Virus record (IMG/VR): IMGVR_UViG_3300025467_000009
Location: 1 to 64,000 of that record
Direction: 5' to 3' (one strand)
Length of the DNA: 64,000 nucleotides
Source of the DNA: a virus
The notes beneath the pieces were generated by a model. The model saw only the letters and a list, made by a program, of their open reading frames with translations, did not search any database and was not told where the DNA came from. The position numbers were made by a program, and so were the translations under genes. Every line of letters begins with the position of its first letter. Position 1 is the first letter of the stretch. Positions 1-64,000 of this stretch are shown here, piece by piece.

Positions 1-2
1 TG

Positions 3-590
3 TCTTCAATTGATTGGAATGAGTGGTCTTCACACAAACTCCCTACTGTACCACAGGGCAAAAAAGTTACTGGATTTTCTGGTGAAATAAATACCGACTT
101 CTTCTTTGATGGTGGTACAACTGGTGGCAGTAACTACACACTTGGAAGTGATGGTAGTTATACTAAAACCTTATCACCTAAAGCACAAGAGGCTTATAAG
201 ACTACTCGTCCCGATAGCTATAAAAATCTGGACCCACAAGGACGTTATACTGAAAATTGGGAGAATACAGTATTTATTGACCCACGCCATAGTGGGATAG
301 GACATTTTATAAAACACAATCAACCTGCTGCTGAAAAACAATCAGATGGTAGTTTCAAATATAAAGCATATGGACTAATAAAAGGTATGCCAGAAGAACA
401 TATAATTAGCCGTGACTCTACAAGTCCTGAAGCAGCATTGGGTACTTACTATATTCCCAAAAATCATATTAGTACTACACCATTCGTAGGTGCTATACCG
501 TTTCAACATGGAAAAGTAACATTTGCTGATGGTAGTACTAAGAATGCACAACATAAAGGAAATGCTGTAGGCGAGGTGAAATATCAATGA
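3..590 (+). CDS. Hypothetical protein, 3' part only
   Basis: The frame is already open at the left edge, so this is the end of a longer gene; about 195 residues are visible. I do not recognise the family. The visible start has a Trp-rich stretch (IDWNEWSS) that faintly recalls the W-N-x-R-Y tag of the genes that follow. The rest is rich in Gly, Ser, Thr and Asn, with no cysteine and no membrane segment. It ends in an ATGA overlap with the next gene, which suggests translational coupling. Confidence 0.75.
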   Translation, partial: SSIDWNEWSSHKLPTVPQGKKVTGFSGEINTDFFFDGGTTGGSNYTLGSDGSYTKTLSPKAQEAYKTTRPDSYKNLDPQGRYTENWENTVFIDPRHSGIGHFIKHNQPAAEKQSDGSFKYKAYGLIKGMPEEHIISRDSTSPEAALGTYYIPKNHISTTPFVGAIPFQHGKVTFADGSTKNAQHKGNAVGEVKYQ

Positions 591-1015
591 ACTGGAATAC
601 TAGATACGCAATGGAATATGAAAGACATTCCCCTGCTGACTCTACGACTGGTACCCCACTACATAAATTTTACCCACTAGCTGAACAAAAAGTTAGAAAT
701 AGTAATAATGGCAAGATTCCTGCTGATATGAGGAGCGCATTGACTAAGATTAAGAAGTTTCATGAGCAGCCTGACCGCTTGGTTACAGTCTATCGTGCTG
801 CTGAACAAGGTTCAGATACAAAAACCAAATTAAAAAAGGGTGATTGGGTTACAACCGACCAATATCAAGCTTTTCATTACCGAGTTAATAGACAGGGACC
901 TATAATTACCCAAAGAGTTCCGGCCCGTCACCTATACCATGTCCATACTCCTGAAAACATAACAGACGAATACATCCACGGCCCTATTCAAGACTTTGGT
1001 TATGATCCCTCTTAA
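587..1015 (+). CDS. ADP-ribosyltransferase-like (ART-fold) small protein with W-N-x-R-Y tag
   Basis: A 142-residue protein. Residues 1-8 (MNWNTRYA) carry the tag shared with several neighbours. The rest matches the pattern of ART-like domains common in phage and MuF-type toxin proteins: VYR at 68-70 (candidate NAD-binding Arg), GDWVTT at 85-90, an alternating A/H stretch near 95-97, a VPARHLYH strand at 111-118 and a terminal FGYD. In the usual pattern a catalytic Glu precedes this FGY; here the residues are Gln-Asp (135-136), so activity is uncertain. Such proteins can modify host targets after injection, but here that is inference. The start overlaps the previous stop (ATGA). Confidence 0.6.
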   Translation: MNWNTRYAMEYERHSPADSTTGTPLHKFYPLAEQKVRNSNNGKIPADMRSALTKIKKFHEQPDRLVTVYRAAEQGSDTKTKLKKGDWVTTDQYQAFHYRVNRQGPIITQRVPARHLYHVHTPENITDEYIHGPIQDFGYDPS

Positions 1016-1077
1016 ATGTAAATTCACTCAACTCAAAAGACTTATAGTCTAGTCGTAGCGCTTCGCGAAAGGTAGAT

Positions 1078-1098
1078 GGGGCGCGTCCCCTTTTTTTA
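1078..1098 (+). terminator. Short GC hairpin followed by seven T: terminator-like
   Basis: GGGG (1078-1081) and CCCC (1087-1090) can pair around a CGCGT loop and are followed directly by seven T (1091-1097), a minimal rho-independent terminator shape. It lies only 2 bases before the ATG at 1100, leaving no room for a ribosome binding site. The 4-bp stem is short, so the call is tentative. Confidence 0.4.
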
Positions 1099-1099
1099 T

Positions 1100-2215
1100 A
1101 TGAACTGGAACTTAAGATACGCAGTATGGCAAGACAGTGAAGAGAACCGTGCTGCCTTTTGGGCTGGTAGAAGTGAGTATTACAAGGACTTCCCGGAGAA
1201 AGTTCCTCATGGTACCAATGAGGGTTATAGTGCTGGTGGTTGTCGCTGTGATGATTGTTCAGAGGCACATAGTAACTATCAAAAAGAATATCTTGGTAGA
1301 ATAAAAGAAACACTAGAATCAGATCCAGACCATGAACTTCACGGTACGTACACAGGTTATGCTACCGGTTGTAGGTGTGATAAGTGTTCAAGTAAAGCAA
1401 CTAGTTATAGGTCTGAAGGATTAGCGGCTATGCAAGCTGACCCCGACCACCCATTCCACGGAACTTATACTGGATACGCTAGTTTTGGTTGTAGATGTGG
1501 TGACTGTAAGCAAGCCGGTAAGATTCAAAGAAAAAAAGTTAGAAGTGAACTACTAACTATTTTACAAGCAGATCCGGAACACCCAAAGCATGGGACTGAA
1601 CTGGGAAGAGCGGCTGGTTGTAAATGCCCACTTTGTAAAAGTTACGCTGACAAAGTAAATGCAGAATATGCAGAAAAAAGAAGGGATAGAAGGTTGACTA
1701 CTTCTAGTTGGAATAAAAGATACGCCAATAGTAAGATACCATCTAAATGTGTATTTTGTAATGGCTCTAGTCACTACTTTAAGACTGCTAAAGAAGTTAT
1801 AAAAGATGAGAATTGGTCAGACTTTACTCCTGGTCAAGAAGGTTTACCTAGAAAGTTCTGGACTGAAACAAGTAGTAACTTTATGCATATGAAACCAATG
1901 CCTAAGTACGCTCCTGTTCCTTATATTCAAGATCCACTAGCAAACCCTGATGAAGAACATGCAATGAAAGCTATAACAGAACACAGGTGTGTCTTCTGTG
2001 GTGTTCCTTTTAAAAGAGATGAAACTGTTACTAGATTTACTGATAGTAGTCCTAATGTAAATAGTCTTCAACCGGCTGAATATTTTCCAATGCATGAAAA
2101 GTGTATGAGTACAACTAGAAGATTCTGCCCTGGACTGTATAACCACCCAGATGAACACTTTGAAACTGGTCCTTACGAACAATTAAGAGCTAATGCTGAA
2201 AGGCAAGTTCTTTGA
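1100..2215 (+). CDS. Multi-zinc-module protein: four HGTxxGYxxGCRC repeats plus C-terminal zinc domain
   Basis: About 371 residues from the ATG at 1100; an in-frame ATG at 1076 adds eight residues and has an AAAGG only 3 bases upstream. I prefer 1100 because it begins with the neighbours' tag (MNWNLRYA). Four modules of the form HGT-x2-GY-x2-GCRC-x2-C follow at about 37-53, 81-96, 120-136 and 164-179, about 40 residues apart and each a likely zinc knuckle. This motif is common in actinobacterial and actinophage proteins. A second tag copy (SSWNKRYA, near residue 204) opens a C-terminal half with CVFC, CVFCG and an H-x3-C...CPG pattern typical of small actinophage zinc proteins. It may be two tagged proteins fused. 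Nucleic-acid binding is plausible but unproven. Confidence 0.7.
   Translation: MNWNLRYAVWQDSEENRAAFWAGRSEYYKDFPEKVPHGTNEGYSAGGCRCDDCSEAHSNYQKEYLGRIKETLESDPDHELHGTYTGYATGCRCDKCSSKATSYRSEGLAAMQADPDHPFHGTYTGYASFGCRCGDCKQAGKIQRKKVRSELLTILQADPEHPKHGTELGRAAGCKCPLCKSYADKVNAEYAEKRRDRRLTTSSWNKRYANSKIPSKCVFCNGSSHYFKTAKEVIKDENWSDFTPGQEGLPRKFWTETSSNFMHMKPMPKYAPVPYIQDPLANPDEEHAMKAITEHRCVFCGVPFKRDETVTRFTDSSPNVNSLQPAEYFPMHEKCMSTTRRFCPGLYNHPDEHFETGPYEQLRANAERQVL
1208..1636 (+). repeat. Four coding repeats of the HGTxxGYxxGCRCxxC zinc module
   Basis: Four diverged protein-level repeats inside the preceding gene, spaced about 40-44 codons, each with two or three Cys pairs and a conserved HGT. Linkers share an acidic S/A-D-P-D/E-H signature just before each HGT from copy two on. 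The DNA is diverged at synonymous positions, so this is an old, selected repeat and not recent slippage. Confidence 0.75.
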
Positions 2216-2334
2216 TAGAAAACTGTCCCCTCGCTATCTTTGATAGTTGCCCGTTATGTGGCAATGAATTAGACCCAGAACACGCTCACTTTAAATGCAA
2301 AACATGCGGATGGCGAGACTCTTGCTGTGACTAA
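2212..2334 (+). CDS. Mini zinc-ribbon protein (TTG start)
   Basis: A 40-residue protein starting at a TTG that overlaps the preceding stop (TTGA), with AAAGG upstream. It contains CPLCG, then CKTCGW about 16 residues on, and ends SCCD, a compact four-Cys zinc ribbon with two extra Cys. Such ribbons occur as stand-alone phage proteins or as arms of larger nucleic-acid-binding proteins. The function is unknown. The tight coupling to the multi-zinc protein upstream suggests a related role. Confidence 0.6.
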   Translation: MIENCPLAIFDSCPLCGNELDPEHAHFKCKTCGWRDSCCD

Positions 2335-2335
2335 A

Positions 2336-2364
2336 TGTAAATACCAATTTATATCAATAGAGTA
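2336..2364 (+). promoter_or_regulatory. Putative promoter (TGTAAA-N16-TAGAGT)
   Basis: TGTAAA (2336-2341) then 16 bases then TAGAGT ending at 2363, with the AGTA at 2361-2364. The ATG at 2370 is 7 bases downstream of the last T of this -10-like box, so the transcript would start at the ATG itself (leaderless). An overlapping TATAAT lies at 2366-2371. Confidence 0.5.
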
Positions 2365-2369
2365 GTATA

Positions 2370-4046
2370 ATGATATTTAACTCCCAGGACACTACAGAAA
2401 CTGACTTAGGCCAGAAAAAATCAGAACCTATTGGCGGTTCTACACTGGACATGAAAGTTACCGACCACATTGAAGAAGGTAAGATTAGTGTTCCAAGAAT
2501 CGGTCGGGTGTTTAACTCAAACTGGGAACCACCAACCGAACAAGATGCCATAGACGCCGACCACAAAAGCACTATGAGTTACATGAGAGCATTCCTTTCT
2601 GGTGATAATCCAGAATCAGATAAGGCTTTTAAGGCACTTGATGAACATGTTGCACAATATGGTGACAAGTGTACACAGTGTAAGAGAGTTAGAGGTGCTA
2701 AGGTGTTCAACTCACAACCCCTTAATAAAGGGGAAAGTGGGGGCTCGCGAAAAAAATTAGCGGAGTTTTCAATGCCAAGCGGAAGTCAAGAGACATTTAC
2801 GCCTGATAACTCGCACTTTAAGACACACTTTCGTCTAAACCAAGGTCCAATGAAGACCAAGTATCTAAAGACTACTAGGAAGACGGGCGAAGAACCAAGT
2901 GAACTTGCCGATGAAGCCTTTGGAATGGGTGGATTTAATGATTCAGGCCCACATCCCGCACTACTTGGAAGAACTCTTGACCAATTTTTTGGTATTAGAC
3001 TGAGGCCGAGAGTCCCGGAAGGCACGCCAATGCACAAAAAACGTGGCCTTCAACAACAAGCACTTGCAGTTAATCCAGAATTCCCTAGTATTACTGAAGA
3101 TTCAGGAAGAAATCTTGATGCACCTCATGAAGTAACCCTTGGTCACTTACTACAAACTCCTAGTTTTATGGTAAGAGATGGTGAAAATGGAACAAGAACC
3201 CTTGGAAGTACAACAGATACTGAGGGTAGAACTTTTGATGACCACCCAAGTAACGCACTTGCCCGGGGTGGAATTGTAGAAAGACGACTTTACCATGAAG
3301 CAATGGGAAGATTGTCAAGTCACCCTGATATAAAAGTTGTTGATGGTGAAATTTCTTGGACTCCAGAAGCACATAAGGCAGTTCAAGGTGAAGTTGAAAA
3401 ATATAAAAAAGATGTCCAAAGTCTTTACCATGGTAATGGAGCAACTTTGCAGGATGGAACTAGAGTTCGACCACTTTATATGTCAAAACGTGCAGCTAGT
3501 TTTATCACCGATGTTAATGAACACTTTGAGCCCCACCCAGAAGATGCAGAAAGATGGCAAACTGCAATGACTGCTTTTGGGAATGTTACTAAAGGTTCTG
3601 GAATTAGGACAATGGCCGAGAGAGCACACTCACCTTGGTCTCAAATGTATGATACTTCTTTCCAAAGAAGAGTTGAAGACAGTGATGATACTACATTAAA
3701 AGATGTTTTTAAAGAACACTTAGGAGAAAAAGGTCAACACAGGTATGTTGCAAGTGCTCCTGTAGGAAGTTTTGCTCAAGAAACAGAAAATTGGAAAACT
3801 GCACTAGGTGATAGGTTGCGTGGTAACTCCAGAGGAGCAGAAAGTAGCACACCAGAACTCACTCCTACTGAACTTGCTAGAAGTCCAAAGCCACCTAAGA
3901 CCAAAAGACAAAAAACTTTTAGAGTTGCACCAACACCAACTCCTATTGATTGGGAATCTATAAAAGGTGAAGGAACTACAGCAAAAAAGAGAACTTTTTC
4001 TTCAAAAGTTAAAAAGTTTTTCTTTAATTCCAGTAATTCCAAGTAA
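2370..4046 (+). CDS. Hypothetical protein with recurring FNS motifs, 558 aa
   Basis: I do not recognise this family. The protein is hydrophilic, with no membrane segment and a basic Ser-rich tail. One Cys pair (CTQC, 101-104) is visible. The tetrapeptide I/V-F-N-S appears at residues 2-5, 47-50 and 112-115, and the C-terminus ends in FFFNSS; the same motif occurs in the proteins at 13171 and 26871. The start at 2370 has no Shine-Dalgarno, but it fits a leaderless mRNA from the promoter-like element just upstream. Size and head-gene linkage make a virion or internal protein possible, without direct evidence. Confidence 0.6.
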   Translation: MIFNSQDTTETDLGQKKSEPIGGSTLDMKVTDHIEEGKISVPRIGRVFNSNWEPPTEQDAIDADHKSTMSYMRAFLSGDNPESDKAFKALDEHVAQYGDKCTQCKRVRGAKVFNSQPLNKGESGGSRKKLAEFSMPSGSQETFTPDNSHFKTHFRLNQGPMKTKYLKTTRKTGEEPSELADEAFGMGGFNDSGPHPALLGRTLDQFFGIRLRPRVPEGTPMHKKRGLQQQALAVNPEFPSITEDSGRNLDAPHEVTLGHLLQTPSFMVRDGENGTRTLGSTTDTEGRTFDDHPSNALARGGIVERRLYHEAMGRLSSHPDIKVVDGEISWTPEAHKAVQGEVEKYKKDVQSLYHGNGATLQDGTRVRPLYMSKRAASFITDVNEHFEPHPEDAERWQTAMTAFGNVTKGSGIRTMAERAHSPWSQMYDTSFQRRVEDSDDTTLKDVFKEHLGEKGQHRYVASAPVGSFAQETENWKTALGDRLRGNSRGAESSTPELTPTELARSPKPPKTKRQKTFRVAPTPTPIDWESIKGEGTTAKKRTFSSKVKKFFFNSSNSK

Positions 4047-4062
4047 AATGAAATTTGACAAC

Positions 4063-4090
4063 TTGAAAATAATCCTCAATGATATATAAT
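4063..4090 (+). promoter_or_regulatory. Sigma70-like promoter TTGAAA-N16-TATAAT
   Basis: TTGAAA at 4063-4068 and a perfect TATAAT at 4085-4090 with 16 bases between; a TTGACA also lies at 4055-4060. It differs from the TGTAAA-type element found elsewhere in the window and looks like a host-housekeeping promoter. The expected start near 4097 leaves a short leader ahead of the ATG at 4133. Confidence 0.55.
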
Positions 4091-4132
4091 GACTTGTTGA
4101 AGTCTACAACGAGTCGTTATATGGGAGTGAAT

Positions 4133-4426
4133 ATGAGTAAATGCAATGATGGTAACTGTGAAAATTGCAACTGCAAGCAAAGCCAATCTCTAGGTGAAAC
4201 CAGATATGCCTTCTGGGAAGGTCTTGACAAGTATCTAAACAATCCAGAACTTGTAGGAACTGGTTATACACTCTCACTTAGTGACCCTGGTACTAAAGAG
4301 GGTTACAAAATTACTTTTAGAACAGAGATTAGTATTTTTGAGTTCTTTAATATCTTCCAAGAATACTTTGATGGGTCAAAGCTTCAGATGGATGTAGTCT
4401 ACACAGGCGAAGAAGACCTAGACTAA
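4133..4426 (+). CDS. Small Cys-rich-N-terminus protein, unknown function
   Basis: A 97-residue protein. The ATG at 4133 is preferred because GGGAG lies 5 bases upstream and the promoter at 4063-4090 overlaps the longer ATG at 4079. The N-terminus packs four Cys into 14 residues (CNDGNCENCNC), a possible metal site. Next comes GETRYAFWEG, whose RYAxW core resembles the tag region of the protein at 1100 (RYAVW). The rest is an alpha/beta-looking acidic domain. I do not recognise the family. Confidence 0.6.
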   Translation: MSKCNDGNCENCNCKQSQSLGETRYAFWEGLDKYLNNPELVGTGYTLSLSDPGTKEGYKITFRTEISIFEFFNIFQEYFDGSKLQMDVVYTGEEDLD

Positions 4427-4427
4427 A

Positions 4428-4456
4428 TGTAATTTCCCCTAACTGTCACGTTAGTG
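4428..4456 (+). promoter_or_regulatory. Putative promoter (TGTAAT-N16-GTTAGT) ahead of HNH gene
   Basis: TGTAAT (4428-4433), 16 bases, then GTTAGT ending at 4455, with CAC in place of CAT before it. The element overlaps the left arm of the hairpin at 4442-4466. Transcripts starting here would lack that arm. Confidence 0.45.
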
Positions 4457-4466
4457 GTATGACAGT
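4442..4466 (+). promoter_or_regulatory. Hairpin that buries an HNH start codon
   Basis: ACTGTCA (4442-4448) pairs perfectly with TGACAGT (4460-4466) around an 11-base loop. The ATG at 4459-4461 sits at the loop/right-arm border, so read-through transcripts would hide the start codon. No Shine-Dalgarno is visible. Confidence 0.5.
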
Positions 4467-4896
4467 CGAGGCACATGATGGAAATATTACTCACCACTAT
4501 ACTATTCATTATCCTGCTCACCCTGAGCGCACCTCCGACCCACATTACAAAGATTTCAATTCTTACAGGCAGAGAACGAAAGATACTGCGCAGTGCTCTA
4601 TTGGTCTGCATCGTAATGACTTTAGTGAATGTTCTTTAGAAAAACCTCTTGAACTCCATCATAGTCATGTTGAGTTCAGTTTACAAAATGGTGTAGACTT
4701 AAAATGGCTAGAAATCGACTACCCTGGTATCTCAGACCCAGAAAACGTAGGCGCATGGGTAGAAAGTGCCGATAACCTTGAATGGCTTTGTGAATTTCAC
4801 CACAGAGGTCATGGTGGTATTCATACCGCAGCCGCTTCTGACTTTGAAGCAGAAAAATATGTTAAGGGATTAATTATTTCCCAGGAGTCAAAATGA
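4459..4896 (+). CDS. HNH homing-type endonuclease
   Basis: A 145-residue HNH nuclease. CSIGLHRNDFSEC (46-58) gives a Cys pair, LELHH (65-68) the first catalytic His, NLEWLC (106-111) the Asn, and HHRGHGGIH (114-122) the last His cluster: the order expected for a beta-beta-alpha metal nuclease. It would make site-specific or nicking cuts in DNA, in the style of phage free-standing homing endonucleases. It sits between unrelated small genes and overlaps the next start (ATGA). Its own start lies within a hairpin overlapped by a promoter-like motif. Confidence 0.8.
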   Translation: MTVEAHDGNITHHYTIHYPAHPERTSDPHYKDFNSYRQRTKDTAQCSIGLHRNDFSECSLEKPLELHHSHVEFSLQNGVDLKWLEIDYPGISDPENVGAWVESADNLEWLCEFHHRGHGGIHTAAASDFEAEKYVKGLIISQESK

Positions 4897-5138
4897 GTAA
4901 CTGGAATAAACGTTATAATATAGAGAAAAGATCTTCTACCGCTGAATTGCTAGGACTTCTTACCCCAGCTGCAATTGTAGCTCAACCCTTTATTATGGAT
5001 AGAATTAATAAACATAATGAAAAAAGAGAGCAACAAGAACTCCCTAGTGCTATAAGCAGTGATTATATTGAACCATCAGAAAATAATGAAGAACTTCCTA
5101 GGCCTCAAATGGGTTTTCAACCAAACAAAAAGAAATAA
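4893..5138 (+). CDS. Small tagged protein with hydrophobic segment
   Basis: An 81-residue protein starting MSNWNKRY, the shared tag. A moderately hydrophobic stretch follows at about residues 19-35 (LLGLLTPAAIVAQPF), perhaps membrane-associated. The rest is a charged, Glu/Lys/Asn/Pro-rich disordered tail ending in lysines. It overlaps the HNH stop. The function is unknown; the short body makes it look like a tag plus anchor or linker. Confidence 0.6.
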   Translation: MSNWNKRYNIEKRSSTAELLGLLTPAAIVAQPFIMDRINKHNEKREQQELPSAISSDYIEPSENNEELPRPQMGFQPNKKK

Positions 5139-5141
5139 ACT

Positions 5142-5183
5142 ATGAATTGGTCTGAGAGATATGTAAGAGGTCTTATCAAATGA
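5142..5183 (+). CDS. Mini-ORF encoding little more than the tag (13 aa)
   Basis: ATG at 5142 gives MNWSERYVRGLIK and a stop at 5181-5183, overlapping the next ATG at 5180 (ATGA). The first eight residues match the tag of flanking proteins and are nearly identical to the internal tag 224 bases downstream (MKWSERYA). It may be a translated micropeptide, a coupling leader for the next gene, or the remnant of a tagged gene. Confidence 0.4.
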   Translation: MNWSERYVRGLIK

Positions 5184-5788
5184 CATGTAAGCTAGGGCAT
5201 ATTGATGCTAAAATAGGTTGTACAGACTGTATTAACCAAGCAATGAATATTATTACACCACTTCTTCAAACTGGTCGTATACCACATTTTAAAATTTTTC
5301 GTTCCAAACCTTCAGAAAAAACACAAGAAGAAAATTCCAATACTCCAGTACAAGGAACAGTTGGAATGAAATGGTCTGAGAGATATGCTAAAAAATCTTC
5401 AAAAGAAAAAGTTTGGTACCAACTTTCTAAAAGTTTTTATGAAAAAGACATGGGTTGGATTAAAAATGCACACTGGATTGGTCCTGTAGAAGTTCCTCTA
5501 GATAGAGTTAATTTTTCTACTGAAAATACTTGGACTGCAAGAAAAGAACCAGAACTTGTAAAGAGTAAAGTCAAGAAAATTAAAAAAGGCAAAAGAAAGC
5601 CTGTAGTTCTTATTGATGCCCCAAAAAATAATAAGTATTTTATTTTAGACGGTCACCACAGAGCCTTGGCTTACAAAGAACTAGATATTCCAATAACTGC
5701 TTTTATTGGTAAGGTAAGTAAAGAAAAAGGTCCCTGGGATACTTTTCATAATAAACAAAAGCCAAAAGATCCAGAGGCAAAACTATGA
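5180..5788 (+). CDS. ParB/Srx-type nuclease-fold protein with zinc-like N-terminus and internal tag
   Basis: About 202 residues. The N-terminal 62 hold C-x3-H...C-x2-C (CKLGH, CTDC). At residue 63 an in-frame ATG (5366) begins MKWSERYA, the shared tag, with AAGGA upstream, so a shorter tagged form of about 140 residues from 5366 is equally possible. The C-terminal half is ParB-like: strand-rich lead-in, VVLIDAP, then ILDGHHRALAYKEL, the signature loop-helix of the ParB/sulfiredoxin fold, which in ParB hosts CTP and in relatives hydrolyses phosphates. There is no helix-turn-helix, so a partition role is unlikely. Confidence 0.65.
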   Translation: MTCKLGHIDAKIGCTDCINQAMNIITPLLQTGRIPHFKIFRSKPSEKTQEENSNTPVQGTVGMKWSERYAKKSSKEKVWYQLSKSFYEKDMGWIKNAHWIGPVEVPLDRVNFSTENTWTARKEPELVKSKVKKIKKGKRKPVVLIDAPKNNKYFILDGHHRALAYKELDIPITAFIGKVSKEKGPWDTFHNKQKPKDPEAKL

Positions 5789-6222
5789 ATTGGAACAGTC
5801 GTTATATTAAAGAAGCAGCTCTTGATGACACTTACAAACAATTGTTTGAAAAGTTTAAAGGGGAGACAGCATTTACTGCACCAACTGACCCTCGCCGTCA
5901 AGCTTGGAAAGAATACACTTCTACTCCTTTAAAAGATGGAACAGTTAGAGATCGGGATTATTGGTCTAACTCAGACCACATTAATCCAAATGACCTAGAC
6001 CATTCAGCTTTAATGAGGGTATGTGACAAATGGTCACCTATAATAGCAAGAGCAACCGGTGGGGACTCAAATAGTGGAGAAAGTTACCATTGGCCTGTAG
6101 CTAATCATATTGCAGAAATGAAAGATTATCACCAATCACAATTTCAACCAACTTTAAATGATGCTGTTTTTAGTCCACCACCTCACAGAGAACAAATAAC
6201 TAGAAAAAGAAGGAATCAATAA
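5785..6222 (+). CDS. Tagged hypothetical protein, 145 aa
   Basis: Begins MNWNSRYIKEAA, the shared tag followed by a helix. The remaining residues are polar with several Trp and His, have no cysteine pair, and end in a basic tail (RKRRN). I see no known domain. It overlaps both neighbours (ATGA upstream, TAATG downstream), so it belongs to the translationally coupled run 4459-6956 with the HNH, ParB-like and protease genes. Confidence 0.6.
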   Translation: MNWNSRYIKEAALDDTYKQLFEKFKGETAFTAPTDPRRQAWKEYTSTPLKDGTVRDRDYWSNSDHINPNDLDHSALMRVCDKWSPIIARATGGDSNSGESYHWPVANHIAEMKDYHQSQFQPTLNDAVFSPPPHREQITRKRRNQ

Positions 6223-6956
6223 TGTCAGAAGAACGTTCAATTGGTAAGTTAGGTAAACTAGCACCAGAAATGCCTACAGGATTAAATATGTTGGCATCAT
6301 ACTTGAATAGTCCACTTCCAGAAGCACCAGAAAGTGTTTCTGTGCCTGAAGTTTCAAATTGGGACATGCTAGGAAATGACAAATATGGTGATTGTACCTT
6401 TGCTGGTATGGTACATGCTTTTATGGCAACTGCTAGTGAAGAAAAAGAAACAGAAACTTTCCCAACAACCGGTGAAACTGTTACTGCTTATTTAACTTAT
6501 AATAATGGACAAGATGTTGGTGCTGTAGAAGCACAACTACTCCAAACTTGGAAGAGTAAAGAAATTCTAGGCCGTCAGTTAATAGCTTATGCACCGGTAC
6601 CAGTTAGTAACCTAGATGAGGTTAAACAAGTTATTAATACTTTCGGTGTATGCTATATTGGGATTAGAGTTCCAGCCGCTTGTGAAACACAGTTCCAACA
6701 ACACCAACCCTGGGCAGTAACTAACACACCAGCAGATGACCAAATCCTTGGTGGTCACTGCATTATTCTAGTTGGTTATGACTCACAATATTTCTATGCA
6801 ATTACCTGGGGTGCAGTTCAAAAAATTGAATATACCTGGCTTAATCAATACATGGATGAAGCATGGGCAATTATTACTCCAGAAATTTCTCAAAAAGATG
6901 GTTATAATGGCTTAAACCTTGAACAACTTGAGAAAGACATTGAGGCATTAGCATGA
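6222..6956 (+). CDS. Papain-like (C1-type) cysteine peptidase
   Basis: A 244-residue protein. GDCTFAG at 57-63 gives the nucleophile Cys (C58) at the start of a helix; GGHCIILVGYD gives the His (H179); a Y-A-I-T-W-G strand after it is the usual third motif. This layout matches phage-encoded C1-family peptidases. There is no signal peptide, so it would act in the host cytoplasm or be packaged. Substrates are unknown; virion-protein processing or attack on host proteins are both possible. AAGGA lies 8 bases upstream of the ATG. Confidence 0.7.
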   Translation: MSEERSIGKLGKLAPEMPTGLNMLASYLNSPLPEAPESVSVPEVSNWDMLGNDKYGDCTFAGMVHAFMATASEEKETETFPTTGETVTAYLTYNNGQDVGAVEAQLLQTWKSKEILGRQLIAYAPVPVSNLDEVKQVINTFGVCYIGIRVPAACETQFQQHQPWAVTNTPADDQILGGHCIILVGYDSQYFYAITWGAVQKIEYTWLNQYMDEAWAIITPEISQKDGYNGLNLEQLEKDIEALA

Positions 6957-7360
6957 GCGAAGAAGTAAAACCAGAAACACCAAGTAATCAAGAGCTTGCA
7001 GCAGATACATTAAATAAATTAACGGGGTATTTATCTGATGCTAGAGATGTTCACGCAAGAGCAGCTCTTTTGCCTTTAAATCACCCAAGATACCACCCAG
7101 ATAACATAACTGCCTATCATGCATGGAACCATGCTTTAGAAACACTTGATAAGTATGTAAAAGGTGGAGGGTTTGATGAAGATTGGGATGAATTTACAAA
7201 AGCTCATACAGATGCAAGAGCACTTAGTACAAAGATTTTGAATGAAACAAATGCTTTGCATGAAGCTAGTATTGACAATGAATTTAGAAAACTTTCAAGT
7301 GCACTTTCAAACATTGACAAAATTTTAGGAGAAAAAGAACTAGTAAGTTCTTGGAACTAA
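6953..7360 (+). CDS. Helical hypothetical protein, 135 aa
   Basis: Mostly alpha-helical and acidic, with three or four amphipathic helices and no Cys. It ends in VSSWN, echoing the Trp-Asn of the tag motif but at the C-terminus. It overlaps the peptidase gene by ATGA, so the two are coupled; being a partner, inhibitor or substrate of that peptidase is conceivable but not shown. No family recognised. Confidence 0.6.
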   Translation: MSEEVKPETPSNQELAADTLNKLTGYLSDARDVHARAALLPLNHPRYHPDNITAYHAWNHALETLDKYVKGGGFDEDWDEFTKAHTDARALSTKILNETNALHEASIDNEFRKLSSALSNIDKILGEKELVSSWN

Positions 7361-7361
7361 T

Positions 7362-8333
7362 ATGGGAATTAAAAGAAGTCCTGCACCTTATGAATATGAT
7401 GGTGACTACCTTGCTGAATGGCCTAAGTATGGACTTAACTTTGATAAGTTAAGAAGTTTAGACCCTGAAGGTGAAACCAAAAAACAAGAATATTTAATGG
7501 GGAACGTACCCCATGTAACTAGAATGTTACGTTCAGGGTTCAAACCAGAAGACTTTAGTAGTTTGCACCCAGGTATACCTTTACCAGTTTATTCTGAAGC
7601 CTGGGAACACAATATCCATCCTTCAGTATTAAATAAAGCTTATTTTGTTGGTTCATTAAAACCAGAAGACTTAGAATCTAAGCCTGATAACTTAAAAAAG
7701 TATATTAAACAACAACACAGAATTTTCCCAACAATAGATGAAGGTTCAGGTGCAGGTTATAAAAATATAATTCCAGGAAACATGGGCCATTTTGTTAGTT
7801 CACTTATTTCTGGAGCAACTCCTGAAGAGGCAACAGAAGCACACAGACTACTTATGCCTTATGCAACTTCTAAAGACTATATTCTTGGTAATGAGGACTC
7901 AGAGCAACACTTTTATACACCACTAGATGAGTATGCTAAGTTTAGAAAAAATGGTGGTAGTCATGATGAGTTTAAACAACTTCACTCTGCAATAACTGCA
8001 AGCCACAGTAGAAAAGGTATTAAACAGTCAACTCCAGAAGCCAGAGCATCATTAAGGAGTATACTTTCTAGTTATTCTGACTATAGAGGTATGGGTTTAA
8101 GTCACCAAGACGCTGGTAAAGCGGTTTCTAAGTTTTCTGAAGGAACTTCACCACTTATAATTAAAGGTGATGAAACTTTTAGAAAAGCAATTAAACATGG
8201 TGCAACTTCTGATGAATACTGGGATGCTTCTGGTAAAAAAATGGATATGAACCAATATGCAGAAGATAGAAAAACCAAGAATCATGCTCAAGCTTTAAGA
8301 AAAGGGACTTTTGACATTAGTTCTTTATTTTAA
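7362..8333 (+). CDS. Helical repeat protein, 323 aa, unknown function
   Basis: The sequence contains at least six diverged copies of a short helix-starting motif, Gly then a small/hydrophobic residue, T/S/K, any residue, D/E-D/E: SGFKPEDF, VGSLKPEDL, SGATPEEA, NGGSHDEF, MGLSHQDA and HGATSDEY. They are spaced 30-50 residues, pointing to a solenoid of helical pairs. No catalytic motif or cysteine cluster is visible. A scaffold or binding role fits this architecture. It starts one base after the previous stop. Confidence 0.6.
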   Translation: MGIKRSPAPYEYDGDYLAEWPKYGLNFDKLRSLDPEGETKKQEYLMGNVPHVTRMLRSGFKPEDFSSLHPGIPLPVYSEAWEHNIHPSVLNKAYFVGSLKPEDLESKPDNLKKYIKQQHRIFPTIDEGSGAGYKNIIPGNMGHFVSSLISGATPEEATEAHRLLMPYATSKDYILGNEDSEQHFYTPLDEYAKFRKNGGSHDEFKQLHSAITASHSRKGIKQSTPEARASLRSILSSYSDYRGMGLSHQDAGKAVSKFSEGTSPLIIKGDETFRKAIKHGATSDEYWDASGKKMDMNQYAEDRKTKNHAQALRKGTFDISSLF

Positions 8334-8338
8334 ACTAT

Positions 8339-8367
8339 TGTAAAAATGCCAAAAAATCATTCTAGTT
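8339..8367 (+). promoter_or_regulatory. Putative promoter (TGTAAA-N16-TCTAGT)
   Basis: TGTAAA (8339-8344), 16 bases, then TCTAGT ending at 8366, preceded by TCAT. It lies in the gap before the gene at 8391. An AAAGGAAAAA ribosome site follows, and a TATATT at 8374-8379 might be an alternative -10. Confidence 0.5.
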
Positions 8368-8390
8368 AAAGAACTATATTAAAGGAAAAA

Positions 8391-9719
8391 ATGTCAGTAG
8401 ACAGTGGGATGGGGAATAAATCCGCAGATGATGACCTTGAGTCAATTGAAAACGGAACTCTTCCAGGTACTAGTAATGTTCAAAAGATTATTGGATCTTT
8501 AAAACTTAGACTAGCACAGGACAATCCAACTAATACAGACACTAATATAAATAGAACGGAAAGAGTAGATGTCACTACTCCTCCAAGAGCCCAAACACCT
8601 CTAGAACAACTAGGTTTGGGAGAAGGATTTAGTACGCCCGTGGATTATGAACTACCAAGAAGTTTAGCAAGTGCAGACAACCCTGCAGCAACAACACCAG
8701 CAGTTACTACACCACCTGCACCACAAATGAATGTACAAGGTACACCAGCAAGTGTTGCAATGCCAGAAGGGACACCTATGGATGGTGCAGTTATGAGTTC
8801 ATTCAATGCAATTGCATATGTAATTGAAAATGGTGAGGTCAAGTGTGCATCATGTGAAAACTACTACATTCCTGAAAGTGAAGCACACATTAAGTCTGCT
8901 CACTGTGGTGCTCCTGAATGCCATGATGCAAGAGAAGAAGAAGAAATGAAGAATGCTGATGGTGTTATGGTAGCATCTAAACTTCCTGAAGATGCTGATG
9001 AGGGTGATGTTATTCGTGGTAAAATGATTAAGACCACAGATGAAGAAACTCGTCTTGCATCAACTGATGACTACCTTTCTGCTTTTGAAAAGAGTGCGAG
9101 TGATTCTACTCTTTACTACCGTGGTTACGAAGATGCAAAAGCCGGTAAACCAATGGATGAAGATCTTGCTGAACTTTCAGATGATTATTTTCACGGTTAT
9201 GACCAGTTCAAGCATTACCATGAAGGTCCTCAAAAATCTGCACCACAAAGTCTTTACGACATTAAGCCAAACAGTAATAACAATCCTCGTATGACTCAAG
9301 GTGAAGCTGACCGAGGCCCACTTGAACTAACCGACGGTCACAGTTTTGCAACACATGCCTCTAATGATAGTTTAAAAGAAGCCGGTCCTCTTGATTTTGC
9401 CCATGCCTTAGAACAATCAGAAGAAGTAAAAAAGCAACAAAAGCAAAATATGATTATGAATATGGCTTTAATGTCTCCAATGCATCATGAATTAGAAGAA
9501 GTAAACAATAATACTTGTAAACTTTGTGACCAACTTGGCCACACTAATTATCATGCAATGCATGAATCAATTGTGCCTCAAGGAGAAACTCCAAAACCTA
9601 CATTTAATCCTAAGGGTCCAGGTAACTTTACAGATACACATCAAAATTTGCCTATAGGTGTTCTTTCTTCAAAGTTACCTTTCCCAACCGATGTTATTGA
9701 GAACTTCTTCGAGGATTAA
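8391..9719 (+). CDS. Zinc-motif hypothetical protein, 442 aa
   Basis: The N-terminal 130 residues are low-complexity (Pro, Thr, Ala). A CASC...H...CGAPECH cluster follows near residues 148-175, then an acidic stretch, a tyrosine repeat (YYRGYEDA and FHGYDQF), and a late CKLCDQLGHTNYH cluster. These look like two zinc sites. I do not know the family. The charged, disordered composition and the position upstream of the head genes would suit an internal or assembly protein. The start has AAAGGA upstream. Confidence 0.6.
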   Translation: MSVDSGMGNKSADDDLESIENGTLPGTSNVQKIIGSLKLRLAQDNPTNTDTNINRTERVDVTTPPRAQTPLEQLGLGEGFSTPVDYELPRSLASADNPAATTPAVTTPPAPQMNVQGTPASVAMPEGTPMDGAVMSSFNAIAYVIENGEVKCASCENYYIPESEAHIKSAHCGAPECHDAREEEEMKNADGVMVASKLPEDADEGDVIRGKMIKTTDEETRLASTDDYLSAFEKSASDSTLYYRGYEDAKAGKPMDEDLAELSDDYFHGYDQFKHYHEGPQKSAPQSLYDIKPNSNNNPRMTQGEADRGPLELTDGHSFATHASNDSLKEAGPLDFAHALEQSEEVKKQQKQNMIMNMALMSPMHHELEEVNNNTCKLCDQLGHTNYHAMHESIVPQGETPKPTFNPKGPGNFTDTHQNLPIGVLSSKLPFPTDVIENFFED

Positions 9720-10321
9720 TGAATACTTGCCCACTTTGTGAAGGTACTACTATAACTAGAATTTCTAGTGTTGGTGAAGAAACTTGGTGCACTAGTTGCA
9801 GAAGTATTTTAGCTAGTGCTACACTTGATTTTAAGTTTGCTGGTAGTGAACCTGAAGCTTGTAGTCGTGATGGCCTTCCAGGTTATAAAGGACCAGGTGC
9901 AAGTGCAAAATGCTATACTTATGACCCGGGTGATGAAGTAGCAGAAAAGAAGGCAAAGCAAAGAGCCGGACAATCTGCTTATATGGAACAAAGAAGGATG
10001 CAAAGCTCAAAGATTGTTGAAGCAATACCATTCTTTACAGAAGCACCTAGTAAAATTGTTGAAGGCATAGATTACACAGAAGAAGATGAACCTAAAGTAG
10101 CCTCAGATGTATTACAAAGAATTATTCCTGGTAGCACCGTGCAAACCGAGGATGAAGTTGAGGTAGGTAGTAACATGGACATTGGTTCAGGAATCACACC
10201 AATGTCATCTAAATTTTTTCACCCAACTATGGGCATCCAAAAAGATGAACTAGACCACTTGGGTAGAGCGTATTGTACAAGTTGTGGAGGAGACCATGAA
10301 TTTGGTTCTCCTTGTAATTAA
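9719..10321 (+). CDS. Zinc-ribbon protein, 200 aa
   Basis: Starts in a TAATG overlap with the previous stop. The N-terminus is a zinc ribbon (CPLC at 4-7, CTSC about 20 residues on). A central CSRDGLPGYKGPG...CYTY motif followed by a Lys/Ala-rich helix resembles a short domain I associate with other large phages. A C-terminal CTSCGG...C closes the protein. The function is unknown. Tight coupling with the gene upstream, which also has Cys clusters, suggests they act together. Confidence 0.6.
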   Translation: MNTCPLCEGTTITRISSVGEETWCTSCRSILASATLDFKFAGSEPEACSRDGLPGYKGPGASAKCYTYDPGDEVAEKKAKQRAGQSAYMEQRRMQSSKIVEAIPFFTEAPSKIVEGIDYTEEDEPKVASDVLQRIIPGSTVQTEDEVEVGSNMDIGSGITPMSSKFFHPTMGIQKDELDHLGRAYCTSCGGDHEFGSPCN

Positions 10322-10348
10322 TCTCAGTAAAGGGACATAGGAAATAAA

Positions 10349-11059
10349 ATGGATTATAACGAAATTATCAGAACAGCAAATGTAACAACTGCTGACTCAC
10401 AGTGGTTTAATGGTACTAACGAAAGTATCTTCAACCGCCTAGACAGATTGCAGAATGTTTTGGATGACATGAGGGTAGCAGCAAGCAACCCAAACGTTCC
10501 AGAACTTGAGCTTACTCGTCTTGCTACTTACATCACTGAACTTGATGAAGAAAAGAGTCAACTTGAAAAGTTGGCAAGTGAATGGGTTGATTACGACCAC
10601 GAAGAGTACCTTCAGAGCCTCCCAGGAGGAACTGTTGCAAGTACATACCGTGTTAATCCAGCTGGAACACTTTCATTGGGTGAAGATGATGGAAGTCTCC
10701 TTTACCGCACCGCTTCTGAAGTTGAGAATGAGTTCAAAGATGCTGATTGGATTAACTTTGTAACTGCAGGTGCTGAAGTTTGGCTTGAAGACCAGAATAA
10801 CGCATTGCTACAAGACCAGATTAGTACTCGTGAGGCTGCTGCTTTCTACGTTGAGAGGAAGACACTTCCAATTCTTGACATGGAAAAGCGTGCAACTATC
10901 ATTGACAATTTTATTTCTAATGTAGAAATTTGCCGCCGTGCAAAGAAGGAAAACTTAGACACAAAGAAGGCAACAACAGAGAAGAAACTCCGTGTTGCTA
11001 GCAAGTTGACTGAGCACTCAATTGATGACTCATTCGGGAATACAGTTAACTGGTTCTAG
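10349..11059 (+). CDS. Hypothetical protein with virion-like codon use, 236 aa
   Basis: Residues 28-75 form a probable coiled coil (heptad Leu pattern ending LDEEKSQLEKL). Next comes a Gly-rich strand region, then long helices with Lys/Arg-rich ends, and a final VNWF. It has no Cys pair; one Cys is visible near the end. Codon use (many CGT/CGC, TTC, GAC, AAG) resembles the capsid and scaffold genes and differs from its AGA-rich neighbours, suggesting high expression. A structural role is my inference. Confidence 0.6.
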   Translation: MDYNEIIRTANVTTADSQWFNGTNESIFNRLDRLQNVLDDMRVAASNPNVPELELTRLATYITELDEEKSQLEKLASEWVDYDHEEYLQSLPGGTVASTYRVNPAGTLSLGEDDGSLLYRTASEVENEFKDADWINFVTAGAEVWLEDQNNALLQDQISTREAAAFYVERKTLPILDMEKRATIIDNFISNVEICRRAKKENLDTKKATTEKKLRVASKLTEHSIDDSFGNTVNWF

Positions 11060-11060
11060 T

Positions 11061-11576
11061 ATGTCTGATTGGAATGGATTTCGTATCCTTGCTGAACAGG
11101 AACCTGAAAAAGAACCTGTAAAAACAGAATCAAAAAATGAACTTATTGAGTCTCTAAAGAAAACTTTGGCTGAAGCCTATGTCCTTTACCACACCATCCA
11201 CGGTTTTCACTGGAATCTTAAAGGTTCAGATTTTTATGAGTATCACAAGTTCTTCGATGAAATAGTAGATGATATTTACGAACACATTGACCCAATCGCA
11301 GAAAATATAGTAAAACTAGGTGGTGTCGCTCCATTTATGATGAGTGAACTTGCTAGTAGTTCATCAATTGAACAAGTAGGATTAATAAGTGAAGATCCGA
11401 TTGAGCTTTCTAAAAAGTTTTTAGAAATGAACACTCAATACATTGACAATATTAAAAAAGCGTTTATAATTGCCAATAACAGTAATGAGCAAGGCGTTGC
11501 CAATTTTATTGCTGAACGGATTGACCAACACCAAAAATGGAATTGGTTCTTAAAGGCTTCACTTGGAGAAAAGTAA
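11061..11576 (+). CDS. dps: Dps-like ferritin-fold protein
   Basis: From the ATG at 11061, one base after the previous stop, 171 residues. After a 25-residue N-terminal extension beginning MSDWNGFR, a distant tag variant, comes a Dps four-helix domain. The five ferroxidase residues of Escherichia coli Dps all have counterparts at matching spacing: H50 (HGFHWNLKG), H62, D66, D77 and E81 (HIDPIAE). The family forms 12-subunit shells that oxidise and store iron and protect DNA. In a phage it could protect DNA from oxidative damage during infection or be packaged. The extension suggests docking to another component. Confidence 0.8.
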   Translation: MSDWNGFRILAEQEPEKEPVKTESKNELIESLKKTLAEAYVLYHTIHGFHWNLKGSDFYEYHKFFDEIVDDIYEHIDPIAENIVKLGGVAPFMMSELASSSSIEQVGLISEDPIELSKKFLEMNTQYIDNIKKAFIIANNSNEQGVANFIAERIDQHQKWNWFLKASLGEK

Positions 11577-11807
11577 ATGGACCCTACTGCAGAGAACATC
11601 AGTCGGGTTGTTGCCATCTTAACTGCAATTCTTAGTGGACAAGAAGATACAGCATATGCAATGGTATTAGAAAGTAATCCAGTAGAACTTTTCAGTGCAT
11701 TAACTGGAGTTTTACTTTCTACACTACATACTATTGCACAAATAAATGGCCAGGAAGTGGAAGACTACTTACAACACCTAGGTATGTCGGCCTTTAATAA
11801 CGAATAA
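11577..11807 (+). CDS. Small helical hypothetical protein, 76 aa
   Basis: Begins immediately after the Dps stop, with AAGTAA as weak upstream purines, so it is co-translated. Mostly hydrophobic helices (RVVAILTAILSG, LTGVLLSTLHTIAQI) with an acidic end. These segments could pair as a small helical bundle or associate with membrane. No family recognised. Confidence 0.6.
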   Translation: MDPTAENISRVVAILTAILSGQEDTAYAMVLESNPVELFSALTGVLLSTLHTIAQINGQEVEDYLQHLGMSAFNNE

Positions 11808-11814
11808 TATATAT

Positions 11815-12102
11815 ATGACACAAGAATTACCAGAAGGGGTTTCCATCAATCGTAATTATGATGGTGACCTTGAAGTAGAGTTACCATTTGAAACTATTGA
11901 AATATGGCTCTGTGAAAAATGTGAACTATCCTTTGAATCTTTGCTAATAGGTAATGAAGGAAGGTACACAGGTCAAGTAATGACCTCTGGAAATAATGCT
12001 GTCACTTGGCAAGGCCCTCTTCCTAAGTTTAAAGAAAAAGCAATAAAATTTCTTAAAGAAAATCTTGACAAGAAAGTTGAAAGACACCTAGAAAGGCACT
12101 AA
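11815..12102 (+). CDS. Hypothetical protein, 95 aa
   Basis: An acidic beta-rich N-terminal half is followed by one Cys pair (CEKC) and a Lys-rich C-terminal helix ending in KKVERHLERH. A single CxxC may bind metal as a dimer. No recognisable family. It starts 7 bases after the previous stop, within a run of AT repeats. Confidence 0.55.
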   Translation: MTQELPEGVSINRNYDGDLEVELPFETIEIWLCEKCELSFESLLIGNEGRYTGQVMTSGNNAVTWQGPLPKFKEKAIKFLKENLDKKVERHLERH

Positions 12103-12103
12103 T

Positions 12104-12265
12104 ATGATTAGGTATTCTCAAGCACCAAAGAATTTAAAAAATGCAGTCGCAGATAATTATATTGAAGAGATGCAACAGGAAAAAAAGAAAACATCTGACT
12201 CTGAAAATAATGTAGAGGTACCAGATACCAGTACGGGTGATGATGATGGGTCAGACAATAACTAA
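12104..12265 (+). CDS. Small acidic-tailed protein, 53 aa
   Basis: ATG one base after the previous stop; it begins MIRYSQAPK, contains a charged helix (EEMQQEKKK), and ends in an Asp/Asn-rich tail. Its position, filling the gap exactly between two genes with codon-like periodicity, supports it as real. The RY near the start may be coincidence or a truncated tag. Function unknown. Confidence 0.5.
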   Translation: MIRYSQAPKNLKNAVADNYIEEMQQEKKKTSDSENNVEVPDTSTGDDDGSDNN

Positions 12266-12276
12266 CAGGGGCTGAA

Positions 12277-13131
12277 GTGACCGAACTAATTTCAGATGTA
12301 CTAGACTTACCTGTAACACACATTATGATTCCAGACACTCAAGCAAAACTTGATGTGCCTACAGACCACTTGAGTTGGATTGGTCAATTTATTGTTGATG
12401 AATATCACAATAAAAATATTAAAATTATCCACATTGGAGACCATGCTGACATGCCTTCTTTGTCTATGTATGACAAAGGCATGAAAAAGATGGAAGGTCG
12501 CCGTTATCAAGATGACCTAGATGCTGCTAATGAAGCATGGAGAATTTTAAACCAACCACTCTATGACTACAATACTGGTCGTAGAAAGAATAAAGCAAAG
12601 ATTTGGAATCCTGAGAGATATGTTACTCTAGGAAACCATGAAGATAGAATTAACAGGACAGTTAATGCTAATCCTCAACTTGAAGGCATGCTAAGCCTTG
12701 AAAAACTTGACTATGAAAGAAGTGGTTGGAAGGTTAGTCCTTACACTCAACCTATTTGCCTAGATGGAGTTTACTACTCACACTTTTTCTACAATCCAAT
12801 GACCGGTAAACCTTATGGTGGACAAAATATTGAAACCCGTCTTAAGACAATTGGTCACTCTTTTTCAATGGGTCACCAGCAGACACTTATGTACGGACTT
12901 AGGTTTGTTGCAGGTAAGAGTCAACATGGTCTTGTAGCCGGTGCATGTTACCTTCACGATGAAGATTATAAAGGACCCCAAGGAAATGCCCACTGGCGTG
13001 GCATTGTTGTCAAGCATCAGGTTAAAGACGGTTCTTATGACCCAATGTTTGTAAGCCTAGACTATCTTTGTCGTAGATACGAAGGTTCTAGTCTAGAACA
13101 CTTCATGAAACTTAAATATCCAAACCTGTAA
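12277..13131 (+). CDS. Calcineurin-like metallophosphoesterase
   Basis: GTG start with AGGGG upstream; 284 residues. Family motifs in order: IPDTQ near residue 18 (first metal Asp), HIGDHAD about 55 (GDxxD), LGNHEDR about 120 (GNHE), then a late GIVVKHQV strand that can supply the last His. It would hydrolyse a phosphomonoester or diester using two metals. In phages this type is often near DNA-metabolism genes; the substrate cannot be predicted. Cytoplasmic, with no signal peptide. Confidence 0.8.
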   Translation: MTELISDVLDLPVTHIMIPDTQAKLDVPTDHLSWIGQFIVDEYHNKNIKIIHIGDHADMPSLSMYDKGMKKMEGRRYQDDLDAANEAWRILNQPLYDYNTGRRKNKAKIWNPERYVTLGNHEDRINRTVNANPQLEGMLSLEKLDYERSGWKVSPYTQPICLDGVYYSHFFYNPMTGKPYGGQNIETRLKTIGHSFSMGHQQTLMYGLRFVAGKSQHGLVAGACYLHDEDYKGPQGNAHWRGIVVKHQVKDGSYDPMFVSLDYLCRRYEGSSLEHFMKLKYPNL

Positions 13132-13155
13132 AACTCAGTAGTACTCATATTAGTA
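13127..13155 (+). promoter_or_regulatory. Putative promoter (TGTAAA-N16-ATTAGT)
   Basis: TGTAAA overlaps the stop codon of the gene upstream (13127-13132); ATTAGT ends at 13154 with a 16-base spacer and is preceded by TCAT. AGTACT (13140-13145) repeated at 13152-13157 could form a small hairpin or operator over the -10. It precedes the gene at 13171, which has GGAG as ribosome site. Confidence 0.5.
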
Positions 13156-13170
13156 CTGAACTGGAGAATT

Positions 13171-14229
13171 ATGGGTACACGAAGAACTTTTAAGTGCAAA
13201 TTTAGTGACAGAGTAACCAGTGATAATCGTGACGGGGTTGTTCAAAGTCTAATAAACCAATTTCAAGGTTTAGGTGCAGAACCAGAAGTTACTCTTGACG
13301 GTGATACTTTCTCAATTACACTTACTATAAGTGATAATCTTACTCCAACTTTAGTTAGAGACAAACTAGCTTTAAATTATTTTATTGACCGAGTAACTAC
13401 CGGTGATAGTATCAGAAAAATTCAAATTATGAGATTGCCAAAAGCAACTACTGAAGTATTAGGTGACGGTAAAGGTCAACTTGATGGTATTGCCCGTGAT
13501 ACTGGTGTTAATGAAATACTTACTGAAAACACTAAAGATGGTGAAGAAGTTGTACCAAGAGAAAAATATACTATTGGGCCTAATCCTCCAGGTATCCCTG
13601 AAAAGAAGAGAAAGACTGTAAGTGTTTTTGGTCTGGGTATGAGTAGGGGTGGAAGTTCTTGGGTTAAACAAGCAGATCCAGGCTCACTTCGAAATGAAGG
13701 ACAAGCTTTTACTAGCTTGGATGATGACATTATGGGACCAGAAGATTTAGATTCAATGGCAACTAATGTTACAAAACTTCCAAAAGTTTTTGCTACTGAA
13801 CAAGATGCTGGTGGTGGTGGTCAATTTGCTCAACCATTTGACAAAAAGACTGTTATGGACAGTGTCAATAGAGCACCTCAAGAAAGTCGTACACCAAGAG
13901 TAACTGTATTTAATTCAGGAAGTTCTCCAGCAAGAGCAGATGGTGGTCCAATACCATTTAACAGTTGGTTTTCAGAAGTTGGTTCAGAATCAACAATGCC
14001 TGCAGAAGAAAATGCTAAAGGACCTTTGGACTTTTCAATAGCAGCAAGTCTTAAAGGTGAAAAAACTGAATCTGAAAATGTAGAAAGTACAATTGAATTA
14101 CCTGAAGCAACTCAAGGTGGAACTGTTCTTGGTCTAGAGGGCTGGTTTTCAGCAAGTTTGCATTTTGGTTATGATAATGAAGCCGGTCACAATGACGATG
14201 ATGATGATGACGATGATGAGGATGATTAG
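13171..14229 (+). CDS. Hypothetical protein with poly-Asp tail, 352 aa
   Basis: The first 90 residues look like a compact alpha/beta domain (alternating strands, then RDKLALNYFIDRV helix). The remainder is disordered, rich in Gly, Ser, Pro and acidic residues, and carries TVFNS and PFNSWF motifs like those in the protein at 2370. It ends with about a dozen consecutive Asp/Glu encoded by a GAT/GAC run (about 14193-14226). An acidic tail of this kind can mimic DNA or block a basic surface. No known family. Confidence 0.6.
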   Translation: MGTRRTFKCKFSDRVTSDNRDGVVQSLINQFQGLGAEPEVTLDGDTFSITLTISDNLTPTLVRDKLALNYFIDRVTTGDSIRKIQIMRLPKATTEVLGDGKGQLDGIARDTGVNEILTENTKDGEEVVPREKYTIGPNPPGIPEKKRKTVSVFGLGMSRGGSSWVKQADPGSLRNEGQAFTSLDDDIMGPEDLDSMATNVTKLPKVFATEQDAGGGGQFAQPFDKKTVMDSVNRAPQESRTPRVTVFNSGSSPARADGGPIPFNSWFSEVGSESTMPAEENAKGPLDFSIAASLKGEKTESENVESTIELPEATQGGTVLGLEGWFSASLHFGYDNEAGHNDDDDDDDDEDD

Positions 14230-14768
14230 TGAGCTATAAAGTTTATAGTGTAGGCCAACAACCACCAAAGTTTACACCAGGTGATTTTATATTAGTTTCA
14301 ACAACCGGAATACTTGCAAAGTGTATTAGAGCAGGACAATTTTTTAGATATCATGGGAAAATGAGAAACTATTCTCACTGGAACCATGCTGCTATGATTG
14401 TTGATACTGATGGTACAGTTGTTGAAGCCGCTGGTCGTGGTGTTCGTTACTCAAACATTAATGAATACAAAGAATCTGAATATTATCTTGTAAGCACCAA
14501 ACTTAATAAACAAAGTCGTGACCAAACAGTTGCAGCAGCCAGAAGTTTTGTAAAAGATAAGTATGGTTGGTTTACTATCCTTAGTATTATTTTGCAACTT
14601 ATTACAGGTATTGAGTTTCAATTCTCATTTGGCAATAGTGTAATCTGTTCTGGTGTAGTTGCTCAAAGTTTATGGGCAGGTGGTGTTATTTTTGATAGTA
14701 ACCCTTATCAAATAATGCCTGCTGACCTTGCAAGTGCATATGATGTTGATTGCACAAGTATAAACTAA
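14229..14768 (+). CDS. Permuted NlpC/P60-like (YiiX-type) papain-fold hydrolase
   Basis: GTG start overlapping the previous TAG. 179 residues; PGDFIL near 17-22, HWNHAAMIVD with the His at 53, and VICSGVVAQ with the Cys at 140. In this family the His precedes the Cys, unlike ordinary NlpC/P60. A hydrophobic stretch (FTILSIILQLITGI) lies before the Cys. Members act as amidases or peptidases on cell wall or lipids. It sits two genes before the holin-like gene, so a lysis or entry role is plausible but unproven. Confidence 0.7.
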   Translation: MSYKVYSVGQQPPKFTPGDFILVSTTGILAKCIRAGQFFRYHGKMRNYSHWNHAAMIVDTDGTVVEAAGRGVRYSNINEYKESEYYLVSTKLNKQSRDQTVAAARSFVKDKYGWFTILSIILQLITGIEFQFSFGNSVICSGVVAQSLWAGGVIFDSNPYQIMPADLASAYDVDCTSIN

Positions 14769-14771
14769 TCT

Positions 14772-14800
14772 TGTTTTTTAGAAAATAAGCATATATAGTA
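14772..14800 (+). promoter_or_regulatory. Putative promoter with leaderless start (TGTTTT-N16-TATAGT)
   Basis: A weak -35 (TGTTTT) and a good -10 (TATAGT, ending 14799), preceded by GCAT, with a 16-base spacer. The next ATG (14807) lies exactly 7 bases after the -10, the geometry of leaderless actinobacterial genes. Confidence 0.45.
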
Positions 14801-14806
14801 AGTATC

Positions 14807-15076
14807 ATGAAAGTTACAATTACAATTAATTACACATCCCGAAATTCACTTGATGAAAACTTGGTAGAGTCAGAAATCAAAGAGACAATTGAAGGACTAA
14901 TGATGAGCCTTAGAAACCAAGTAATGAACATTACTCATAGTGTTAAATTTGGTGAAGATATCATTGCAACTGAACCAACACCAATTATTGAAACTGTTGT
15001 TGAAGAAGTTATAGAAAAACCACTTGTTAAAAATCCCCCTACAAAAAGTATTAACAATAAAAAGAAAGAAGAATAA
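14807..15076 (+). CDS. Hypothetical protein, 89 aa
   Basis: An N-terminal strand (KVTITINY) and a helix are followed by a Pro/Glu/Val linker and a Lys-rich tail. No Cys or membrane segment. It lacks a Shine-Dalgarno but fits a leaderless transcript from the element at 14772-14800. It directly precedes the holin-like gene by 2 bases, so the two are probably one transcript. Family not recognised. Confidence 0.6.
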   Translation: MKVTITINYTSRNSLDENLVESEIKETIEGLMMSLRNQVMNITHSVKFGEDIIATEPTPIIETVVEEVIEKPLVKNPPTKSINNKKKEE

Positions 15077-15078
15077 AA

Positions 15079-15369
15079 ATGTCAACTCCACTTAATACAA
15101 CTACCACAAGAGCAACAGGTCGTGCATTTGTTGCTGCAATCATTGGATCTATCCTTGCTTGGGTTGCAACAAAAGTTGGAAAGTTTAATACTGGAACCTT
15201 TGCTACATTGACACCAGTAATCTCTGGTTTGTACTACACAGTAGTCAATGCTTTGGAAAAGAAGTACCCAAAGTTTGGTTGGTTGCTTGGTACACTACCA
15301 CAGCCTAAAGCAAAGCCTGTTGTAACACCACCAGCACCTGCTAAAGCAAAGTCTGCACCGAAGGCATAG
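15079..15369 (+). CDS. Holin-like small membrane protein
   Basis: A 96-residue protein with two probable membrane segments: residues 17-33 (AFVAAIIGSILAWVATK) and about 42-60 (ATLTPVISGLYYTVVNA), a short turn between them, then LEKKYPKFGWLLG and a charged Pro/Ala/Lys tail. This resembles class II holin-like proteins of actinophages, which also show a LE+-x-P-x-x-G-x-L-L-G motif. A role in membrane permeabilisation at lysis is likely but not proven. A tRNA gene follows 8 bases later. Confidence 0.6.
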   Translation: MSTPLNTTTTRATGRAFVAAIIGSILAWVATKVGKFNTGTFATLTPVISGLYYTVVNALEKKYPKFGWLLGTLPQPKAKPVVTPPAPAKAKSAPKA

Positions 15370-15377
15370 TCCTTCGA

Positions 15378-15451
15378 GGCCTTGTAGCTCAGTTGGTTAG
15401 AGCACTGCCCTGTCACGGCAGTTGTCGTGGGTTCAAGTCCCATCAAGGTCG
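15378..15451 (+). tRNA. tRNA-Asp (GTC)
   Basis: A complete cloverleaf: 7-bp acceptor GGCCTTG/CAAGGTC, D-arm with AGCTCAGTTGG, anticodon stem CTGCC/GGCAG with loop CTGTCAC (anticodon GTC), T-arm GTGGG/CCCAT around TTCAAGT with one wobble or mismatch. No CCA encoded. Confidence 0.93.
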
Positions 15452-15453
15452 CT

Positions 15454-15741
15454 ATGTTTAATTTTAACTTTAATAGTTTAGACATTACCACAATGCTAGC
15501 GGGAATTGCCGGTATTGGTAATATAATTACAACTATTAACAATCTTAAGCAAGACAAGTATCAATTAGAAAACTTTCTTTATTCTCTAAAGAACTATAAA
15601 AATGAAATTGAAAAATATTTTAAGGATGTTGAGACAGTAGTTAAAGATCCAGATATTATTAAAACTGATATACTAAATAAATTTACTAAAGTTGAAGATG
15701 ATTACAAGAATGTAATATCTAAATTAAGAAGGAAGAAATAA
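15454..15741 (+). CDS. Small protein with N-terminal hydrophobic helix and coiled coil
   Basis: From the ATG at 15454, 3 bases after the tRNA; an in-frame upstream start would fall inside the tRNA and is rejected. 95 residues: a hydrophobic helix (TTMLAGIAGIGNIITTI) then a long Lys/Glu/Asn-rich coiled coil with a basic end. It may anchor to the membrane as a spanin- or holin-associated protein, but there is no lipobox or Cys. Function unknown. Confidence 0.55.
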   Translation: MFNFNFNSLDITTMLAGIAGIGNIITTINNLKQDKYQLENFLYSLKNYKNEIEKYFKDVETVVKDPDIIKTDILNKFTKVEDDYKNVISKLRRKK

Positions 15742-15743
15742 AG

Positions 15744-16322
15744 GTGGACTTAATTCAGTTACTAGAAGAAAATAGATACCTTACTTGGGCGGCAGAACCC
15801 GGTGTAGGAACTGACAAAGGTGGTTACGAAGGTGAACATGACTTTGTTAAAGGATTCTATAATGAAGAGTTTAAAAAATACCAAGACAAAGAAATTAAGT
15901 TACTAGAAATTGGTATCTATGGTGGAGCATCTCTTTCACTATGGAGTAAGTATTTTACTAAGGGTCAGATTACAGGCCTAGACATTGTTGATAACATTAA
16001 TCACAAGTATCGTGGCTTAGATAGAGTAAGGATTGGTATCTGTGATGCTTACAACCCAGATGCTGTAAACCAAATGGGTGAGTATGACATTATTATTGAT
16101 GATGGTCCTCACACTATTGAAACTTTAAAAAAGTGCATTGAATATTACTTGCCTAAACTAAAAGAAGGTGGAGTAATGGTACTAGAAGACGTCCAAGACA
16201 CTAGTTGGTTCCCAATATTGCTAGATGCAACTCCTGATGAGTATAAAGATAAGACAGAGTGTATTGACCTAAGAGAAAATCTTGGTCGATATGATGACTT
16301 ATTGTTTGTAATCAGAAAATAG
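15744..16322 (+). CDS. Class I SAM-dependent methyltransferase
   Basis: GTG start with AAGGAAGAAA upstream; 192 residues. KLLEIGIYGGASLSLW is the SAM-binding motif I, GLDIVD the acidic loop end, IIIDDGPHTIE motif IV, and GGVMVLEDVQ the post-motif strand. This is the Methyltransf_24 / sugar O-methyltransferase style. The substrate could be a host surface sugar, modified to block superinfection, or a small metabolite. It lies between the tRNA genes, a usual place for cargo genes in phages. Confidence 0.75.
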   Translation: MDLIQLLEENRYLTWAAEPGVGTDKGGYEGEHDFVKGFYNEEFKKYQDKEIKLLEIGIYGGASLSLWSKYFTKGQITGLDIVDNINHKYRGLDRVRIGICDAYNPDAVNQMGEYDIIIDDGPHTIETLKKCIEYYLPKLKEGGVMVLEDVQDTSWFPILLDATPDEYKDKTECIDLRENLGRYDDLLFVIRK

Positions 16323-16328
16323 TTTTAT

Positions 16329-16360
16329 TCCCTGGTAGCTCAATTGGCAGAGCAGCTGAC
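16329..16360 (+). pseudogene. 5' half of an interrupted tRNA (Lys-like)
   Basis: TCCCTGG (acceptor), TA, D-arm GCTC-AATTGGCA-GAGC, A, and the 5' anticodon strand GCTGA, then it stops. Its acceptor and anticodon strands pair fully with 17014-17020 and 16987-16991, about 630 bases downstream (12 bp in total, two wobbles). Between them lie an HNH gene and tRNA-Asn. Confidence 0.7.
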
Positions 16361-16362
16361 AA

Positions 16363-16391
16363 TGTAACTCAAAGTCAAAGCTACTATAGTG
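16363..16391 (+). promoter_or_regulatory. Putative promoter (TGTAAC-N16-TATAGT) ahead of HNH gene
   Basis: TGTAAC (16363-16368), 16 bases, TATAGT ending at 16390. It overlaps the left arm of the hairpin at 16367-16415. It shares AGTGG with the element in front of the other HNH gene (4428-4456). Confidence 0.45.
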
Positions 16392-16415
16392 GTATCTACT
16401 ATTTAAGGTTTGAGT
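16367..16415 (+). promoter_or_regulatory. Hairpin abutting the HNH start codon
   Basis: ACTCAAA (16367-16373) pairs with TTTGAGT (16409-16415), which ends at the base before the ATG. A nested hairpin ATAGT/ACTAT (16386-16402) lies inside. The AAGG ribosome site (16405-16408) sits within the loop next to the right arm. Confidence 0.5.
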
Positions 16416-16901
16416 ATGAGATCTACATTATGGGTTTGTGAACTAGAGGGCTGCAATAATACTTTTTTAAGGTACCCTTACCAAATTAGGCAGGGGTCCA
16501 AAAGATACTGTTGTCAAAGCCATTCTACTCTAGGAGTAAAAAGGAATCCAAGTACTCCTAAGATTTATAATTGTAAATGGTGTAACTCTGAAACTAGAAA
16601 TTACTCACTTTCTTGTAATGAGTGCAAAAGGATAGTTGATAGACTAAGACAAAATAATATAAACTATGAATCTCCAGAAATTTATTATAAACTATTAAAA
16701 ATTCAAGATAAAAAGTGTTCTATCTGTAAATCAGAAATAGGTTCTACAGTACATAAAAATTTAAGTATTGACCACGACCATAAAACAGGAAAAATTAGAG
16801 GTTTACTTTGTACTAGTTGTAATAGACAGTTAGGGTGGTACGAAAATAAAAAAGAATTTGTAGAAAAGTATTTACAGAATAATCCTTCCGCTCTAGCATA
16901 A
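16416..16901 (+). CDS. Endonuclease VII-type HNH nuclease
   Basis: 161 residues from the ATG at 16416 (AAGG 7 bases upstream; a TTG at 16410 would add two residues). Zinc clusters: CELEGC...CCQSH, CKWC...CNECK. The catalytic core is CSICKSEIG, then IDHDHKTGKIRGLLCTSCN, the recombination endonuclease VII signature, and a final QLGWYE. These enzymes cut DNA as free-standing homing endonucleases or resolve branches. The last 15 bases overlap the 5' end of tRNA-Asn, and the gene interrupts a Lys-like tRNA, so it is probably a mobile cassette. Confidence 0.85.
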   Translation: MRSTLWVCELEGCNNTFLRYPYQIRQGSKRYCCQSHSTLGVKRNPSTPKIYNCKWCNSETRNYSLSCNECKRIVDRLRQNNINYESPEIYYKLLKIQDKKCSICKSEIGSTVHKNLSIDHDHKTGKIRGLLCTSCNRQLGWYENKKEFVEKYLQNNPSALA

Positions 16902-16958
16902 TGGCAATGCAACAAGCTGTTAACTTGTCAGATCTGGGTTCGAGTCCCGGGGGCGGAG
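16887..16958 (+). tRNA. tRNA-Asn (GTT)
   Basis: Acceptor TCCGCTC/GGGCGGA, D-stem GCAT/ATGC, anticodon stem ACAAG/CTTGT with loop CTGTTAA (anticodon GTT), T-stem CTGGG/CCCGG around TTCGAGT. All arms are complete. Its first 15 bases are also the end of the HNH gene. Confidence 0.9.
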
Positions 16959-16986
16959 CAATTTCCTCATATGGTAATTCGTTTAA

Positions 16987-17024
16987 TCAGCGGGTTCCTG
17001 GTTCGAGTCCAGGCTGGGGAGCCA
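16987..17024 (+). pseudogene. 3' half of the interrupted tRNA (Lys-like)
   Basis: 3' anticodon strand TCAGC, variable GGGTT, T-arm CCTGG-TTCGAGT-CCAGG, acceptor CTGGGGA, G and an encoded CCA. The bases before TCAGC (CGTTTAA) would supply anticodon TTT, hence Lys-like, but the invariant U33 is G. No acceptable 5' half exists in the 28 bases after tRNA-Asn. Confidence 0.7.
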
Positions 17025-17025
17025 C

Positions 17026-17096
17026 TCCGAGGTGGTGTAATGGCAGCACAGGAGACTTTGAATCTCTTAGTCTTGGTTCGAGTCCAGGCTTCGGAA
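17026..17096 (+). tRNA. tRNA-Gln (TTG)
   Basis: Acceptor TCCGAGG/CTTCGGA, D-arm GTGT/GCAC with AATGGCA, anticodon stem GGAGA/TCTCT with loop CTTTGAA (anticodon TTG), T-arm CTTGG/CCAGG around TTCGAGT. It starts 2 bases after the CCA of the interrupted tRNA. Confidence 0.9.
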
Positions 17097-17130
17097 CTAT
17101 TAATTCTTAAAAAATCTGGAAAAGAAACAT

Positions 17131-17159
17131 TTAAAACAATCTGTTTCTTAAACTTAGTA
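17131..17159 (+). promoter_or_regulatory. Weak putative promoter (TTAAAA-N16-CTTAGT)
   Basis: CTTAGT ending at 17158 fits the -10 of the family; the -35 (TTAAAA) matches TGTAAA at four of six positions, with a 16-base spacer. It would start transcription after the ATG at 17159, supporting the later start at 17213 for the next gene. Confidence 0.35.
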
Positions 17160-17174
17160 TGTGTATAGTTCAGC

Positions 17175-17191
17175 GTCCTCATACCGAGGAC
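17175..17191 (+). promoter_or_regulatory. Leader hairpin before the 17213 gene
   Basis: GTCCTC (17175-17180) pairs perfectly with GAGGAC (17186-17191) around ATACC. AGGAG (17197-17201) follows, then the ATG at 17213. It may protect the 5' end of the transcript or tune translation. Confidence 0.4.
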
Positions 17192-17212
17192 AGTACAGGA
17201 GCCAGACCCAAT

Positions 17213-19639
17213 ATGACATCCGTCTTTGATTTTGATGATTCAATTAATACTGTCTACAATGCTAAGACAGCCGGAAAGAATCTAGTAACCGCTAAGCATG
17301 AGGTTCTAACAAAGGCGGGAGATTTTCTTTTTCTTGCCCACTCTGATAAAGAATTTGCACTTCGTTGCCAAATGATGGAAGCAGATATTGAGAGTGCAGC
17401 TCGCCGTAAGATGGCAACTGTAAGTGATAGCAAGTTTAAACTAGTAAGAGCACTTCACGAAGAGTGGAAGATTCGCCACGCCAATTGCTCTCAGTGCAAT
17501 GTAGCTGGTAATTTAAAAGTATCTAGTATTGAAGAATTAGCAACAGAACTTCCAGAGCATCGTTTTTCTGAGGACCGCCCTGGTGTAGAAAGTTATTCAT
17601 CTCGTACCTATAGATTGCATGAACCTATTGGTAAAGTAACCCATATTGGTACGCTAACATATACTGCAGGAGATGGGAGAACTGCAGTTCGTGGTCACGC
17701 TAAGACGGGACCAAATGAAAACTTTTATCCACTTAATGATGCAGTGGTTAATGAAGTAGAGTTAAGCCACCACCATTTTAATAGTGATGAAGCCCATGAA
17801 GATGCTCTTCGTACAGCTATTAATGCTACCAAGAGATATTCTGTATGTTCTTCTCCTGGTTGCAATAATGATGTACAAGAAAGCCACAGTGACCGATGTG
17901 CTGAACATGGGCGTACTGCCTCTAAAACTGATAATTTAAAAGAATCTAGTCTTAAGACTGCTAACTTTAGTGGTAAGTGTGGCTGGTTTGGGGATCTTGG
18001 TGAAGGTGAAGAATGTTTAAAACCGACTGACTCAAGTAACTATGTAACTTTCCCAGACACTGCAAATAACCCTGATTATGAAAATAACCACATTTGCCCA
18101 GGTTGCAAGTCTGAGTTAGGTATTCTTAACTGCCCAAATTGTGGTAGTGGTAGAGCAGAAATGCACTCTAGTCGTGGAGGACCAGCACCTATTAGGTGTG
18201 AAGATTGCAAAACTATATTTGGACACAGTCCCCTTGGTGGTGAGTTCATCCCAAGAAAGTCTTCTAAAACTGTAGAAGCACACGCTGGTAAAAAAGACAC
18301 CAAGTGTGATGAGTGTGGTGCAACACTTCACGAGGGTGAAAGAGCAGATGATGTTCGTGGTCACCTTGACATTTGTTCTAAGCACTTGAAGAGAAAGGGT
18401 TCAATTCAAGAAAAGATTGCAGGACTAAAAGTTAGACTTGGTTTTGCTATGCACAATGATGCAGTACCAGGTGCTACTTCTACTACAAGAGTTTCAAGTG
18501 GACTTGGGGCTGATACTGCTAAAGCACTTGCAGCTAAATATGCAGATAGAAGAGCAGACCGCCCAGAAATGCAAGATGAAGCAAAAGCAGGCCGTTGGGC
18601 AATGATTACAAAGCATGACTCTTCTGGTAATGTAATTGATGCTACTTTGGGTCGTATTGGTGGTTCACAACTTGGTGGAGATGCAGAAACATCACCATTG
18701 ATTTGCACTGGTCACACCCACCACGGTAGTCCAGGTTGCACTCACTCACCAGATGATGCTTTTGGTGGCCGTCACATTGGTATTCAAGAAACAGCAGCAA
18801 TGAGTGTTGATGGAAGTCTTTATCCAAAACTTAGTGGAAGAAAAGAAGGTTCTACTTTTGCTGCAAGTCACAGAGTTCACATTCTACCTCAAGAAGATCA
18901 CGACAAGATTGAAACTGTAATGAATCAAATTGCAGAAAAAGGTGTGCCAGAACTAGGTATTCCTGCTTTTAAGAGAGAAGAAGAAGGTCGTGGAAAGCCT
19001 ATCGAAACTTTTGAAAGAGGACGTGAATCTGCACAATCTGGTTCAGGTATGAATACTGAAATGGGAGCTAGTCACGGTGTTGGTAAGGTTAGTAACTTTA
19101 CAATTTGGCCTTCAACTCCAGACTTTGGTCACTTTGAAAATGAAGTAGCAAGAAACCGTGGTAAGGGTGAAAACGTTAAGGAAATCCTAGAAAACGGACC
19201 TCGTGACTTAACAGGTTCAGAAAAGACAAACCCTAACTACGCTAAAGTAGTTCCAGGCCAAGAAGGAAAAGCCGGTAGTGGTCGTGTACTTCCTGTTGCT
19301 ACAATGGCACCTATGTACAATGCTACTGATGCACAAAAAGGTATGACAGGTGGATTAGCTGATGGAACTTCTGCAGGAAATGGTGTAACCGCAAGACTAC
19401 GCCCTGTTGCATGGGGTAATGAAAGTGATGCACCTACCTTTAGTTTCCTTAAGGGTGTAGGCAAGATAAAGGCAACTGGTGAAGCACTTCGCCAAAAGCT
19501 AGCAGGCTTTGAAGCAGACAGACAATCAAGAGTCGGTGCTGAAAAAATTGAAAGAGCCAAGTCATCACCTTCACCTAAGGCACCTACAAAAAATCAAGTT
19601 GGTGCAGACATTGTTAATAGGCTATTGGGTAAAGAATAG
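17213..19639 (+). CDS. Large Cys/His-rich protein, unknown function, about 808 aa
   Basis: The start at 17213 (AGGAG 11 bases upstream) is preferred to 17159, because the earlier ATG coincides with a promoter-like element and the intervening DNA forms a hairpin. The N-terminus is a helical domain (DDSINTVYNAKTAG...). Several Cys/His clusters follow: CSQC near 100, CSSPGC...H...C, CPGC-CPNC-CEDC, and CDEC...C...H. The C-terminal half is Gly/Ala-rich without Cys. I know no family. Position upstream of the portal and size fit a virion-internal or assembly protein. Confidence 0.6.
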   Translation: MTSVFDFDDSINTVYNAKTAGKNLVTAKHEVLTKAGDFLFLAHSDKEFALRCQMMEADIESAARRKMATVSDSKFKLVRALHEEWKIRHANCSQCNVAGNLKVSSIEELATELPEHRFSEDRPGVESYSSRTYRLHEPIGKVTHIGTLTYTAGDGRTAVRGHAKTGPNENFYPLNDAVVNEVELSHHHFNSDEAHEDALRTAINATKRYSVCSSPGCNNDVQESHSDRCAEHGRTASKTDNLKESSLKTANFSGKCGWFGDLGEGEECLKPTDSSNYVTFPDTANNPDYENNHICPGCKSELGILNCPNCGSGRAEMHSSRGGPAPIRCEDCKTIFGHSPLGGEFIPRKSSKTVEAHAGKKDTKCDECGATLHEGERADDVRGHLDICSKHLKRKGSIQEKIAGLKVRLGFAMHNDAVPGATSTTRVSSGLGADTAKALAAKYADRRADRPEMQDEAKAGRWAMITKHDSSGNVIDATLGRIGGSQLGGDAETSPLICTGHTHHGSPGCTHSPDDAFGGRHIGIQETAAMSVDGSLYPKLSGRKEGSTFAASHRVHILPQEDHDKIETVMNQIAEKGVPELGIPAFKREEEGRGKPIETFERGRESAQSGSGMNTEMGASHGVGKVSNFTIWPSTPDFGHFENEVARNRGKGENVKEILENGPRDLTGSEKTNPNYAKVVPGQEGKAGSGRVLPVATMAPMYNATDAQKGMTGGLADGTSAGNGVTARLRPVAWGNESDAPTFSFLKGVGKIKATGEALRQKLAGFEADRQSRVGAEKIERAKSSPSPKAPTKNQVGADIVNRLLGKE

Positions 19640-19647
19640 TTTAACGA

Positions 19648-20094
19648 ATGAGAACTATAACCTCTATTAGAAGTCTTAGAGGTAACGATAGACTCATTTC
19701 TGGTCAGGTTAAAATAGGCGATACTTGTTCCGCACAAGGATTGTTTTCTGATGAGAATGGGAATAAAGTACCTTGTAGTCATGAGTTGGTAGCTGCCGAC
19801 CCTAGACACCTTACAGGTTCTTTTACTACCCTTTGCACAGCACACCTACCATATGTTGAAAATGACCTTGATGACCTATGGTCAGATGCACATGCTTTTG
19901 GTTCACCTGCAGGAAATGTAAGAACAGAAGCACCTGGTGGCCTTGAAGAAAACTATAGAAAAAACAATAATATAGAAAAAGAAATGATGGGTCCAAAAAA
20001 GAAAGAAAGAAATATTTCTACTGGGCCAAAACAAGATTCTGCTGCTTCTGAATTTATCAAGGGAATAATTAATAAAACTAAGGCTGGGGAATAG
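19648..20094 (+). CDS. Small Cys/His protein, 148 aa
   Basis: The first 70 residues hold a C...C-x-H...C-x2-H pattern (DTC, PCSH, LCTAH), a possible single zinc site. The remainder is charged and disordered, with a short C-terminal helix (SEFIKGIINKTK) similar in style to the ends of its neighbours. It overlaps the next GTG start by one base, so the 17213-22145 genes form a coupled unit. Family unknown. Confidence 0.55.
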   Translation: MRTITSIRSLRGNDRLISGQVKIGDTCSAQGLFSDENGNKVPCSHELVAADPRHLTGSFTTLCTAHLPYVENDLDDLWSDAHAFGSPAGNVRTEAPGGLEENYRKNNNIEKEMMGPKKKERNISTGPKQDSAASEFIKGIINKTKAGE

Positions 20095-22145
20095 TGCCTA
20101 GACAAAGAAAACCCAACATTAACCCTGCTCTTGTTGATAAAGCAATAAAAGGCCCAAGTAGTGAACTTTTAACATCATTAATTCAAAAGGCTAAAGAAAC
20201 AAAAAGTAGGGGAACTGGAAGAAGGTCAAAAGATCCGGTACAGAGAATTATTTCTCAAGGTGATGTGACCAAAAGACCAATGCTTCCTGAAGAGTTAGAC
20301 AGTTTAACCGGCGGTTCTTCAAGTTCAGGAAAAGGCCCTTCAGTAACTGAAGAACGTAATAGAATTTATGGTTTAACTCAAAGGTTACCGGTCCCAACTT
20401 GGTTGTTTGATACTGACCGTTCTAGGATGATTAGAGACAAGGGTGAGTTCAAAGGTAAACCAGAAGAACTTAAACTTCGTAAACAAGAAGAACGAATTAA
20501 TAATCAAGAAGCAACAAGTCTTTTTTATCAAACAAATGAAATTAAAACTTCTCACCACCCAGAAAGTTGTGTATGTGGTAAGAATGGTATTTGTGCTACT
20601 AAACAAAGTGCAAATGGTGACACCACAAGATTGCCTGTAGGGATTAGTAAAGAAGAAGAAGAAAACTGGATTACTAGTGAGGCAGAAGACAGAGGCATTT
20701 CTAGAGACCAAATGCATGAATGGTATCAGGAACAAAAGAATCCTAAGCCAATTAGAATTGCTCCTACTGAAATGCCTGAAGAGCACCACCCATTGTTTTC
20801 ACAATTTGACCATGACCCAAGAGAACAGTGTCATGAACATGGTAGAAACCCAATTGGTCACGTTGTTACAATTGTTAATCATGATGGTTCAATCCCAGGC
20901 CTTCCTAGGGGTGCCCACAACGTAGGTTTGGTAGTTGGTACAGCACCTAGAAATGCAGAAATTGGTGTTAAGAGTCTTTCTCCTGAATTAATTGCAAAAC
21001 ACCATGAAATATGTGGTGAAGGTACAACTCACAAAGAAGGATGCCCTGTTAAGTTCCACGATGATAATTGTCGTGGTGGTGAACATGCAGCAGGTTGCAC
21101 AATCCCAGAAAATACAGTTACTAGTGGCTTTCATGAGGGTGAACCACTATACAAAGTTATCCCTTGGGTTTCAACAAGTCAAGAAACAATTCAAAAAAGA
21201 CACAGAAGTCAAATTAACTTTAATTCATTAAATGCACCTAACCCTGAGTGGACAACTTCAGGACTTAGAGGTCTTCAAGGTGGCATTACTGTACCAGCTT
21301 CAAGATGTATTCACGTACCAGATTCAGCAAGCACAGGATTTTATGCAAGTTCTGAAGTTCAAGGTAAAGGAAAAGCAAAATCTATTTTTTCTGGACTTGG
21401 TAGTCTTGTAGGTAGTAGACCTGCATTACTTTCAAGACAAACATATTTTAAAAACCCACTAGGACTTAGACAACACACAAAGAATAGAACACTACCTGCT
21501 TATGCATCTATTGTAGACCAATTAGAAAATCCATCAACAATTGGTGAAGGTGGTCTTAAGTCTGCACCTGAAGGGTTTGTTCGTGGCTTTACTCCTGAAA
21601 AGCCAGAATCTCAAGAGGAGAGTATTTTGAAAAAACTTATTAATAAAGAAGAACCAAAAACAAGTAATAAACTTGCATATACTCATGTTAATGAATCATA
21701 TGAACCTACACCTTCTTGCAGATTCTGTGAAGATGCTAGTAATGTTAATGGCAGAGGTCCAATAGTGCAAACAAGTGTTGCACCTGATGGAAGGCCATTA
21801 TATGCTCATGAAGATTGTGACAACCCATTCTCATTTGCTGATAGATTCAAGTTTGAATTTGGTGGACCAAATGTTGTAGATGCAGATTTTATTAGTTTAG
21901 GAAGTTACAACTGGGGTATGGGAAGCCAACCTGGTGCAAAAAGAGTTAATAGAGAACTTGGTATTAAAACTCCAAGTAAACCTTCAAACCTTGTAAATCA
22001 AGGAGCTCCTGGCAATACTAAACAAATTGGTTCAATGGGGCTACCGGAACATAAGGCTGCAGAAGGAATGCTTGATGAAGATCCAGCAACAGAAACAGAG
22101 GTTAGTAATCTAAATGAAAATGGTACTGCTAAACCTCCTAGATGA
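20094..22145 (+). CDS. Large Cys/His-rich protein, unknown function, 683 aa
   Basis: GTG start overlapping the previous TAG; a GGGGA lies 6 bases upstream. The N-terminal 130 residues are basic. Clusters HHPESCVCGKNGIC, CHEHG, HHEICGEG...C...H...C...H...C and CRFC-x-D occur between about 155 and 550, separated by Gly/Asn/Pro-rich stretches. Layout and linker style match the 808-residue protein at 17213, suggesting a shared origin or role. No catalytic motif is recognised. An MPRQRKPN start allows a nucleic-acid-binding role. Confidence 0.55.
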   Translation: MPRQRKPNINPALVDKAIKGPSSELLTSLIQKAKETKSRGTGRRSKDPVQRIISQGDVTKRPMLPEELDSLTGGSSSSGKGPSVTEERNRIYGLTQRLPVPTWLFDTDRSRMIRDKGEFKGKPEELKLRKQEERINNQEATSLFYQTNEIKTSHHPESCVCGKNGICATKQSANGDTTRLPVGISKEEEENWITSEAEDRGISRDQMHEWYQEQKNPKPIRIAPTEMPEEHHPLFSQFDHDPREQCHEHGRNPIGHVVTIVNHDGSIPGLPRGAHNVGLVVGTAPRNAEIGVKSLSPELIAKHHEICGEGTTHKEGCPVKFHDDNCRGGEHAAGCTIPENTVTSGFHEGEPLYKVIPWVSTSQETIQKRHRSQINFNSLNAPNPEWTTSGLRGLQGGITVPASRCIHVPDSASTGFYASSEVQGKGKAKSIFSGLGSLVGSRPALLSRQTYFKNPLGLRQHTKNRTLPAYASIVDQLENPSTIGEGGLKSAPEGFVRGFTPEKPESQEESILKKLINKEEPKTSNKLAYTHVNESYEPTPSCRFCEDASNVNGRGPIVQTSVAPDGRPLYAHEDCDNPFSFADRFKFEFGGPNVVDADFISLGSYNWGMGSQPGAKRVNRELGIKTPSKPSNLVNQGAPGNTKQIGSMGLPEHKAAEGMLDEDPATETEVSNLNENGTAKPPR

Positions 22146-22149
22146 TAAA

Positions 22150-22178
22150 TGTAAAACCCCTTAGAAATCAAATAAGCA
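22150..22178 (+). promoter_or_regulatory. Putative promoter (TGTAAA-N16-ATAAGC)
   Basis: TGTAAA (22150-22155) just after the stop codon and ATAAGC ending at 22177, spacer 16, preceded by TCAA. The -10 is a weaker match than others. It precedes the 22212 gene, whose codon use indicates high expression. Confidence 0.4.
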
Positions 22179-22211
22179 AATAGATCTCTATTTTAAAGAA
22201 AGAGAAAGAAA

Positions 22212-22718
22212 ATGGAACCAAAGTTAAATATTAAAATTGCAGACCTTTTTGAAGGTCCTAGTCCAGTTGATGTAGACTTTATTGCACCAGGAGAACAACT
22301 ACCAGGTGACTTTATTGATGCAGACAGCAACGATGCTCAACGCAATATGCAAGTAGAGCAAGACTGGCGACGTGATTGGGCTTCAGAAATTGACCGTGAT
22401 AATGCTTCAGGTCAAGCTCACGGAAGAGACGACACTAACCCAGCACAACAGACTGCACCATATGGTCAGCCTACTATGGCTTCAAAGCAAGCAAAGGGTT
22501 TCAACACTCGCCAAGCTCACAAGAATGCTACATTCGGTGTACTTGCTAAGTTGAGCTCAGACACCCTTGTTGGTAGTCGTGTTTATGCTGAGACTTCAAA
22601 GTCAAAGATTGCAGGAACAGTTGTTGCACTAGGTGACGCTGAATTTGCTGTTATCTGGGATGACCGTACTGCAAGTGTAGAACGCAAGAACGATTACGAG
22701 TTGGTCGTTAAGAAGTAA
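22212..22718 (+). CDS. Hypothetical virion-type protein with SH3-like C-terminus, 168 aa
   Basis: An acidic, disordered N-terminus (DVDFIAPGEQLPGDF...) is followed by an Arg/Ala helix and a C-terminal barrel-like stretch, GSRVYAETSKSKIAGTVVAL then strands ending DYELVVKK, in the style of small SH3/KOW folds. Codons are of the highly expressed type (CGT/CGC, AAG, GAC), like the capsid genes. No Cys. A head-associated structural role is inferred from codon use and position, not from homology. Confidence 0.55.
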   Translation: MEPKLNIKIADLFEGPSPVDVDFIAPGEQLPGDFIDADSNDAQRNMQVEQDWRRDWASEIDRDNASGQAHGRDDTNPAQQTAPYGQPTMASKQAKGFNTRQAHKNATFGVLAKLSSDTLVGSRVYAETSKSKIAGTVVALGDAEFAVIWDDRTASVERKNDYELVVKK

Positions 22719-22720
22719 AA

Positions 22721-23302
22721 ATGTTCAGAACACGTAAAGCTAAGATTGTGAGTCAAACTCCAATCCTTGAAGCTTCACTAGATTCTAAGAAACAAAATCT
22801 GGTGGGGATAAACAGTATAGTGGTGGAGGGTTCTTTAAGTTGGATGACTTATGGAACAATTACTGACTATTCTGGCAGGGAATATGATTTTGAATGGGAC
22901 AACTCCACAGGTAAGTTGGCAAGACTTACTGGTTCCCAAGTTACACCAACTCTGTGGAGTAATGCGGTTGAATTGTTAAAAGAAAAACTTGTTCACAAGG
23001 AAACTGAAGAACAACTAGAGATAGAAGACATTGAAATTAGTGTCGAAGAAGCAATACAAAAAGCATTAGAACCTGTATTGCAAAAACTAGAATCTCTAGA
23101 AACCAAGATTGAAAATATCAAGGTACAGGTTCCTGCCCCAGTCCCTACTCCTGCACCAAAAGTTGAAAGACCTAGGATTGTAGAGGAAGAGAAACAACCC
23201 CAAGATGAAGAACTCACTTTAGATGACTTCTCAGGTAATGCTTTAAAGTTTTTGCAGGAAACAGGTGGAAATGACATTGATGTAGACTACTTAAGTCTCT
23301 AG
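22721..23302 (+). CDS. Hypothetical protein with coiled coil, 193 aa
   Basis: The N-terminal 95 residues look beta-rich (SIVVEGSLSWMTYGTITDY). A coiled coil follows from about 100 to 145 (EEAIQKALEPVLQKLESLETKIENI), then a Pro/Val/Ala linker and an acidic tail. This suggests an oligomeric stalk. It starts 3 bases after its neighbour. Family not recognised; it is probably a structural or assembly component. Confidence 0.55.
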   Translation: MFRTRKAKIVSQTPILEASLDSKKQNLVGINSIVVEGSLSWMTYGTITDYSGREYDFEWDNSTGKLARLTGSQVTPTLWSNAVELLKEKLVHKETEEQLEIEDIEISVEEAIQKALEPVLQKLESLETKIENIKVQVPAPVPTPAPKVERPRIVEEEKQPQDEELTLDDFSGNALKFLQETGGNDIDVDYLSL

Positions 23303-23310
23303 GAGCAAAT

Positions 23311-24117
23311 ATGCAGGCAGCAGAAGGTAAAGGCCCATTACAAAGTAAAAAAGTTTGGCCTACAGGTCAATTTAATACTATTTATGGTAATGGAGACAAT
23401 ACTTACAATACAGTTACTAGTATTGGACCAAATAATGCAGTAACAGGAACAGCAACTACAGTTAACTCTAGTAGTGTTGTTAGTGGTGCTACACCACCTT
23501 GGCCACAACAAAATGTAAATGGTAAGTGGCAAGGCGGAACAGTTGGTTCAGCAGTACCAGGACTCAACTTGAATGTCAATGGTAATGGTGTTACTGATGT
23601 AAGTTATGTTTGTGCCCCAGAACCAAATGTAAGTCTTCAAGATATGGAAACTCTTTATGTAGATCTTTGGATTACAGCTGGATTTAGTGGAACTTGCTTC
23701 TTCCAACTACAGGGTAGTAATGATAGATTCTATCAAAATACCAACTATAACTCGACCAACTGGAATACACTTGCAACTGGAACCATTACAACTACAAGTG
23801 GTAATCAAACCTTTACTCTAAACAATACTTTAAGTACAGTTGAAAATCCAAAACTAGCTTATCGCATTACTGCTAGTGGTGGTACAGGTATTGTCAACTG
23901 GGCCATTCCAGGTATGTATGTTGATTATAGTGCAATGGGTATTGGTAACAATGCTATTGATGCTAACGGTAACATTGGTCAAATGAGTATTCAAAATGTT
24001 AGAAACCTTTCTATTGTTAGTGGTACAGTAGTTAGTGGTTATCAATCAGTTACTGTTACTAGTGGTAGTACACCATATTCAAATCTTAACGCAAACCGTA
24101 CATTCCTCGGTAATTAA
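23311..24117 (+). CDS. Beta-rich probable virion protein, 268 aa
   Basis: Low-complexity Thr/Ser/Gly/Asn N-terminus, then a beta-sandwich-like domain of about 120 residues (FSGTCFFQLQGSNDRFYQNTN...), with regular strands and Trp, and a Val/Ser/Thr tail. The composition is that of phage decoration or fibre proteins, not an enzyme. Ahead of the portal gene it is more likely head-associated. SD GGAG is upstream. Confidence 0.6.
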   Translation: MQAAEGKGPLQSKKVWPTGQFNTIYGNGDNTYNTVTSIGPNNAVTGTATTVNSSSVVSGATPPWPQQNVNGKWQGGTVGSAVPGLNLNVNGNGVTDVSYVCAPEPNVSLQDMETLYVDLWITAGFSGTCFFQLQGSNDRFYQNTNYNSTNWNTLATGTITTTSGNQTFTLNNTLSTVENPKLAYRITASGGTGIVNWAIPGMYVDYSAMGIGNNAIDANGNIGQMSIQNVRNLSIVSGTVVSGYQSVTVTSGSTPYSNLNANRTFLGN

Positions 24118-24141
24118 TATTATATAATTGGAGAAGTAATA

Positions 24142-24330
24142 ATGGAACGTCAACAAAACATTCGTCAAGCAGCTGTTCGTAGAGTAGGTGCAAATCACAC
24201 TCTAAGCGGTTTGCCAATTGACCAAAACAAGTCAGGCGGAGACATTGTTATGCTTGGTGGAGGGCCCGCATTCTGCAGTAATTGTGGATTTGAAAAGGCT
24301 CCTGGAATTCCCTGCTGTGGAATAGAATAG
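24142..24330 (+). CDS. Small protein with C-terminal zinc-like motif, 62 aa
   Basis: A basic N-terminal helix (RQQNIRQAAVRRVGA) is followed by a Gly-rich turn and FCSNCGFEKAPGIPCCG, a four-Cys motif at the C-terminus. It stands just before the portal gene with GGAG 9 bases upstream of its ATG. Size and position suggest a small assembly factor, but I recognise no family. Confidence 0.6.
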   Translation: MERQQNIRQAAVRRVGANHTLSGLPIDQNKSGGDIVMLGGGPAFCSNCGFEKAPGIPCCGIE

Positions 24331-24340
24331 GACTAGCCCA

Positions 24341-26692
24341 ATGGCTAATAAGGACTGGAGTGCCCAGACTGAACTCAATAATATGAGGAAAGCTGGTATA
24401 ACTCTTCCTAGAAACCCAATAACACGTAGGGTTGCTGCTAGAGATATGTTGAATAATGCTAAGAATGGTTCATTATTCAATGATGTTGCATCAATGCCTA
24501 CAGAAGGTCGTGAACGACTTAATAACCTTCGTATGGGTGGTATGGGTGGGATTGACCTTAGTGGTATGGCTAATACGCCTAACCGTAGAATGGGTGCTGC
24601 TACAGGTTCAGATGCACAATGGGCATGGCCTAAGTTACACGACCCATTTGAGTATTGGCGTGAACGTACCTGGTGGTTCAACATGGAGGACCCGGACGAA
24701 CAAACACGTAAAATTCGTGACTGGGCTCGTCTTATGTACACCACCCACTATCTAGTTCCTTCACTTATTGATATTTATACTCGTTATCCACTTTTGGATA
24801 TTGAACTAGTTCACCCAGACAAAAGAATCTCTGAGTTTTACAATGAACTATTCTTTGATGGACTAGATTACAATGAATTTCTATTTGACCTTGGTCGTGA
24901 ACACTGGACTGTAGGTGAAGCATTTGCAATGGGTTCATGGCATGATGGTATTGGTGCTTGGGAAGATGATGAAATTATTAACCCTAATGATGTTATCGTT
25001 GCAAAGAACAGAGCACTAAGAACTTATCAATATCACATTAAAGTTCCTGAAGAAATCAAGAAGTTGATTGAACGCAGAGATCCACCTCAAGAGTATGCAA
25101 TGCTTATGCAATTGTATCCAGACGTTGTTGCATGGGCTCGTGAGGATAAAGAAATTCCTGTTTCAGATGTAATCATGAAGCAGTTGAAATTTAAGACCAA
25201 CCCTTGGAGCGAACATGGTACTCCTATTCTTCTACGTGCTTTTCGTATGCTTATGCTGGAAGAAAGTCTCAATGCCGCTCAAGATGCTATTGCTGACAGA
25301 CTCTATTCTCCTCTTATTCTTGCTACTTTGGGCCTCCCGGACGTAGATCAAGACGGTCCATGGATCCCAGATGCAACTGAATTGCAAGCATTGAGAGATG
25401 ACCTTTCAATGGCCATCAACTCAGACTTCCGTTTGATGACATATCACCATGGATTAAAGATTGAAAATGCTTTTGGTCGTGAATCTATGCCAAGACTTGA
25501 CCAAGACTTCATGCGTGTTGAGTCAAAGGTTATGCAAGTATTCGGTATTGGTGCTGACCTATTGCAAGGTGGTAACGGTGGTACTTATGCATCTGGCGCA
25601 CTTAACCGTGAGTTGATTACTCAAATGCTTTCTACATATCAACACAAGATTGAAAAGTTTATCCGTTCACGTATGGAACCTGTGGCAGAACGTCAAGGTC
25701 ACTATGAGTTTCGTAATGTTGGAGGTCAAAGAGTTCCTGTTATGGAAACTGTACTAATGGTGGATGAAGAAACAGGTGCAGAGTTTGTGGAGGAACGTCC
25801 AAAACTTGCTATTCCTGAAGTAAGGTTCCGCTCAATGAACCTACGTGATGAAACAGTAGAACGTGGATTCCTACAACAACTTCAAGCATCTGGTTTCCCA
25901 ATTTCACTTGCTACTCTTGCAGTTAATATTCCAATTGACTTTGAAGATGAAGTTGAAGCACGTAAGAATGAGAAGTTGGCAACTGTGGTTGCAGAACAAC
26001 AATTTAAGAAAGATTTGTTTGAACGACTTACTATTCTTGGTTTGCCTATCCCACCAGAATACTTCCAGGAATACCAGTCCTATATGATGCTTCTTGAGGA
26101 CCCATCACTTGGTGCTCAACTCGCTCCTGGTGCAATGGCTGGTCTTGCAAGTATGCCTGCCGCACCAAATATGACTCAACCTGGCAATCCATATGACATT
26201 ACTCAGACACCTGAAGTTTATCCTTCAATGGCAACTAAAGGTTCTGACAAAACTGACCGTGGGACAGAACGTCAACGTCCAGAGATTTCTTACGAACAAA
26301 AGAAGAACGCACCTAAGTCAACTCGAAAAGGACCAAAGAACGGCCCTAAGAAAAAGACAGCCAGTGTAAGTGGTTGGGATGATGACTTTGATGATGAACC
26401 TTTTGAAACTGTTACCTATGGTGACCGTATGAAGTTTGCAGTTCCTTTTGAGCAAAAGAAGCGTAAGCGTATGAAACTTGCTAAGGGTATGCAAATCATT
26501 GTTGACGATAGTTATCAAAAATTTAACGAAGATGAATTTAAAGAACACTTGGCTTCAGTCATAGAAGGAACAGATGCTATGGTTCCAACTTCAGATACTG
26601 ATGCCCATGCAAGCAGTGATGGTGGAATGGACTACCCTAAGATTGATGGGGCAGGACTAGATAAGTTTTCAAATGAGGAGAACCCTGAATGA
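24341..26692 (+). CDS. Portal protein
   Basis: A 783-residue protein with portal hallmarks: a WPKLHDPFEYWRER entry region, YTRYPLLDIE, then a wing/clip region with NPWSEHGTPILLRAFRMLM (a portal signature found in large myoviruses), a helix rich in Leu/Ala and a long Met/Pro-rich basic C-terminus. Twelve copies would form the head vertex through which DNA is packaged and to which the neck attaches. It is followed by small membrane proteins and the maturation protease, as expected. It overlaps the next ATG by ATGA. AGGA precedes the start. Confidence 0.85.
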   Translation: MANKDWSAQTELNNMRKAGITLPRNPITRRVAARDMLNNAKNGSLFNDVASMPTEGRERLNNLRMGGMGGIDLSGMANTPNRRMGAATGSDAQWAWPKLHDPFEYWRERTWWFNMEDPDEQTRKIRDWARLMYTTHYLVPSLIDIYTRYPLLDIELVHPDKRISEFYNELFFDGLDYNEFLFDLGREHWTVGEAFAMGSWHDGIGAWEDDEIINPNDVIVAKNRALRTYQYHIKVPEEIKKLIERRDPPQEYAMLMQLYPDVVAWAREDKEIPVSDVIMKQLKFKTNPWSEHGTPILLRAFRMLMLEESLNAAQDAIADRLYSPLILATLGLPDVDQDGPWIPDATELQALRDDLSMAINSDFRLMTYHHGLKIENAFGRESMPRLDQDFMRVESKVMQVFGIGADLLQGGNGGTYASGALNRELITQMLSTYQHKIEKFIRSRMEPVAERQGHYEFRNVGGQRVPVMETVLMVDEETGAEFVEERPKLAIPEVRFRSMNLRDETVERGFLQQLQASGFPISLATLAVNIPIDFEDEVEARKNEKLATVVAEQQFKKDLFERLTILGLPIPPEYFQEYQSYMMLLEDPSLGAQLAPGAMAGLASMPAAPNMTQPGNPYDITQTPEVYPSMATKGSDKTDRGTERQRPEISYEQKKNAPKSTRKGPKNGPKKKTASVSGWDDDFDDEPFETVTYGDRMKFAVPFEQKKRKRMKLAKGMQIIVDDSYQKFNEDEFKEHLASVIEGTDAMVPTSDTDAHASSDGGMDYPKIDGAGLDKFSNEENPE

Positions 26693-26868
26693 GCCGTTTC
26701 CTAGACAAACAACCAACCATACTTCCTAAGACTGCAAAACCTACTTTGGCATTTCTTAGTATAGTTAGTAATCTTGAAAAGATTTCAATCATTGAAGAAG
26801 GTGAGGGTACCCTTGCCCGCAACTTTGATGACCTAGATCTTAGTAATAGTATTTATACTAAAGAGTAA
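26689..26868 (+). CDS. Small hypothetical protein, 59 aa
   Basis: ATG overlapping the portal stop (ATGA), with GAGGAG upstream in the portal's 3' end. The residues form one helix (LAFLSIVSNLEKISII) and an acidic tail. No known family. The tight coupling, good ribosome site and full-length frame up to the next gene (2 bases away) support it as real. Confidence 0.6.
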   Translation: MSRFLDKQPTILPKTAKPTLAFLSIVSNLEKISIIEEGEGTLARNFDDLDLSNSIYTKE

Positions 26869-26870
26869 AG

Positions 26871-27212
26871 ATGTTTTTTGCTTCCAATTTTTTTAACTCT
26901 TCAAATGTTTGGTTTGGCTATATTGCTAATGCATTTTTCACCGTTGGTGCTTTAGCAGCACTAGCTAAAGTAGTTCAAAAATACTTCACTCATCACAATT
27001 CAAAAGAATTAAGTCGAATTGAAAAAGAACTTGCTGCTACTAAAGCAGACATGGATGACAAGTTTGAACAACTACTTTCTCAACACCGAAACAATGGTGG
27101 TTCTAGCTCTAAAGACCAGTGGGACCGTGTAGAACACAAGGTAGACAGTATTGGTCGTGATTTAAACCGTCATCTAGGTTATCATGAAGGTTTACTTGAT
27201 GCGGACGATTAA
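26871..27212 (+). CDS. Single-pass membrane protein with coiled coil, 113 aa
   Basis: One membrane helix at about 15-36 (GYIANAFFTVGALAALAKVV) followed by a Lys/Glu coiled coil (ELSRIEKELAATKADMDDKFEQLL) and a hydrophilic end. The N-terminus has FFNSSNVW, related to the FNS motifs of the proteins at 2370 and 13171. It overlaps the next gene by 14 bases. Function unknown; perhaps a membrane-associated head or injection protein. Confidence 0.6.
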   Translation: MFFASNFFNSSNVWFGYIANAFFTVGALAALAKVVQKYFTHHNSKELSRIEKELAATKADMDDKFEQLLSQHRNNGGSSSKDQWDRVEHKVDSIGRDLNRHLGYHEGLLDADD

Positions 27213-27588
27213 AAAAGTAAGTCACTGGGATTATCACCCACATGTTAGGTCTGGAAATGATAGAACATTAGGGGAAAAAGCTGCAGACGCTATGCGTCAT
27301 GGCATGGGTTCGTGGCCTTTTGTCTTTGCATTTGTAGTTTTAATGATTACATGGATGCTTTACAACGGATACTCACATCACCCTTTCGATGTTTACCCGT
27401 TTATCCTTCTTAACCTTATGCTCTCAACCCTCGCTGGTTTACAGGGAGCAATCCTTCTCATCGCCGCCAAAAGAGCAGACCGAATTGCTGCTGAACTTGC
27501 AGCCTATCACTTAAGTGTAAGTGAAGAACACAAAATAATGTTAAGTGAATTAAAAGAGTTGCTTTCTAGAAGAAATGAACATCAATAA
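27199..27588 (+). CDS. DUF1003-type membrane protein
   Basis: About 129 residues from the ATG at 27199 (AAGG upstream; an earlier in-frame ATG at 27184 is less suited). Two membrane segments (WPFVFAFVVLMITWMLYN and FILLNLMLSTLAGLQGAILL) followed by AAKRADRIAAELAAYHLSV, the signature of the DUF1003 family found widely in bacteria. Its role is unknown there. In a phage head module it is odd; it could alter host membrane or act at infection. Confidence 0.75.
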   Translation: MRTIKKVSHWDYHPHVRSGNDRTLGEKAADAMRHGMGSWPFVFAFVVLMITWMLYNGYSHHPFDVYPFILLNLMLSTLAGLQGAILLIAAKRADRIAAELAAYHLSVSEEHKIMLSELKELLSRRNEHQ

Positions 27589-27646
27589 AATCCCTAGTTT
27601 GGGACAATGTAAAGGGGTTGTTTAATTATGCAAGGTAATGCATATC

Positions 27647-28315
27647 ATGATTAAATTCGGCGCTCCTACAGTCACGTTGATGGGTGGTACATCCACATCT
27701 GCTTTGGGTAAGCGTGAAAGTATTGACCTTCACCCAGTAACTTTTGATGACTTTAAGTTTTCAGAAAAAAAGGGTTTTGTCTATACTGTAGCTCGTGCTA
27801 TTAGTTCTCGTGTAAATGCTAACTATGATGGTTGGCCAGTAGATGAGATTAAGCAAGGTTACAAGACCTTTATTGGTCGCCCAGTTTTTGTTGAACACAA
27901 TAATCAAGATCCAAAGAGAGCTCGTGGAGTAATCAAGGATGCTATTTATCGTGAAACAAAATTGGCGAGTGGAATTGTTGATGCTAGTGTCTATTGCCTT
28001 ATGGAAGTAGATGCTCAAAGTTTTCCAAAGTTGGCAAAGGCCATTATGGAAGATAGATTAAATGCTGTAAGTATGGGTGCAGATGTGGCCGGTACAACTT
28101 GTAGTGCCTGTGGAAGGTATGCAAGTAAGCCTGCAGAATACTGTACTCACATTCCTGCATTAAAAGGTCGCAAGGTAGTTGTTTACAAGCAAGGCAAGCG
28201 TGTGGAAAGCCTTGTTTGGGAAAACTGCCACAAGCCAAACTTTTTCGAGTTGAGTTATGTATTTGACCCAGCCGATGAATCTGCTTGGCTGCTACAAAAG
28301 AAGTACGTACAATAA
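27647..28315 (+). CDS. Prohead maturation protease with zinc insertion
   Basis: 222 residues from the ATG at 27647 (AAGG at good distance); an ATG at 27638 adds three residues. The core has a VEHNNQDP motif (candidate catalytic His), GIVDASVYCLMEVDA, and AVSMGADV with the candidate Ser, the His/Ser order of phage prohead proteases. A CSACGRYASKPAEYCTH cluster is inserted soon after the Ser and may bind zinc. The enzyme would cleave scaffold and capsid during head maturation. It stands after the portal and before the scaffold, as expected. Confidence 0.75.
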   Translation: MIKFGAPTVTLMGGTSTSALGKRESIDLHPVTFDDFKFSEKKGFVYTVARAISSRVNANYDGWPVDEIKQGYKTFIGRPVFVEHNNQDPKRARGVIKDAIYRETKLASGIVDASVYCLMEVDAQSFPKLAKAIMEDRLNAVSMGADVAGTTCSACGRYASKPAEYCTHIPALKGRKVVVYKQGKRVESLVWENCHKPNFFELSYVFDPADESAWLLQKKYVQ

Positions 28316-28956
28316 TGCCAATTATGAAAGTTTCTGAAAACCTCATTAAAGAGGCTTTGGAAGTTATAAGAATTAACATTACTGTGCTAGGTGACTGCCC
28401 TCAATGCCAGGGGACTAATTACCGAGGTGGTATCTGTGAAGACTGTGCTTTTGTAAGTCCAGAAGTCATGGAAGCAATCAAAGAGTGGCAAGAGTCGCAA
28501 GGGATTCAACAAAAGGCAGCTTTTAAAAGCCTAGCCTTTACTGATTACTTTACGGCTCCACCAGCAGGAAAAGAAAAGAAGTGCCCGAAGTGTGGTCGTA
28601 GGGGATTCAATATACAGTGCGAAAATCCGCAGTGTGGACATGAAACACCTCCTGATGAACTTAATCACAGAAGTCCTTCTTTTACAGGTGTACATCCAGA
28701 TCTTATTAAAAATAAAAAGAACAGATTTATTCCTTCCGCTGAACACTCAGTAAAAGAAAAAATAAAGAAACAAAAAAGTAAACTTAAGAAGAAGACCAAG
28801 AAAGCTAGTATTGGAAACATGCTAGATGATGACCAGGTTGCTTCTTCAGATAAGGTTACTAGAGGTAAGGATGCACTCCAGGCAGTAGCCCAGGATGAAT
28901 TCTTTCAAAATCAAAAAGGCCAAAAGCCTGAAGAAACCAACGAGGAGAAACAATGA
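28315..28956 (+). CDS. Double zinc-ribbon protein in head module, 213 aa
   Basis: The start at 28315 overlaps the previous stop (TAATG). CPQC...CEDC near 28-48 and CPKCGRRG...CENPQCG near 90-110 make two zinc ribbons. A Lys-rich basic stretch follows (KEKIKKQKSKLKKKTKK), then an acidic tail. It lies between protease and scaffold and overlaps the scaffold start by ATGA. DNA or RNA binding inside the prohead, or a chaperone role, is possible. Family not known. Confidence 0.65.
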   Translation: MPIMKVSENLIKEALEVIRINITVLGDCPQCQGTNYRGGICEDCAFVSPEVMEAIKEWQESQGIQQKAAFKSLAFTDYFTAPPAGKEKKCPKCGRRGFNIQCENPQCGHETPPDELNHRSPSFTGVHPDLIKNKKNRFIPSAEHSVKEKIKKQKSKLKKKTKKASIGNMLDDDQVASSDKVTRGKDALQAVAQDEFFQNQKGQKPEETNEEKQ

Positions 28957-30338
28957 GTCGATTTGACGATGAACTTGTTAAAGAAGCAGAAAATGCTTGG
29001 CAGGAGAGAGGTCTTCCAGGCTCAACTACTCCACGCCAAATGCCATATGACCAGACTACTAACTTGTACCTTGATGGTCCATTTGGTCTAAGTAGTCAAG
29101 CACCTGCACCTGCAGAAGAAATGGCCGATTGGGTAGCTAATACCCCAGCAGAGCGTGTACTTAACGTTCAAGACCTTGATGCAGCCGAAAATGGTGAAAT
29201 TGTTGGTGGTCCTGGTTCAAGTGCTGTTTACCCAGAAGGTCGTGAAATGTATGCTTCAACTGAAGATACTCTAGACGACACACTCTACAATGTTTACAAG
29301 GCAAGCCGTGAAATTCGTGACGCTATTGACAGTCAATCTGACTTCGACTTCACAAACCTTTTCACAGCCTCAACTTCAGCAATTGATTTTGCTCGTGTTG
29401 CCTCTAATGACCAAGATGTAGTTTACTCAGTAGGTACAGTTGCTGGTCTAGTAAATGAAATCGAAGACAACCTTATCGTAACTGCTGATTACAAGCAGGC
29501 TTACGAAGAACTTCAGGCCCTTGAGGGTTACCTTGAAGAAATCAATAAGTTTGCTTCTAAGGACGAAGACTCAGACGACAAGGATGAGGATGACAAAGAT
29601 GAAGACGATTTTGTAGAAAAAATGAAGGAAAAGAAGGACAAGAAAAAGAAGAAGAAGTCCGAGAAGAAGGCTGCTAAGCTTGCTGAGCGCACTGAATGGT
29701 GCTCTGGTCCTGGTTGCAAGACTGAGAACTGTGACGGTAAGAAGAAGCCAAAGGAAGCCACTAACGGTAACCAAGAGACACTCCAAATCACAGATGTTCG
29801 TAACCTTGATGATTCAGGAAGTCACTTCACCTACCAAGATGCAGTTACTCCTGACCACACTACCAACGTTGAAGTTCCAGAAGAAGTAAACGGCGAAGAT
29901 GCTGGTTACGTAAACTACTACAATGATGGTTCAGAAACCGGTAAGACTCCACAAGCGGACGATGACCGTAACCCATTCCCTTACGATGGAACTAACCCAG
30001 CACTTGCCCCATATGCAGGCACTGTTGCTTCGGTTCAAGCAAGTCGTGAAAAGATTTTCGATGCACTACAGGTTGTAGAGCGTCTTGAGCGTCTTGGTAT
30101 GGTCACAGAAGATGACCGTATGAAGCACGTTGCAAAGTTTGAGCAAATGTCAGATGCAAAGCTTGCTGGTTTTAAAGCTAGCCTCGACATGCTCGAAGAG
30201 TCTGGGGCCCGTCAGCCCCGGAGCCAAAAAGTGGCTAGTGGTGCAAACCGCCTGCCCGAGATGGGTCGTATGACGACTGCCTCAACTGTCACTCGCCAGT
30301 CCGTACAGGCTGACGATTGGCTAATGACACTAAAATAA
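28953..30338 (+). CDS. Probable scaffolding protein, 461 aa
   Basis: Helical, hydrophilic protein between protease and capsid genes. The middle holds a strongly acidic block (DEDSDDKDEDDKDEDDF) followed by a Lys-rich block (KEKKDKKKKKKSEKKAAK), and a C-terminal helix LQVVERLERLG. Asymmetric charge and helices are typical of scaffolds that build proheads and are removed. A small CSGPGCKTENC cluster is unusual. Codon use is of the highly expressed type. Scaffold identity is inferred from order and composition. Confidence 0.65.
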   Translation: MSRFDDELVKEAENAWQERGLPGSTTPRQMPYDQTTNLYLDGPFGLSSQAPAPAEEMADWVANTPAERVLNVQDLDAAENGEIVGGPGSSAVYPEGREMYASTEDTLDDTLYNVYKASREIRDAIDSQSDFDFTNLFTASTSAIDFARVASNDQDVVYSVGTVAGLVNEIEDNLIVTADYKQAYEELQALEGYLEEINKFASKDEDSDDKDEDDKDEDDFVEKMKEKKDKKKKKKSEKKAAKLAERTEWCSGPGCKTENCDGKKKPKEATNGNQETLQITDVRNLDDSGSHFTYQDAVTPDHTTNVEVPEEVNGEDAGYVNYYNDGSETGKTPQADDDRNPFPYDGTNPALAPYAGTVASVQASREKIFDALQVVERLERLGMVTEDDRMKHVAKFEQMSDAKLAGFKASLDMLEESGARQPRSQKVASGANRLPEMGRMTTASTVTRQSVQADDWLMTLK

Positions 30339-30358
30339 TCCCATAAGGAGAAAGAAAT

Positions 30359-30883
30359 ATGCTACAGCTAAACTCTGTTGCCAACGTAGGAGTGCACCGT
30401 ACGTGCAGTCCGTTGTATGAGAAGTACGAAGCTACTCCATACAACACTTTCCTGGATCCTTCGGAGACGGGTAACATTTACTCGGGTATGGTCGTCTACA
30501 GAACCGGCCCCGACACTGTTGCTCTATTCGATGGAAACACGGCTACAGGTGCATCAACTAGTCCAAAGCCATTTGGTCTAAGTTGCTTGGACCGCAACCC
30601 AAACATTGATGATGTGACTCAAGTTGGAGTTAACGCCTGGGCCGTATGGCTCGGTGGTGAGAATGCTTTCTTCACCATTACGGCTCCTGCTTTTGACACT
30701 ACTCAATCATACTCAGTATCAACAACTGGTGCCCGTACATTCTTGTACGCAGGTACAGGTTCTGCTAAGGGAATGCTGACTTCAGCTGCTCCTAACGCTA
30801 ACGCCACTCCAGTTGCTGAACTTATTGACGTTCTTGGGCCAACCCAAATTGTTATCCGCCTAGTGCCTGTTGGCGTTAACTAA
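30359..30883 (+). CDS. Probable head decoration protein, 174 aa
   Basis: A beta-rich protein (SGMVVYRTGPDTVALFDGNTA, AELIDVLGPTQIVIRLVPV) just before the capsid gene, with a strong AAGGAG ribosome site and capsid-like codons. Size and position match decoration/cement proteins that clamp HK97-type capsids. It is not recognisable at family level from the sequence alone; a minor capsid protein is the alternative. Confidence 0.6.
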   Translation: MLQLNSVANVGVHRTCSPLYEKYEATPYNTFLDPSETGNIYSGMVVYRTGPDTVALFDGNTATGASTSPKPFGLSCLDRNPNIDDVTQVGVNAWAVWLGGENAFFTITAPAFDTTQSYSVSTTGARTFLYAGTGSAKGMLTSAAPNANATPVAELIDVLGPTQIVIRLVPVGVN

Positions 30884-30899
30884 GAAAGGAACTTTTAAA

Positions 30900-31898
30900 A
30901 TGAGTTCATACAGCACCGAACACTTGGCTCCACGCACTGCCAAGCGCTCTGACGACTATGTTGCCGAGATTCTCGAGGCAAAGGACCGTCTAAAGACCGC
31001 TACAGGACGTACTGCAGCTACAAACCAGGAAAAGCAACGCCGTTTGGCTTCAATTCTTGCTGACAAGGACAACTACATGGTTCGTCTTGGTCAGGGAATG
31101 ATTGGTCCAATCCAGCTTAAGCTTCGTTACCAGGGTATGACCCGTAACGTACTTCTTGAAGATCCACTAACACCTGGTGTACCAGTTATGTACGATGTCC
31201 TTGACGAATATGGTCAGGCTTACGTTCTTTCTGGAAACGAAGGAGAAGTTCGTGTAACTTCATTCGAAGGTAAGAAAGTTCCAGTACGTTTGTTCCGTAT
31301 TGCAACCTTCCCTCAGATTAAGAAGGAAGACCTTTGGTACCTTCGTGTTAACATCGTAGAATATGCTCAGGACATGAGTAAGCAAGCAATCATGATGCAG
31401 GAAGACGCACGTCTTATCACTGTTCTTGAAGCTGCTATCAACAACTACGCTGTTGACCCTAACCACACAGTTTCACCTAACCACATCGTTAATGAACTTT
31501 CAGGATACATTACTCCTGACTCAATGTACGACCTCGTAGCATTGATTGAAGTTCACCAACTTGAGGCTTCACGTCTATTGTTCAACCCAATTGACTACCG
31601 TGACCTTTACAAGTGGGACATTAACCAAACTGGTTGGGCCTTCAAGGACCGTGTAGTTGCCGGTGAGCGTATCGTTCAATTCGGTGGCTTCCAAGTTCAA
31701 CGTTCAATTGAAGTTCCACAAGGAACAGTTTACATGACTCCATCACCAGAGTTCCTCGGTGTATTCCCAGTTATGTACTCACTCGATGTTGAAGAGAACC
31801 ACACACCTGAGAAGTTCCACAAGGGATGGGTCATGGACGAGCTCGTATCAGAGATTGTTCTCAACCCACGCGGACTTGGTAAGATCGTTAAGGCTTAA
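30900..31898 (+). CDS. Major capsid protein (HK97-fold type)
   Basis: 332 residues from the ATG at 30900 with AAGAAAGGAA upstream; the longer ATG at 30870 overlaps the previous gene and is rejected. Helical, charged N-terminus, then MIGPIQLKLRYQGM, a VPVRLFRIATFPQIKKEDL spine region, and a P-domain-like FNPIDYRDLYKW. Most optimised codons in the window (CGT, TTC, AAC, GGT), consistent with the most abundant virion protein. A long hairpin follows the stop. Position after scaffold and decoration genes fixes the call. Confidence 0.85.
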   Translation: MSSYSTEHLAPRTAKRSDDYVAEILEAKDRLKTATGRTAATNQEKQRRLASILADKDNYMVRLGQGMIGPIQLKLRYQGMTRNVLLEDPLTPGVPVMYDVLDEYGQAYVLSGNEGEVRVTSFEGKKVPVRLFRIATFPQIKKEDLWYLRVNIVEYAQDMSKQAIMMQEDARLITVLEAAINNYAVDPNHTVSPNHIVNELSGYITPDSMYDLVALIEVHQLEASRLLFNPIDYRDLYKWDINQTGWAFKDRVVAGERIVQFGGFQVQRSIEVPQGTVYMTPSPEFLGVFPVMYSLDVEENHTPEKFHKGWVMDELVSEIVLNPRGLGKIVKA

Positions 31899-31916
31899 TT
31901 GTCTTAGCAACAAATC

Positions 31917-31959
31917 GGGTAGGGGTCAGATGCCCTCCACCGCCTTCTGGCTCCTACCC
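31917..31959 (+). terminator. 14-bp hairpin after the capsid gene
   Basis: GGGTAGGGGTCAGA (31917-31930) pairs along its full length with TCTGGCTCCTACCC (31946-31959), two G-T pairs, 15-base loop. There is no T run after it, so it may end transcription by another route, or act as a 3' stabiliser of the capsid mRNA. No convincing gene exists in 31899-32039. Confidence 0.6.
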
Positions 31960-32039
31960 ACCCCTCGCAGATTCTGATTTCCTAGATCTGTTAGCAGTTT
32001 ACAAAATATGTAAATTGCCTTGAAACAAGGAGAAGTAAA

Positions 32040-32594
32040 ATGGCTAAAACTGTATCACGTTCCGGAGATAACGGAAATAGTACCCCTGTAAATGTCCCAT
32101 TTGACGATGGCATTTATGTAGAGCACAAGGCAGATCCAGTGGATCTATCTGCTGCTCGTGTTACACCTTCATTCTCTACCAAGGGATTGGAGAGCATTAA
32201 CACTGGTTCTTGGATTGAAAATTTGATGCCTTCGGCTACTAATTTTTCAAGTCCTAAGGGCTCGTTTAAACTATTGGCACATGGTATTCACGGAAGTGTT
32301 CAAACCATTACTGAAGAGTTGAGACGTGACCCTTTTGTTCTAAGAGCTGTACAAAGAGGTCGTATCCGTTTCTTGAATGATGAAGAAGCAATAACTAGAA
32401 TCAATGAATTGGCCGAAGAGTCCAATGAACAAGATGACCACCTCAGTCACCTGATGGAAAGTCTTGGCGATAATGCTTCAGAAAATAATGGTATGTACAA
32501 GATTGACCTACCAGATGAGGCAGAGCCAAAGGGACCATCTATGACACCTCAACAAATTTGGGGCGAGTCTAACAGACCCACAAATCTAAAATAA
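32040..32594 (+). CDS. Hypothetical structural protein, 184 aa
   Basis: Starts after a consensus AAGGAG. The N-terminal half has a disordered start and strands, then a helical region (TITEELRRDPFVLRAVQRGRI) and an acidic C-terminus. The DPFVLRAVQRGRIRF stretch recalls small head-tail proteins of other large phages, but I cannot name the family. It directly follows the capsid gene, where head completion or neck proteins often lie. Confidence 0.6.
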   Translation: MAKTVSRSGDNGNSTPVNVPFDDGIYVEHKADPVDLSAARVTPSFSTKGLESINTGSWIENLMPSATNFSSPKGSFKLLAHGIHGSVQTITEELRRDPFVLRAVQRGRIRFLNDEEAITRINELAEESNEQDDHLSHLMESLGDNASENNGMYKIDLPDEAEPKGPSMTPQQIWGESNRPTNLK

Positions 32595-32597
32595 AAA

Positions 32598-32616
32598 ACG
32601 GGAGTTCAGTTCCCGT
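32598..32616 (+). terminator. Small hairpin ACGGGA/TCCCGT after 32040 gene
   Basis: A 6-bp perfect stem around GTTCAGT, three bases after the stop. It is followed by CTATAAGGAG, the next ribosome site, so it may be an attenuator or mRNA processing or stability element rather than a strong terminator. No T run. Confidence 0.4.
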
Positions 32617-32631
32617 CTATAAGGAGCTTAA

Positions 32632-32907
32632 ATGAGCGAAGAAAAGTCGACCCCACAGTTGGGACTGGATTCTTCCGTTTCAACAGAACCACTAACTATT
32701 ATTGTTCCTTCAGGAGCACTTAATACACAGACACAAACAAGTCTAGGCTGGTACTACCCATTCCTACCCCAAACCTTCCCAGGTGCTGTAAGTAACGGAT
32801 ACGCTACACCTACAGTTTCTGGTAATGGATACATGGGTACAAATAACAATGGCTTTGTTTTCCAAAGCGGACAATACAACTCACGTAGAGAAGGAAGCGG
32901 ACTATAA
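32632..32907 (+). CDS. Small beta-rich virion-like protein, 91 aa
   Basis: Gly/Asn/Tyr/Ser-rich with a central LGWYYPFLPQTFPGAV and a short charged C-terminus (NSRREGSGL). Strong AAGGAG ribosome site. It overlaps the next ATG by one base. Probably a small structural protein of head or fibre base; no family recognised. Confidence 0.55.
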   Translation: MSEEKSTPQLGLDSSVSTEPLTIIVPSGALNTQTQTSLGWYYPFLPQTFPGAVSNGYATPTVSGNGYMGTNNNGFVFQSGQYNSRREGSGL

Positions 32908-33617
32908 TGGCTACAACACCAAACGTAACATCTGAGCAGCTAACGAAGCAGACGATTCGTCAAAATTCTGCTGCTACATCTTACATGCCAAACCCATTGC
33001 AGATTATTAATGCTGCAACTACACCTAGTGGACTTTACAAGCTTGTAGTAACTGACCTTACTACTGCATTTACCATTTCAGGTAGTGTTGGTGGAACAAC
33101 TTTCAATACTGCAGGACTTACAGGTAACTCAACTGTTGGTGCACTTGTTAGTGGTCTTCAAGCTGTTATTCCTAGTACAATTGCCTTTTCAGTAATTGCT
33201 GCTGGATCTAGTAGTAACACTGCTCAACTTCTTGGACAGACAACTACACAAATTGTATTCTCTAGTGCAACTGGTGCTGCTCTTCCTGTACTTAGTACAA
33301 GTGGTTCAACTGCTACTGCAACTAACATTAACATTACAACTGCAAGTGGAACAACTGCTTATCCTAACTACTACGGAACACCTAACGCTGTTCCAACTTG
33401 GATTGATGACGCAACAGTACACGCTTATCAAGTTATTGGTAACGGTGCAGTAGTTCAAGACACCACTACAATTGTTCAACAACAAGTTCGCCAGATTCGT
33501 ACCGGTAACGGTCCTGATGGTGGACTTGAGACTCAACAGTTGACTGGTTACTTTAATGTTTACCAAAGCAACCTTAACCAGACTAAGCAAAAGAACACTA
33601 AGCAACAGCAGTGCTAA
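32907..33617 (+). CDS. Thr/Ser-rich probable virion protein, 236 aa
   Basis: After a polar N-terminal 40 residues comes a stretch of about 130 made of beta-strand-like Thr/Ser/Ala/Gly (FTISGSVGGTTFNTAGL, IAFSVIAAGSSSN), then a Gln/Asn-rich C-terminus (QQQVRQIRTGNG) ending in QQQC. The composition is that of phage adhesive or decoration proteins. The identity is unclear. Confidence 0.55.
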   Translation: MATTPNVTSEQLTKQTIRQNSAATSYMPNPLQIINAATTPSGLYKLVVTDLTTAFTISGSVGGTTFNTAGLTGNSTVGALVSGLQAVIPSTIAFSVIAAGSSSNTAQLLGQTTTQIVFSSATGAALPVLSTSGSTATATNINITTASGTTAYPNYYGTPNAVPTWIDDATVHAYQVIGNGAVVQDTTTIVQQQVRQIRTGNGPDGGLETQQLTGYFNVYQSNLNQTKQKNTKQQQC

Positions 33618-33623
33618 TTTAAT

Positions 33624-33764
33624 ATGGATGGAATTAATCCAGTTAGTACTAAGCTAACGGTGAGAGTTACAAAAATTAAAGCAGATGGGTCAAGGGAAGA
33701 TATGGGGGAACTTCTCTTGACATCAGCTGATGAGTCTAAGGAACCAGAATGGCAGGAACAATAA
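33624..33764 (+). CDS. Small hypothetical protein, 46 aa
   Basis: ATG six bases after the previous stop; it begins MDGINPVSTKLTVRVTKIKA with strand-like alternation and an acidic C-terminus, and overlaps the next gene by 16 bases. The continuous frame filling the gap supports translation; alone it is modest evidence. No family recognised. Confidence 0.5.
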   Translation: MDGINPVSTKLTVRVTKIKADGSREDMGELLLTSADESKEPEWQEQ

Positions 33765-34348
33765 CAGCAAGTACGAGAAGTTCAATCGTACGAGCTTTAG
33801 TTTCTGGAACTGCCGGAGCAAATGCTCCCTGGCTTGGAGTCGGAGTTGCAAGTGGTACAGCAAGTGCTACTGATGTAGCTTTATTTGAAGAAGTACAAGC
33901 TCGAACTGGTGGTAATGTTAGTCAAGTTACTACAACCACTAGTGGAGATACCTACCAATGGGTAGGACTTTTTTCAAGTTCAGCAACACAAACTCTAACT
34001 AACCTTGGACTCTTTACTGGTTTTACAGCTCCTATCCAAGGGCAACTAACACAACAGGTTAATTCAAACTCCCAAAGTTTTATTTATCCAAGTAACTACT
34101 ACAACTGGCCAACTCAATATCCTTTTAATATTCAAGTTGCATCAGAAGTAATGGCAGTAGTTAGTGGAGACAACTATCAAACTCTTTATGTACTTAGAGG
34201 GCAAAATGGTTCAACAGCATTAACCAGCATTCCAGCGACTACTTGGATTACTCAAGGTAGTGGAATGATTGCTAAGACTAACTTTGTTGGACTTAGTTTG
34301 AGTGCCGGTGACACTATTCAATTCACTATAGATATACAATTTCAGTAA
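33749..34348 (+). CDS. Tail fibre-type beta protein, 199 aa
   Basis: AAGGA precedes the ATG, which lies within the preceding small gene. The C-terminal part (VASEVMAVVSGDNYQTLYVLRGQNG) follows the same scheme as the fibre modules downstream: E-x-[IM], a short strand, a strand, then RG plus a Gly loop. It is probably a fibre or baseplate-proximal component. Confidence 0.6.
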   Translation: MAGTITASTRSSIVRALVSGTAGANAPWLGVGVASGTASATDVALFEEVQARTGGNVSQVTTTTSGDTYQWVGLFSSSATQTLTNLGLFTGFTAPIQGQLTQQVNSNSQSFIYPSNYYNWPTQYPFNIQVASEVMAVVSGDNYQTLYVLRGQNGSTALTSIPATTWITQGSGMIAKTNFVGLSLSAGDTIQFTIDIQFQ

Positions 34349-34362
34349 AGAAAGGTTAAAAG

Positions 34363-34908
34363 ATGGCTTCCTCATCAAACTACGTATTCCCACAAGAAGG
34401 ACTTAACTTCCTTCTTAATATTGTCCCTAGAGGTTCACAGGCTGTAACTTCAGGTACTTACCTTGGTCTTTTCACTACCTCATGGGGTACTGTTCAAGGG
34501 TATGGTACTGCTAATACTAACATTACACTTAACTCAGGTACATACCCTGTAACCGAGTTGGCTGCTGTTTCAGGTATTGGTTACTCACGTGCCTTCCTTG
34601 CTTCTGGTACTTGGGGTGCTCCAACTGCCGGTACTACAGTTATCGGTGCTAACACTATTAACGTTCAACAGAGTACTTACGGTTCAGCACAGACCTTTAC
34701 CTGCCAGAGTGGAACTTGGGCTAACATCAACGGTATCTTCATTGCAACCATGAGTGGTGTTGGTTCAGCAAGTAACCCAGCAGCTTCACCAATCCCTGCA
34801 GTTGTACTTTGGTATGCACCATTTGCAGACCTTGGAACAGTTACTCTTGCTTCTGGTGACTCACTTTCAATCACACCTACCTGGCAGTCTGCTCCGTACC
34901 CTGCTTGA
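34363..34908 (+). CDS. Probable tail fibre or virion protein, 181 aa
   Basis: Starts MASSSNYVFPQEGLNFLLNIV; the interior is strand-rich with Gly/Ser/Thr and ends in DSLSITPTWQSAPYPA, a typical end for small phage receptor-side proteins. No Cys pair or enzyme motif. SD AAAGG upstream. It precedes the first fibre-module gene after a small hairpin. The role is inferred from composition and neighbourhood. Confidence 0.6.
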   Translation: MASSSNYVFPQEGLNFLLNIVPRGSQAVTSGTYLGLFTTSWGTVQGYGTANTNITLNSGTYPVTELAAVSGIGYSRAFLASGTWGAPTAGTTVIGANTINVQQSTYGSAQTFTCQSGTWANINGIFIATMSGVGSASNPAASPIPAVVLWYAPFADLGTVTLASGDSLSITPTWQSAPYPA

Positions 34909-34915
34909 TTTACTT

Positions 34916-34930
34916 GGCTACTAGCTAGCC
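34916..34930 (+). promoter_or_regulatory. Small leader hairpin GGCTA/TAGCC
   Basis: A 5-bp perfect stem with CTAGC loop, 4 bases upstream of the AAGGA ribosome site of the first fibre-module gene. It may protect a processed 5' end or form a weak attenuator. Confidence 0.3.
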
Positions 34931-34942
34931 TGAAGGATAATC

Positions 34943-36577
34943 ATGCCACGGACATCATATAGCCAGAACACCTATGTAGGAGGAGCCCCAGCCGGGACTC
35001 TTTTTACTGGTGTAGCATCTGGTGTAACTACAATTACAATTACCGGTACTACAAGTGCCTGGAATAACCTTGGTACATCTGGGGGTTTTAACCTTGCCCT
35101 CAATTATGGCCAAACCACTGAAGAAAAGATATATTGTCCTGCCGGGTCTTATAACTGGGCTTCTGGCTCAGTAACTATTAGTGGAGTAAGTAGAGGTATT
35201 GATGGAACAACTGCACAATTGCAACTTGCTGGTGTAAGTGCTGTTCCTATCTTAACAGCAGTAGATTTAACGGAAGCCAATCTACTAGTAAGTCAAACTT
35301 TACTCAACGTTACTACCTCCAGTGGTCAAGCATTAGTATCTAATGGTACAGGAATATCTTATGGGAATGCTACAGTTTCTTCTGGAACTGTTATTTCTTA
35401 TCCTATTATATCCAATGGTAGTATTCGTGGTGGTACAACAAGTGGAACTTTAAATACAAATTCTACACTTGTCAATCCAATTTTACAAGCAGGGTATGAA
35501 AAGATTAATGTTGTTAATGCAGGAGTAAATGGAACAACTACAATTTCAACTAGCTCAGGCAGTGTTTGGTATTATAGTTCTGCAGCAACTGGAACATTTA
35601 ATTTAAATATTACTTCAAGTGGTAACCTTGGCCCTACTTTAACTACTGGTACAGCAATTACTACTACTATATTAACCAAGCAAGGTTCTCCAGCTTATGC
35701 AACAACAAGTGGACTTCTTGGTAGTAGTCCTATTTCTATTGATAATGTTGTAATAAGTTCAGGGCAAGTTTATTGGCAAGGTGGTACAGCTCCTGGTAGT
35801 GGTAATGCCAATGGTATTGATATTTATTCTGTTACTGCACTTTATTCTCCATATGGGTCTTCTTATGAAACTCAAGTAGCTGCATTATCTCCTAGAGCTT
35901 GGTATAAGTTGGGAGAACCTGCTGGTTCAACCACTGCTGCAGATAGCTCAGGTAATGGATATACTGGTACTGTTACAGGAACAATTAACTTTGGACAGTC
36001 AGGTCCTTTCCCCTATTTAACTACAGTTAGTGGATTTAATGTTAATGCAAGTTCTGGTTATATTACTTCTAACACAGGAGTTACTGCAACTACTAACGTA
36101 TCAATGGGTGCATGGTTCAATATGCCAGCAGCTACTTCTAGTGGTATAATACTAATGCTACATAATGCAGCTACTAGTACTGGTTATGGTTTTGGTATTG
36201 GTTCTAATAGTGCTCCAAACGCTGATGCTTTAGGTAATACTCTACAAGGATTATTTGAATTAACTCGTTGGATACCAACAGGCGTTGTAGTAACCCCGGG
36301 TTGGCATTTTGTAGTAATGACCCTAGATTCTTCAGGTTACCCTCGTTTTTATCTAGATGGTTTTCAAGTATATACAGATACTGGAACTGTTGCTTTAGCT
36401 CCCACTGGAATATTGAGTATTGGATCAGATGCAGTTTCTCCAAGTTTTCAAAGAATTTTTCCTGGAACAATTTCTGAAGTTATATTATTTACCTCTACAC
36501 TTTCAGCTGCTCAAGTATTATCATTATACCAAGCTGGAGTTCCATATACAGTATTAGCGAGTAAGACAACTTTCTAA
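34943..36577 (+). CDS. Tail fibre: shared module + fibre domain + LamG-like C-terminus
   Basis: 544 residues. Residues 1-140 are the first of five copies of a fibre module (start MPRTSYSQNTYVGG, then GGFNLALNYG, EEKIYCP, VSRGIDGTTAQ, LTAVDLTEANLLVSQTL). The middle matches the GIDIYS... fibre domain found in cyanophage and other aquatic-phage proteins (YWQGGTAPGSGNANGID). The last 240 residues are a LamG/concanavalin-like beta sandwich (AWYKLGEP...NGYTGTV, FYLDGFQVY, FPGTISEVILF), a likely sugar-binding adhesin. The next gene encodes a glycine-rich tip. Confidence 0.75.
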   Translation: MPRTSYSQNTYVGGAPAGTLFTGVASGVTTITITGTTSAWNNLGTSGGFNLALNYGQTTEEKIYCPAGSYNWASGSVTISGVSRGIDGTTAQLQLAGVSAVPILTAVDLTEANLLVSQTLLNVTTSSGQALVSNGTGISYGNATVSSGTVISYPIISNGSIRGGTTSGTLNTNSTLVNPILQAGYEKINVVNAGVNGTTTISTSSGSVWYYSSAATGTFNLNITSSGNLGPTLTTGTAITTTILTKQGSPAYATTSGLLGSSPISIDNVVISSGQVYWQGGTAPGSGNANGIDIYSVTALYSPYGSSYETQVAALSPRAWYKLGEPAGSTTAADSSGNGYTGTVTGTINFGQSGPFPYLTTVSGFNVNASSGYITSNTGVTATTNVSMGAWFNMPAATSSGIILMLHNAATSTGYGFGIGSNSAPNADALGNTLQGLFELTRWIPTGVVVTPGWHFVVMTLDSSGYPRFYLDGFQVYTDTGTVALAPTGILSIGSDAVSPSFQRIFPGTISEVILFTSTLSAAQVLSLYQAGVPYTVLASKTTF

Positions 36578-36579
36578 CT

Positions 36580-37428
36580 ATGCCTTTCCTTGAAACTATT
36601 GGAACAGCTAGTGCTCAAGCTTATGGAGTTGGAGGTGTACCTGTTATACCTACTAAGTTATATCAAATAATACTTTCTGGTACTGGTGTTTTTAATTCTC
36701 CCCCAACACTTACTGCTCAAGGAATAAGTTATATACTTGTAGCAGGTGGTGGAGGTGGAGGAGGTGGATGGAGTAATGCCACTGGTGGTGGGGGTGGAGG
36801 TGCCGGAGGTGTTGTTAGTGGTATATTGACAGGTGTAACTGGTACAGGAATTTCTTATAGTGTTGGTGCAGGTGGTGCTGCTGGAATTGGTTCTGCAGAT
36901 TCAAGTGCTGTGACAGCTGGTTCTGTAGGTAATCCTACAACTTTTGGTTCTGTAACTACTGCAGTTGGTGGAGGTGGTGGTGGTCAAGGATTAGCCCAAG
37001 GTGTAACCGGTGGTGGATCTGGTGGTGGAGCTAATCGTCAAGTTGGTGGTAATGGGACAGTAGGCCAAGGTAATAGGGGAGGAAATGCTACATCCGGTGG
37101 ACAGTACGGGGCATCTGGTGGTGGTGGTTATGCGGCACCTGGTACAGACATATCTGGTCAACAAAACCCAGGTAGTGCAGGCGGTTCGGGTGGTACATTT
37201 GTAACTGCCTCAGGAACTTTTATTTTAGCCGGAGGTGGTGGGGGTGGAGGTAGTTCTACACCTCAAGCTGCAGGTGGTATAGGTGGGGGTGGTGCTGGTG
37301 GAACAAATATAAATGTATCAGTTGCTGGAACACCTCAAACCGGGGGTGGTGGAGGTGGTTGTGGTACTTTTGATAACAATCCTAAATCCGGAGGGTCAGG
37401 TATAATAATCTTGACTTATATTGCATAA
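36580..37428 (+). CDS. Glycine-rich tip adhesin, 282 aa
   Basis: Starts 2 bases after the fibre gene stop. The first 60 residues are a short strand domain starting MPFLETIGTASAQAYG. The rest is dominated by Gly runs (LVAGGGGGGGG and similar) separated by Ala/Val/Ser strands, as in polyglycine sandwich adhesins such as T-even gp38. Variable loops between Gly runs would set host specificity. Its companion relation with the fibre gene upstream is supported by the fused form at 37855-41382. Confidence 0.7.
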   Translation: MPFLETIGTASAQAYGVGGVPVIPTKLYQIILSGTGVFNSPPTLTAQGISYILVAGGGGGGGGWSNATGGGGGGAGGVVSGILTGVTGTGISYSVGAGGAAGIGSADSSAVTAGSVGNPTTFGSVTTAVGGGGGGQGLAQGVTGGGSGGGANRQVGGNGTVGQGNRGGNATSGGQYGASGGGGYAAPGTDISGQQNPGSAGGSGGTFVTASGTFILAGGGGGGGSSTPQAAGGIGGGGAGGTNINVSVAGTPQTGGGGGGCGTFDNNPKSGGSGIIILTYIA

Positions 37429-37429
37429 T

Positions 37430-37816
37430 ATGGCACACTTTGCAGAAATAGATAAAAACAATATAGTTTTAAGAATAATTGTTGTTGATGATATTTATCA
37501 AAATGATGGTCAAAATTATTTAGCTAATGAATGTGATTTTGGAGGAACCTGGATTCAAACAAGTTACAATACTAGATTAGGAAAACACAATCTGGGAGGT
37601 AAACCATTGAGAGCAAATTATGCTGGTATTGGATACATCTATCACCCAGATTTAGATATATTTTCACCACCCCAACCATACCCTAGCTGGGATAAATTAG
37701 ATGCAAAGACAGGTCAATGGAATTCTCCTATTTCTTATCCAACTGATGGGAAAATCTATGAATGGGAAGAAACTTCTAAAAGTTGGATAACTTCAAATTT
37801 ACAATTAACCCTGTAA
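37430..37816 (+). CDS. Aquatic-phage conserved virion-associated protein, 128 aa
   Basis: Start MAHFAEIDKNNIVLRIIVVDD, then FGGTWIQTSYN, NYAGIGYIYHPDLDIFSPP and PYPSWDKL. I recognise this pattern as a small protein common in cyanophages and other aquatic myoviruses, where it lies near fibre genes. Its function is not known; structural association is usual. It sits between a Gly-rich adhesin gene and the next fibre gene. There is no Shine-Dalgarno, only a one-base gap after the previous stop. Confidence 0.75.
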   Translation: MAHFAEIDKNNIVLRIIVVDDIYQNDGQNYLANECDFGGTWIQTSYNTRLGKHNLGGKPLRANYAGIGYIYHPDLDIFSPPQPYPSWDKLDAKTGQWNSPISYPTDGKIYEWEETSKSWITSNLQLTL

Positions 37817-37840
37817 AATATACTATAAGACATTCAAGTA
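37812..37840 (+). promoter_or_regulatory. Putative promoter (TGTAAA-N16-TCAAGT)
   Basis: TGTAAA overlaps the previous stop; TCAAGT ends at 37839, preceded by ACAT, spacer 16. The ATG at 37855 has no Shine-Dalgarno, so the mRNA would have a leader of only about 8 bases. Confidence 0.5.
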
Positions 37841-37854
37841 ACGACAAATAAATT

Positions 37855-40800
37855 ATGCCAAGATTACCTTACTCACTAAACTCGTACACAGGTGGAGCAA
37901 CACCAGGCTTTATTGCTGGTAGTGGTATTGGTGCCGCTGATACTACAATTACTATAACAGGTACTGGTTCAACATGGACAACTCTTGGTTCTGGTAATGG
38001 ATTTAATCTTTCACTTCAGTATGGTCAAACCACAGAAGAAAAGATTTATGTACCTGTAATTTCTGGAGCATTTGCTGGTACTAATACACCTTATGCAACC
38101 ATTTCTGGTTTTAGTAGTGGTGCTAATGTAATTGCAGATACTTATATTACTCCTAGTGGTGATAAAATTTTCTTGCCACAGCAAATTTCTGGTAATATCG
38201 GAGTGTTCAGTACAGCTACAAATACTCTAACTACAATTTTGAGCGGTAATAATACCAGTCTTCTTGGTCTTCAAGGAGCTGCTTTTTCTACTAATAACCA
38301 AACTTACTTTGGTGGTTATGCTTCTGGTTTTGTATTAGTCTATAACACAACTACCAATGCCTATATTACTACTTTAAGTGGTGCAACTTATGGACTAAAT
38401 GGTAATTCTCAATACATTACTACTACAACAACTAGTAGTGGTAACTTTCTTTATGTTGCAGGGCCTGTTAATAATGCAGTGAGTGTAATTAATACTGCAA
38501 CCAATACTCTTGCAACTGTATGGAGTGGTACTAGTTTCAACTTTAGTAATATTGGAAATATGTCTGCTATTAATGGTAAGATGTATGTTAGTAACCAAGC
38601 TGCAAATAAAATCACTGTTGTTAACCTAAATACAAATACTTATGTTACTACTATTAGTGGTCTAACCACAGGGTTTAATACGCCTCTATCCTCAGTTACT
38701 ACAACTGTTAGTGGAGTTCCTTATGTTTATGTTTGGAACTATAATGGTAATTCAGTTAGTGTAATCAACTCTAATACTGATACGGTAACTGCAATTATTA
38801 GTGGTGGTACTCTTAACACCGGTAATAATGGTACTCAAACCATTATGTCAATGCAGACTACTACAAGTGGTAATTATCTTTTTGTTACTAGTCTTGGTGG
38901 TAACAGTATCAGTGTATTTGATACAGCAACCAATAACCTTATTTATACTATAAGTGGTACCCAATACAATTTAAATGCACCAGGTGGACTAGCAATTACT
39001 CCTAGTGGCAACTTTGCTTATATTGCAAATACCAATACTGCTGGTAACCTTAATGTTGTAAGTCTATATACAATTTCTCCATATCTTACTGGTTCTGGTT
39101 CAATTACAGTTAGTGGAGTAACTCGTGGTATTGATAATACTACAGCTCAAGTCCACCCAAGTGGTTCAAGTGTTACTCCAGTATTAACTGCTGTAGAACT
39201 TCGTGAAGCAAATGCACTAGTCAACCAAGCAATCTTTCCTGCAGCCACCTATAGTGGTCAAGCTTTGGCTAGTACAGGTTCGGGTATTGTTTATACTCCT
39301 CAATTTACCCCAGGTACTAAATTAAATAATGCAATTCTTAAGTCACCACTTGAAACAATAAATATTCTAAATACTGGTATTAATGGTGGTTTAACTATTA
39401 ATACAAGCTCAGGTAATACTTCATTCTACACAGTACCAGCAAGTGGTAACTTTACAGTTAATATTACTACAAACAATACCCTTGCAACTGTAATGAATTC
39501 TGGCCAATCTATAACAACTAACCTACTTGCAACTCAAGGAAGTACAGGTTATGCACTATTACAAAGTGGTAACTATAGTGGTATTAGTGTTGATGGTTAT
39601 ACAATAACTTCTGGTCAAAATTACTATTTTAATACAATTAGTGGTATAGCTCCTATATCAAGTGGTGTTGCTAATAGTATTGATATTTACACATTTACTG
39701 TATTAAGAAATAATTTAAACTTTGATACAGTTCTTTCAGGTTACAATCCAGATGTCTGGTTTAAACTTAATGACCCAAACTCAACTCGTGTAGCCACCGA
39801 TTCTTCTGTTAACGGTTACATTGGTAACTACAGTGGTAATGTTATTCAAGTGCAACAAGGGTTTAACCCTGTAATACCAAGCGATTATTCAGCTTACTTT
39901 AATCCTGCCGGTCAAAATATTGTTAGCACTAATTATACTCCCAACTGGGGAAATAATCAAAGTTTCACTATTAATGCCTGGTTTAATACTACTCAAAGTA
40001 CTCGTGGTGACTTTGTAGTTATTGGTAGTAATGCCTCTGCTATTAATAATGGTATTTTTATGTTTACCAATGCAACTGGTAACCTTGAAGTTGATAATGC
40101 ATTTGTGGGTGGCCCAGTTAGTTCTACAAAAGTAAATGATGGAACTTGGCACATGGCCACACTTCAGGCCACTGCTGTTAGTGCAGGAAACACAACTTAC
40201 CAACTTTATGTAGACGGTGTAGCAAATGGAACATCTACTAGTATGGCACCTAACATGGTTGCTAGTGGTAGTCTAGTAATTGGTGCTAGTACCAATGGTG
40301 GTTTTCAATATACTGGCTATGTAAATCAAGTTGCAATATTTAGAAGTGCCCTTTCCGCAGCTCAAATTCAAAACCTTTATCAAGCTGGAAGGCCTTATAC
40401 TGTATTAAGTAGTAAAGTTGCAGCAAGTGGTGTTTTATATTCAACAGGTCTTTACAACTTCCCAGTTGGTACAAGTCTTTCCTTTACAAGTGCAGGTGTA
40501 TCTGGGCAAAATGGTCCATCCCTTGCACAAGCCATTACAGGACTTTCATCTAATCAATCAACTAGTTGGTCAAGTAATACACAATTCTTCAATCAAGGCA
40601 GTTACAATGGTTATCAACTTTGGACAGTACCAGCAACTGGAACTTATCGAATAACTGCAAGTGGTGCTGCCGGTGGTAACTGCACTAGTTATGGTTATTA
40701 TGGTGGTAGTGGTGCAGTAATGCAGGGTGACTTCTCCCTCACCCAGGGTCAGCAACTCACTATACTGGTGGGTCAAACAGCACCTAGTAATATTGGCTTT

Positions 40801-41382
40801 TCACAAGGTGGTCAGCAAGCTGGTTCAGGTGGAGGAACTTTTGTTGCATTAGGTGCAACTGCCAGTACTGCAACTGCTTTAATTGTAGCAGGTGGAGGTG
40901 GAGGTGCTTGGATTTTTACTGGTAACCCTTCCTATAACTATGGTCGTGGAGGGACAACTTACACATTTGGTAGTAATGGTGGGCAAGGTAACGGTGGGGT
41001 TGGAGCTACTGGACCAAACGGTGTAGGTGGTAATGGTCAACAAGGAAATGCTGCAGGATATACTGGTAATGGTACCAATAGTAGTGGTGCTGCAGCAACA
41101 TCATTTACTAACGGTGGAATAGGTTCTCAAGAAAACCTAAGCTGGGGTACATATAATTGTTACGGTGGTTTTGGTGGTGGTGGTGGTGGTGGACTTGCTG
41201 TAGGTGGTGGCGGTGGCTATGGTGGTGGTGGTTATGGTACTTGGGCTTCATGGGGTGGTGGCGGTGGTGGTGGTTCATATAACTCTGGAGCTAACCAAGT
41301 AAACACTAATGGTACTGATAACAATTCTGCACTAACCGGTAATGCACGTAATGGTTCAGTAACAATTGTTAGACTTTCATAA
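37855..41382 (+). CDS. Giant fused tail fibre: module, inserted beta-propeller, LamG-like domain and glycine-rich tip
   Basis: 1175 residues. The fibre module starts MPRLPYSLNSYTGG and runs to EEKIYVP at 61-67, then is broken by about 345 residues of YVTN-like propeller blades (six clear blades of the type NAVSVINTATNTLATVWSG, plus one partial) and resumes at VSGVTRGIDN near 420. Next come the GIDIY fibre domain, a LamG-like sandwich (VWFKLNDPNS..., LYVDGVANG) and, from about 850, the strand domain and Gly runs found as a separate protein in other cassettes. It is the only fused version, so it shows which partners belong together. Confidence 0.75.
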   Translation: MPRLPYSLNSYTGGATPGFIAGSGIGAADTTITITGTGSTWTTLGSGNGFNLSLQYGQTTEEKIYVPVISGAFAGTNTPYATISGFSSGANVIADTYITPSGDKIFLPQQISGNIGVFSTATNTLTTILSGNNTSLLGLQGAAFSTNNQTYFGGYASGFVLVYNTTTNAYITTLSGATYGLNGNSQYITTTTTSSGNFLYVAGPVNNAVSVINTATNTLATVWSGTSFNFSNIGNMSAINGKMYVSNQAANKITVVNLNTNTYVTTISGLTTGFNTPLSSVTTTVSGVPYVYVWNYNGNSVSVINSNTDTVTAIISGGTLNTGNNGTQTIMSMQTTTSGNYLFVTSLGGNSISVFDTATNNLIYTISGTQYNLNAPGGLAITPSGNFAYIANTNTAGNLNVVSLYTISPYLTGSGSITVSGVTRGIDNTTAQVHPSGSSVTPVLTAVELREANALVNQAIFPAATYSGQALASTGSGIVYTPQFTPGTKLNNAILKSPLETINILNTGINGGLTINTSSGNTSFYTVPASGNFTVNITTNNTLATVMNSGQSITTNLLATQGSTGYALLQSGNYSGISVDGYTITSGQNYYFNTISGIAPISSGVANSIDIYTFTVLRNNLNFDTVLSGYNPDVWFKLNDPNSTRVATDSSVNGYIGNYSGNVIQVQQGFNPVIPSDYSAYFNPAGQNIVSTNYTPNWGNNQSFTINAWFNTTQSTRGDFVVIGSNASAINNGIFMFTNATGNLEVDNAFVGGPVSSTKVNDGTWHMATLQATAVSAGNTTYQLYVDGVANGTSTSMAPNMVASGSLVIGASTNGGFQYTGYVNQVAIFRSALSAAQIQNLYQAGRPYTVLSSKVAASGVLYSTGLYNFPVGTSLSFTSAGVSGQNGPSLAQAITGLSSNQSTSWSSNTQFFNQGSYNGYQLWTVPATGTYRITASGAAGGNCTSYGYYGGSGAVMQGDFSLTQGQQLTILVGQTAPSNIGFSQGGQQAGSGGGTFVALGATASTATALIVAGGGGGAWIFTGNPSYNYGRGGTTYTFGSNGGQGNGGVGATGPNGVGGNGQQGNAAGYTGNGTNSSGAAATSFTNGGIGSQENLSWGTYNCYGGFGGGGGGGLAVGGGGGYGGGGYGTWASWGGGGGGGSYNSGANQVNTNGTDNNSALTGNARNGSVTIVRLS
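38059..39090 (+). repeat. YVTN-like beta-propeller repeats in fibre gene
   Basis: Six clear repeats of about 45-55 residues ending in a [NG]-x-[ILV]-x-V-x-[NDY]-T-x-T-[NT]-x-Y/L-x-T-x-SG pattern, a further partial copy at the end. They lie inside a loop of the shared fibre module between EEKIYVP and the VTRGIDN strand. Propeller number seven would fit a closed ring. Confidence 0.6.
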
Positions 41383-41384
41383 CT

Positions 41385-41413
41385 TGTAAAAAACACTCTA
41401 GAACATATTAAGA
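41385..41413 (+). promoter_or_regulatory. Putative promoter (TGTAAA-N16-TTAAGA variant)
   Basis: TGTAAA (41385-41390) with a CATATTAAGAT second half at the family spacing. The last position differs from consensus (AAGA for AGTA). AAGGA and the ATG at 41430 follow. Confidence 0.4.
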
Positions 41414-41429
41414 TATGTAAGGACATAAA

Positions 41430-42311
41430 ATGCCAAGAATACCCTATAGCGTAAACTCATATACAGGAGGAGCCATACCGGCTACCCTCTTTTATAGTGT
41501 TACAGCAACTGGTACAGTAATTACTATAACAGGAACAAATACCACCTGGAGTGGCTTGGGTGGTGCCGGTGGATTTAACCTTGCTATTAACTATGGTGGA
41601 GTAAATGAAGAAAAGATCTTTGTTCCTAGTGGTAACTACCCTTGGACAAGTGGTGGGGTAACCCTTAGTGGAATTACTCGTGGTTATGACAACACTACAT
41701 CTTACCTTCAAGTTGCAGGACTTAGTGTTGTACCAGTCCTTACTGCAATTGAAACTTCAGAAGCCAACCAGTTGGTAAATAGTGTACTTGGTAACTTAAC
41801 AACTGCAACTAGTGGTCAAATCTTGACTTCAACTGGTTCTGGTGTTTCCTTTACTCCTAACCTTCTTTCTACTCCAAAATCTCTCCTTACTAATCCTGTC
41901 CTTAACGGAACAATGGAAACAACATATGTAAGTAGTAACGCTGTTGGTGGATTGATGACTTTAAACGTTAGTTCAGGAAGTACATATCTATATAATGGAG
42001 CTACAACTTCTCAATTCTCTATAAATTTAACTGCTAGTGGTACACTTAATAGTCTTTTGGCAGTTGGGCAGAGTATTACAGCAAGTCTTTTAGTAACAAA
42101 CGGTGCTACGGGTTATTACTTGGTTTCTTCAGGTTTTCAAATCGATGGTGTAGTACAGGTATATAGTGGTGGACCAATTAATATGTACTGGTATGGTGGT
42201 ACAGCTCCAGTTTCTGGATTTGGTAATGGTATTGACGCTTATACTTTTAATATTATTAAAACTTCTGCAACTCCAACCTATATAACACTAGCAAGCCAGA
42301 CTAGATACTAA
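41430..42311 (+). CDS. Tail fibre with shared module, 293 aa
   Basis: Third copy of the module: MPRIPYSVNSYTGG, GGFNLAINYG, EEKIFVP, ITRGYDNTTS, LTAIETSEANQLV. The C-terminal half is the GIDAYTFNIIKT fibre domain, ending YITLASQTRY like the other copies (SQTKF, SKTTF). There is no LamG, so this is a short fibre whose tip is supplied by the next gene (42313), one base away. Confidence 0.75.
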   Translation: MPRIPYSVNSYTGGAIPATLFYSVTATGTVITITGTNTTWSGLGGAGGFNLAINYGGVNEEKIFVPSGNYPWTSGGVTLSGITRGYDNTTSYLQVAGLSVVPVLTAIETSEANQLVNSVLGNLTTATSGQILTSTGSGVSFTPNLLSTPKSLLTNPVLNGTMETTYVSSNAVGGLMTLNVSSGSTYLYNGATTSQFSINLTASGTLNSLLAVGQSITASLLVTNGATGYYLVSSGFQIDGVVQVYSGGPINMYWYGGTAPVSGFGNGIDAYTFNIIKTSATPTYITLASQTRY

Positions 42312-42312
42312 A

Positions 42313-43251
42313 ATGCCATTATTTGATAGTTTTTCAAATGCAGCCAGTCGTGGAGATGGTGCAGGTACATTTGGTACTCCACCAACTATACCACCTTTAT
42401 ATACTTTTAATGTTGGTACTTATGTAACATTTAATACAGGCGGTCAGACAGGCCCTACCGGACCTTCATTATCACAAATGATAGCTGGAATGACCTCTAA
42501 TGCCTCCCTTTCTTGGAATATCAATACATCATTTTTTAATACTGGTACTTACACTGGTTATCAAGTTTGGTCTGTGCCTATAACTGGTACTTACCAGATA
42601 CAGTGTTATGGAGCTACTGGTGGTTCTTCTATTTATTATGGTCCTGCTGGTGGTCAACCTGCCAATATAACAGGAACTTTTGCACTTACCCAAGGTTCCA
42701 AGTTAACAATAACAATAGGTCAAAGTGGTGCAAATAACGGTTATGATGCTGGTGGAGGTGGAGGAACTTTTGTTGCTTCAGGTTCTGTTGCTACTACTGC
42801 TATCCCTTTAATTATTGCTGGTGGTGCAGGAGGTAACTCAGCTAGTGGTGGAAGCATTAATGCTTCTTCTTCTCAAACTACTTTAACAAATGCTAATGGT
42901 TATGGTGGCTACTCAGATGGTTATGGTGGACGTAATACTGGTACCAATGGTAATCCAGGTGGTGGAGGTGGGTTTTATGGTAATGGTCAAGGAAACTGGT
43001 ATGGTCAAGGATTTCAACAAGGATTAACTGACCCAAGTTACTCAGCATATGGTGGCTTTGGTGGTGGAGGTGGTGGTGGTCAAACCAACGGTGCTGGTGG
43101 TGGAGGCGGATGGACAGGTGGAAACTCAACCCAGTGGTCTTGGAATGGTGTTGGTGGTAGTTCTTATAATACTGGAACTAATCAAACAAATACACTTGGA
43201 TCAAATGGCGCTGGCCAAAATGGTTACTGTACTATAACTAGACTTTCTTAA
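42313..43251 (+). CDS. Glycine-rich tip adhesin, 312 aa
   Basis: Starts MPLFDSFSNAASRGDGAG. A strand domain (TFNVGTYVTFNTGGQTGPTG, GYQVWSVPITGTYQIQCYG) precedes Gly runs such as GGGGGGQ and GAGGGGGW. The strand domain has the same order as the tip part of the fused 37855 protein and the 48772 and 49776 proteins. Likely receptor-recognition tip for the fibre encoded directly upstream. Confidence 0.7.
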   Translation: MPLFDSFSNAASRGDGAGTFGTPPTIPPLYTFNVGTYVTFNTGGQTGPTGPSLSQMIAGMTSNASLSWNINTSFFNTGTYTGYQVWSVPITGTYQIQCYGATGGSSIYYGPAGGQPANITGTFALTQGSKLTITIGQSGANNGYDAGGGGGTFVASGSVATTAIPLIIAGGAGGNSASGGSINASSSQTTLTNANGYGGYSDGYGGRNTGTNGNPGGGGGFYGNGQGNWYGQGFQQGLTDPSYSAYGGFGGGGGGGQTNGAGGGGGWTGGNSTQWSWNGVGGSSYNTGTNQTNTLGSNGAGQNGYCTITRLS

Positions 43252-43260
43252 TATGCACCT

Positions 43261-43289
43261 TGTAAAACTCCTTTTAAAAAACCTTAGTA
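43261..43289 (+). promoter_or_regulatory. Putative promoter (TGTAAA-N16-CTTAGT)
   Basis: TGTAAA (43261-43266), 16 bases, CTTAGT ending 43288. The ATG at 43303 is 14 bases later with no Shine-Dalgarno, so the leader would be very short. Confidence 0.5.
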
Positions 43290-43302
43290 ATTAAGATATC
43301 TT

Positions 43303-44100
43303 ATGCCACGTACTGCCTATTCACAAAATACTTATGTTGGTGGAGCAACGCTTGCCACACTTGGCAATAACATACTTAATAGTGATACAACTTTTACACT
43401 AAATAATGTTGGAATTTCTTGGGCAACTCTAGGTTCAGGTGGTGGTTATTACCTAGTTCTTGACTTTGGAAATATATACGAAGAAAAAGTATATGTTCCA
43501 GCCGGTAACTATAATTATTCTAGTGGTACTGTTACTGTAAGTGGTGTAAGCCGTGGAGTTGATGGTACCACAGCTCAGCAACACATTTTGGGTGCAACAG
43601 TTGCCCCAACATTAACTGCTGTAGATTTACAAGAAGCAAATAACTTAGTAGCACAAACACTTGGTCAAGTAACTACCGCAACTAGTGGTCAAGCACTTGC
43701 ACTAAATGGTACAGGCATTGGTTTTGCTAACTTTGTATTTCAAGATATAGTTCCCCTAGATGATATATCAGTTCTTTTTGATGGTGCAAATACAAACTTT
43801 AAAGCTACTTATCAAGGTGTTCCAATAAGTTTCACAAATCCGCTTTCACTTGAACTATACTTAAGCGGTGTCCCACAAAAATGGAATCAACCAGAATGGG
43901 TATGGTTATCGTATGTACCACAGGCTGGATTCCAGGTAGATTATAACGGAAACATATTTTTTCAAGAAGTACCTACAACAACGACCGCACAAACACCAGT
44001 TAACCAATCTTTTCAAGGCAATTATATGCCTGCACCACCACTTAACAACAGTCAAACAATTTATCCGTTTCAACCAACGGATGTAATGTTAGGATATTAG
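43303..44100 (+). CDS. Tail fibre with shared module and distinct C-terminus, 265 aa
   Basis: Fourth module copy (MPRTAYSQNTYVGG, GGYYLVLDFG, EEKVYVP, VSRGVDGTTAQQH, LTAVDLQEANNLV). The C-terminal 110 residues differ from the others: VPLDDISVLFDGANTNFKAT, a Trp-rich strand part and a Pro/Gln-rich end, with no GIDIY domain and no tip. It may be a short adaptor fibre. It lies just before the 1034-residue protein gene. Confidence 0.7.
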   Translation: MPRTAYSQNTYVGGATLATLGNNILNSDTTFTLNNVGISWATLGSGGGYYLVLDFGNIYEEKVYVPAGNYNYSSGTVTVSGVSRGVDGTTAQQHILGATVAPTLTAVDLQEANNLVAQTLGQVTTATSGQALALNGTGIGFANFVFQDIVPLDDISVLFDGANTNFKATYQGVPISFTNPLSLELYLSGVPQKWNQPEWVWLSYVPQAGFQVDYNGNIFFQEVPTTTTAQTPVNQSFQGNYMPAPPLNNSQTIYPFQPTDVMLGY

Positions 44101-44111
44101 GAGTATAAACA

Positions 44112-47100
44112 ATGGCACGTAAGGTTATAGACAATCCATATTACGTATTTAACCCAGCAACAAGAACAATCACCATCCCTCAGTATCTTCCTCAGGAAAA
44201 ACTTGTTCTTATTACCAATGTCACCCGTGACCAGGTAATTTTTAACTTCTCGGACCCAAGTCGTAACATTACAAGTTATACTTCAAGTGTGGCTGGTGCA
44301 ACAGGTAGCACAACTATTGTACTTAACTACAATACTACTACAATGCTTGCAACTGACAAGCTTTCTATTGTTATTGATGAATACAATGAAAAGTTTTACC
44401 CAGAAGAATCAATGCTTGACGGTGTTCAAAAACTTCGTGTAAGTACACCACAGTCAATGATTGACACCGACTTTGAGTATGGTAACCAGGTTTCAAAGTG
44501 GGAACAGATTGGTCTTACTAACTGGCACCCAGCAAGTTACAACAACTATCCACCTGCTACTTATACTACTGTTTCAAGTATTACTATGCCTCAGGGTTCT
44601 AACCAGGTTACAGTTTCTTTCTCTGGTGCTCACGGACTTTCAGTTGGTAACCCAATCCAAGTTCAAGATGCACTCCTTCAGTATGCAAATGGTAACTATG
44701 TAATTGAAAGTATTCCAACAGCATCTAGTTACACTTACTCTGCAAAGAGTATTAATACCGGTGGATCAAGTATTACCAATATTTTTGACCCTAACAAAAC
44801 AGATATTTGGAACCAAAGTTATTACACTGGTGCCCAGTTGAGTAACTCATTTACTATAAGTCCTAATAATTATATTATGACAGTTACTACCTCAACACCT
44901 CACGGTTTGAGTCTTGGTAATGAGATTGCAGTTTCTGGTATTACCGGTGTTAACCCACCAAATGGTAATTTCTATGTAACTGGTATTTACTCACCTACAG
45001 TATTTACTTACGCTGCAAAGGCAGGTATACCAAGTTCTCTTAACTCTTCAACAGCAGTAATCTTCCCTCGTAACCAGTCTTTGTTTGAACAAAGACCTTT
45101 TGATGGTGGAGTTCTTTTTGGAAACAATTCATTAAGTAATCAACAGTCTGCAACTAGACAAACTAGAAGAAACTTTCACTACCAGTCAGGTAAAGCCCTT
45201 TCAATGGCAACCGGTACTATTATGAAGACTGCTTACACAGTTGACTACCTTTCAGTTTCTGGTGGTGTTGCAAATAACAGAACAGTAGTTGTACAAACTC
45301 GTGAACCACACAACCTTACTCCAGGTGTAACAGTTCTTATTACCGGTGTAGTTACTTCTGGTTACAATGGTACTTATAGCGTAAACAATGTACTTAACCC
45401 AACACAGTTTACTTACATTGCTAGTGGTATTCCATTCAGCACACCTGCTGTTGACTCAATTGGGCCTTACTCAGTACAGGTTAACAGTTGGTACGGTGCA
45501 TCAACTAGAATTGGTTTGTTTAATCAACAAGACGGTCCATTCTGGGAATTTGATGGACAATCACTATACGCTGTTCTAAGAAGTTCAATCAAGCAAGTCG
45601 GTGGACGTGTAAGTGCCACTAACGGTAGTTCAACTGTAACTCAAACAGACTCTAACTGGCCAACCACATTTTCAGAACAATTAATTGTTGGTCAGTATGT
45701 AGTTATTCGTGGTATTAGTTATCGTGTAACTGATATTAACAGTGATACAAGTATTAACATTTCACCTCCTTACCGTGGTGTAACAAATACCTACATGACA
45801 ATGACTTCAACTGTTGAAACTAGAATTCCTCAAGGTGCATTTAATGTTGACCGCCTTGATGGTACAGGTCCTAGTGGTTATAACATTGATGCTGGTAAAA
45901 TGCAAATGTGGTTTATTGACTATGCATGGTATGGTGCTGGTACTGTTCGTTGGGGTGTAAGAACCACCGATGGTCGTATTGTCTATGCCCACAAATTAGC
46001 TAACAACAACATTAACACTACAGCATATATGCGTTCCGGTAACTTACCTGGCCGTTATGAAAATGTTAGTGTTGTTCCTACAGTTTATCTTGCTTCTGGT
46101 TCAGGTATTCAGGCTACAGATACACAAATTATTACTACAAGTACCCTTAATACTGTTGGTAGTGGTTTGTTCCCACCACAGGGTACACTTTGTATTCGTA
46201 ATAACACTACTTATGAGTATGTTAACTATACTTCAGTTACAAGTGGTGGTTTCCAAGGCCTAACCCGTGGACAGGCAGGTAACACAAGTATTGCAACTAC
46301 AATGAGTTCTGGTTCAACCACAGCTCAGGTTGCAAGTACAGCTGGTGTTCAAATTGGTCAAAGAGTTGCTGTAAGTAGTGGTTTCCCAGACAATACATTT
46401 GTAACTGGGTTTAACTATAACTCAAGTATTTCATTTAGTAATGCTGCCTATATTAATAACCCAACTCTTGTATTGCCTCCAATGGGTAATACAGCACAAA
46501 ACTTTGCATGGAGTGCAGTTAACCCAACTATTGTAGAACTTGCTTATCCATCACACTCACCTTATGTTTCTCACTGGGGTACTGCTGTTATTATGGATGG
46601 TGGATTTACAATTGACCCTTCACTCTTGTTTACCTATGGACAGTTAAACCCAACAACACTATTAAGTGGTCAAACAAAAGCACTATTAGCAATTAGAATT
46701 GCACCAAGTGTTGACCAAGGTTTGATTAACTCACAAATTGGTGCTCGTGAACTTGTAAACCGTGTTCAGTTGCAACTTCAAACACTAGACGTAGCTGTAA
46801 CAGCATCTGGTAACCCTCAAAACGTAGGTGCCGGTAACGTACTAATTCGTGCTTACCTTAATTCAACTCCATACCTACTTAATGGTGGTTCTATCCCAAT
46901 CTGGACCAATGCTGTTGGTGGGCAAGCAGTACCTAACTCATCATTGAGTCAAATTGCTGACTATTCAACAGTAGTTTCTGGAGTTGGTATTTTTGGTGGT
47001 GAAGTTACTGGTGGATTCTTCGTAGACACTACACAAGAAGTTGATGTTTCTAAGGTTCGAGATCTAGGTAATTCAATCCTTGGTGGAGGTAGTTTAACTC

Positions 47101-47216
47101 CAGCAACTGGTATTTACCCAGACGGTCCTGACACACTAACACTAATTGCTACAAATGCAAATGGTTTCCCAGTTTCACTACTTGGACGTATTTCTTGGAA
47201 TGAAGCACAGGCCTAA
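44112..47216 (+). CDS. Large virion structural protein with repeated beta domains, 1034 aa
   Basis: The N-terminal 130 residues (YVFNPATRTITIPQYLPQEK...) and RVSTPQSMIDTDFEYGNQVS resemble a conserved cyanophage-type virion protein. After this come at least three repeats of a beta domain: AHGLSVGNPIQVQ...NGNYVIES, PHGLSLGNEIAVSG...NGNFYVTG and PHNLTPGVTVLITG...NGTYSVNN. Then a Trp/Gly domain, an RGQAG loop and a C-terminal region ending LLGRISWNEAQA. Probably a baseplate-wheel or long-fibre protein. SD TAGGAG upstream. Confidence 0.7.
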   Translation: MARKVIDNPYYVFNPATRTITIPQYLPQEKLVLITNVTRDQVIFNFSDPSRNITSYTSSVAGATGSTTIVLNYNTTTMLATDKLSIVIDEYNEKFYPEESMLDGVQKLRVSTPQSMIDTDFEYGNQVSKWEQIGLTNWHPASYNNYPPATYTTVSSITMPQGSNQVTVSFSGAHGLSVGNPIQVQDALLQYANGNYVIESIPTASSYTYSAKSINTGGSSITNIFDPNKTDIWNQSYYTGAQLSNSFTISPNNYIMTVTTSTPHGLSLGNEIAVSGITGVNPPNGNFYVTGIYSPTVFTYAAKAGIPSSLNSSTAVIFPRNQSLFEQRPFDGGVLFGNNSLSNQQSATRQTRRNFHYQSGKALSMATGTIMKTAYTVDYLSVSGGVANNRTVVVQTREPHNLTPGVTVLITGVVTSGYNGTYSVNNVLNPTQFTYIASGIPFSTPAVDSIGPYSVQVNSWYGASTRIGLFNQQDGPFWEFDGQSLYAVLRSSIKQVGGRVSATNGSSTVTQTDSNWPTTFSEQLIVGQYVVIRGISYRVTDINSDTSINISPPYRGVTNTYMTMTSTVETRIPQGAFNVDRLDGTGPSGYNIDAGKMQMWFIDYAWYGAGTVRWGVRTTDGRIVYAHKLANNNINTTAYMRSGNLPGRYENVSVVPTVYLASGSGIQATDTQIITTSTLNTVGSGLFPPQGTLCIRNNTTYEYVNYTSVTSGGFQGLTRGQAGNTSIATTMSSGSTTAQVASTAGVQIGQRVAVSSGFPDNTFVTGFNYNSSISFSNAAYINNPTLVLPPMGNTAQNFAWSAVNPTIVELAYPSHSPYVSHWGTAVIMDGGFTIDPSLLFTYGQLNPTTLLSGQTKALLAIRIAPSVDQGLINSQIGARELVNRVQLQLQTLDVAVTASGNPQNVGAGNVLIRAYLNSTPYLLNGGSIPIWTNAVGGQAVPNSSLSQIADYSTVVSGVGIFGGEVTGGFFVDTTQEVDVSKVRDLGNSILGGGSLTPATGIYPDGPDTLTLIATNANGFPVSLLGRISWNEAQA

Positions 47217-47227
47217 GGAAAACATAA

Positions 47228-48769
47228 ATGGCAAGAGCGCCCTACTCTCTCAACAGTTATACTGGTGGTGCCCCAACTGCTGCATTAGCAGCGGCTGTTA
47301 GTATTACCGGTACTCAAATAGCAATTGTAAATACTTCTAGTGGTTGGTATCCACTTGGTGTTAATGGTGGGTTCTTTTTAGCACTTGATTACGGTACAGC
47401 ACTTGAAGAAAAAATATTTGTTCCTAGTGGAGCTTATAACTGGAGTTTAGGAATTGCTAGCCCAGTTGTAATTAGTGGTATTACTAGAGCTCAAGATAAC
47501 ACAAGTGCTGTAGCACACGTTAGTGGTTCAATTACTGCTTTTGTAATGACAGGTGTTGACCTTTTCGAAGCAAATAATGTTGTTAGTCAAACACTAGGCC
47601 AAGTTGCAACTTCAAGTGGCCAGGCATTCTTTTCAACTGGTAGTGGTATTAAACCACAAGCAGTTCAACCAGGACTTATTAGTGGTTTGACTCCAGGAGC
47701 AGTTCCTTTTGGAAGTGCAACTGGTGCATGGTCAGATACATCAAACAATGGTGGTGGTGCAACCGGTGCTGCTGGTGCACTACTTATGAGTTATGGTAAT
47801 ATTGCTAATGGTGGCCCAGAATGGGTCAATTATAATATTCACCAAACAGTACAAGCAGTAGCAGTTACTAATATTTCAGGTCTCTATACACCTAATGGTA
47901 ATACCACAAATGACTACCCACTAAGTGTTGATACTTTTACAGTTTCATCTGGTTATGGTTCTACTTTCTCAGTTGATGGTTATGTCATTCAACCAGGAGA
48001 TAGAATACTACTTACAGGACAAACTAATTCTGCATACAATGGTGTATATGTAAATACAAGTAGTGCCGGTGCTGTTTCACCTGTACTTGTTAGAGACAAT
48101 GATGTTGACACAACTTCAAAACTAGTAGCTAGTCTTATTCAAGTGGGTCAAGGAAATATCTATTATGGTACAACCTGGCAATGTCAAATGAACCCAAGTG
48201 CAACTATTGGTGTAAGTCCTTGTCCATGGGTACAATTCTTAACTCCTACAGCACTTGCTAGTGGTCAAACTTTTGGTTATGCAACCCTAAATAATGTTGT
48301 ACTTAACAGTGGTACTGCAAATGGTGTAACAAGTAATAATACCACTTTTATTAACCCAACTTTTACTAGTGCTAAAGAAACTGTAAACATTGTTTCTTCA
48401 CCCGCATTGAATGGAACAGTTACTTTCTCTGGTACTACTGGTACCATTAACTATTACACTGTTAATGCAACAAATAATTTTACTTTTAACCTAACAACCT
48501 CTGGTACAATTAGTAGTACATTGGGTGTTGGTCAAAGTATCACTTTTACTGCTTTAACAACTCAAGGTAGTCCGGCTTACATGACAGTTAGTGGTGCTAA
48601 TACTGCAATTCAAATTGATGGTAATTCATCTAATTTTGCTACATATTGGCAAGGTGGCACTTGCCCAGCTTCAGGTAATGTTAATGGTATTGATGCCTAT
48701 ACATTTACTGTTATTAAAACAGCAGCCACTCCAACCTATACGGTACTCGCAAGTCAAACAAAGTTCTAA
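47228..48769 (+). CDS. Tail fibre with shared module, 513 aa
   Basis: Fifth module copy (MARAPYSLNSYTGG, GGFFLALDYG, EEKIFVP, ITRAQDNTSAVAH, MTGVDLFEANNVV). A middle region of about 200 residues is unique to this copy (HQTVQAVAVTNISGLYTPNG, YVIQPGDRILLTGQ), an extra beta domain resembling other phage fibre parts. The end is the GIDAYTFTVIKT fibre domain (VLASQTKF). Two Gly-rich tip genes follow in tandem. Confidence 0.75.
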   Translation: MARAPYSLNSYTGGAPTAALAAAVSITGTQIAIVNTSSGWYPLGVNGGFFLALDYGTALEEKIFVPSGAYNWSLGIASPVVISGITRAQDNTSAVAHVSGSITAFVMTGVDLFEANNVVSQTLGQVATSSGQAFFSTGSGIKPQAVQPGLISGLTPGAVPFGSATGAWSDTSNNGGGATGAAGALLMSYGNIANGGPEWVNYNIHQTVQAVAVTNISGLYTPNGNTTNDYPLSVDTFTVSSGYGSTFSVDGYVIQPGDRILLTGQTNSAYNGVYVNTSSAGAVSPVLVRDNDVDTTSKLVASLIQVGQGNIYYGTTWQCQMNPSATIGVSPCPWVQFLTPTALASGQTFGYATLNNVVLNSGTANGVTSNNTTFINPTFTSAKETVNIVSSPALNGTVTFSGTTGTINYYTVNATNNFTFNLTTSGTISSTLGVGQSITFTALTTQGSPAYMTVSGANTAIQIDGNSSNFATYWQGGTCPASGNVNGIDAYTFTVIKTAATPTYTVLASQTKF

Positions 48770-48771
48770 CC

Positions 48772-49776
48772 ATGCCAATGCTTCAGACCTTTGGAGAGGA
48801 TTCTGCTAGAGATTTTGGTTTTGCTGATGGTAATATAGGTATTGCATTACCTTCACTTTATACATTCCCAATAAGTTCTTATATAACTTTTACTTCAGGG
48901 GGAATAACTGGAAAGTCTGGGCCTAATTTATCTCAAGCAATTGCAGGTTTAAGCTCTAATCAAAGTACAAGTTGGTCTAGTAATACTGCTTTTTTTAATA
49001 TGGTTATAAATGGAGTCCAAGAATGGACTGTACCAATCACTGGTACATATCAATTTCAATTAGCTGGTGGGGCTGGTGGGCAAGGTACGGGTAGTAGGAT
49101 GTCAGGGTCAGGAAATGTTTATAGAGGGTATGGAAGAACTCTAACAGGGACTTATAATTTAATTTCTGGTGATATTATTAGAATTGTTATTGGTCAAGCA
49201 GGTGGAGTAGGTAGCGGTGGTTGGAACCTGGGTGGAGGTGGCGGGACTTTTGTATATTATAAAAATACAAATGTTCCTCTTTTTATTGCTGGTGGAGCCG
49301 GAGGTTCTAATCAATGGACTGTAACTCCTGGTAATGATGGATTAATTGGTACTAGTGGTGGGAATGGTACAGGTCAATCTGCAGGTGTTGGAGGCACTAA
49401 CGGTTCATTTGGTACCGGTGTTCAAAATGGTGGTCAAGGACAGGGTGGAAATGCAACACTTACAGGGGACTCTCAGTCTGCTGGTGGTGGAGGGTTTGGT
49501 ACCCCTACATCAACTTATACAGGTGGTAACTCAGGTGGAACTGGTGGTGGTGTAGGCGGTTTTGGTTGTGGTGGTGGAGCAGCAAATGGTAATTCAGCTG
49601 CAGCTGGTGGTGGCGGTGGAGGTGGTTTTTCAGGTGGTGGCGGTGGTGGTTCTTATAATGGTACACAGGGTATTGGAAGTGGTGGTGCAGGTGGAAGTTA
49701 CGGAATTGCTACTATAACAGATTTAGGTGTTTATAATCAACCAAATGGTTATGCAACTATTACAAGGATAGCATAA
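48772..49776 (+). CDS. Glycine-rich tip adhesin, 334 aa (tandem copy 1)
   Basis: Starts MPMLQTFGEDSARDFGFADG; the strand domain (YTFPISSYITFTSGG, VQEWTVPITGTYQFQLAGG) leads to long Gly runs. The first 20 residues are nearly identical to the next gene. It ends in an overlap (ATAATG) with that gene. Tip role inferred from its position after a fibre gene and from its equivalence to the tip of the 37855 protein. Confidence 0.7.
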   Translation: MPMLQTFGEDSARDFGFADGNIGIALPSLYTFPISSYITFTSGGITGKSGPNLSQAIAGLSSNQSTSWSSNTAFFNMVINGVQEWTVPITGTYQFQLAGGAGGQGTGSRMSGSGNVYRGYGRTLTGTYNLISGDIIRIVIGQAGGVGSGGWNLGGGGGTFVYYKNTNVPLFIAGGAGGSNQWTVTPGNDGLIGTSGGNGTGQSAGVGGTNGSFGTGVQNGGQGQGGNATLTGDSQSAGGGGFGTPTSTYTGGNSGGTGGGVGGFGCGGGAANGNSAAAGGGGGGGFSGGGGGGSYNGTQGIGSGGAGGSYGIATITDLGVYNQPNGYATITRIA

Positions 49777-50843
49777 TGCCTCTACTTCAAACTTTTGGAG
49801 AAGACTCTGCTAGAGATTTTGGTTTTGCTGATGGTAATAATCTTAATACAAACAGTATACCTCCATTATATCCATTTAATATTAATACTACACTTACTTT
49901 TACTGCAGGAACAGCTACAGGTCAAAATGGACCTAATCTTTCTCAAGCACTTAGTGGTTTAACTTCTAATGCAAGTACAAGTTGGGCAAGCAATACTGCT
50001 TTTTTTAATATGACTCAAAATGGTTATCAGTTATGGACAGTCCCTGCAACTGGATTATATCAAATTAAAGCATTTGGTGCTCCAGGTGCTAGTACTAATT
50101 TAGTTGTTGGTGCTGGTGCAATAATTCAAGCTACAGTTCAATTAGTACAAAGTGGAATTGTTACTATATTGGTAGGACAATATGGGCAATCTTCAACAAG
50201 TGGTGGCGGTGGTGGTGGGACTTTTGTAACTAGTGGAACTAATTATACTTCATCGCCTCTCATCATTGCTGGCGGTGGAGGTGGCGGTCTTGATGGTAAT
50301 GGTGCCTATAGTATTGCAGGAGCTCAGGGACAAATGAATTTTACTGCATCTAATTCAGCAGATAATTCTGGTATTGGGGGAGGTAACGGTGGTACAGGTT
50401 ACGGTGGTACTGGCTCTAATAATGGTTGGGGTGGTGGAGGTGGTGGATTTTATGGTTCAGGTACTGCAGCAGCTAATGCAGCAGGATACGGATATAGTGG
50501 AGCTGGTAGTGGTTTTGTAAATGGTGCAACTGGTGGAAATACAGCAACCAGTGCTTATGGTGGTTTTGGTTGTGGTGGTGGAACTCACGGTAATACTGGT
50601 GGAGGTGGAGCTGGTGGTGGTTATACTGGGGGTGGTGGAAGTAATCAAAATCAAAGCCCCGACAATGGAGGCGGTGGCGGTTCTTATATTATTTCTTCTG
50701 CTACTAATGTAAGTACTAGTACAGGTACTTGGGCCGGTACTAGTACTTTTAATGGTTCTACTATTATTAACCTTAATTCTTATAATGGAACTTATAGAGG
50801 TACTCTAGTTAACGGTTCTGTTACTATAACAAGGTTATCATAA
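49776..50843 (+). CDS. Glycine-rich tip adhesin, 355 aa (tandem copy 2)
   Basis: Starts MPLLQTFGEDSARDFGFADG, sharing LQTFGEDSARDFGFADGN with the gene upstream, then YPFNINTTLTFTAGT...GYQLWTVPATGLYQIKAFG and Gly runs. The regions outside the N-terminus and strand domain have diverged, as expected for a duplicated, fast-evolving receptor-binding gene. It overlaps the start of the basic repeat protein by one base. Confidence 0.7.
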   Translation: MPLLQTFGEDSARDFGFADGNNLNTNSIPPLYPFNINTTLTFTAGTATGQNGPNLSQALSGLTSNASTSWASNTAFFNMTQNGYQLWTVPATGLYQIKAFGAPGASTNLVVGAGAIIQATVQLVQSGIVTILVGQYGQSSTSGGGGGGTFVTSGTNYTSSPLIIAGGGGGGLDGNGAYSIAGAQGQMNFTASNSADNSGIGGGNGGTGYGGTGSNNGWGGGGGGFYGSGTAAANAAGYGYSGAGSGFVNGATGGNTATSAYGGFGCGGGTHGNTGGGGAGGGYTGGGGSNQNQSPDNGGGGGSYIISSATNVSTSTGTWAGTSTFNGSTIINLNSYNGTYRGTLVNGSVTITRLS

Positions 50844-53800
50844 TGCAAAGCATATACGGAGACTCAAAAGCCGTACTTAAAGATGGTATAGTATTAGATA
50901 GCGGTAGTAAAAGAGCTCTTACTATCAATATAAAAATTACTCAAGTAAGTAGTAATTATGCCTATGGTGTTTACCGTTATTACGGTTATTTAATTAAAGG
51001 TATATTCCCAGCCTCTCAAAGAGTATATCAAAATGGTATACTTTACCCTACCCAAACTATTCGTAATCTTGTAGCAAATGTTTTTGTTACAACTTCTGCA
51101 CCAAGTAAAGTTTTTAGATTACTCCCACCTACCCTTGGCAATACCTATGTTTATATTACCAACCTTTTTAATAGAGGCAGTAATTTACTCTTCCCAGTTA
51201 GAATCCAACAACGTTCGGTCAGTGCTTCAAATATTAGTGTAGCTGCTCCCGTACAAAAAACTACAAGTAAAGTAATTACAGCAATACAAGGGTATGCAAG
51301 TAGTGCCCTAGAAGGTATTCAGAGATATATTGGTAACTTTCAATTAGTTGGAGAACAAATATCTAATTCATTTAAAGGTGGATTGGAATACTACTACCCT
51401 ACAATACAAACCGGACTTAACAGAACAGTTTATGCTTCCCAAATTGGAGCGGCCGGTATAAGAAGATTAAAATCATTTTTTATCTTTTCACAACAAACTT
51501 CTGGAAGTATTGCACTTGAAGGTATTGGACGTAACTGGACTCTTGGTAACCAAATTTCTGCTGCCTTTAAAGGTGGAACTGCTTACTATATAGTTCCTAT
51601 TATTTATACACTTTATAAGTTAATAAATGCTGTAAATGTTGGTGCAGCTAGTGTACAAAAGACTAGAACTGCATTTATTAAAGTCCTTCAAACTTCAGCA
51701 AGTATTGCACTAGATGGGGTTACTAGAGCTAACTTTAATCTTGGTGTATATATCACCAATGCTTTTAACCGTGGCTCAGCATACCTTCCTTCTCCACAAC
51801 CACCAATTTCACTTCCTAAGTCTGCTATTGCCTCTGTTATTGGTGCAGCTAGAACTTCTAAAGCAATAAGTAAAAATGTAACTATAGTTAGAGTTAACAC
51901 TTCTTACTTTATTGAAAATATTAATAGAGTAGTTAAGTATACCGGTCGCCAAATCTCCCAAGCATTATTTGGTGGTGAAACACTATTCCCATCACAAAGA
52001 ACTTTAAATAGAACAGCAGTTGCATCCTTTACTGGAACTATTTATGTAAAAGCTTCATTTATCAAACTACCAAAATTAATTTCAGTTGTACAAGTTAGTG
52101 CTCAAAGTTTACAATACTTAAGAATTAAAAAAGTTCAAGCTTTACTTACAAATACTGCTTTTGCTTTAAGACCACCAATTGTTAGAGTTAGGCTTATAAA
52201 TGCAGTTCAAGTTAATATAAGTAGGGCTGTTAAGTTAGTTTTTAAAGGTAAGTTTGCTTCTGTCACTCAATTTAATAGTGCTAGTCTTATAAGAACTACT
52301 TTCAGAAGTAGAAACTACAATGCAACTCAAGTTGGTGTTGGTGTAATACACTATATTAGAGGAAGAAATATAAAAGCTGTTTCTACTAATGCAGCTAAGT
52401 CTCTTAAAAGTATAAGTAAATTAATTCGTGTTTCAAAAACTAATACTTCTTATGCTATTAAAGTATTCAACCCAGTTAAAAGAATTTCAGTAACACAAAT
52501 AAGAAGTTCTTACTTTATTAAAGTACACAATCCAATTCGTGCAGTTAAAGTTACCTTAATTAATACTGCTAGTGTATTTAAACAAAGAACAGATTTCAGA
52601 AATATAACAGTTACTTTATTCAATATTGCTAAACCTCGTTATTCTAGAAATAAGATGATATATTCTACTACTTTAAGTAGTTCTAAGCTTCGTACAGTTA
52701 GAACAAAGAATATTTATGCTTCATTAAATAATATTGCTAAAGTTTCTACAACAAGAGTTAAAACTGTTAGAGCAACATTAATTAATATAGCACCACCTAG
52801 ATATATTACTAGGGGTAAAGCAGTTTCTCCTGCAACATCAATTAATATAACTAAAAATTATAGACGTAAAGCACTTCTTAGATTCCCAACCGCTGTAGAA
52901 GTTTTCTATTTTGGTGATTTCAGAAACTTTCAAAAAGATACCGGTAAGGCTGTAATTTTATATTCTGCTAAAGTTTTAAAAAGTTCTCAGTTTTTTAGAA
53001 AAGTATCAGTTACTAGAATAAACACAGCCTCATTGCTTAGAATTGCAAACAGAGTACGTAAAGCTCAAGCCACTTTAGTTAATTCAAGTAGATCTATTAC
53101 TGTAAGAATTAGAAATATTAGAGTTACTCAACTTAATATTCCAAGAATATATAAAGTTCAACTTAAAAATATAAAGGTACTTAATGTTAATTCTTCTTTC
53201 TTAAGAAGAAATCAACTTAAAGTTATTAGAGCAACAAATATTTCTATACCTAGAATTACAACTACTCGCAGTAAAAAAGTTAGGGTATTACAAACTAATG
53301 TTTCTAGGTTTAGTGTAGTTAAAGTTCGTAGAGTATTTTCTGCAGTACAAGTTAATAGTTCTAAAGTTCAGTATGTTAGAAGTCGTAACATTAGAGCAAC
53401 TCAAGTTAGAACTTCTATAAATACTAATACTAAACATCGTGTAAGATATGTTAAAGCTCTACTAACTAACACTTCTTACTTTATGAGAATTAGACATTAC
53501 AACCGAAAGGCAACCGCTAATCAAGTTGTTGGTGCAACTGTTACTAGAACTCACCAATACCGTAGAAATGTTAAAGTTACTACTTCTTACTCTATTGGTA
53601 CTAATCGTAGTGTTAACTATATTAGAAAAGCTAAAGCAACTTCTGTAGGTTCAATTACTTCTAGAAAATATCTTGGAAAACACTTAGGTATTCAAGTAGA
53701 AGCCATTTACCGCATGGCTCAAAATATTATTACTAAGCTTAACATTCCAGTAATAAGTAATATTTCTAGGAAGCAAGGAATTACAACTAAGATTAACATT

Positions 53801-53974
53801 CCGGTTATTTCTAGAGCATCTAATCAACAACTTAATATTAGTGACCAATGGACCACACCTAATAATGGTGAATCTGTACCTGGAGACGGACCTGTTATCT
53901 ATGATGAAGGCCCAGTAGATTATTCAGAAACCAATGATGAACTGGGTTTTGATACTATTCCTGAACCCAAGTAA
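50843..53974 (+). CDS. Basic 18-residue repeat protein, 1043 aa, unknown
   Basis: The first 300 residues contain longer, looser repeats (IKITQVSSNYAYG, FKGGLEYYYPT). From about residue 400 a strong repeat appears, [IV]-[RK]-[VA]-T-x-x-N-[IT]-[AS] or similar followed by a turn and Arg/Lys-rich linker: VKVTLINTA, ITVTLFNIA, VRATLINIA, IRVTQLNIP, each about 18 residues apart. The protein is very basic until the acidic last 60 residues. The pattern suggests a beta-solenoid. I know no family. It may be a long fibre or stalk. Overlaps its neighbour by one base. Confidence 0.65.
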   Translation: MQSIYGDSKAVLKDGIVLDSGSKRALTINIKITQVSSNYAYGVYRYYGYLIKGIFPASQRVYQNGILYPTQTIRNLVANVFVTTSAPSKVFRLLPPTLGNTYVYITNLFNRGSNLLFPVRIQQRSVSASNISVAAPVQKTTSKVITAIQGYASSALEGIQRYIGNFQLVGEQISNSFKGGLEYYYPTIQTGLNRTVYASQIGAAGIRRLKSFFIFSQQTSGSIALEGIGRNWTLGNQISAAFKGGTAYYIVPIIYTLYKLINAVNVGAASVQKTRTAFIKVLQTSASIALDGVTRANFNLGVYITNAFNRGSAYLPSPQPPISLPKSAIASVIGAARTSKAISKNVTIVRVNTSYFIENINRVVKYTGRQISQALFGGETLFPSQRTLNRTAVASFTGTIYVKASFIKLPKLISVVQVSAQSLQYLRIKKVQALLTNTAFALRPPIVRVRLINAVQVNISRAVKLVFKGKFASVTQFNSASLIRTTFRSRNYNATQVGVGVIHYIRGRNIKAVSTNAAKSLKSISKLIRVSKTNTSYAIKVFNPVKRISVTQIRSSYFIKVHNPIRAVKVTLINTASVFKQRTDFRNITVTLFNIAKPRYSRNKMIYSTTLSSSKLRTVRTKNIYASLNNIAKVSTTRVKTVRATLINIAPPRYITRGKAVSPATSINITKNYRRKALLRFPTAVEVFYFGDFRNFQKDTGKAVILYSAKVLKSSQFFRKVSVTRINTASLLRIANRVRKAQATLVNSSRSITVRIRNIRVTQLNIPRIYKVQLKNIKVLNVNSSFLRRNQLKVIRATNISIPRITTTRSKKVRVLQTNVSRFSVVKVRRVFSAVQVNSSKVQYVRSRNIRATQVRTSINTNTKHRVRYVKALLTNTSYFMRIRHYNRKATANQVVGATVTRTHQYRRNVKVTTSYSIGTNRSVNYIRKAKATSVGSITSRKYLGKHLGIQVEAIYRMAQNIITKLNIPVISNISRKQGITTKINIPVISRASNQQLNISDQWTTPNNGESVPGDGPVIYDEGPVDYSETNDELGFDTIPEPK
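52030..53820 (+). repeat. Array of about 18-residue basic beta repeats within a gene
   Basis: Consecutive coding repeats 18-20 codons long (boundaries approximate), with the [IV]-[RK]-x-[TL]-x-x-N core. DNA copies differ widely, so selection acts on the protein. A more irregular version extends upstream into the 51000s. Confidence 0.6.
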
Positions 53975-54019
53975 AATGTACTAGAACTAAAAACTCATTT
54001 AAGGAACATAGGAGATATT

Positions 54020-54511
54020 ATGACTGATGTAAGACAAACAATTGTAGATTGGGCCAAGTGGTCAGCTGCAAACCACGCAAAATTTAATTACACTGAAGGT
54101 CCTTTACGCATGACCAATATTGGAAGGCCTGGTGCATTACCAGTAAATTCTGATTGTTCTGCTTTTGTAACTCTTTGCTATAACTGGGCCGGTGCACCAG
54201 ATCCAAATGGTCAAAGTTACAACCACACAGGATACACAGGAACACTACTTTCTCATGGTAAAAAGATTGCACTTAAGGATGTTCTTCCTGGAGATGTTAT
54301 TGTTTATGGTCCTGGGACCGGTGAACACACTGCTCTAATTGTAGATGTAACAGGTCCTAATGCAACCAATCCATTGACTATTTCAATGGGACAACAAGGT
54401 GACCCATCTTATGTTCACGTTAACCAAGATGGCCGTAAGCCTCAAACTTATCTTCGTTTTAACACTAGTGCTATTAACGCACATTCTTCACACACTCCAC
54501 AAACAAAGTAG
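54020..54511 (+). CDS. NlpC/P60 cell-wall peptidase
   Basis: 163 residues. SDCSAFVTLCYNWAGAPDPNG supplies the Cys (near residue 45), VLPGDVIVYG and GEHTALIVDV supply the His, both in the order of NlpC/P60 peptidases. The GYTGTLL stretch is usual in endolysins of actinophages. It would cut peptidoglycan stems. It could be the lysin or a tail-associated hydrolase; its place among fibre genes favours the tail, its fold the endolysin. No signal peptide. AGGAG upstream. Confidence 0.85.
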   Translation: MTDVRQTIVDWAKWSAANHAKFNYTEGPLRMTNIGRPGALPVNSDCSAFVTLCYNWAGAPDPNGQSYNHTGYTGTLLSHGKKIALKDVLPGDVIVYGPGTGEHTALIVDVTGPNATNPLTISMGQQGDPSYVHVNQDGRKPQTYLRFNTSAINAHSSHTPQTK

Positions 54512-54517
54512 GACTAA

Positions 54518-55633
54518 ATGGCTGGCCCTTACGGACAAAGACTTCGTTATAATTTTATAACAGGAACCATTAGTGGTATTAGTGCTGGTAATGTTATTAC
54601 CTTTTCAACAACTGGGGCACTAGGACCAAGCATAATTACTAGTGGTACAAATTACTTACCACTAACAATTAACCCTGCCACCTATGGTAGTACAGCCGCA
54701 AGTGAAATTGTTTATGTTTTTAGTTACACTGGTGGTAGTACAGCAACTTGTGCCCGTGCTCAAGAAGGTACTGCTAATGGTGGTAGTTGGGCAAATGGTA
54801 CAGTATATGCTCACGGTGCAACACCACAAGACTTTGGTCTAACCAATATGGTTGCAAATGGTGACATGCCTACTCCTATGGGTGATATGTACATGTTAGT
54901 ATCAAGTGGTACAGCAAGTCCATCAACTACAACTGCAGTATGGAGTATGTACACCCCTGGTACTATGCTTTCAGGTTTCCTTACTGGCCCTGGAGTTACC
55001 ATAAGTGGTAAACAAATTACCAGTAACATTCCAGCAGCTCAAGTTAGTGGGGTACTAGGAACTACTTATGGTGTTCAAGTACCTGCAACAACCCTTTCAG
55101 GAAACGCAACTACTAGTTTTCAAGTTCCCGGTAGTCAAGTATTTGGACCACTTTCTGCAAGTGGTGTAACTGGTGCACTTAACCAAGCTACAATTTCTGG
55201 TAATGCAATAACAGGAACTATTTCAGGTTCTCAAATTACAGGTATACTTAGTGGTGGGGTAGTAATTCCTGCAAGTACAGTTTCTGGAACACTTAATGGT
55301 CCTAACATTGCACTTTCAGTTGCCAATGTTACTTATGGATTAACTACAGTTACAGGGACAACTTACACAGTTCAATTGACTGATGCCGCAAACATTATTC
55401 AAATGCAAAATACTGCAACTGCAACTGTTACATTACCAACAGGTATTTTTGCTACTGGTCAACAAACAAGTATACTTCGTCAAAATACCGGGGCAGTTCT
55501 TTTCACTAGTTCAGGAACATTAATTTCTACAGGTGCAACTGCATCAAGTCCTGCAATGAGAGCTCAATATTCAGTTGCTACAGCAATTTATTTAGGAACC
55601 AACACTTGGTTGGTAACCGGAGATGTTGCCTAG
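54518..55633 (+). CDS. Tail fibre with SG/TG repeat stalk, 371 aa
   Basis: N-terminal attachment domain (MAGPYGQRLRYNFITGTISGI, then ARAQEGTANGGSWANGTVYAH, ATPQDFGLTNMVANGDMP). Residues 160-270 are a repeated S-G-x-x-[IV]-T-G / V-P-x-S-x-x-x-G stalk (SGSQITGILSGGVVIPASTV), typical of trimeric beta-helical fibre shafts. The end is a small cap domain. A fibre or baseplate spike role is likely. Confidence 0.7.
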   Translation: MAGPYGQRLRYNFITGTISGISAGNVITFSTTGALGPSIITSGTNYLPLTINPATYGSTAASEIVYVFSYTGGSTATCARAQEGTANGGSWANGTVYAHGATPQDFGLTNMVANGDMPTPMGDMYMLVSSGTASPSTTTAVWSMYTPGTMLSGFLTGPGVTISGKQITSNIPAAQVSGVLGTTYGVQVPATTLSGNATTSFQVPGSQVFGPLSASGVTGALNQATISGNAITGTISGSQITGILSGGVVIPASTVSGTLNGPNIALSVANVTYGLTTVTGTTYTVQLTDAANIIQMQNTATATVTLPTGIFATGQQTSILRQNTGAVLFTSSGTLISTGATASSPAMRAQYSVATAIYLGTNTWLVTGDVA

Positions 55634-55635
55634 TC

Positions 55636-57501
55636 ATGATTCCTGGGGTAATTGCATCTTCTTGGCGACTTACTGGTCCCTTAGCAATAATTACCAGTAA
55701 TGTAACTACAAGACTTTACACTGGGAAAACTACAAATTTTGGTTATGTAAGTGCTACAGGTGGTAGTACAGTTTATAGTTTTAGTTCTACAGCACTCCCC
55801 ACAGGATTAACACTTAATGCAAGTACAGGTTACCTTTCTGGTAATATAACAGCAGCAACTGGTAGTTATACAGTTACTTTTACTGTAACAGATATCAGTA
55901 CAAGTTTTACTAAACAAGGTTCTGTTACATTTACAGTTACAACAGCACTTGCACTTTCTACCGCAAGTCTTAATACTTCAGGTTCTATAGGAACTCCATA
56001 TAGTAGTTCTATTACAGCAACAGGTGGTGCAGGAAGTTATGTGTATTCAGTTAATTCTGGTAGTTTACCTAATGGACTTACTTTAAATACTAGTACAGGT
56101 GCAATAACAGGAACCCCAACTACAGGTGGAACAAGCACTGTAACCTTTAAAGTAGTTGATGCAGACAGTAACCAAGTTACATCTAGTTCGGTTACTTTCT
56201 CAATTACTGTAACATTAACTGTAAGTGACAGTGATGGTTCAGGAACTATTGTTAAAACTGATGGTGCCAGTATGGGAACCATTAGTGCAACTGGTGGAAC
56301 TGGTCCTTACACTTATTCCTATGCTGGTAATTTGCCTACAGGAACTAGTTTTGGAGCATCTTACCCAAGTTATGGAAGTAGTGGTTCTATTACAGGAACT
56401 GTTGCAACTGCTGGTGCAGGTGGTACATTTACAGTTACTTTTTATGCCAAAGATTCACTTGGTAACACAGGGCAAACTACTGTTACATATTCTGTTACAG
56501 GTGTTGCTCCAAATGCAGTTACAGGACTTACTGCCACTGTAACAAACTCTACTACTGTTGCTTTAAGTTGGAGTCTACCTACAGGTGGAGGTCCAATTAA
56601 TAGTATTAGTATATCTAGTACACCTTCTATATCATTGAGTTACAGTACTACAAGTACTTCAACAAGTGCAAGTGTAACTGGAAGTTTTGTTCCAGGGACT
56701 TCTTATACCTTTACTGTTACTACTACTAATGGTACAGGTTCTGCAAATGCTACAAGTAATAATGTAACTCCAGCAGCTACAACACTTACTGTTAACTATA
56801 TTGTAGTGGGTGGTGGAGGTGGTGGTGGTTGGTATACAGGTGGTGGAGCAGGTCAAGTTGTAACTGGTTCAACTTCTGTTACTCTTGGAAATGCCATCTC
56901 TATTAGTACGGGTGCTGGTGGAACTTATATTGGCGGACAAAATGGCGGTAATGCAGGCTCTGCAACAGTAGTTACTGGCGGTATAGTTTCCACTGCAGGT
57001 GGTGGTAATGGTGGAGCTTCTGGATCACCAGGCACTGGTAATAAAGGCTCTGGTGGTAGCAGCGGTAATGGTTATAGTGGTGGAGCAGGAGCTAGTTATC
57101 GAGGCGGTGGAGGTGCTGGTGCTGCTGGCAATGGTGCAGCTGGTACAGGTACTACTACGGGGAATAGTATTGGTGGTAATGGTGGGGCATACTGGGGAAG
57201 TATTTACATTTCTTTTGCAGGTGGAGGAACTTATTTGCCAATTGGTTATGGTGGTGAAGGTCACGGTACAGCCGCTAACGGTAATGGTAATGGCAATAAT
57301 GGTGGTTCTTATGGTGGTGGAGGTGCTTGGGAACAACAAGGCAGTGGTGGTATGGTAGCATTCTGGTGGTCATCAAGTAATTACCCAGGAACTCCAAGTA
57401 CTACTGGTGTAGAATTTGCTGGAACAGATGCTTCAGGAAATGTTATTTATATATGGGGTTCTGGTAGTACCGGTGGTAGCAGTGGGACAATTACTTTTTA
57501 A
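55636..57501 (+). CDS. Ig-like + FN3 + glycine-rich adhesin, 621 aa
   Basis: The start at 55636 (two bases after the previous stop) is preferred to 55606, which overlaps the fibre gene. Three putative Ig (He_PIG-like) domains appear: LPTGLTLNASTGYLSG, LPNGLTLNTSTGAITG, LPTGTSFGAS..., with extra SVTFTV strands, then an FN3 domain (APNAVTGLTATVTNSTTVALSW) and a Gly-rich tip (IVVGGGGGGGWYTGGGAG). This combination is common in proteins adhering to carbohydrate surfaces. The tip resembles those of the other cassettes. Confidence 0.75.
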   Translation: MIPGVIASSWRLTGPLAIITSNVTTRLYTGKTTNFGYVSATGGSTVYSFSSTALPTGLTLNASTGYLSGNITAATGSYTVTFTVTDISTSFTKQGSVTFTVTTALALSTASLNTSGSIGTPYSSSITATGGAGSYVYSVNSGSLPNGLTLNTSTGAITGTPTTGGTSTVTFKVVDADSNQVTSSSVTFSITVTLTVSDSDGSGTIVKTDGASMGTISATGGTGPYTYSYAGNLPTGTSFGASYPSYGSSGSITGTVATAGAGGTFTVTFYAKDSLGNTGQTTVTYSVTGVAPNAVTGLTATVTNSTTVALSWSLPTGGGPINSISISSTPSISLSYSTTSTSTSASVTGSFVPGTSYTFTVTTTNGTGSANATSNNVTPAATTLTVNYIVVGGGGGGGWYTGGGAGQVVTGSTSVTLGNAISISTGAGGTYIGGQNGGNAGSATVVTGGIVSTAGGGNGGASGSPGTGNKGSGGSSGNGYSGGAGASYRGGGGAGAAGNGAAGTGTTTGNSIGGNGGAYWGSIYISFAGGGTYLPIGYGGEGHGTAANGNGNGNNGGSYGGGGAWEQQGSGGMVAFWWSSSNYPGTPSTTGVEFAGTDASGNVIYIWGSGSTGGSSGTITF

Positions 57502-57510
57502 GGATAAAAT

Positions 57511-58377
57511 ATGAGACCAAGACCCGTACCTCAATATGCAATTGAACCAGTTGGAATTATGATTTATTCTAACGGTGTACTTATTGACCCTGATAACGAT
57601 ATTGTCACACTTACAATGGTAAATACAGACAATAATACAACTGTTATTCCTAGCGGTACACTTGCCACCCGTGAAAGTGTTGGTCAATATCAGTATACAC
57701 TTACAAGTTCAGAATCTAGTATTCAAGGAAATTACCAAGTAAATTGGTATTACACTGTTAGTGGTAGTGGAAGACAATATCAAGATAATTTGGTGATAAC
57801 TGACCAAATGCCTTATTTCCAAAATTTAACTTACGACCAAAGACAAATAGCCATAGGCATTGCTCACAGAATTGACAAGAGTTTTGACTCAACTCAAGGT
57901 GGGCCTTACTTGCAAGAACTTCAACAAAGTGGTTTTAACTTGTTTGAAGAAGTAGCATACATCATGAGTACAGAAGCACTTGACTATTGCAACTTTGAAT
58001 TCCAACCAATTTTTACACCAGCTTATGAAGTTGGGAATAATGCAATGGCACCATGGCCTTCAACTTACATGGGTGTTCTTGCAACTCAAACATATGCAAA
58101 CTTCTTAAAGCACATTGCTCGTAACTACATTGAACAACCAACACCTGAAGGTATGACAGCGGCTTGGATGAATCGCCGTGACTACTATCAACGTTGGTGG
58201 CAACTTTATGAATTTGAAAAAGAAATTGCAGATAAGCAACTTCGCCAAATGAAGCGTCAATACATGGTTGGTTCTAAGAGAAGTCTTTTGGTTGCTGGTG
58301 GACTTATTCCACGTATGTTTACCAATCCAGCACGTCCTCACTACATGTATGCCTCAGTTAACGCTGGTGGTATTTAA
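57511..58377 (+). CDS. Probable neck/connector protein, 288 aa
   Basis: An N-terminal beta domain of about 100 residues (QYAIEPVGIMIYSNGVLI..., SIQGNYQVNWYYTVSG) is followed by a helical region rich in Arg and aromatic residues (RRDYYQRWWQLYEFEKEIADKQLRQ split as YYQRWW, EFEKEIADKQLRQM). It opens the neck-tail gene group directly before sheath genes, so a head-tail adaptor is likely by position. It overlaps the next ATG (TAATG). Confidence 0.6.
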   Translation: MRPRPVPQYAIEPVGIMIYSNGVLIDPDNDIVTLTMVNTDNNTTVIPSGTLATRESVGQYQYTLTSSESSIQGNYQVNWYYTVSGSGRQYQDNLVITDQMPYFQNLTYDQRQIAIGIAHRIDKSFDSTQGGPYLQELQQSGFNLFEEVAYIMSTEALDYCNFEFQPIFTPAYEVGNNAMAPWPSTYMGVLATQTYANFLKHIARNYIEQPTPEGMTAAWMNRRDYYQRWWQLYEFEKEIADKQLRQMKRQYMVGSKRSLLVAGGLIPRMFTNPARPHYMYASVNAGGI

Positions 58378-59147
58378 TGTCTAATGTCCCTAATGACATT
58401 CCAAATACTTGGGGACTTGGTATTGACCCACAACCTTTGCCGGTACAACCTGCACCTGAACCTTTTGGTCAACTTCCTTACCAACAAGAAAGTCCTTTAC
58501 TAGTAGTAAAGCAAAGAGACCTTTGGGCAGAAATTGACCAACAAAGATTTCATGATGAAACTTTGCAATGGTTTGGCGAAGAGTGCATTGTTAGATTACT
58601 TTGGCGTGCAGAAGATGCAGCCGCTGGATTAGTTACTTACTGCCAGACATGCCAAGTAACTCCAAACCCAACACAACCTAATGCCAATGTTAAAGCAAGA
58701 GCAAGTGCTGTTTACAGACAAAGTGGTAACAGTTATTGCCCTGATTGTTATGGTACTACATTTACAGGTGGTTTTCAACCTATTGCCTATCACCTTTACA
58801 TGTTAGCATCTGATACACCTGATATTCGTAGAAGTATGCAAGTTGGTCAATTCTGGCAACAGAATCCATCTGTTCAATTCTCATGGTATCCACAAATTCG
58901 CCAAGGTGATTTGGTTGTTAGAGTTGAAAATTGGAACGGTAATGTCCCAACTTTTACTTCACAGAGATTTCAAGTAAATAATGTTAATCCAGTTACTATT
59001 CGTACAGGTCCTGGTCCAAGTTCTCAATACCCTTATAGAGTTGGTACTACACAACCTTTTCAGAATACAAATAAAATTGTAAATCAAACTTGTACACTAG
59101 AAGCATTACCACCTGACAGTCCTTACTATTCGGTACCAGTTATATGA
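58377..59147 (+). CDS. Zinc-motif neck or head-closure protein, 256 aa
   Basis: Two Cys pairs (CQTC, CPDCYGTTFTGGF) form a likely zinc site near residues 100-135; the CPDCYG...GG motif recurs in neck/baseplate-side proteins of other large phages. The C-terminal half is strand-rich (QGDLVVRVENWNG). Overlaps both neighbours by ATGA-type junctions. Head closure is inferred from gene order. Confidence 0.6.
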   Translation: MSNVPNDIPNTWGLGIDPQPLPVQPAPEPFGQLPYQQESPLLVVKQRDLWAEIDQQRFHDETLQWFGEECIVRLLWRAEDAAAGLVTYCQTCQVTPNPTQPNANVKARASAVYRQSGNSYCPDCYGTTFTGGFQPIAYHLYMLASDTPDIRRSMQVGQFWQQNPSVQFSWYPQIRQGDLVVRVENWNGNVPTFTSQRFQVNNVNPVTIRTGPGPSSQYPYRVGTTQPFQNTNKIVNQTCTLEALPPDSPYYSVPVI

Positions 59148-59632
59148 AATTACCTGAAAGAGTCACTTACCAAATTTCAAGAAGAGCATTGGAGATTGCC
59201 TATGACAATGCGCCTAAGGATACAGGTTCAGGAGCATCTAGACTTCAAGCAATAAATGCAGAAGGAATGGTTGGTATAAAAGCTCCTGACTACATGGTGG
59301 TTCAAAATTTTGGTGCAAAACCAAGAGTAATGTGGGAACTTTCAGGTAAGGTAATTCCAATTAGGTTACCTTCTGGCCAAATAATTTTTAGGACTGCTAC
59401 TGCTAGTAATATTGGTAAAACTAAAATAGTTTCTCGTGATGAAAAGGGAAGAATTATTAGTACCAAAATTAGTTGGAGGTACCCAGGACTTAAAGGTAGC
59501 CACTTCATTGATAATGCTCTTAAACAAGCATTTAATGAATGGGCAAGAGCTTCATCAGGTGCAGGAGCTATTTCAATGTTAGAAGAGAGCGAAGTCCGTT
59601 TTCTTATAGAGACTATAAAAGAGTTACGCTAA
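59144..59632 (+). CDS. Probable tail-completion (HK97 gp10-like) protein, 162 aa
   Basis: Contains YDNAPKDTGSGASRL, the beginning of the tail-completion family pattern (APxDTG), followed by GIKAPDYMVVQNFGAKPR and IPIRLPSGQIIFR strands. These neck proteins bind portal-proximal connectors and the tail terminator. It overlaps the previous stop by ATGA and the following start by one base. Confidence 0.6.
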   Translation: MKLPERVTYQISRRALEIAYDNAPKDTGSGASRLQAINAEGMVGIKAPDYMVVQNFGAKPRVMWELSGKVIPIRLPSGQIIFRTATASNIGKTKIVSRDEKGRIISTKISWRYPGLKGSHFIDNALKQAFNEWARASSGAGAISMLEESEVRFLIETIKELR

Positions 59633-60285
59633 TGCTTATTACAGGTGTAAAAATTGCAATAGTAGAAGCACTTGTTGCCGGATTTAATGCAATAAATCCT
59701 GCCCCATCAGGTCGTCAAGTTGGTATACCAAGTTCTTCAACTTTAGACCTAACACCAAACTCAGTAACAATTGAGTATCCAAAAGAGATGGCTCACTGGC
59801 CTGCAATCTTTGTCCAGTTCAGGCCTTCTAAGACTCAGTGGAGTGGTCTTTACCCAGACACTTACACTTTACCAAGTGGCCAGTATATCTATGGTGCTCA
59901 AGCCGCACTTATGGATAGAACAGGTTACTTTGAAGGGTCAATTGACCTTCAAGTTCTTGCTTTAACTTCTGAAGAAAGAGACCAATTATGGGATACTTTG
60001 TATAATTTGGTCTTAATGAACCCTGGAAACCCAGGAAGTAATGCATTTTATCAAAGTTTAGCAAACAATAATCTTGTAGGGATGACAATTCTTCAAGGAA
60101 CAGTTCAGACACTAGGAGACACAGTTTCTCCTGGAACACCCTGGAGTCCTGAAGAATTTAGTTATGAATCCTCTGTAAGAATCCAATGTGTAGGTGACTT
60201 CTATGAAAGCAAGTTTGATGTTCTAACACCTACCCTACAAACCGTAGTATTAAGTGGAACACTTTCTTATCAATTTGAAGCTTAA
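59632..60285 (+). CDS. Probable tail terminator/neck protein, 217 aa
   Basis: The start at 59632 overlaps the previous stop (TAATG); an earlier in-frame ATG at 59539 would lie within the neighbour and is rejected. An N-terminal helix (GVKIAIVEALVAGFNAI) and an alternating beta region with EYPKEMAHWPAIFVQF, GSIDLQVLALTSEERDQLWDTL are in the style of tail terminators. It is the last gene before the sheath. Role from position; no domain confirmed. Confidence 0.6.
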   Translation: MLITGVKIAIVEALVAGFNAINPAPSGRQVGIPSSSTLDLTPNSVTIEYPKEMAHWPAIFVQFRPSKTQWSGLYPDTYTLPSGQYIYGAQAALMDRTGYFEGSIDLQVLALTSEERDQLWDTLYNLVLMNPGNPGSNAFYQSLANNNLVGMTILQGTVQTLGDTVSPGTPWSPEEFSYESSVRIQCVGDFYESKFDVLTPTLQTVVLSGTLSYQFEA

Positions 60286-60288
60286 CAT

Positions 60289-60318
60289 TGTAAAAATAAA
60301 AAGATGTCATACTTAGTA
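60289..60318 (+). promoter_or_regulatory. Putative promoter (TGTAAA-N17-CTTAGT) before the sheath gene
   Basis: TGTAAA (60289-60294), 17 bases, CTTAGT ending 60317, preceded by TCATA. An AAGGAG ribosome site follows and the ATG is at 60338. It separates the sheath/tube operon from the neck genes. Confidence 0.55.
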
Positions 60319-60337
60319 CCTGTAAGGAGAATTCTCT

Positions 60338-61849
60338 ATGGCCGTTAACAACTATCAGAACCCAGGGGTTTATGTAAGTCAGGTTACCAACCCGTCACTT
60401 ACTACAGCCAACCCCCAATCACTTAACATTTGCTTCCTTGCAAATGCTAGTGGCAATAACCCAGTTGCTCCTCAGACCGACCGTTTTCTTGTAACTTCCG
60501 GAACTTCAGCCCCTATGAGTTTTGCATTAACTCAAAGCGGTGTAGTAACTTCTAGTGTTGTAGTAACTAACAATACAACCGGAGCAACATTAACACTTGG
60601 TACTGACTATGCATTAACTACTGTTAATAATACTACTACACTTACTACAATTACAGGTGGATCAGGAATTGCTGGTGTTGGTGCAAATGGTTGGATTGCA
60701 ACTAACTATAACTACACAACAGCAGTTCCAGGTCAAACCTATACTTTCTATAACTTTAATAGTGTTCAAAATACTTTTGGTCCTGCTTTCAGTTATAACA
60801 ATAATGGTACAGTAACTGTAAACAGCCCTGCATCTTTTGCTTCTTGGCTTGCCTTCCAGAATGGTGCTCAAGTTGTAAGTTGTCAAAACATTATTAGTGC
60901 TAGCGGTAATACTGGTACTGAGCAAGACTTCCTAAACGCAGTTCAAGGACTTGTAAAAGTTCCTGGAATTAACGTTATTGTTCCACTTAAGTATGACACA
61001 ACTTACAACCCAGGTGGTAGTGGTGCTGGAACATTGTTTGGTGGACTTAACAATTTCTTGACCGCTCAAGCAACCAACGGTGTTTATCAAAGAGCATTTG
61101 TTGGTATGGATTCCACAGTTAGTGGTACAAACCTAATCAACACAGTTTCAAAGATTGCAACTGCTATTGGTTCTAATGGTTCTGGTTCAAGAATGACTTT
61201 AGCAGTTCCACAACAAGTTAATGTTAACCCAGGACTTAACTCAGTTACTGGTATCAGTACTAGTTATGTAACTGTTGATGGTATTTACTTGGCAGCTGCA
61301 CTTGCTGGTTTATTCACAGGTCAGGCAGATGTTTATGTTCCAATTACTCACAAGAATGTAAATGCAATTCAAAGTATTCCTAACCAAATTTCTGCAAGTG
61401 ACAGTACTACAATTCAGAGTTTTGGTGGTACAGTTGTTAGACAACGTGCAAATGGTACACTTTATGTACGTCATGGTTTGACACTAAATACTACAAACTG
61501 GTTGACCCAAGAACTTTCAATTCAAGCAATTGGTGACAGACTGAGTAATAACATTGCTCAAACTCTCAATAACTCAACACTTATTGGTAGTCCACTAACA
61601 AACAATACACTAGCAAGTTTGCAAAGTACAGTCTTGGCAACTTTGATGAGAGCAGTTAATACTAATCTTATTCAGAGTTACCAAAACCTGACTTATGCTA
61701 CAAACCCAGCTAATCCTACAAATGTAGTTGTTAGTTTCCAATACTCACCAACAATTCCACTGAACTACGTTAATGTTAACCTATCTGTCAATGTTCAAAC
61801 AGGGTCTATTACTTCTGTAAGTAACGTTGGTAGTACATACGTAGGCTAG
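60338..61849 (+). CDS. Tail sheath protein
   Basis: 503 residues. MAVNNYQNPGVYVSQV is the usual N-terminal clip of sheath proteins (NPGVY). A variable beta domain follows (50-150), then the conserved region with VDGIYLAAALAGLFTGQADVYVP and KNVN, and at the C-terminus the VRHGLTLN...QELSIQAIGDRLSNNI segment found in contractile-tail sheaths. It forms the contracting sleeve around the tube. Its presence fixes a myovirus-type particle. Thr/Asn-rich composition is characteristic of this phage's virion proteins. Confidence 0.88.
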   Translation: MAVNNYQNPGVYVSQVTNPSLTTANPQSLNICFLANASGNNPVAPQTDRFLVTSGTSAPMSFALTQSGVVTSSVVVTNNTTGATLTLGTDYALTTVNNTTTLTTITGGSGIAGVGANGWIATNYNYTTAVPGQTYTFYNFNSVQNTFGPAFSYNNNGTVTVNSPASFASWLAFQNGAQVVSCQNIISASGNTGTEQDFLNAVQGLVKVPGINVIVPLKYDTTYNPGGSGAGTLFGGLNNFLTAQATNGVYQRAFVGMDSTVSGTNLINTVSKIATAIGSNGSGSRMTLAVPQQVNVNPGLNSVTGISTSYVTVDGIYLAAALAGLFTGQADVYVPITHKNVNAIQSIPNQISASDSTTIQSFGGTVVRQRANGTLYVRHGLTLNTTNWLTQELSIQAIGDRLSNNIAQTLNNSTLIGSPLTNNTLASLQSTVLATLMRAVNTNLIQSYQNLTYATNPANPTNVVVSFQYSPTIPLNYVNVNLSVNVQTGSITSVSNVGSTYVG

Positions 61850-61863
61850 AAAGAAAGTAACTT

Positions 61864-62400
61864 ATGGCAACCTCAAAGTTTCGCGTAGGTGGTGGTTATA
61901 CCTCCATCAACTTTAATGGACAACCTCTACTATATGTAGATGTTATTAGAGAGACAGCACCACGCCCTGTCGCTCAAGCACAATCTATTCAACCAATGGA
62001 CAGTGCTTATCCAATTGAAATTGCTTTTCCGGCAGCACTAGAAGCCGGTAATCTTGATATTACATTCCGTGAACAATGGGATGCAGAAGTCTGGGCATAT
62101 CTACCTGGAGCTGGTTTTCAAAATGCCAGTGACTTGTTGGATGTTTTCAGGGCACAGTTAACAGGAAGTGCATTAGGCAACGACTGGACTGTGACAAAAG
62201 TAATCACAAACCCAAACGGTAATCACAGAACGATTACTTACATGGGTATTGTGGTAGTTAATGTTATGGTAGACGAAGTTGTAAATATCGGATCTATGAC
62301 ATTCCCGAAGAGCGTTCAGATGATGTATCTCCGTCGTCAAGAATCCCAAAATGTAAACAACTCTTCAGCTTTGACCTACCCAGGTCAACAGGTTCTCTAA
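61864..62400 (+). CDS. Tail tube protein
   Basis: 178 residues directly after the sheath, the normal order in contractile-tail phages. MATSKFRVGGGYTSINFNGQPL begins the first beta strands; IEIAFPAALEAGNLDITFREQWDAEVW and a long C-terminal strand region ending LRRQESQNVN match the size and sandwich form of tube subunits. The tube carries DNA to the host. Capsid-like codon use. Confidence 0.8.
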   Translation: MATSKFRVGGGYTSINFNGQPLLYVDVIRETAPRPVAQAQSIQPMDSAYPIEIAFPAALEAGNLDITFREQWDAEVWAYLPGAGFQNASDLLDVFRAQLTGSALGNDWTVTKVITNPNGNHRTITYMGIVVVNVMVDEVVNIGSMTFPKSVQMMYLRRQESQNVNNSSALTYPGQQVL

Positions 62401-62421
62401 TTCTTAGAAAGGAATATTAAA

Positions 62422-63345
62422 ATGCCTGCCCGTTCAGTAGTAATTCAATTGCAGCCTGGAGTACAACAAGCTATCCTTCCGGACCACCGTAAGATGCTTC
62501 CAGGAATCCAATATGTAATCGACTGGGAAACCTTCGACAAGCTTTCGCTAGGTGCCCGTCAAAATGTTATTCAAGTTGTAACCGTTAATAATGACGCTAC
62601 AACTGCAAGTGGTTCATATGTACTTGCTCAGTCTTCAACAGGTGTTAACGCACAGTTGAGCCTTAGTACTGTACTTACAACCGTAAGCACCACACCAACC
62701 ACTTACACTCTTGCTGGTTTTGCAAGTCAGGGTTATGATGCAGGTGGAACACAAGGTACCAACGTTGGTGTTAGTCCAAACTATACTGGTAATGCTTCTA
62801 ACCAAGCACTTACTGGTCCTGCCGGTGAGCGTTACCTATATGTTTACAATGCTAACGCTACTATTACAAGTGGTCAAGTAACTGTATGGCAAGACGAAGT
62901 ATCTCGCTTTGCTACCAACGGCCGTCCTACCTACCAAGTATTTGTTGATGGACAAGGTACACAGTACGTAGCTTCTAGTGATGACACTAACGTTAACCCA
63001 ACAGTTGTAGGTACAAAGGCCGGCCGCTTTGCTGGTGTTGCTCTTGTTACTATTCCTAGTGGTAACTACGGTTGGATCCAATCAGAAGGTTTCTGCCCAT
63101 ACGTTTCAGCTAGTGGTAACTTTGCTGCTGGTGCTACACTTGCCGTTGGTGGTACTGGTGTTGCTAACTCACAAGCTAGTGGTGCAACTGTTGTTAATGG
63201 TGTTACCGTTTCAGGTAGTGCACTTTCAAACAACGTATTTGGTACAGCACTTGCTTCACTTAGTGGAACTGGTTTCATTAGTGCAGACATCCGTTCAGTA
63301 TCTAAGGTCAAGAAGCCTTACAACCGTTTCCTTAATAAGAACTAA
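62422..63345 (+). CDS. Beta-rich virion protein, 307 aa
   Basis: An N-terminal region (QPGVQQAILPDHRKMLPGIQY), a long Thr/Ala/Ser stretch and a C-terminal RFAGVALVTIPSGNYGWIQSEGFCPY...FISADI. The latter resembles small decoration or adhesin domains of other virion proteins (DUF2190-like), but this is weak. Codon use is as optimised as that of the capsid gene, implying high copy number. Between tube and chaperone genes, so it could be a second tube, tail or head decoration protein. Confidence 0.6.
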   Translation: MPARSVVIQLQPGVQQAILPDHRKMLPGIQYVIDWETFDKLSLGARQNVIQVVTVNNDATTASGSYVLAQSSTGVNAQLSLSTVLTTVSTTPTTYTLAGFASQGYDAGGTQGTNVGVSPNYTGNASNQALTGPAGERYLYVYNANATITSGQVTVWQDEVSRFATNGRPTYQVFVDGQGTQYVASSDDTNVNPTVVGTKAGRFAGVALVTIPSGNYGWIQSEGFCPYVSASGNFAAGATLAVGGTGVANSQASGATVVNGVTVSGSALSNNVFGTALASLSGTGFISADIRSVSKVKKPYNRFLNKN

Positions 63346-63396
63346 TTAATCATCTATAATTATTGGTAGGTAGTTACCCTTGACCAAGGAGTAGAG

Positions 63397-63900
63397 ATGA
63401 AACGAAACGAACAAAGCAGCGTAAACCCTTTAGGTGCAGAAGTTTTTCCAGAAGAGTGGAAAGAACCTTTTGAAGGACTTCTGTACCTAGGGTACTTGCA
63501 CAAAGAAATTAAGAAAATCCCATTTCACACTTTTGTAGTAAGAACTCTAACGGTAAATGAAAAGCTAGAAATTACACTAGCAACCAAGGATTATCAAGAC
63601 ACAGTAGGATACGGTAGAGCTTACCGAGCAGCAGTTGTTGCCGCAGGTCTTGAGAGTGTAGATGGTAGGGAGTTAATTCCTTCTGTAAAGGGAACTAACA
63701 CCTTTAGACAGAAGTTTGAGTACGTCATCAACAGTTGGTATGACGGAGTAATTGATGTTCTGTTCGCAGAAATTGACGAACTAGAAGGTCAGGTATTTAA
63801 GGTACTTCAAGAGATTGGAATTCTTCCTAAGGATTCTACAGTCACCCCTATCTTTAAAGATGAAGAAGAGATCAGTGATACCCCAAAAGGTGGGAAGTAG
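63397..63900 (+). CDS. Tail assembly chaperone, short frame
   Basis: 167 residues, mostly helical (LEITLATKDYQDTVGYGRAYRAAVVA). Placed after sheath and tube genes, exactly where phages encode the chaperone that loads the tape measure. Near its 3' end is a CCCAAAA slippery heptamer, and the -1 frame remains open to the window end, giving the two products (short and long) typical of G/GT-type chaperones. AAGGAG upstream. Confidence 0.8.
   Translation: MKRNEQSSVNPLGAEVFPEEWKEPFEGLLYLGYLHKEIKKIPFHTFVVRTLTVNEKLEITLATKDYQDTVGYGRAYRAAVVAAGLESVDGRELIPSVKGTNTFRQKFEYVINSWYDGVIDVLFAEIDELEGQVFKVLQEIGILPKDSTVTPIFKDEEEISDTPKGGK
63882..63888 (+). other. Programmed -1 frameshift site CCCAAAA
   Basis: Codons ACC-CCA-AAA give the canonical X-XXY-YYZ heptamer C-CCA-AAA. 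Slipping back one base moves ribosomes into a frame that reads on past the 0-frame stop at 63898-63900. Position and gene context are those of lambda G/GT-like frameshifts. Confidence 0.75.
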
Positions 63901-64000
63901 ATCAGTATCTTCAGTATCACATTGAGATGGCCCTTGAAAGAGGGTTCTTTAACAAAGAAGTCTTAAGTGAAGTACAAGAAAAACTACTATTAATTTCTCT
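63888..64000 (+). CDS. Tail assembly chaperone, -1 extension (partial, runs off window)
   Basis: After the slip at 63882-63888 the reading frame gives RWEVDQYLQYHIEMALERGF, then a helical continuation (NKEVLSEVQEKLLLIS) open to the last base. It has no start of its own in a suitable place and would be made only as a fusion to the 63397 product. The tape measure gene should lie just beyond. Confidence 0.7.

What the first reader, a model, noticed from the sequence alone, without database searches (positions are those of the whole stretch)
16329..17024. A Lys-like tRNA cut in the anticodon loop by an HNH + tRNA-Asn cassette
The 5' half (16329-16359) and 3' half (16987-17021) pair perfectly in acceptor and anticodon stems across about 630 bases, so they were one tRNA. 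The insert holds a promoter-like element, an endonuclease VII-type gene and a complete tRNA-Asn. A simple join leaves no U33, so either the tRNA is dead, or it is spliced in a non-standard way. Loss could be compensated by a host tRNA; survival would need an intron.
Basis: partly seen in the sequence, partly recalled or inferred. Interest (0 to 1): 0.8.

Follow-up and report, generated by a model that had tools for sequence, protein, structure and literature searches.

The report
Nuclease cassette replaces phage tRNA-Asn gene
A phage asparagine-tRNA gene has been cut in two by a 622-bp insert that carries a homing-type nuclease together with its own complete asparagine-tRNA, and relatives show the same break-it-and-bring-a-spare pattern at glutamine-, isoleucine- and proline-tRNA genes, so this looks like a naturally occurring self-compensating gene-drive-like element.

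Summary
Fragments 16329-16360 and 16983-17022 are 100% identical to the two parts of an intact tRNA-Asn at the syntenic position in diverged relatives, and the same gene order without the insert exists (L105: methyltransferase, tRNA-Asn, tRNA-Gln, next gene). The 622-bp insert destroys U33-G34 and has no detectable intron. It carries an Endonuclease VII-type nuclease gene whose stop codon lies inside the 5' end of a complete, only 67% identical tRNA-Asn(GUU), the sole intact tRNA-Asn found in this 133-kb record. The pattern recurs. L215 has the same tRNA-Asn split by an unrelated HNH gene plus a related tRNA-Asn. L266 and L264 have tRNA-Gln split by another HNH gene plus a second tRNA-Gln. One-sided or decayed versions exist for Asn, Gln, Ile and Pro. 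In 15 of 17 hand-curated orphan fragments the neighbouring complete tRNA has the resident's isotype. Best reading: the resident tRNA is dead; a homing nuclease cassette breaks a tRNA gene and supplies a divergent, same-anticodon replacement, like a natural home-and-rescue drive. Nuclease cutting and rescue are inferred, not shown.

The parts
16329..16360 (+). 5' part (positions 1-32) of the interrupted resident tRNA-Asn(GUU) ('type A')
   Evidence: 100% identical to intact tRNA-Asn in L213/L214/L093 and L105
16361..16982 (+). Insert (622 bp) into the anticodon loop of the resident tRNA-Asn; U33 and G34 of the resident are missing
   Evidence: Alignment to empty-site alleles; nuclease part GC 30% against 39% for the window
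16416..16901 (+). Endonuclease VII-type (HNH-fold) nuclease gene, 161 aa from ATG (alternative TTG at 16410); AAGG at 16404-16407 as likely ribosome-binding site; stop codon TAA lies inside the next tRNA
   Evidence: Pfam PF02945 E 3e-20; PHROG endonuclease VII; aligned DHDH...CN motif with T4 endonuclease VII and Hpy99I; ORF list
16887..16959 (+). Complete replacement tRNA-Asn(GUU) ('type B'), 67% identical to type A
   Evidence: ARAGORN and Rfam tRNA 59.4 bits; identity; only tRNA-Asn among the tRNA hits in the 133-kb record
16960..16982 (+). Cassette right-end linker AATTTCCTCATATGGTAATTCGT, shared in part with L215 (ATAATCCTCATATGGTA) and L265 (AATTTCTTTATATGGTAAATTAT)
16983..17022 (+). 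3' part (from position 35) of the interrupted resident tRNA-Asn type A
   Evidence: 40/40 identical to intact tRNA-Asn in L213/L214/L093
17026..17097 (+). tRNA-Gln(UUG), intact, right neighbour; marks synteny with the empty-site allele L105
15744..16322 (+). Methyltransferase-like gene, left neighbour; 10 of the 14 SNPs between the two near-identical strains over 48 kb fall within 15815-16193, just left of the insertion

Best explanation
A free-standing homing-endonuclease cassette that carries its own replacement for the gene it breaks. In a co-infection the nuclease cuts a resident tRNA-Asn gene in its anticodon region, and the break is repaired with a DNA segment from the donor phage that holds the nuclease gene joined to a diverged tRNA-Asn of the same anticodon. 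The resident tRNA is left as two dead pieces, while the cassette's tRNA supplies the lost function, is too different to be cut itself, and makes deletion of the cassette costly. SHOWN: the interruption, the intact alleles, the nuclease domain, the same-anticodon cargo tRNA, nuclease stop codons lying inside the cargo tRNA, and recurrence with different nucleases and different tRNA isotypes. INFERRED: that this nuclease cut here, that the cargo tRNA is aminoacylated and compensates, that type B resists cutting, and that homing is biased.
For: Intact syntenic tRNA-Asn in relatives. Same architecture in L215 with a nuclease that has no meaningful similarity to the window's (best BLASTP E 0.009 over 33 aa), type B tRNA-Asn 86% identical and shared linker. 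tRNA-Gln: L266 and L264 (5' part, intact HNH gene of 225 aa, complete tRNA-Gln, 3' part), L232 (same with the nuclease deleted to a stub), empty site L246. tRNA-Ile: Endonuclease_7 remnant, complete tRNA-Ile(UAU), 3' part of old tRNA-Ile in L213/L214 and L184/L244, against intact tRNA-Ile in L215/L216/L211. tRNA-Pro: L271, 5' part, intact Endonuclease_7 gene 38% identical to the window's, complete tRNA-Pro. Nuclease stop codons inside the cargo tRNA: window and L215 (both ending SALA*), L266, L264, L271. All four loci with close type-B tRNA-Asn (window, L215, L264, L265) carry a piece of type A next to it. Same isotype in 15 of 17 orphan fragments (expected 4.7; 7 of 9 in a conservative subset, P 0.004; 5 of 5 with both parts flanking, P 0.003). 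SNP cluster just left of the insertion.
Against: No cutting, homing or tRNA-activity data. Several one-sided cases (L265, L217, L207, L260) have no nuclease next to them, so ordinary recombination among tRNA genes could make part of the pattern. Cases share ancestry (type B tRNA, the Gln-linked HNH gene), so the P values are rough and the cases were curated by hand. Two fragments do not fit (L184 fragment after tRNA-Asn; L232 CAU-type fragment after tRNA-Ile). Enterococcus phage 113 appears to have nuclease genes inside tRNA genes without a cargo tRNA between the halves, so the cargo is not obligatory for such insertions.
Confidence: 0.7

Rival explanations
1. Ordinary tRNA-array recombination: a segment with a nuclease gene and a tRNA-Asn was pasted by illegitimate recombination into the resident tRNA-Asn, the nuclease is a bystander, and only same-isotype replacements survive selection.
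For: Orphan tRNA fragments without a neighbouring nuclease in L265, L217, L207, L260; tRNA genes share short identities (CTGTTAA loop) that can seed recombination.
Against: Intact or decayed nucleases of three lineages sit exactly between the tRNA parts and are joined in frame into the cargo tRNA in window, L215, L266, L264, L271, L213. The junction in window and L265 is at the same base of the anticodon loop although the resident alleles differ in the T-arm.
Confidence: 0.22
2. The insert is an intron (group I/II or other) and the resident tRNA-Asn is spliced back to function.
For: Halves are undecayed and pair; self-splicing introns in tRNA genes with encoded nucleases are known (review PMC3984707, abstract seen).
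Against: No intron family at E<=10 in 16250-17150 nor at curated thresholds in the sister loci. No pair of ends gives a 7-base CUGUUAA loop because U33 and G34 are gone. In L215 the same tRNA is broken in the D-arm and lacks GCA. The cargo tRNA-Asn already provides the product.
Confidence: 0.02
3. The cargo tRNA-Asn is selected mainly as an anti-defence gene: a diverged tRNA that survives a host tRNA-cutting defence system, moved by the nuclease as useful cargo rather than as a rescue of the broken gene.
For: Phage T6 SegB amplifies a tRNA-Tyr that overcomes the tRNA-cutting Septu system (PMC13096335). Types A and B differ in both anticodon stem strands.
Against: Does not by itself explain why the insertion point is nearly always a tRNA of the same isotype.
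Confidence: 0.06

Closest known systems
SegB of phages T4/T6 (GIY-YIG homing endonuclease in the tRNA gene cluster)
   Same: Free-standing nuclease in a phage tRNA array that cuts inside tRNA genes and drives inheritance or amplification of tRNAs; [quoted passage not shown] PMC2988022).
   Different: Different nuclease fold (Endonuclease VII/HNH here); SegB lies between intact tRNAs and is not described as breaking one tRNA while carrying a same-anticodon replacement.
HEG-islands of phages (PMC10448857)
   Same: Homing nucleases moving cargo genes; interchange of different nuclease families around the same cargo.
   Different: HEG-islands are described as two or more nucleases bracketing whole genes or operons without discrete borders; here one nuclease and one tRNA sit inside, and destroy, the cargo's counterpart.
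MobE inserted in nrdA of phage Aeh1 (free-standing homing endonuclease inside a gene)
   Same: Nuclease gene inserted inside a useful phage gene.
   Different: From my own knowledge the split NrdA halves remain functional; here the tRNA halves cannot be and a replacement is carried instead.
Engineered cleave-and-rescue / home-and-rescue gene drives (for example HomeR, PMC7968924)
   Same: Logic: nuclease targets an essential gene and the element carries a rescue copy.
   Different: Engineered, CRISPR-based, in insects; here natural, in phage, a tRNA, and with only genomic evidence.
Nuclease genes inside tRNA genes of Enterococcus phage 113 (L275)
   Same: An Endonuclease VII gene and an HNH gene (41% identical to the L266 nuclease) appear to lie between complementary tRNA parts.
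   Different: No complete tRNA between the parts; isotype and intact alleles were not established.

Membership tests
Free-standing homing endonuclease gene | Homing-type nuclease domain (HNH, Endonuclease VII, GIY-YIG, LAGLIDADG) with catalytic motif | tested here: met
   Endonuclease_7 E 3e-20; DHDH...CN aligned with T4 endonuclease VII and Hpy99I
Free-standing homing endonuclease gene | Inserted at a site that is uninterrupted in nuclease-less alleles | tested here: met
   Intact tRNA-Asn at the syntenic position in L093/L214, L213, L216, L105
Free-standing homing endonuclease gene | Cuts the uninterrupted allele and is inherited in excess | not testable with these tools
   Needs protein and phage crosses; SNP cluster left of the site is only suggestive
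Group I or group II intron | Conserved intron core or boundary structure | tested here: not met
   No Rfam intron hit at E<=10; none at curated thresholds in sister loci
Group I or group II intron | Excision restores the exon sequence | tested here: not met
   U33-G34 missing against empty-site alleles
SegB family | GIY-YIG nuclease domain | tested here: not met
   Only Endonuclease VII/HNH families matched
HEG-island | Two or more nucleases bracketing cargo | tested here: not met
   One nuclease within the cassette and none on the other side of the tRNA
HEG-island | Nuclease interchange around conserved cargo | tested here: met
   Endonuclease VII gene in window and unrelated HNH gene in L215 beside related tRNA-Asn
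Home-and-rescue element (functional category) | Carries a counterpart of the gene it interrupts | tested here: met
   Complete tRNA of the same anticodon, 59.4 bits, G73 and GUU kept; function itself not tested
Home-and-rescue element (functional category) | Rescue copy is resistant to the nuclease | not testable with these tools
   Type B is 67% identical to type A; cutting untested
tRNA-integrating element (integrase type) | Integrase and direct repeats that restore the tRNA | tested here: not met
   No integrase in the insert; junctions show loss of two bases rather than a repeat

The most novel reading that the evidence does not exclude
Phages carry a general class of self-compensating homing elements: a nuclease that destroys a particular tRNA gene, physically fused to a diverged, nuclease-proof tRNA of the same anticodon. 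Different nuclease families have repeatedly assembled with tRNA-Asn, -Gln, -Ile and -Pro cargo, making it a naturally evolved home-and-rescue (addictive) gene drive and a main cause of tRNA turnover in phage arrays.
Probability: 0.5. Interest if true: 0.85.

Novelty: new variant of a known kind. Interest (0 to 1): 0.72.

Why it matters
Home-and-rescue drives were presented as engineered inventions; a natural version would show how selfish nucleases can invade useful genes without killing their host and become hard to lose. It would also explain why phage tRNA arrays are full of nucleases, half tRNAs and oddly diverged same-anticodon tRNAs, and it makes a testable prediction for any array: an orphan tRNA piece should match the isotype of the complete tRNA beside it.

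Tried and rejected
Lys identity (the joined tRNA's best phage matches are tRNA-Asn, and intact syntenic alleles are tRNA-Asn). Intron. The 3' part as a complete D-armless tRNA starting at 16964 (TCCTCA can pair with TGGGGA): rejected because the anticodon stem has no partner there and the linker is shared cassette sequence. Split or trans-spliced tRNA: rejected because U33-G34 are lost. Sigma-70 promoter before the nuclease: not found. Type-B tRNA-Asn in bacterial genome contigs: no exact-pattern hit. Searching isolates for the same gene neighbourhood gave nothing; scanning Myrna, Dorin and Moab tRNA regions found orphan T-arms but no clear bipartite tRNA with a same-isotype cargo. Methyltransferase relatives L090-L092 have no tRNA at that place. 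Paper searches for disrupted or truncated tRNAs with phage homing nucleases found no description of this architecture; the library lacks most subscription papers, so absence is not proof.

Full report
WHAT IS THERE. The window is part of a 132,935-base IMG/VR virus record whose major capsid protein is 61-64% identical to those of Mycobacterium cluster-C-type myoviruses and Rhodococcus phage E3. Between a methyltransferase-like gene (15744-16322) and tRNA-Gln (17026-17097) lies a tRNA gene in two pieces. The 5' piece, 16329-16360, holds tRNA positions 1-32. The 3' piece, 16983-17022, holds positions 35 to the discriminator. Between them are 622 bases with an Endonuclease VII-type gene (Pfam PF02945, E 3e-20) and a complete tRNA-Asn(GUU), 16887-16959. 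A second contig from another sample is 99.97% identical over 48 kb and has the same arrangement.

WHICH tRNA WAS BROKEN. Blast of the joined tRNA finds tRNA-Asn genes first, and a pattern search found a diverged syntenic relative, L093 (same record as L214), with an intact tRNA-Asn(GUU) at this place. Its 5' and 3' parts are identical to the two pieces in the window although the surrounding genes are only about 65-68% identical in DNA. Intact alleles are also present in L213, L216 and L105. L105 shows the window's own gene order without the insert: methyltransferase, tRNA-Asn, tRNA-Gln, next gene. Against these empty sites the window has lost two bases, U33 and G34, at the insertion point. No choice of ends restores the CUGUUAA loop, so a spliced product would not be a normal tRNA-Asn. 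No intron model is hit, even at E 10.

THE CARGO MATCHES THE TARGET. The complete tRNA in the insert has the same anticodon as the tRNA that was broken, but is only 67% identical to it, so it is not a copy of the resident. It is the only tRNA-Asn among the seven tRNA hits of this record. The nuclease reading frame runs into it: its stop codon, TAA at 16899-16901, lies within the first 15 bases of the tRNA.

RECURRENCE. Searching for the flanking genes gave more than one hundred loci, many of which contain the tRNA locus. L215 (IMGVR 3300032241_002115) has the same resident tRNA-Asn broken in its D-arm, with an HNH gene without meaningful similarity to the window's nuclease, then a type-B tRNA-Asn (86% identical to the window's), then the partly shared linker TCCTCATATGGTA, then the rest of the resident. 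Its nuclease also ends in SALA* inside the tRNA. L264 has the tRNA-Asn version with the nuclease deleted, and L265 has type B followed by the 3' part of a resident with a different T-arm, joined at the same base as in the window.

OTHER ISOTYPES. tRNA-Gln: L266 and L264 have a 5' part, an intact 225-aa HNH gene whose frame ends inside the next tRNA, a complete tRNA-Gln and a 3' part. L232 has the same with the nuclease reduced to a stub, and L246 is the empty site. L207 and L260 keep cargo tRNA-Gln plus a 3' part, and L212 a 5' part plus another tRNA-Gln. tRNA-Ile(UAU): L213/L214 and L184/L244 have a truncated Endonuclease VII gene, a complete tRNA-Ile and a 3' part of the older tRNA-Ile, which is intact in L215, L216 and L211; L217 has the tRNA and 3' part only. 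For L184/L244 the nuclease remnant was read by eye from its end (GWLENNKESIFKYLNL). tRNA-Pro: L271 has a 5' part, an intact Endonuclease VII gene 38% identical to the window's over its length, and a complete tRNA-Pro in which the nuclease frame ends.

HOW STRONG IS THE SAME-ISOTYPE RULE. Of 17 orphan fragments, 15 neighbour a complete tRNA of their own isotype where 4.7 would be expected from the composition of each array (Poisson-binomial P 2e-7). A reduced set meant to limit shared ancestry gives 7 of 9 (P 0.004), and the five distinct insertions with both parts flanking give 5 of 5 (P 0.003). These figures are rough: cases were curated by hand and share ancestry. The two exceptions are the L184 fragment after tRNA-Asn and a CAU-type fragment in L232.

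MECHANISM. The best-supported reading is a homing cassette. A free-standing nuclease cuts the anticodon region of a resident tRNA gene, and repair copies in the nuclease joined to a diverged tRNA of the same anticodon. The resident dies and the cargo tRNA takes over. Cassettes later decay: nuclease truncated (L213, L184), deleted (L232, L264-Asn), or only a tRNA plus a fragment left (L217, L207, L265). A recombination footprint is consistent with this: 10 of the 14 SNPs between the two window-like strains over 48 kb lie in the 380 bases just left of the insertion, although one contig ends there and strain mixing at its end could contribute. That the nuclease cuts, that type B is spared and that type B is active are inferences.

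RELATION TO WHAT IS KNOWN. Homing nucleases in phage tRNA clusters are known from SegB of T4/T6, which cuts in tRNA genes and promotes inheritance or amplification of tRNAs (PMC2988022; PMC13096335). Nucleases moving cargo are known as HEG-islands (PMC10448857). The window's cassette fails a defining feature of each: it has no GIY-YIG domain and no bracketing pair of nucleases. It is best called a new variant of free-standing homing endonuclease genes. Functionally it resembles engineered home-and-rescue drives (PMC7968924). Enterococcus phage 113 appears to have nuclease genes inside tRNA genes without a cargo tRNA between the halves, so the new element here is the same-anticodon cargo. I found no published description of that combination, within the limits of the paper library.

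Noticed in passing
window 15815-16193: 10 of 14 SNPs between this record and the near-identical contig 3300025413_000017 over 48 kb fall in this 380-bp stretch of the methyltransferase-like gene, directly left of the cassette.
   Followed up: partly
L215 7764-7852 (also L213, L214, L216, L217): A roughly 90-base inverted-repeat-rich element (AGGAAGGATGCCC...GGGTGCTGACTCCTTCCT) between tRNA genes, with apparent compensatory differences between relatives and no Rfam hit; absent from the window.
   Followed up: no
L184 11244-11330: A tRNA 3' part is directly followed by a 5' part whose acceptor strands appear complementary (TCGCCCA / TGGGTGA), i.e. a permuted-looking tRNA; could be two remnants.
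   Followed up: no
L232 4831-4912: Two successive 3' tRNA fragments (Ile-like, then CAU-anticodon-like) after a complete tRNA-Ile, as if replacements were layered; whether the CAU one is tRNA-Met or a lysidine-type tRNA-Ile was not resolved.
   Followed up: no
L275 (Enterococcus phage 113) 2853-3680 and 5297-5832: An HNH gene and an Endonuclease VII gene each appear to lie between complementary halves of a tRNA gene, with a ROOL RNA (4487-5073) nearby; the isotypes of the broken tRNAs were not determined.
   Followed up: partly
L007 1498-1587 (record position 121785-121871, minus strand): A tRNA with an unusual anticodon loop that ARAGORN reports as tRNA-??? (taca) elsewhere in the window's own record.
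   Followed up: no
L212 7430-7789: A further HNH gene with own start and stop lies between tRNA-Gln and tRNA-Ile, next to a 5' fragment of an older tRNA-Gln.
   Followed up: partly
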